Source of the DNA: Candidatus Eiseniibacteriota bacterium | GTDB lineage: Bacteria; Arandabacterota; Arandabacteria; JAGLYR01 | Direction of reading: 5' to 3' | Assembly: GCA_023132135.1 (NCBI GenBank) | Contig: JAGLYR010000286.1 | Location: forward strand, 1 to 8,629 | DNA length: 8,629 nucleotides | In this document: piece after piece, positions 1-8,629 of the stretch | Layout of the letters: each line of letters opens with the position of its first letter | Position numbering within the stretch: position 1 is the stretch's first letter | The notes under the pieces: model-generated | Told to the model about the DNA's origin: nothing | The model's database searches: none | Seen by the model: the letters and a program-made list of their open reading frames with translations, nothing else | Program-made: the position numbers and the translations under genes

Positions 1-16
1 TCGAAGTGGTGTTGCT

Positions 17-36
17 GGGAGTCGGTTCCGAATCCC
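17..36 (-). terminator. Hairpin directly after the epimerase stop codon (possible transcription end)
   Basis: An inverted repeat begins immediately after the TAG stop of the epimerase gene on the minus strand. The arms are GGGA-x-TCGG and CCGA-x-TCCC, with one internal mismatch and a 2-nt centre, so the real loop would be wider. It lies where the end of the three-gene minus-strand operon is expected. No U-rich tract follows on the minus strand, so it is not a canonical intrinsic terminator. It could be an RNA-stabilising 3' stem or a Rho-linked end. Confidence 0.3.
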
Positions 37-975
37 CTACTTCGCAAATCTCTCCCGACACCACTCTATGATTTCATCGATGTCTTCTTCGAGCATACCT
101 TTCGGTTCATAACCCAATACCGACTCCGATTTTGTCAGATCCGCCACGGAGAACAGCATCTCCTCGGGCCGGGCGGGCGCGCTCTCTGGAATCGTCCCCG
201 GTCGAATCCGTTCAATCAGCATCCGGGCGATTTCGTTCACGGTCCATCCTCTTCCCGATCCGATGTTGAAGATGTCCCAGTCGATGTCCGCTTCCAGCGC
301 GAGGAGCGTTCCGTTGACGATGTCCCGAACACTCACGAAATCACGGGTCTGCTCCCCATCGCCGAAGATGACCGGGGGACGGCCGTTCAGCAGCTCCTTC
401 GAGAAGATGGTGATGACGCCAACGTAGGGTGTATAGCCCTGCCGCGGACCATAGACGTTGAAGTAACGAAGGGCCGCAATCCGGATTCCCAAGCTCGGCT
501 GCAGCAGCTCCAGGTACCGCTCGCAGGTCAGCTTTGCCACTCCATAGGGTGAGGGCGGGCCCTTCGGGTAGATTTCGGGAATGGGCGACCGGTCGATGCC
601 GTCGGCGTACACGGCCATTGACGATGCGTAGATGAACTTCCGCACTCCGCTTCCCCTGACTGCATCCAGGAGGGTCAGTGTTCCGAGAACGTTGGTCTGC
701 GCGTCGTCGAGGAATCCTTCCACGGAAGAGCGGACACTGACCCTGGCGGCCAGATGAATCACCGCGTCAACGCCGGACCGGACAACCTTCTTTATCGCAT
801 CATGATCGCGGACATCGCACTTAACGAACTCGGCCTTGGGGTCAAGATTCTCCCGCACGCCCGTGCTGAGGTTGTCCACGACGACGACGTCGACGCCGCG
901 GTCGATCAGGGCATCCACTAGGTGGGATCCGACGAAGCCGGCGCCCCCGGTTACCAGGATCCTCTCGAAGTTCAT
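37..975 (-). CDS. NAD-dependent NDP-sugar epimerase/dehydratase (extended SDR, UDP-glucose 4-epimerase-like)
   Basis: A 312-aa extended short-chain dehydrogenase/reductase, the usual length for sugar-nucleotide epimerases. Visible motifs are the Rossmann TGGAGFVGS dinucleotide-binding loop (residues 9-17), HLAA (74-77), the ASS serines (117-119), the catalytic YxxxK pair Y144/K148, LRYFNVYGPRQ (169-179) and RDFVSVRD (211-218). These place it with GalE-like 4-epimerases and related dehydratases acting on NDP-hexoses in the cytoplasm; the exact substrate cannot be read from sequence. The frame stays open upstream to 1266, but that extension is low in plausibility (His/Arg/Pro-rich) and overlaps the nucleotidyltransferase gene. 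I chose the ATG at 975, which starts just before the Rossmann fold and overlaps the upstream stop as ATGA, a sign of translational coupling. It is the last gene of the minus-strand operon. Family certain, substrate uncertain. Confidence 0.95.
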   Translation of the reverse strand: MNFERILVTGGAGFVGSHLVDALIDRGVDVVVVDNLSTGVRENLDPKAEFVKCDVRDHDAIKKVVRSGVDAVIHLAARVSVRSSVEGFLDDAQTNVLGTLTLLDAVRGSGVRKFIYASSMAVYADGIDRSPIPEIYPKGPPSPYGVAKLTCERYLELLQPSLGIRIAALRYFNVYGPRQGYTPYVGVITIFSKELLNGRPPVIFGDGEQTRDFVSVRDIVNGTLLALEADIDWDIFNIGSGRGWTVNEIARMLIERIRPGTIPESAPARPEEMLFSVADLTKSESVLGYEPKGMLEEDIDEIIEWCRERFAK

Positions 976-1937
976 GAGAAGTCCTTCAGGAATGGCTCCC
1001 CGCTGAAGTCCATGGTCACCTTCTCGGATTTGAGGGAGTTCACAAGATCCCCAACGTTTCGGACATGCGTGTGTGGGAGAATGAGGGAGTTGGTGATGCG
1101 GATGGGATTCTCGATGACTACGTCGTCGCCGATAACGGAATTCTCGATTGTGCAACCATCGGGAATCACCGCCGTGGCCGGGATGATGTTCGCCTCTCCC
1201 TGGTGACTCATCATCCTCAGGTTGCACTCGAGAAGGTCCTCGATGTAGGTGAGGTTGAGGTCCCACTTAACGACATCCTCGGCGTAGACCGCGTAGCCGT
1301 CATCGATGAGAATCTGGATGGAGTTGGTGATCTCATACTCGTCACGCATGGCGGTTCGCGGTGTGCGCCGGATGGCGTCGAATATGGGAAGGGCAAAGAG
1401 GTAGATTCCGACGCCCTTGAGCGCCTGCTCCACGTGCCGGGGTTTCTCGACGACCCGCTCAGCGCGGTTGTCCTTCCCGACAGTCACTGCAAAGTTCCGG
1501 CGGATGTTCTCAGGCGTGTCGTTGGATCGAACCGCAAGGACAGAAACCTGGGGATCCTTCAGTGTTCGGGCCAGGAGACGATCCAGATCCGGGATTGCGC
1601 TGAAGATGTCGCCGAGGAAGAGGAGAAACGGACGATCCATCAGCCCCTCGAGCTGTCCCACCGCGTGGGCAATCCCCAGTGCATCCTGCTGCTCCACGTA
1701 TTCGATGGCCACGCCCAGGGAGCTGCCGTCTCCGAAATAGTCGATGATCTGTTTCTTGAGGTGCCCGACAACGATCGCAATCTCGGTGATCGCATTGTCC
1801 CGCATGAGCTCAATCTGGTACTGGAGAATGGGCTTGTTACACACGGGAAGAAGGGGCTTGGGGAACTCCTCGCCAAAAATATCGACCCGCGAGCCCTTCC
1901 CCGCCGCCAGTATCGCACCCCTCAGCTTGTTCGACAC
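972..1937 (-). CDS. Sugar-1-phosphate nucleotidyltransferase (NDP-sugar pyrophosphorylase)
   Basis: A 321-aa NTP_transferase protein that would make an NDP-sugar and pyrophosphate from a sugar-1-phosphate and an NTP. Seen directly: the nucleotide-binding loop LAAGKGSRV (10-18), PKPLLP (26-31), QQDALGIAHAV (83-93; the base/sugar-contact segment of RmlA/GalU-like enzymes), GD (109-110; metal site), VEKP (163-166) and EYEITNSI (200-207). Residues about 250-295 have isoleucine/valine-spaced hexapeptide-like repeats (IPDGCTIENSVIGDDVVIE), as in the C-terminal left-handed beta-helix of COG1208/COG1209 enzymes. Start is GTG with AGGGAG just upstream, overlapping the TAG stop of the glycosyltransferase; the intergenic gap is 10 bp. 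The stop overlaps the epimerase start by 4 bp. Glucose-1-phosphate thymidylyl- or uridylyltransferase is most likely, but mannose-1-phosphate cannot be excluded. It probably supplies the activated sugar used by the neighbouring epimerase and glycosyltransferases. Confidence 0.92.
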   Translation of the reverse strand: MSNKLRGAILAAGKGSRVDIFGEEFPKPLLPVCNKPILQYQIELMRDNAITEIAIVVGHLKKQIIDYFGDGSSLGVAIEYVEQQDALGIAHAVGQLEGLMDRPFLLFLGDIFSAIPDLDRLLARTLKDPQVSVLAVRSNDTPENIRRNFAVTVGKDNRAERVVEKPRHVEQALKGVGIYLFALPIFDAIRRTPRTAMRDEYEITNSIQILIDDGYAVYAEDVVKWDLNLTYIEDLLECNLRMMSHQGEANIIPATAVIPDGCTIENSVIGDDVVIENPIRITNSLILPHTHVRNVGDLVNSLKSEKVTMDFSGEPFLKDFS

Positions 1938-1947
1938 TCTCGTCTCC

Positions 1948-2712
1948 CTACAACTCTGTGATCTCGCCGCGTCGATATCGCCGGATCTTGCGCTTCAGGC
2001 ACAACAGGAACCCGAAGAATTCCCAGCCGGTCTTGCCGACCTTGAGGGCTGTGGCGCCGCCGGCGCGCGCGTAGTGCGTGATCTCACACTCTCCAATTCG
2101 GTATCCCAGCGCATGGATCTTGAGCAGGATCTCGGTGGGCGCCGAGAAACCTCCGGATTCGATCTCGATGGCCTGCAGGGTCTCGGGCCGATAGATCTTC
2201 AACGCACAATTGGTGTCCCGGAACGGCACGCCGAAGAGAATGCGCACCATCACGTTGAGGGCCCGGTCCGCCAGGAACCGGACGAAGCTGTCCCGCTTCC
2301 GGTCCCGGTAGCCCGTGACGACGTCGTACTTCCCGTCGATCAGCGTATCGTACAGTTGAGCGTACTCGGCGATGTCAAACTGCCCGTCCGAATCCAGCGT
2401 GACAATCCAGCGGCCCCGGGCCTCGCGGATAGCGTCCTTCAGGGCTCCGCCGTATCCTTGGTTCAGCGCGTTGTCGACAACCTTCAGGTTGCTGAATTCG
2501 TCGGCGAGCTGGTGGAGGATCTCGGCCGTGTTGTCCGAGCTGCCGTCATTGGTGATGATGATCTCGGCCCGGATCCCCGTATCACGAATCATTCTCTGCC
2601 AGCGCCGGACAATTCCCTCGATGGTTACCGACTCGTTGTAGGCGGGTGCAGCGAAGGAGAAGTCGTAGGGGAGAGGACTCTTCTCCGCGGCAGTGTTGAG
2701 TCCTGGGTTCAC
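1948..2712 (-). CDS. Family 2 glycosyltransferase (dolichyl-/polyprenyl-phosphate mannose synthase-like)
   Basis: A 254-aa GT-A fold glycosyltransferase. Motifs in order: PAYNE (23-27), NDGSSDNT (55-62), NQGYGGA (84-90), the DSD metal/nucleotide motif in TLDSDGQFD (105-113) and RDTNCALKIYR (165-175), which matches the acceptor-side segment of DPM1-type enzymes. No transmembrane helix is obvious at the C-terminus, which is basic (KRKIRRYRR, 240-248). It therefore resembles the soluble or peripheral DPM1 type rather than the GtrB type with two C-terminal helices. The expected reaction is transfer of a hexose from an NDP-sugar to a polyprenyl phosphate or glycan acceptor at the cytoplasmic membrane. 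Start is GTG at 2712 with a weak GCGGAG ribosome site; no ATG in a better position was seen. First gene of the minus-strand operon and divergent from the GT4 gene. Confidence 0.9.
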   Translation of the reverse strand: MNPGLNTAAEKSPLPYDFSFAAPAYNESVTIEGIVRRWQRMIRDTGIRAEIIITNDGSSDNTAEILHQLADEFSNLKVVDNALNQGYGGALKDAIREARGRWIVTLDSDGQFDIAEYAQLYDTLIDGKYDVVTGYRDRKRDSFVRFLADRALNVMVRILFGVPFRDTNCALKIYRPETLQAIEIESGGFSAPTEILLKIHALGYRIGECEITHYARAGGATALKVGKTGWEFFGFLLCLKRKIRRYRRGEITEL

Positions 2713-2783
2713 GAGCGCTCCGCTGGACGGGATTCGCAGTGTGCCGGCGAAGGGAGTCGCCGGCCTCGCCTGTCTCGTATTTG

Positions 2784-2812
2784 ATTATCCCATTCTAGGG
2801 TGCAGATGTCGG
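2784..2812 (-). promoter_or_regulatory. Candidate sigma70-type promoter of the minus-strand sugar-nucleotide operon
   Basis: Reading the minus strand, CCGACA (2812-2807; 4 of 6 to TTGACA) is followed after 17 bp by GATAAT (2789-2784; 5 of 6 to TATAAT). Transcription would start near 2777, giving a leader of about 65 nt before the GTG of the family 2 glycosyltransferase. An alternative -10 (TAGAAT, 2797-2792) lies close by with a poorer -35 (TTGCGC). This is motif matching only, in an AT-richer patch of the divergent spacer. Confidence 0.38.
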
Positions 2813-2864
2813 GAGCGCAAGGCCAAGCTTTCACGGAAAGTGAATGACTGTCAACCGTCTGCTG

Positions 2865-2902
2865 TGCTAGCCTGCATTATTCATGAATAATGCAGGCTAG
2901 CA
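2865..2902. repeat. Perfect 38-bp palindrome in the divergent promoter region
   Basis: Two exactly complementary 19-nt arms meet at TCATGA (centre between 2883 and 2884). The left arm begins TGCTAGCCTGCATTATTCA and the right arm is its full reverse complement, with no mismatch and no spacer. It ends 16 bp before the GT4 start codon and 4 bp before its GGGAG ribosome site. It could be an operator for a dimeric or tetrameric regulator, or a 5'-leader hairpin hiding the ribosome site. An AATAAT hexamer (2886-2891) inside the right arm could act as a -10, but no good -35 precedes it. No U-run follows on either strand, so it is not an intrinsic terminator. Part of the arm recurs at 4916-4926. Confidence 0.9.
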
Positions 2903-2918
2903 TCTGGGAGATTAAACT

Positions 2919-3938
2919 ATGCATGTTGCCATGCTGTCCCCCGTCGCCTGGCGCACTCCGCCGAGGCACTACGGTCCCTGGGAAAGGGTTGTATCACTCC
3001 TCACCGAAGGGCTTGTGAGGCGCGGGGTGGAAGTGACGCTTTTTGCCACAGCGGATTCCGTGACGGCGGCGAGTCTCCGCGCCGTTTGCCCGGCAGGCTA
3101 CGAGGAGGACAGGGATCTCGATCCCAAGGTCTGGGAGTCCCTGCACATCTCCGAGCTCTTTGAGCACGGCGATGAGTTCGATCTAATCCACAACCACTTC
3201 GATTTCCTGCCCCTGACATATACAGGGATGACGCGCACCCCGGTGGTCTCGACCATCCACGGTTTTTCCTCCCCCCGAATCCTTCCGGTGTACAAGAAAT
3301 ATGATGGCCGCGTGTTCTACGTCTCTATCAGCAACGCGGACCGATCACCGGAGCTGACGTATCTGGCCACGGTCCATCATGGAATCGATATCGAACGCTT
3401 CTCCTTCCGCGCGGATTGTGGTGAGTACCTGCTCTTCTTCGGCCGCATCCATCACGACAAGGGCGCAAAGGAGGCCATCGAGATCGCAAGACGGTTTGGG
3501 AAGAAGCTCATTCTCGCGGGCATCATCCAGGACGAAGCCTATTTCGAGCGAGAGGTGAAGCCCTGTCTGGAGGATGGCGAGATTGAGTTCGTGGGCAGTG
3601 CAGGTCCGGAAAAGAGGGACGATCTCCTCGGGGGGGCCTACGCGCTTCTCCACTCCATCAATTTCGATGAACCTTTCGGGCTGTCTGTAGTCGAATCGAT
3701 GGCCTGCGGGACGCCGGTGGTGGCGTTCCGTCGCGGCAGCATGCCGGAGCTCATCACGCATGGTGAAGACGGATTCCTGGTCCCGGATGTGGACGAGGCT
3801 GTGAGGGCGCTGGGAGAAATCCCAAAGATCGCTAGAGCCAGGTGCCGAAAGACTGTTGAAGAGCGCTTCACGGCAGAGCGAATGGTTGAAAACTACATCG
3901 AAGTCTATCGCGGGATTCTCGCGACGGCTCCAACCTAG
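2919..3938 (+). CDS. Family 4 glycosyltransferase (GT-B fold)
   Basis: A 339-aa retaining glycosyltransferase. The N-terminal domain carries the acceptor-side signature VAWRTPPRHYGPWERVVSLL (9-28, in place of the more usual PPxxYGG) and GLVRRGVEVTLFATADS (31-47), followed by HNHFDF (91-96) and TIHGF (112-116). The C-terminal donor domain shows FFGRIHHDKG (173-182) and EPFGLSVVES (251-260), containing the EX7E pair E251/E259, then MACGTPVVAFRRGSMPELI (261-279). These are standard GT4 features for NDP-sugar binding; donor and acceptor are not predictable. The ATG has GGAG 8 bp upstream and starts the plus-strand unit. The GH130 gene follows after 14 bp, so the two are almost certainly co-transcribed. 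At 339 aa it is slightly short for GT4 but complete. Confidence 0.93.
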   Translation: MHVAMLSPVAWRTPPRHYGPWERVVSLLTEGLVRRGVEVTLFATADSVTAASLRAVCPAGYEEDRDLDPKVWESLHISELFEHGDEFDLIHNHFDFLPLTYTGMTRTPVVSTIHGFSSPRILPVYKKYDGRVFYVSISNADRSPELTYLATVHHGIDIERFSFRADCGEYLLFFGRIHHDKGAKEAIEIARRFGKKLILAGIIQDEAYFEREVKPCLEDGEIEFVGSAGPEKRDDLLGGAYALLHSINFDEPFGLSVVESMACGTPVVAFRRGSMPELITHGEDGFLVPDVDEAVRALGEIPKIARARCRKTVEERFTAERMVENYIEVYRGILATAPT

Positions 3939-3952
3939 ACACGGAGAATGCG

Positions 3953-4888
3953 ATGGCAGGCCCTTTGGTCCATCGATACGAGAAGAACCCGATCCTGACC
4001 AGTAAAGACGTTCCCTATCCCGTTGAGACTGTCCACAATGCGGGGGTAGTCGCGCACGGGGGCGGCTACGTCATGCTCTTTCGCTCGCACCTGAAGACCG
4101 GCCGGTCAGTGATCGGGCTCGCCGAGAGCAAGGATGGTTTCTCCTTCACCGTGAGGCCGAAGCCTTTCCTGACGCCGGCCGAGGAAGGCATCTTTGCGGA
4201 GTACGAGGCCTTCGGCGTGGAGGATCCCCGGATCAGCTGTGTGGATGGAGAGTACCTCATCACCTACAGCGCCTACTCGAGGCACGGCGTTCGAATCGCG
4301 CTGGCCAGGACACGCGATTTCAGAGAAGTCGAAAGGGTGGCGGTCATCACCCAGGCGGATCACCGAAACATCGTGGTTTTCCCGGAGAAGTTCGGCAACC
4401 GCTATGTTCGTCTGGATCGACCTCATTCGGAGATCGCTCCGTGGTCCATCTGGATTTCCTACTCGCCGGATCTGGTCCACTGGGGAGAGTCGCGGCGCAT
4501 TATTGCTCCGGTCCCGTACCACTGGGATGAGGCGAAAGTGGGCCCCGGCGCGCCTCCGATCAAGACCGACAGGGGTTGGCTCAGCATCTACCACGGGGCT
4601 TTCCAGACCATGGGCGGTGGGGTCTATCGCCTCGGGATTGCCCTGCACGATCTCGGGGATCCTTCGAAAGTACTGGGTGTGGGCGACGAGTGGATTCTCC
4701 AGCCGGAGGATCCCTGGGAAATCACCGGGTATGTGCCCAACGTGGTTTTTTCATGCGGAGCTGTTCCGGAGGACGACGGGACGGTGAAGATTTACTGGGG
4801 CGCCGCCGACACGGTGATGTGCGTCGGCACCGCATCCATCGACGCTCTGGTTGATCATTGCATCAAATGCTCCAGGCGGGCGAAGTAG
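3953..4888 (+). CDS. GH130-family glycosidase (beta-mannoside phosphorylase or hydrolase)
   Basis: A 311-aa five-bladed beta-propeller enzyme of family GH130. Diagnostic segments are HRYEKNPILTSKD (7-19), GVEDPRI (88-94, with D91 the predicted proton-donor aspartate), YLITYSAYS (101-109), HRNIVVFPEKFGNRYVRLDRP (137-157), KVGPGAPP (195-202), YHG (213-215), GYVPNVVFSCG (259-269) and YWGAAD (281-286). GH130 enzymes cleave beta-1,2- or beta-1,4-mannosides, mostly by inorganic phosphate attack releasing mannose-1-phosphate; some members are hydrolases. Basic residues at the usual anion-binding positions (R138, R156, K195, H214) look retained, which favours phosphorolysis, by inference. No signal peptide, so cytoplasmic. 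ATG 3953 has GGAG 6 bp upstream. Linkage to the GT4 gene suggests the pair acts on the same glycan or oligosaccharide. The basic, Cys-containing tail HCIKCSRRAK is unremarkable. Confidence 0.93.
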   Translation: MAGPLVHRYEKNPILTSKDVPYPVETVHNAGVVAHGGGYVMLFRSHLKTGRSVIGLAESKDGFSFTVRPKPFLTPAEEGIFAEYEAFGVEDPRISCVDGEYLITYSAYSRHGVRIALARTRDFREVERVAVITQADHRNIVVFPEKFGNRYVRLDRPHSEIAPWSIWISYSPDLVHWGESRRIIAPVPYHWDEAKVGPGAPPIKTDRGWLSIYHGAFQTMGGGVYRLGIALHDLGDPSKVLGVGDEWILQPEDPWEITGYVPNVVFSCGAVPEDDGTVKIYWGAADTVMCVGTASIDALVDHCIKCSRRAK

Positions 4889-4908
4889 CGGACTGGCTTC
4901 CGGCCGCT
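4887..4908 (+). other. Short GC-rich hairpin overlapping the GH130 stop codon
   Basis: AGCGG-A-CTGG and CCGG-CCGCT pair as a 9-bp stem with one bulged A, one G-T pair and a CTT loop. It begins inside the TAG stop of the GH130 gene. No T-rich tract follows, so it is not a canonical intrinsic terminator. It may attenuate read-through into the next gene or protect the 3' end of the GT4-GH130 message. Confidence 0.35.
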
Positions 4909-4915
4909 GGTGAGA

Positions 4916-4926
4916 AATGCAGGCTA
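4916..4926 (+). repeat. 11-bp copy of the 38-bp palindrome arm, upstream of the DUF4365-like gene
   Basis: AATGCAGGCTA here matches 2889-2899 of the palindrome's right arm exactly and in the same orientation relative to the downstream gene. It lies 48 bp before the ATG of the 185-aa gene. I found no other copy of this length in the window. It may be a half-site for the same regulator or a chance match. Confidence 0.45.
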
Positions 4927-4974
4927 AGGAGTTCTTCAGAGCCTTCCGATGGTAAATAGAAGGAGGTTCGAGAC

Positions 4975-5532
4975 ATGAGCCGCAACCGGATCCTGCGCGA
5001 CAAATTGCAAGGGTTTGCCGTCGAGTACTACGTTGCCAATGTACTGACCAGAAACGGCTGTCTGGTCCGAACCGTTCCCGAGGATTCCACCACGGGTTTC
5101 AGCCTTCTTTGCGAGACCGACGAGAACAGCCGCGGGAAGAGGGAGCCGTTCCAGCACTTCTGGGTCCACGTGAGAACAGGAGACCGGGTGAGTCTCATTG
5201 AGCCCGGGAAGCAGGCGTCCTGCCTCTTCAAGGCAAAGGAGCTGCTCTACTGGGCCCGGCAACCGATCCCCGTCTACGCCTTCCTTATTCCGGAGTACTC
5301 CAGCGCCTCGCTGCCGGACACAATCTACATTGTGGATCTGTCCGGCCATCTCACTGATCTGCAGATCCCGATGGACAAGGACAGGCTCACGCTGCGGTCG
5401 AATCGGCTGATCCATCCGGAGTCCGAGGAGGACTGCCGGCGCTTCCTGTCGTCTATTGCAATTGAGAGTGAAGTGCCGACCTTCACGAGTGATGTTGTGG
5501 AGGAGATTGCTCTCCCCAAGCCCGCTCAATGA
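4975..5532 (+). CDS. Uncharacterised 185-aa protein, DUF4365-like degenerate PD-(D/E)XK fold
   Basis: A complete small cytoplasmic protein with no signal peptide or membrane segment. Its layout recalls the DUF4365/restriction-endonuclease-like fold: an N-terminal helix with a conserved-type Glu (GFAVEYYVANVLTRNG, 13-28), a strand-turn region (PEDSTTGFSLLCE, 35-47), a strand ending in FWVHVRTG (62-69), then LLYWARQPIPVYAFLIP (90-106) and TIYIVDLSG (116-124). In active members the middle region has D-x-G-x-D and a (Q/E)-x-K strand. Here these positions read roughly TTGFS and HVR, so nuclease activity is doubtful. The ribosome site is strong (GAAGGAGG, 8 bp from the ATG), so it is well translated. 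It follows GH130 by 86 bp and overlaps the convergent symporter gene by 50 bp. The family call rests on pattern memory only; function unknown. Confidence 0.8.
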   Translation: MSRNRILRDKLQGFAVEYYVANVLTRNGCLVRTVPEDSTTGFSLLCETDENSRGKREPFQHFWVHVRTGDRVSLIEPGKQASCLFKAKELLYWARQPIPVYAFLIPEYSSASLPDTIYIVDLSGHLTDLQIPMDKDRLTLRSNRLIHPESEEDCRRFLSSIAIESEVPTFTSDVVEEIALPKPAQ

Positions 5533-6940
5533 GCTCCGCTCTCGGGCGCCTAGTCGTCAGCGACACCACCACAATTACGATCAGCCCCACAACGGTCCCC
5601 GCGATGAACCCGTGAATGCCCAAGGGGTTCTTGAAAGCCATCCAGGCGAGAGCTGTCGCGGCGCCGGCGGCCATGGAAGCAAAGGCCCCGGCCCCGTTGG
5701 CGCGTTTCCAGTAGATGCCGAAGAGCAAGGGCCATAGGTTGGTCGACGCGATTACGGCCCAGGAAAAGGCGGTGAGAACGAGGATCAAGGCGGGTGGGCG
5801 CAGCGCAATCAGAAGGGAAACGATGCCCACTGCCGCGCTGATGAGACGCGTGATGCGGAGTTCCCGGCTCGGCTCGAGCCGAAGCGAAAGCCCCTTCTCC
5901 AGAATGTCCTTCACCAGTGAGCTGGAAGTGATGATGAGAACTCCTGCGAACGTTGACATCCCTGCAGCAATCACACCTGCCAGGAAGACAGCGGCCCAGA
6001 TGGGGGAGAGAACACCTTTGGTGAGAGTGGGAATCGCCAGGTCCGGACTGGAGAGGTCCGGGTAGAGAACGCGCGCAATTGCCCCATTGAGGTAGGGAAG
6101 AAGAGCAATGCACGCGCCGACCGTCACGACCACCGTACCGACCCGGAGGACCCGGGTGTCCTTGATCGAATAGAACCGGATCAGAAGTTGGGGCATGCCC
6201 CAGGTACCCAGACTCACGATCAGGCAAAAGGAGATGAGCCCGGCCCAGCCCCAGGTTCCCGGTGTGTGGAGAAGACCCGGATCGATCGCAGCCAGCTTCG
6301 TGTGTGCGGCAGACAAGCCTCCCACGGCGTTCAGGGAGAAGAACGTCAGCAGGACCAAGCCGAAGATCATGACCCACGCCTGGAGAAAGCTGGTCCACAC
6401 GACGGCCAGGTATCCTCCGACGCCCACGTAGAAGATTATGATGACCCCGGAGATCAGGACGCCGCCCCAGTACGGCATGCCCATCAGGACTTCCATGGCG
6501 TTGCCCATGCCCTTCAACACGCTCACGTTGTAGATGATGAGGAAGAGGAAGATCACGGCGGACGAGAACACCCGGCACTCGGGCGAGTGGTAACGCTCGT
6601 TGAAGAATCCGGAGATTGTCATGACGCCCAGCCGCTCGGTGAAGAGCCGGACGCGTTTGCCGAGAACAATCCAGCAGAGGAAGCACCCAACGAGGACGTT
6701 GACGGCTCCGATCCAGATTGTCGCCATCCCGAACCTGTAGCCGAAACCGCCACCGCCGATGATCAGGACGGAGGAGAAGTACGCGGCAACAAAGGAGAGA
6801 GCTGTGACCCAGGGGCCGACGGAGCGTCCCCCGATCGCGAAATCCGCGGGATCCTTTGTCTTTCTGCCCGTTGCAATCCCTATCCATGCCAGCGCGGCAA
6901 GATAGACGGCGAGAACGATGATGCAGGTTGCCAGTTCCAT
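5483..6940 (-). CDS. Sodium:solute symporter family (SSS/SLC5) permease
   Basis: A 485-aa polytopic inner-membrane protein with about 13 hydrophobic segments, the normal SSS size. Family signatures: FAIGGRSVGPWVTALSFVAA (34-53), the GGGGFGYRFG loop (62-71), and GMSTFAGVLIITSSSLVKDI (327-346). The last contains the TM8 serines (339-341) that form the Na2 site in vSGLT-type transporters, and is followed by the usual cytoplasmic loop. This supports Na+-coupled uptake; the substrate (sugar, amino acid, carboxylate or vitamin) is not readable. The C-terminal tail from about 464 is charged and cytoplasmic. ATG 6940 is preceded by AAGGGG at 6 bp. It is the last gene of the porin-microprotein-symporter operon, 40 bp after the microprotein stop. 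Its last 50 bp overlap the opposite-strand DUF4365-like gene, with no room for a separate terminator. Confidence 0.94.
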   Translation of the reverse strand: MELATCIIVLAVYLAALAWIGIATGRKTKDPADFAIGGRSVGPWVTALSFVAAYFSSVLIIGGGGFGYRFGMATIWIGAVNVLVGCFLCWIVLGKRVRLFTERLGVMTISGFFNERYHSPECRVFSSAVIFLFLIIYNVSVLKGMGNAMEVLMGMPYWGGVLISGVIIIFYVGVGGYLAVVWTSFLQAWVMIFGLVLLTFFSLNAVGGLSAAHTKLAAIDPGLLHTPGTWGWAGLISFCLIVSLGTWGMPQLLIRFYSIKDTRVLRVGTVVVTVGACIALLPYLNGAIARVLYPDLSSPDLAIPTLTKGVLSPIWAAVFLAGVIAAGMSTFAGVLIITSSSLVKDILEKGLSLRLEPSRELRITRLISAAVGIVSLLIALRPPALILVLTAFSWAVIASTNLWPLLFGIYWKRANGAGAFASMAAGAATALAWMAFKNPLGIHGFIAGTVVGLIVIVVVSLTTRRPRAELIERAWGEQSPPQHHS

Positions 6941-6954
6941 ATCGAACCCCTTGT

Positions 6955-6978
6955 CTTCGTGTTCTTCGCTGCTTCGCG
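6955..6978 (-). repeat. CGAAG-type short interspersed repeat in the microprotein-symporter spacer
   Basis: On the minus strand the spacer reads CGCGAAG, CAGCGAAG, AACACGAAG: three CGAAG cores spaced 8 and 9 nt apart. It fills most of the 40-bp gap between the microprotein stop and the symporter ribosome site. Similar CGCGAAGx-type low-complexity runs occur between genes in many environmental bacterial genomes (from general recollection). It does not appear to code for anything. Confidence 0.5.
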
Positions 6979-6980
6979 GT

Positions 6981-7082
6981 TCAGGTCTTCCTGACCAGCG
7001 CCCGGATTACGGCCACAACCACAGTCAGTCCCGCCACGATCCAGGCAAGAAAGGTTGACCACGGTGCATTGAAGGGTCCCAT
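6981..7082 (-). CDS. 33-aa single-span membrane microprotein, putative symporter accessory subunit
   Basis: A complete small reading frame that is too short for ordinary gene calling. It begins MGPFNAPWSTFLAW, continues as a hydrophobic helix (about residues 10-29, rich in Ala, Val, Ile and Leu) and ends in a basic RALVRKT tail followed by TGA. The positive-inside rule would put the C-terminus in the cytoplasm. Support for reality: AGGAG sits 5 bp before the ATG; it fits exactly between the porin stop (27-bp gap) and the symporter start (40-bp gap); and its composition is that of a transmembrane segment. Comparable one-helix subunits are known beside sodium symporters, for example MetS with the NSS-family MetP, and small accessory proteins annotated next to SSS permeases. 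I infer, but cannot prove, that it binds or stabilises the adjacent symporter. Confidence 0.72.
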   Translation of the reverse strand: MGPFNAPWSTFLAWIVAGLTVVVAVIRALVRKT

Positions 7083-7109
7083 TGCAACTCCTATGGTGGA
7101 TGTCTCCGG

Positions 7110-8438
7110 TTAGAGGTCCACGAGTAACTCCCATCTCAGGAACACTGCCTTGCTCCGCCCGTACCCGGCGGGATGTCCGGGCGGAGGGTAGCAGTCCAGG
7201 GGAACGAATGGCTCGGCGGCGGGTACGTGGGGAACGAATGTCTCGGCGAGTACATGTCCCGTCACTCTTGCATGCAAGCGGAACTTGACCTCCCCCTGGA
7301 GATTCCACCCGCGGAAGACCGATGTCAAGAAGACGGCCTGCTCGGATGCGAAGAAATTGTGGAGCCTGATGGAGAAGGTACCCAGTTGCCCCAGTGGATG
7401 GTGCGTTTTCACGAAGAAGGAGGAGACATTTCGCCACTTGGCGACTCCGCCTTCCCGGATCAGAGTGTAGATGTAGAGCTCGCTCCACTTGGGCCAGCGG
7501 CTGAGGAGCGGATTCCATCCTTCGCAGGTGTTGTCATGGTCTCCCGACAGGCGCAGAACGCCGAGGGTCGCGCTGTGACCTCCGTCGCCAATCTGCATCT
7601 CCAGGTACGCATGCACGCCGGAAGCCGAGACATCGTCGTTCCCGCGCTTCCCGCTCTGAACCGCCGCCTCAACAACGGCCCGGTCGCCGCTGCGCAGGTC
7701 GTGGCTCAACCGCATCCCGAAAGTGTGCAGCTTCAACTCGCGGGATGCCAGGATGCTCGGATCCTCTGTCTTGTGGAAGTAGTAGGGCTGGATCTCGGTT
7801 CCGTGCAAGTGAGTGCACGAAACATGGATGCCGTAGAGCGCCTCGTCGGATTCCACGAGGCTCCGGTCCTGGTCGTTGATGACGGGCAGGTACCTGTCCG
7901 TCCGGGGGTTTGAGATTGCCAACAGATCGATGTTGCCGGAGCGGGTCTTCAGCGTTGCCCGCACAGCGTTGTGGTAGATCATCTGCGAGCCGGCCAGTGG
8001 AGCCCCGTCCATGATCAGGAAACCTTCGCCCAGCATGATGTTCTGGCGGCCGATCGCAAGATCCAGCGGGAGTCCGCCTGCGTCTGTCCAGCGCAGGTAG
8101 AGATTCTCGAAGACGATCTCGCTGATTTCGAAGTCCACATCCGGATGGAAGTAGTAGCGGAACTCGTTGTTGAGGCGGGCGTAGACCTCGATGCTCGGCC
8201 TCACGCGGTACCGGCCCCACAGGGCGCAGCGGATCCGGAAAAAGTGCTTCTGGTCGTCTTCCTTATCGTTGAGGTCAATGGCATTGTCGAGATACACCTG
8301 CCGGATGCGGAGTTGGCAGCCGTAGTTGCGCGGCGGATCGGATCCTGCGTGAACCAGAGTCGGGATCGAGGAGGCCAGGAAGATGATAGAGAGAGAGACG
8401 ATCAGCAGGAGGCGGATGGATCTCGGTTGAGGTGTCAT
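7110..8438 (-). CDS. Predicted outer-membrane beta-barrel protein (porin/alginate-export-like)
   Basis: A 442-aa exported protein. The N-terminus MTPQPRSIRLLLIVSL... has a basic n-region, a hydrophobic core (about 9-28) and a cleavage-like site LVHA|GS near residue 31, i.e. a Sec signal peptide. The mature part has many alternating-hydrophobicity strands rich in Tyr, Phe and Trp (for example SIEVYARLNNEFRYYF, 82-97; ENLYLRWTD, 111-119). It contains AIGRQNIMLGEGFLIMDG (128-145), which resembles the GRQ-x-x-x-G segment of alginate-export-type and related porins. It ends in a strand-like FLRWELLVDL. Expected role: solute passage across the outer membrane for the downstream symporter. The frame is open to 8588, but the extra 50 residues are translated repeat sequence; I chose ATG 8438, with GGGAAG upstream, because it starts the signal peptide. 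ATG 8459 is an alternative. Family assignment moderate, localisation good. Confidence 0.82.
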   Translation of the reverse strand: MTPQPRSIRLLLIVSLSIIFLASSIPTLVHAGSDPPRNYGCQLRIRQVYLDNAIDLNDKEDDQKHFFRIRCALWGRYRVRPSIEVYARLNNEFRYYFHPDVDFEISEIVFENLYLRWTDAGGLPLDLAIGRQNIMLGEGFLIMDGAPLAGSQMIYHNAVRATLKTRSGNIDLLAISNPRTDRYLPVINDQDRSLVESDEALYGIHVSCTHLHGTEIQPYYFHKTEDPSILASRELKLHTFGMRLSHDLRSGDRAVVEAAVQSGKRGNDDVSASGVHAYLEMQIGDGGHSATLGVLRLSGDHDNTCEGWNPLLSRWPKWSELYIYTLIREGGVAKWRNVSSFFVKTHHPLGQLGTFSIRLHNFFASEQAVFLTSVFRGWNLQGEVKFRLHARVTGHVLAETFVPHVPAAEPFVPLDCYPPPGHPAGYGRSKAVFLRWELLVDL

Positions 8439-8466
8439 GACCGGCTTCCCGTTCGCCATGGAATCA

Positions 8467-8501
8467 GTGCTACGTGCTACGTGCCCCGTGCTCCGTGCAA
8501 G
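8467..8501. repeat. Five tandem 7-nt repeats upstream of the porin gene
   Basis: Consecutive units GTGCTAC, GTGCTAC, GTGCCCC, GTGCTCC and GTGCAAG share an invariant GTGC start. They lie 8-29 bp upstream of the two possible porin start codons, in the 191-bp gene-free stretch at the right edge. If transcribed they form part of the porin 5' leader. Confidence 0.85.
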
Positions 8502-8552
8502 GAGAAGGGGCATCGGAAGCAGTCCCTGGCCTGCGGAATTCTGCCCTATTTC

Positions 8553-8568
8553 CTCGACACTCGACACT
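8553..8568. repeat. Period-7 repeat CTCGACA x2
   Basis: Sixteen bases with exact 7-nt periodicity (CTCGACA, CTCGACA, CT). GACA-CTT-TGTC at its right end (8563-8573) also forms a tiny dyad. It is one of three different period-7 tracts within 165 bp upstream of the porin gene. Confidence 0.6.
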
Positions 8569-8614
8569 TTGTCACTCGCCCTCGTCACACGGACGGGGCA
8601 CTGTCCCCAACCCA

Positions 8615-8629
8615 GTGACAGGTGACAGG
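8615..8629. repeat. Period-7 repeat GTGACAG x2, cut by the window edge
   Basis: GTGACAG is repeated twice plus one base up to the last base of the window, so the array may continue outside. Just before it, CACTG (8599-8603) and CAGTG (8613-8617) form a 5-bp inverted repeat around a 9-nt loop, and GGGG...CCCC (8595-8608) forms another short dyad. This has the look of an intergenic REP-like element, but no associated transposase is visible. Confidence 0.6.

Follow-up and report, generated by a model that had tools for sequence, protein, structure and literature searches.

A conserved single-span microprotein encoded directly upstream of an SSS symporter, probably its accessory subunit

Many SSS proteins function without any small partner, and the need for a microprotein can therefore not be assumed from membership of this family. 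MetS is the small subunit of the methionine/alanine importer MetP. NF045580, the curated NCBIfam family "symporter small accessory protein" (symport_access), concerns SSS transporters, and a search for that family name found no paper in the literature collection used. MAP17 (PDZK1IP1) is the auxiliary subunit of human SGLT2 and SGLT1. This single-span protein is required for the function of SGLT2; it packs on TM13 and belongs to the transporter's scaffold side (PMC10803289). AcrZ, a one-helix small protein, binds the transporter AcrB, a pump, and modulates it (PMC7267776).

The locus under study encodes a microprotein of 33 residues next to an SSS symporter. As with MetS, the gene of a very small single-span protein lies next to that of a LeuT-fold sodium symporter, which here is an SSS protein (PF00474), whereas MetP is a member of the NSS family. 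MAP17 and the microprotein are both single-span and both have an SSS/SLC5 transporter as partner, which makes them candidate functional analogues, and the N-out/C-in orientation of MAP17 would be expected here as well. MAP17 is however longer, and its gene is unlinked to that of its transporter, while the microprotein gene adjoins the symporter gene. AcrZ offers an analogy only, its partner being an unrelated transporter (RND) that is not encoded in the same operon.

The microprotein gene and its surroundings

The window, i.e. the whole stretch of 8,629 nt that was analysed, carries on its minus strand a porin-like ORF, the 33-codon ORF and the SSS symporter gene, in this order. Between the microprotein stop and the symporter start there are 40 nt. 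The features are the following:

7110-8588, minus strand: porin-like ORF (outer membrane, Alginate_exp-like; weak Pfam match to PF13372, 1.1e-8; start codon uncertain)
7088-7092, minus strand: Shine-Dalgarno sequence AGGAG, 5 nt to the microprotein ATG (from reading of the sequence)
6981-7082, minus strand: microprotein gene, 33 codons, ATG to TGA
6947-6952, minus strand: Shine-Dalgarno-like AAGGGG, 6 nt to the symporter ATG (from reading of the sequence)
5483-6940, minus strand: SSS symporter gene (SLC5-like, LeuT fold), 485 aa (PF00474, 4.8e-65)

The earlier note had placed a small ORF with a good Shine-Dalgarno sequence at 6981-7082, between porin and symporter; the exact position was confirmed, and the Shine-Dalgarno sequence is the AGGAG at 5 nt from the ATG. 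The single hydrophobic helix and basic tail that it described were likewise borne out. The microprotein, MGPFNAPWSTFLAWIVAGLTVVVAVIRALVRKT, has one hydrophobic segment with a best 17-residue Kyte-Doolittle mean of 2.54. An N-terminal GPFNAPWSTF motif is followed by one predicted transmembrane helix (about residues 8-29), and the protein ends in the basic tail RALVRKT.

A scan of the microprotein against Pfam and NCBIfam gave no match. When 23 further family members were scanned together with it, only noise was obtained, scattered over the members (CydS, E 0.004; B-4DMT, E 0.002). The MetS models NF033493, NF033494 and PF16951 recognised a MetS-like control sequence and none of the window family members tested. 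The NF045580 model does not recognise the microprotein either (see below); the earlier note, too, had seen no match to the known analogues.

Positions 37 to 4888 of the window carry sugar-nucleotide and glycan genes: a GalE-like epimerase, an NDP-sugar pyrophosphorylase and a GT2 glycosyltransferase on the minus strand, and a GT4 glycosyltransferase and a GH130 mannoside phosphorylase-like protein on the plus strand. An ORF of 185 aa (4975-5532, plus strand), with a sub-threshold match to DUF4365 (E 0.019), lies tail-to-tail with the symporter gene and overlaps it by about 50 bp.

Pairing, gene spacing and selection

A species-level genome collection was scanned by pattern for symporter orthologues (at least about 53% identity), and the whole genomes of three phylum-level groups were searched for them. 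The first was the small group of the window itself, with 8 genomes. The second, the phylum of genome G010, comprised 80 genomes, and several of its loci bear the label Candidatus Krumholzibacteriota or Krumholzibacteriia; the third, that of G022, comprised 147 genomes under the label candidate division WOR-3. A profile search yielded 92 distinct versions of the microprotein across the three groups, always as one copy per genome. The family pattern is M-[AG]-P-F-x-x-P-W-x-T-F-x-A ... I-x-W-A, after which comes a charged tail. The frames have 33-50 codons and lie directly upstream of the symporter in nearly every intact orthologous locus, so that the search proposed earlier, for a conserved small frame upstream of the nearest SSS genes, had a positive outcome. 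In 63 of 89 homologues the frame is preceded by an SD-like motif.

The microprotein was present in all 93 checked genomes with a symporter orthologue, with no counter-example. It is directly upstream in 92 of them, and the remaining one (G021) has the two genes at the ends of different contigs. Within the window's own group, six genomes have both genes and two have neither. In the phylum of G010 the microprotein accompanies the symporter in 34 of 34 carriers, while 43 genomes lack both; the three genomes with the microprotein only owe this to contig ends in G038 and G086 and to a broken symporter in G056 (pieces 3-119, 144-242 and 304-446). All 53 symporter carriers of the WOR-3 phylum have the microprotein, and its single occurrence without a symporter match there (G181) coincides with a run of N inside the symporter gene. 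No microprotein match was obtained in the family search of G077 and G121, whose best SSS proteins are only 34% identical, and none was seen upstream of symporters of other phyla with 30-36% identity. Microprotein and symporter are inherited as a one-to-one pair within a single orthologous group of SSS symporters.

The two genes are closely spaced. They overlap in 44 of 89 loci and are separated by 0-30 nt in another 37, and a gap above 60 nt was found in only two. Such adjacency on the same strand, together with the hydrophobic character and with frames that are in register at a dozen loci, is what would be seen if the ORF were the symporter's own N-terminal helix, split off by a frame error, a programmed frameshift or read-through. 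This explanation is strongly disfavoured: each version is closed by a stop codon of its own, its frame with respect to that of the symporter differs between loci, the symporter possesses a separate start and all 13 helices, and a natural fusion was found for none of the 92 versions.

Of the 88 loci whose upstream sequence was long enough, 37 had a porin-like ORF ahead of the pair and 51 did not; none was found in the WOR-3 loci, where the microprotein stays, and this ties the microprotein to the symporter rather than to the porin. In the window itself the porin-like ORF adjoins the pair and is a probable member of the operon. The earlier description as a porin-symporter operon thus fits this locus but does not define the family, and the porin-like ORF is outside the conserved microprotein-symporter pair. 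The microprotein might instead act for the porin, for the envelope in general or as a hydrophobic toxin, sharing the operon by chance; small hydrophobic proteins are common, and the porin does lie upstream in the window and at those 37 loci. Such a role is very unlikely, as the microprotein is always found with the symporter even where the porin is missing, occurs in single copy and never alone, and matches no toxin family significantly (one member alone hit Hol_Tox, at a noise-level 0.08).

Nine independent close pairs gave a dN/dS of 0.20 for the microprotein (pS 0.37, pN 0.095; Fisher p 1e-21). The observed pN/pS was 0.26, against a mean of 0.84 and a minimum of 0.54 in 2000 runs of a neutral-placement null. 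This pattern indicates that 6981-7082 truly encodes a protein, on which purifying selection acts. The dN/dS analysis proposed in the earlier note therefore came out in favour of the gene, and none of the outcomes named there as contrary (frameshifts, stop codons, an absent ribosome site or a lack of purifying selection) was seen. Residues M1, P7, T10, F11, A13, V16, W27 and A28 are invariant or almost so. Conservation sits in the N-terminal motif and the helix, and the C-terminal tail is the most variable part. The transmembrane character is retained in all 92 versions. The copy in the window has R at residue 27, where 97% of the family has W, which is an unusual change, and is otherwise a typical member; this R27 could conceivably be a sequencing error.

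These data also bear on whether the small ORF could be a leader peptide, whose translation would control symporter expression by coupling or attenuation while the peptide itself had no function. Its position directly 5' of the symporter, the frequent overlap with the symporter start and the short length would agree with a leader. On the other hand, selection acts at the amino-acid level, the C-terminal end, which is the usual conserved site of stalling peptides, is here the least conserved, and a transmembrane segment is never lost. A functionless leader is accordingly improbable, although translational coupling may well exist in addition to a function of the peptide.

The reading that is best supported is that the microprotein is an obligate single-span accessory subunit of the adjoining SSS symporter. 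A dedicated subunit is very probable because the microprotein is kept in front of the symporter, under selection, in 93 of 93 genomes. The earlier proposal of an SSS transport accessory microprotein gains support from its conservation, selection, strict co-occurrence and the near-overlapping genes; binding to the symporter and an effect on transport, which we infer, are considered quite probable.

The symporter model and the proposed role of the microprotein

Thirteen transmembrane helices are predicted for the symporter, and its AlphaFold2 model had a pLDDT of 88.7 and a pTM of 0.89. Among PDB chains, the best Foldseek E-values were those of human SGLT2 and SGLT1 with MAP17, followed by SiaT, the SGLT2-MAP17 chains reaching a TMq of up to 0.86. 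In VIA-align the top rank went to SiaT (Z 38, 453 residues); CHT1 and SGLT1/2-MAP17 had Z values of 35-38. The shared fold of the symporter and SGLT2 by itself tells nothing about partners. No substrate could be inferred from the PanF and PutP models, which match the symporter far below their cut-offs. The symporter lacks TM13, the last helix of SGLT2, on which MAP17 packs. Because of this absence in a 13-helix symporter, it may be guessed, by analogy, that the microprotein stands near or in place of the missing TM13.

The proposed subunit would be co-translated with the symporter and inserted N-out/C-in, with its basic tail inside. The conserved face formed by P7, T10, F11, A13, V16, W27 and A28 would then pack on the static scaffold of the symporter. 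By this contact the microprotein would stabilise the folding of the symporter, its localisation or level, or its turnover, like MAP17 for SGLT2.

An AlphaFold model of an in-register microprotein-symporter read-through (locus L108, TAA read as glycine) gave a helix at residues 8-29 (pLDDT 72-78, only moderate confidence) and a disordered linker. It was set aside as docking evidence because the tether is artificial. VIA-align rows on this fusion covered the symporter part only and were uninformative on the position of the microprotein. In a joint MAFFT alignment that had the microproteins as separate rows, these were placed on the symporter's own GPWVTALSF motif, and the microprotein rows were dropped.

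Covariation between the two proteins was analysed with 35 effective sequences. The top pair, residue 6 of the microprotein and residue 213 of the symporter, outscored all 150 within-clade shuffles; each of these residues has a predicted extracellular position. This is a weak hint of contact, and for the covariation as a whole the topological agreement was not significant (p 0.09).

A gene of 33 residues is easily missed by annotation. The family described here adds a previously unmodelled microprotein family to the transporter superfamily that includes SGLT2, and a profile built from its alignment would let annotation pipelines call the gene. If the microprotein is indeed a subunit, the bacterial SSS transporters of this group would be two-gene systems, and attempts to express only the large gene may fail or mislead. 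The pair, being small and cloneable, would also serve as a simple model of the way in which a single helix supports an SSS transporter; for MAP17 this matter is still debated.

Other microproteins upstream of SSS genes

Two further microprotein families were found 5' of other SSS symporters, namely NF045580 (23 loci) and a type represented by locus L002, which occurs in the same genomes as the window family. All 23 NF045580 loci, which belong to the phylum of G024, have an SSS symporter directly downstream. The search with the window family brought up no convincing member in 199 genomes of this phylum, its best match (E 6e-4) lying inside a frame of 538 codons. Conversely, none of 78 genomes from the G010 phylum, carriers of the window family included, had a match to the NF045580 model at the curated cut-off of 35 bits. 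Neither did the model match the window ORF with 23 members or three WOR-3 members, while a family-like control sequence scored 77 bits.

Both families consist of proteins of 33-38 aa with one transmembrane helix, encoded directly 5' of an SSS symporter. NF045580 has an invariant C and W-N (LCVVYG..NWN), which the window family lacks, showing instead PW-TF...WA, and its partner symporters are of another SSS group than that of the window (phmmer bit scores 85-164). Single-profile searches between the two families reached E 0.001 at best. With hhalign, the comparison gave a full-length match with probabilities of 79-85% over 28-34 colinear columns and scores of 24.4-25.7. Reversed profiles scored 18.9-19.8, and 70 helix windows of SSS symporters scored at most 18.4. 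A score above all controls is suggestive of remote descent from a common source, which is not proof. Judged from sequence, the window family is new and well supported, and its kind is already named in one NCBI family. The earlier suggestion of a new accessory family holds as far as Pfam and NCBIfam do not recognise it; an SSS-partner precedent exists nonetheless, and a remote relation to it is suggested.

The L002 locus (G000:C14:9778-11181) encodes a second SSS symporter of the window's genome, with a small one-helix ORF upstream, MPTSTLLVVFGSWVILAALTLLHYFVWGKPDRGGEE. This ORF is kept in six relatives (L241-L246) as MNDVMPASTLLAIGLPPVGFIIAIICIYIFKTEED-like sequences. The genome's own L002-type sequence had no NCBIfam or Pfam match, and the type looks like another unannotated SSS-partner family. 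Its hhalign comparison with the window family (probability 31%, 11 columns) was indistinguishable from controls.

A broader view would be that bacterial and archaeal SSS proteins commonly carry lineage-specific, remotely related single-span subunits, such as the window family, NF045580 and the L002-type, and form heterodimers with them, the one of the window supplying a scaffold helix in trans near the place of SGLT2 TM13/MAP17; the small subunits would then have been overlooked by annotation. This generalisation is possible but rather doubtful. In the window's genome, a further three SSS genes (L003, L004 and L005) lack a small hydrophobic ORF upstream, which suggests that a small partner is specific to certain SSS groups. 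Two of them, L004 and L005, are tandem genes.
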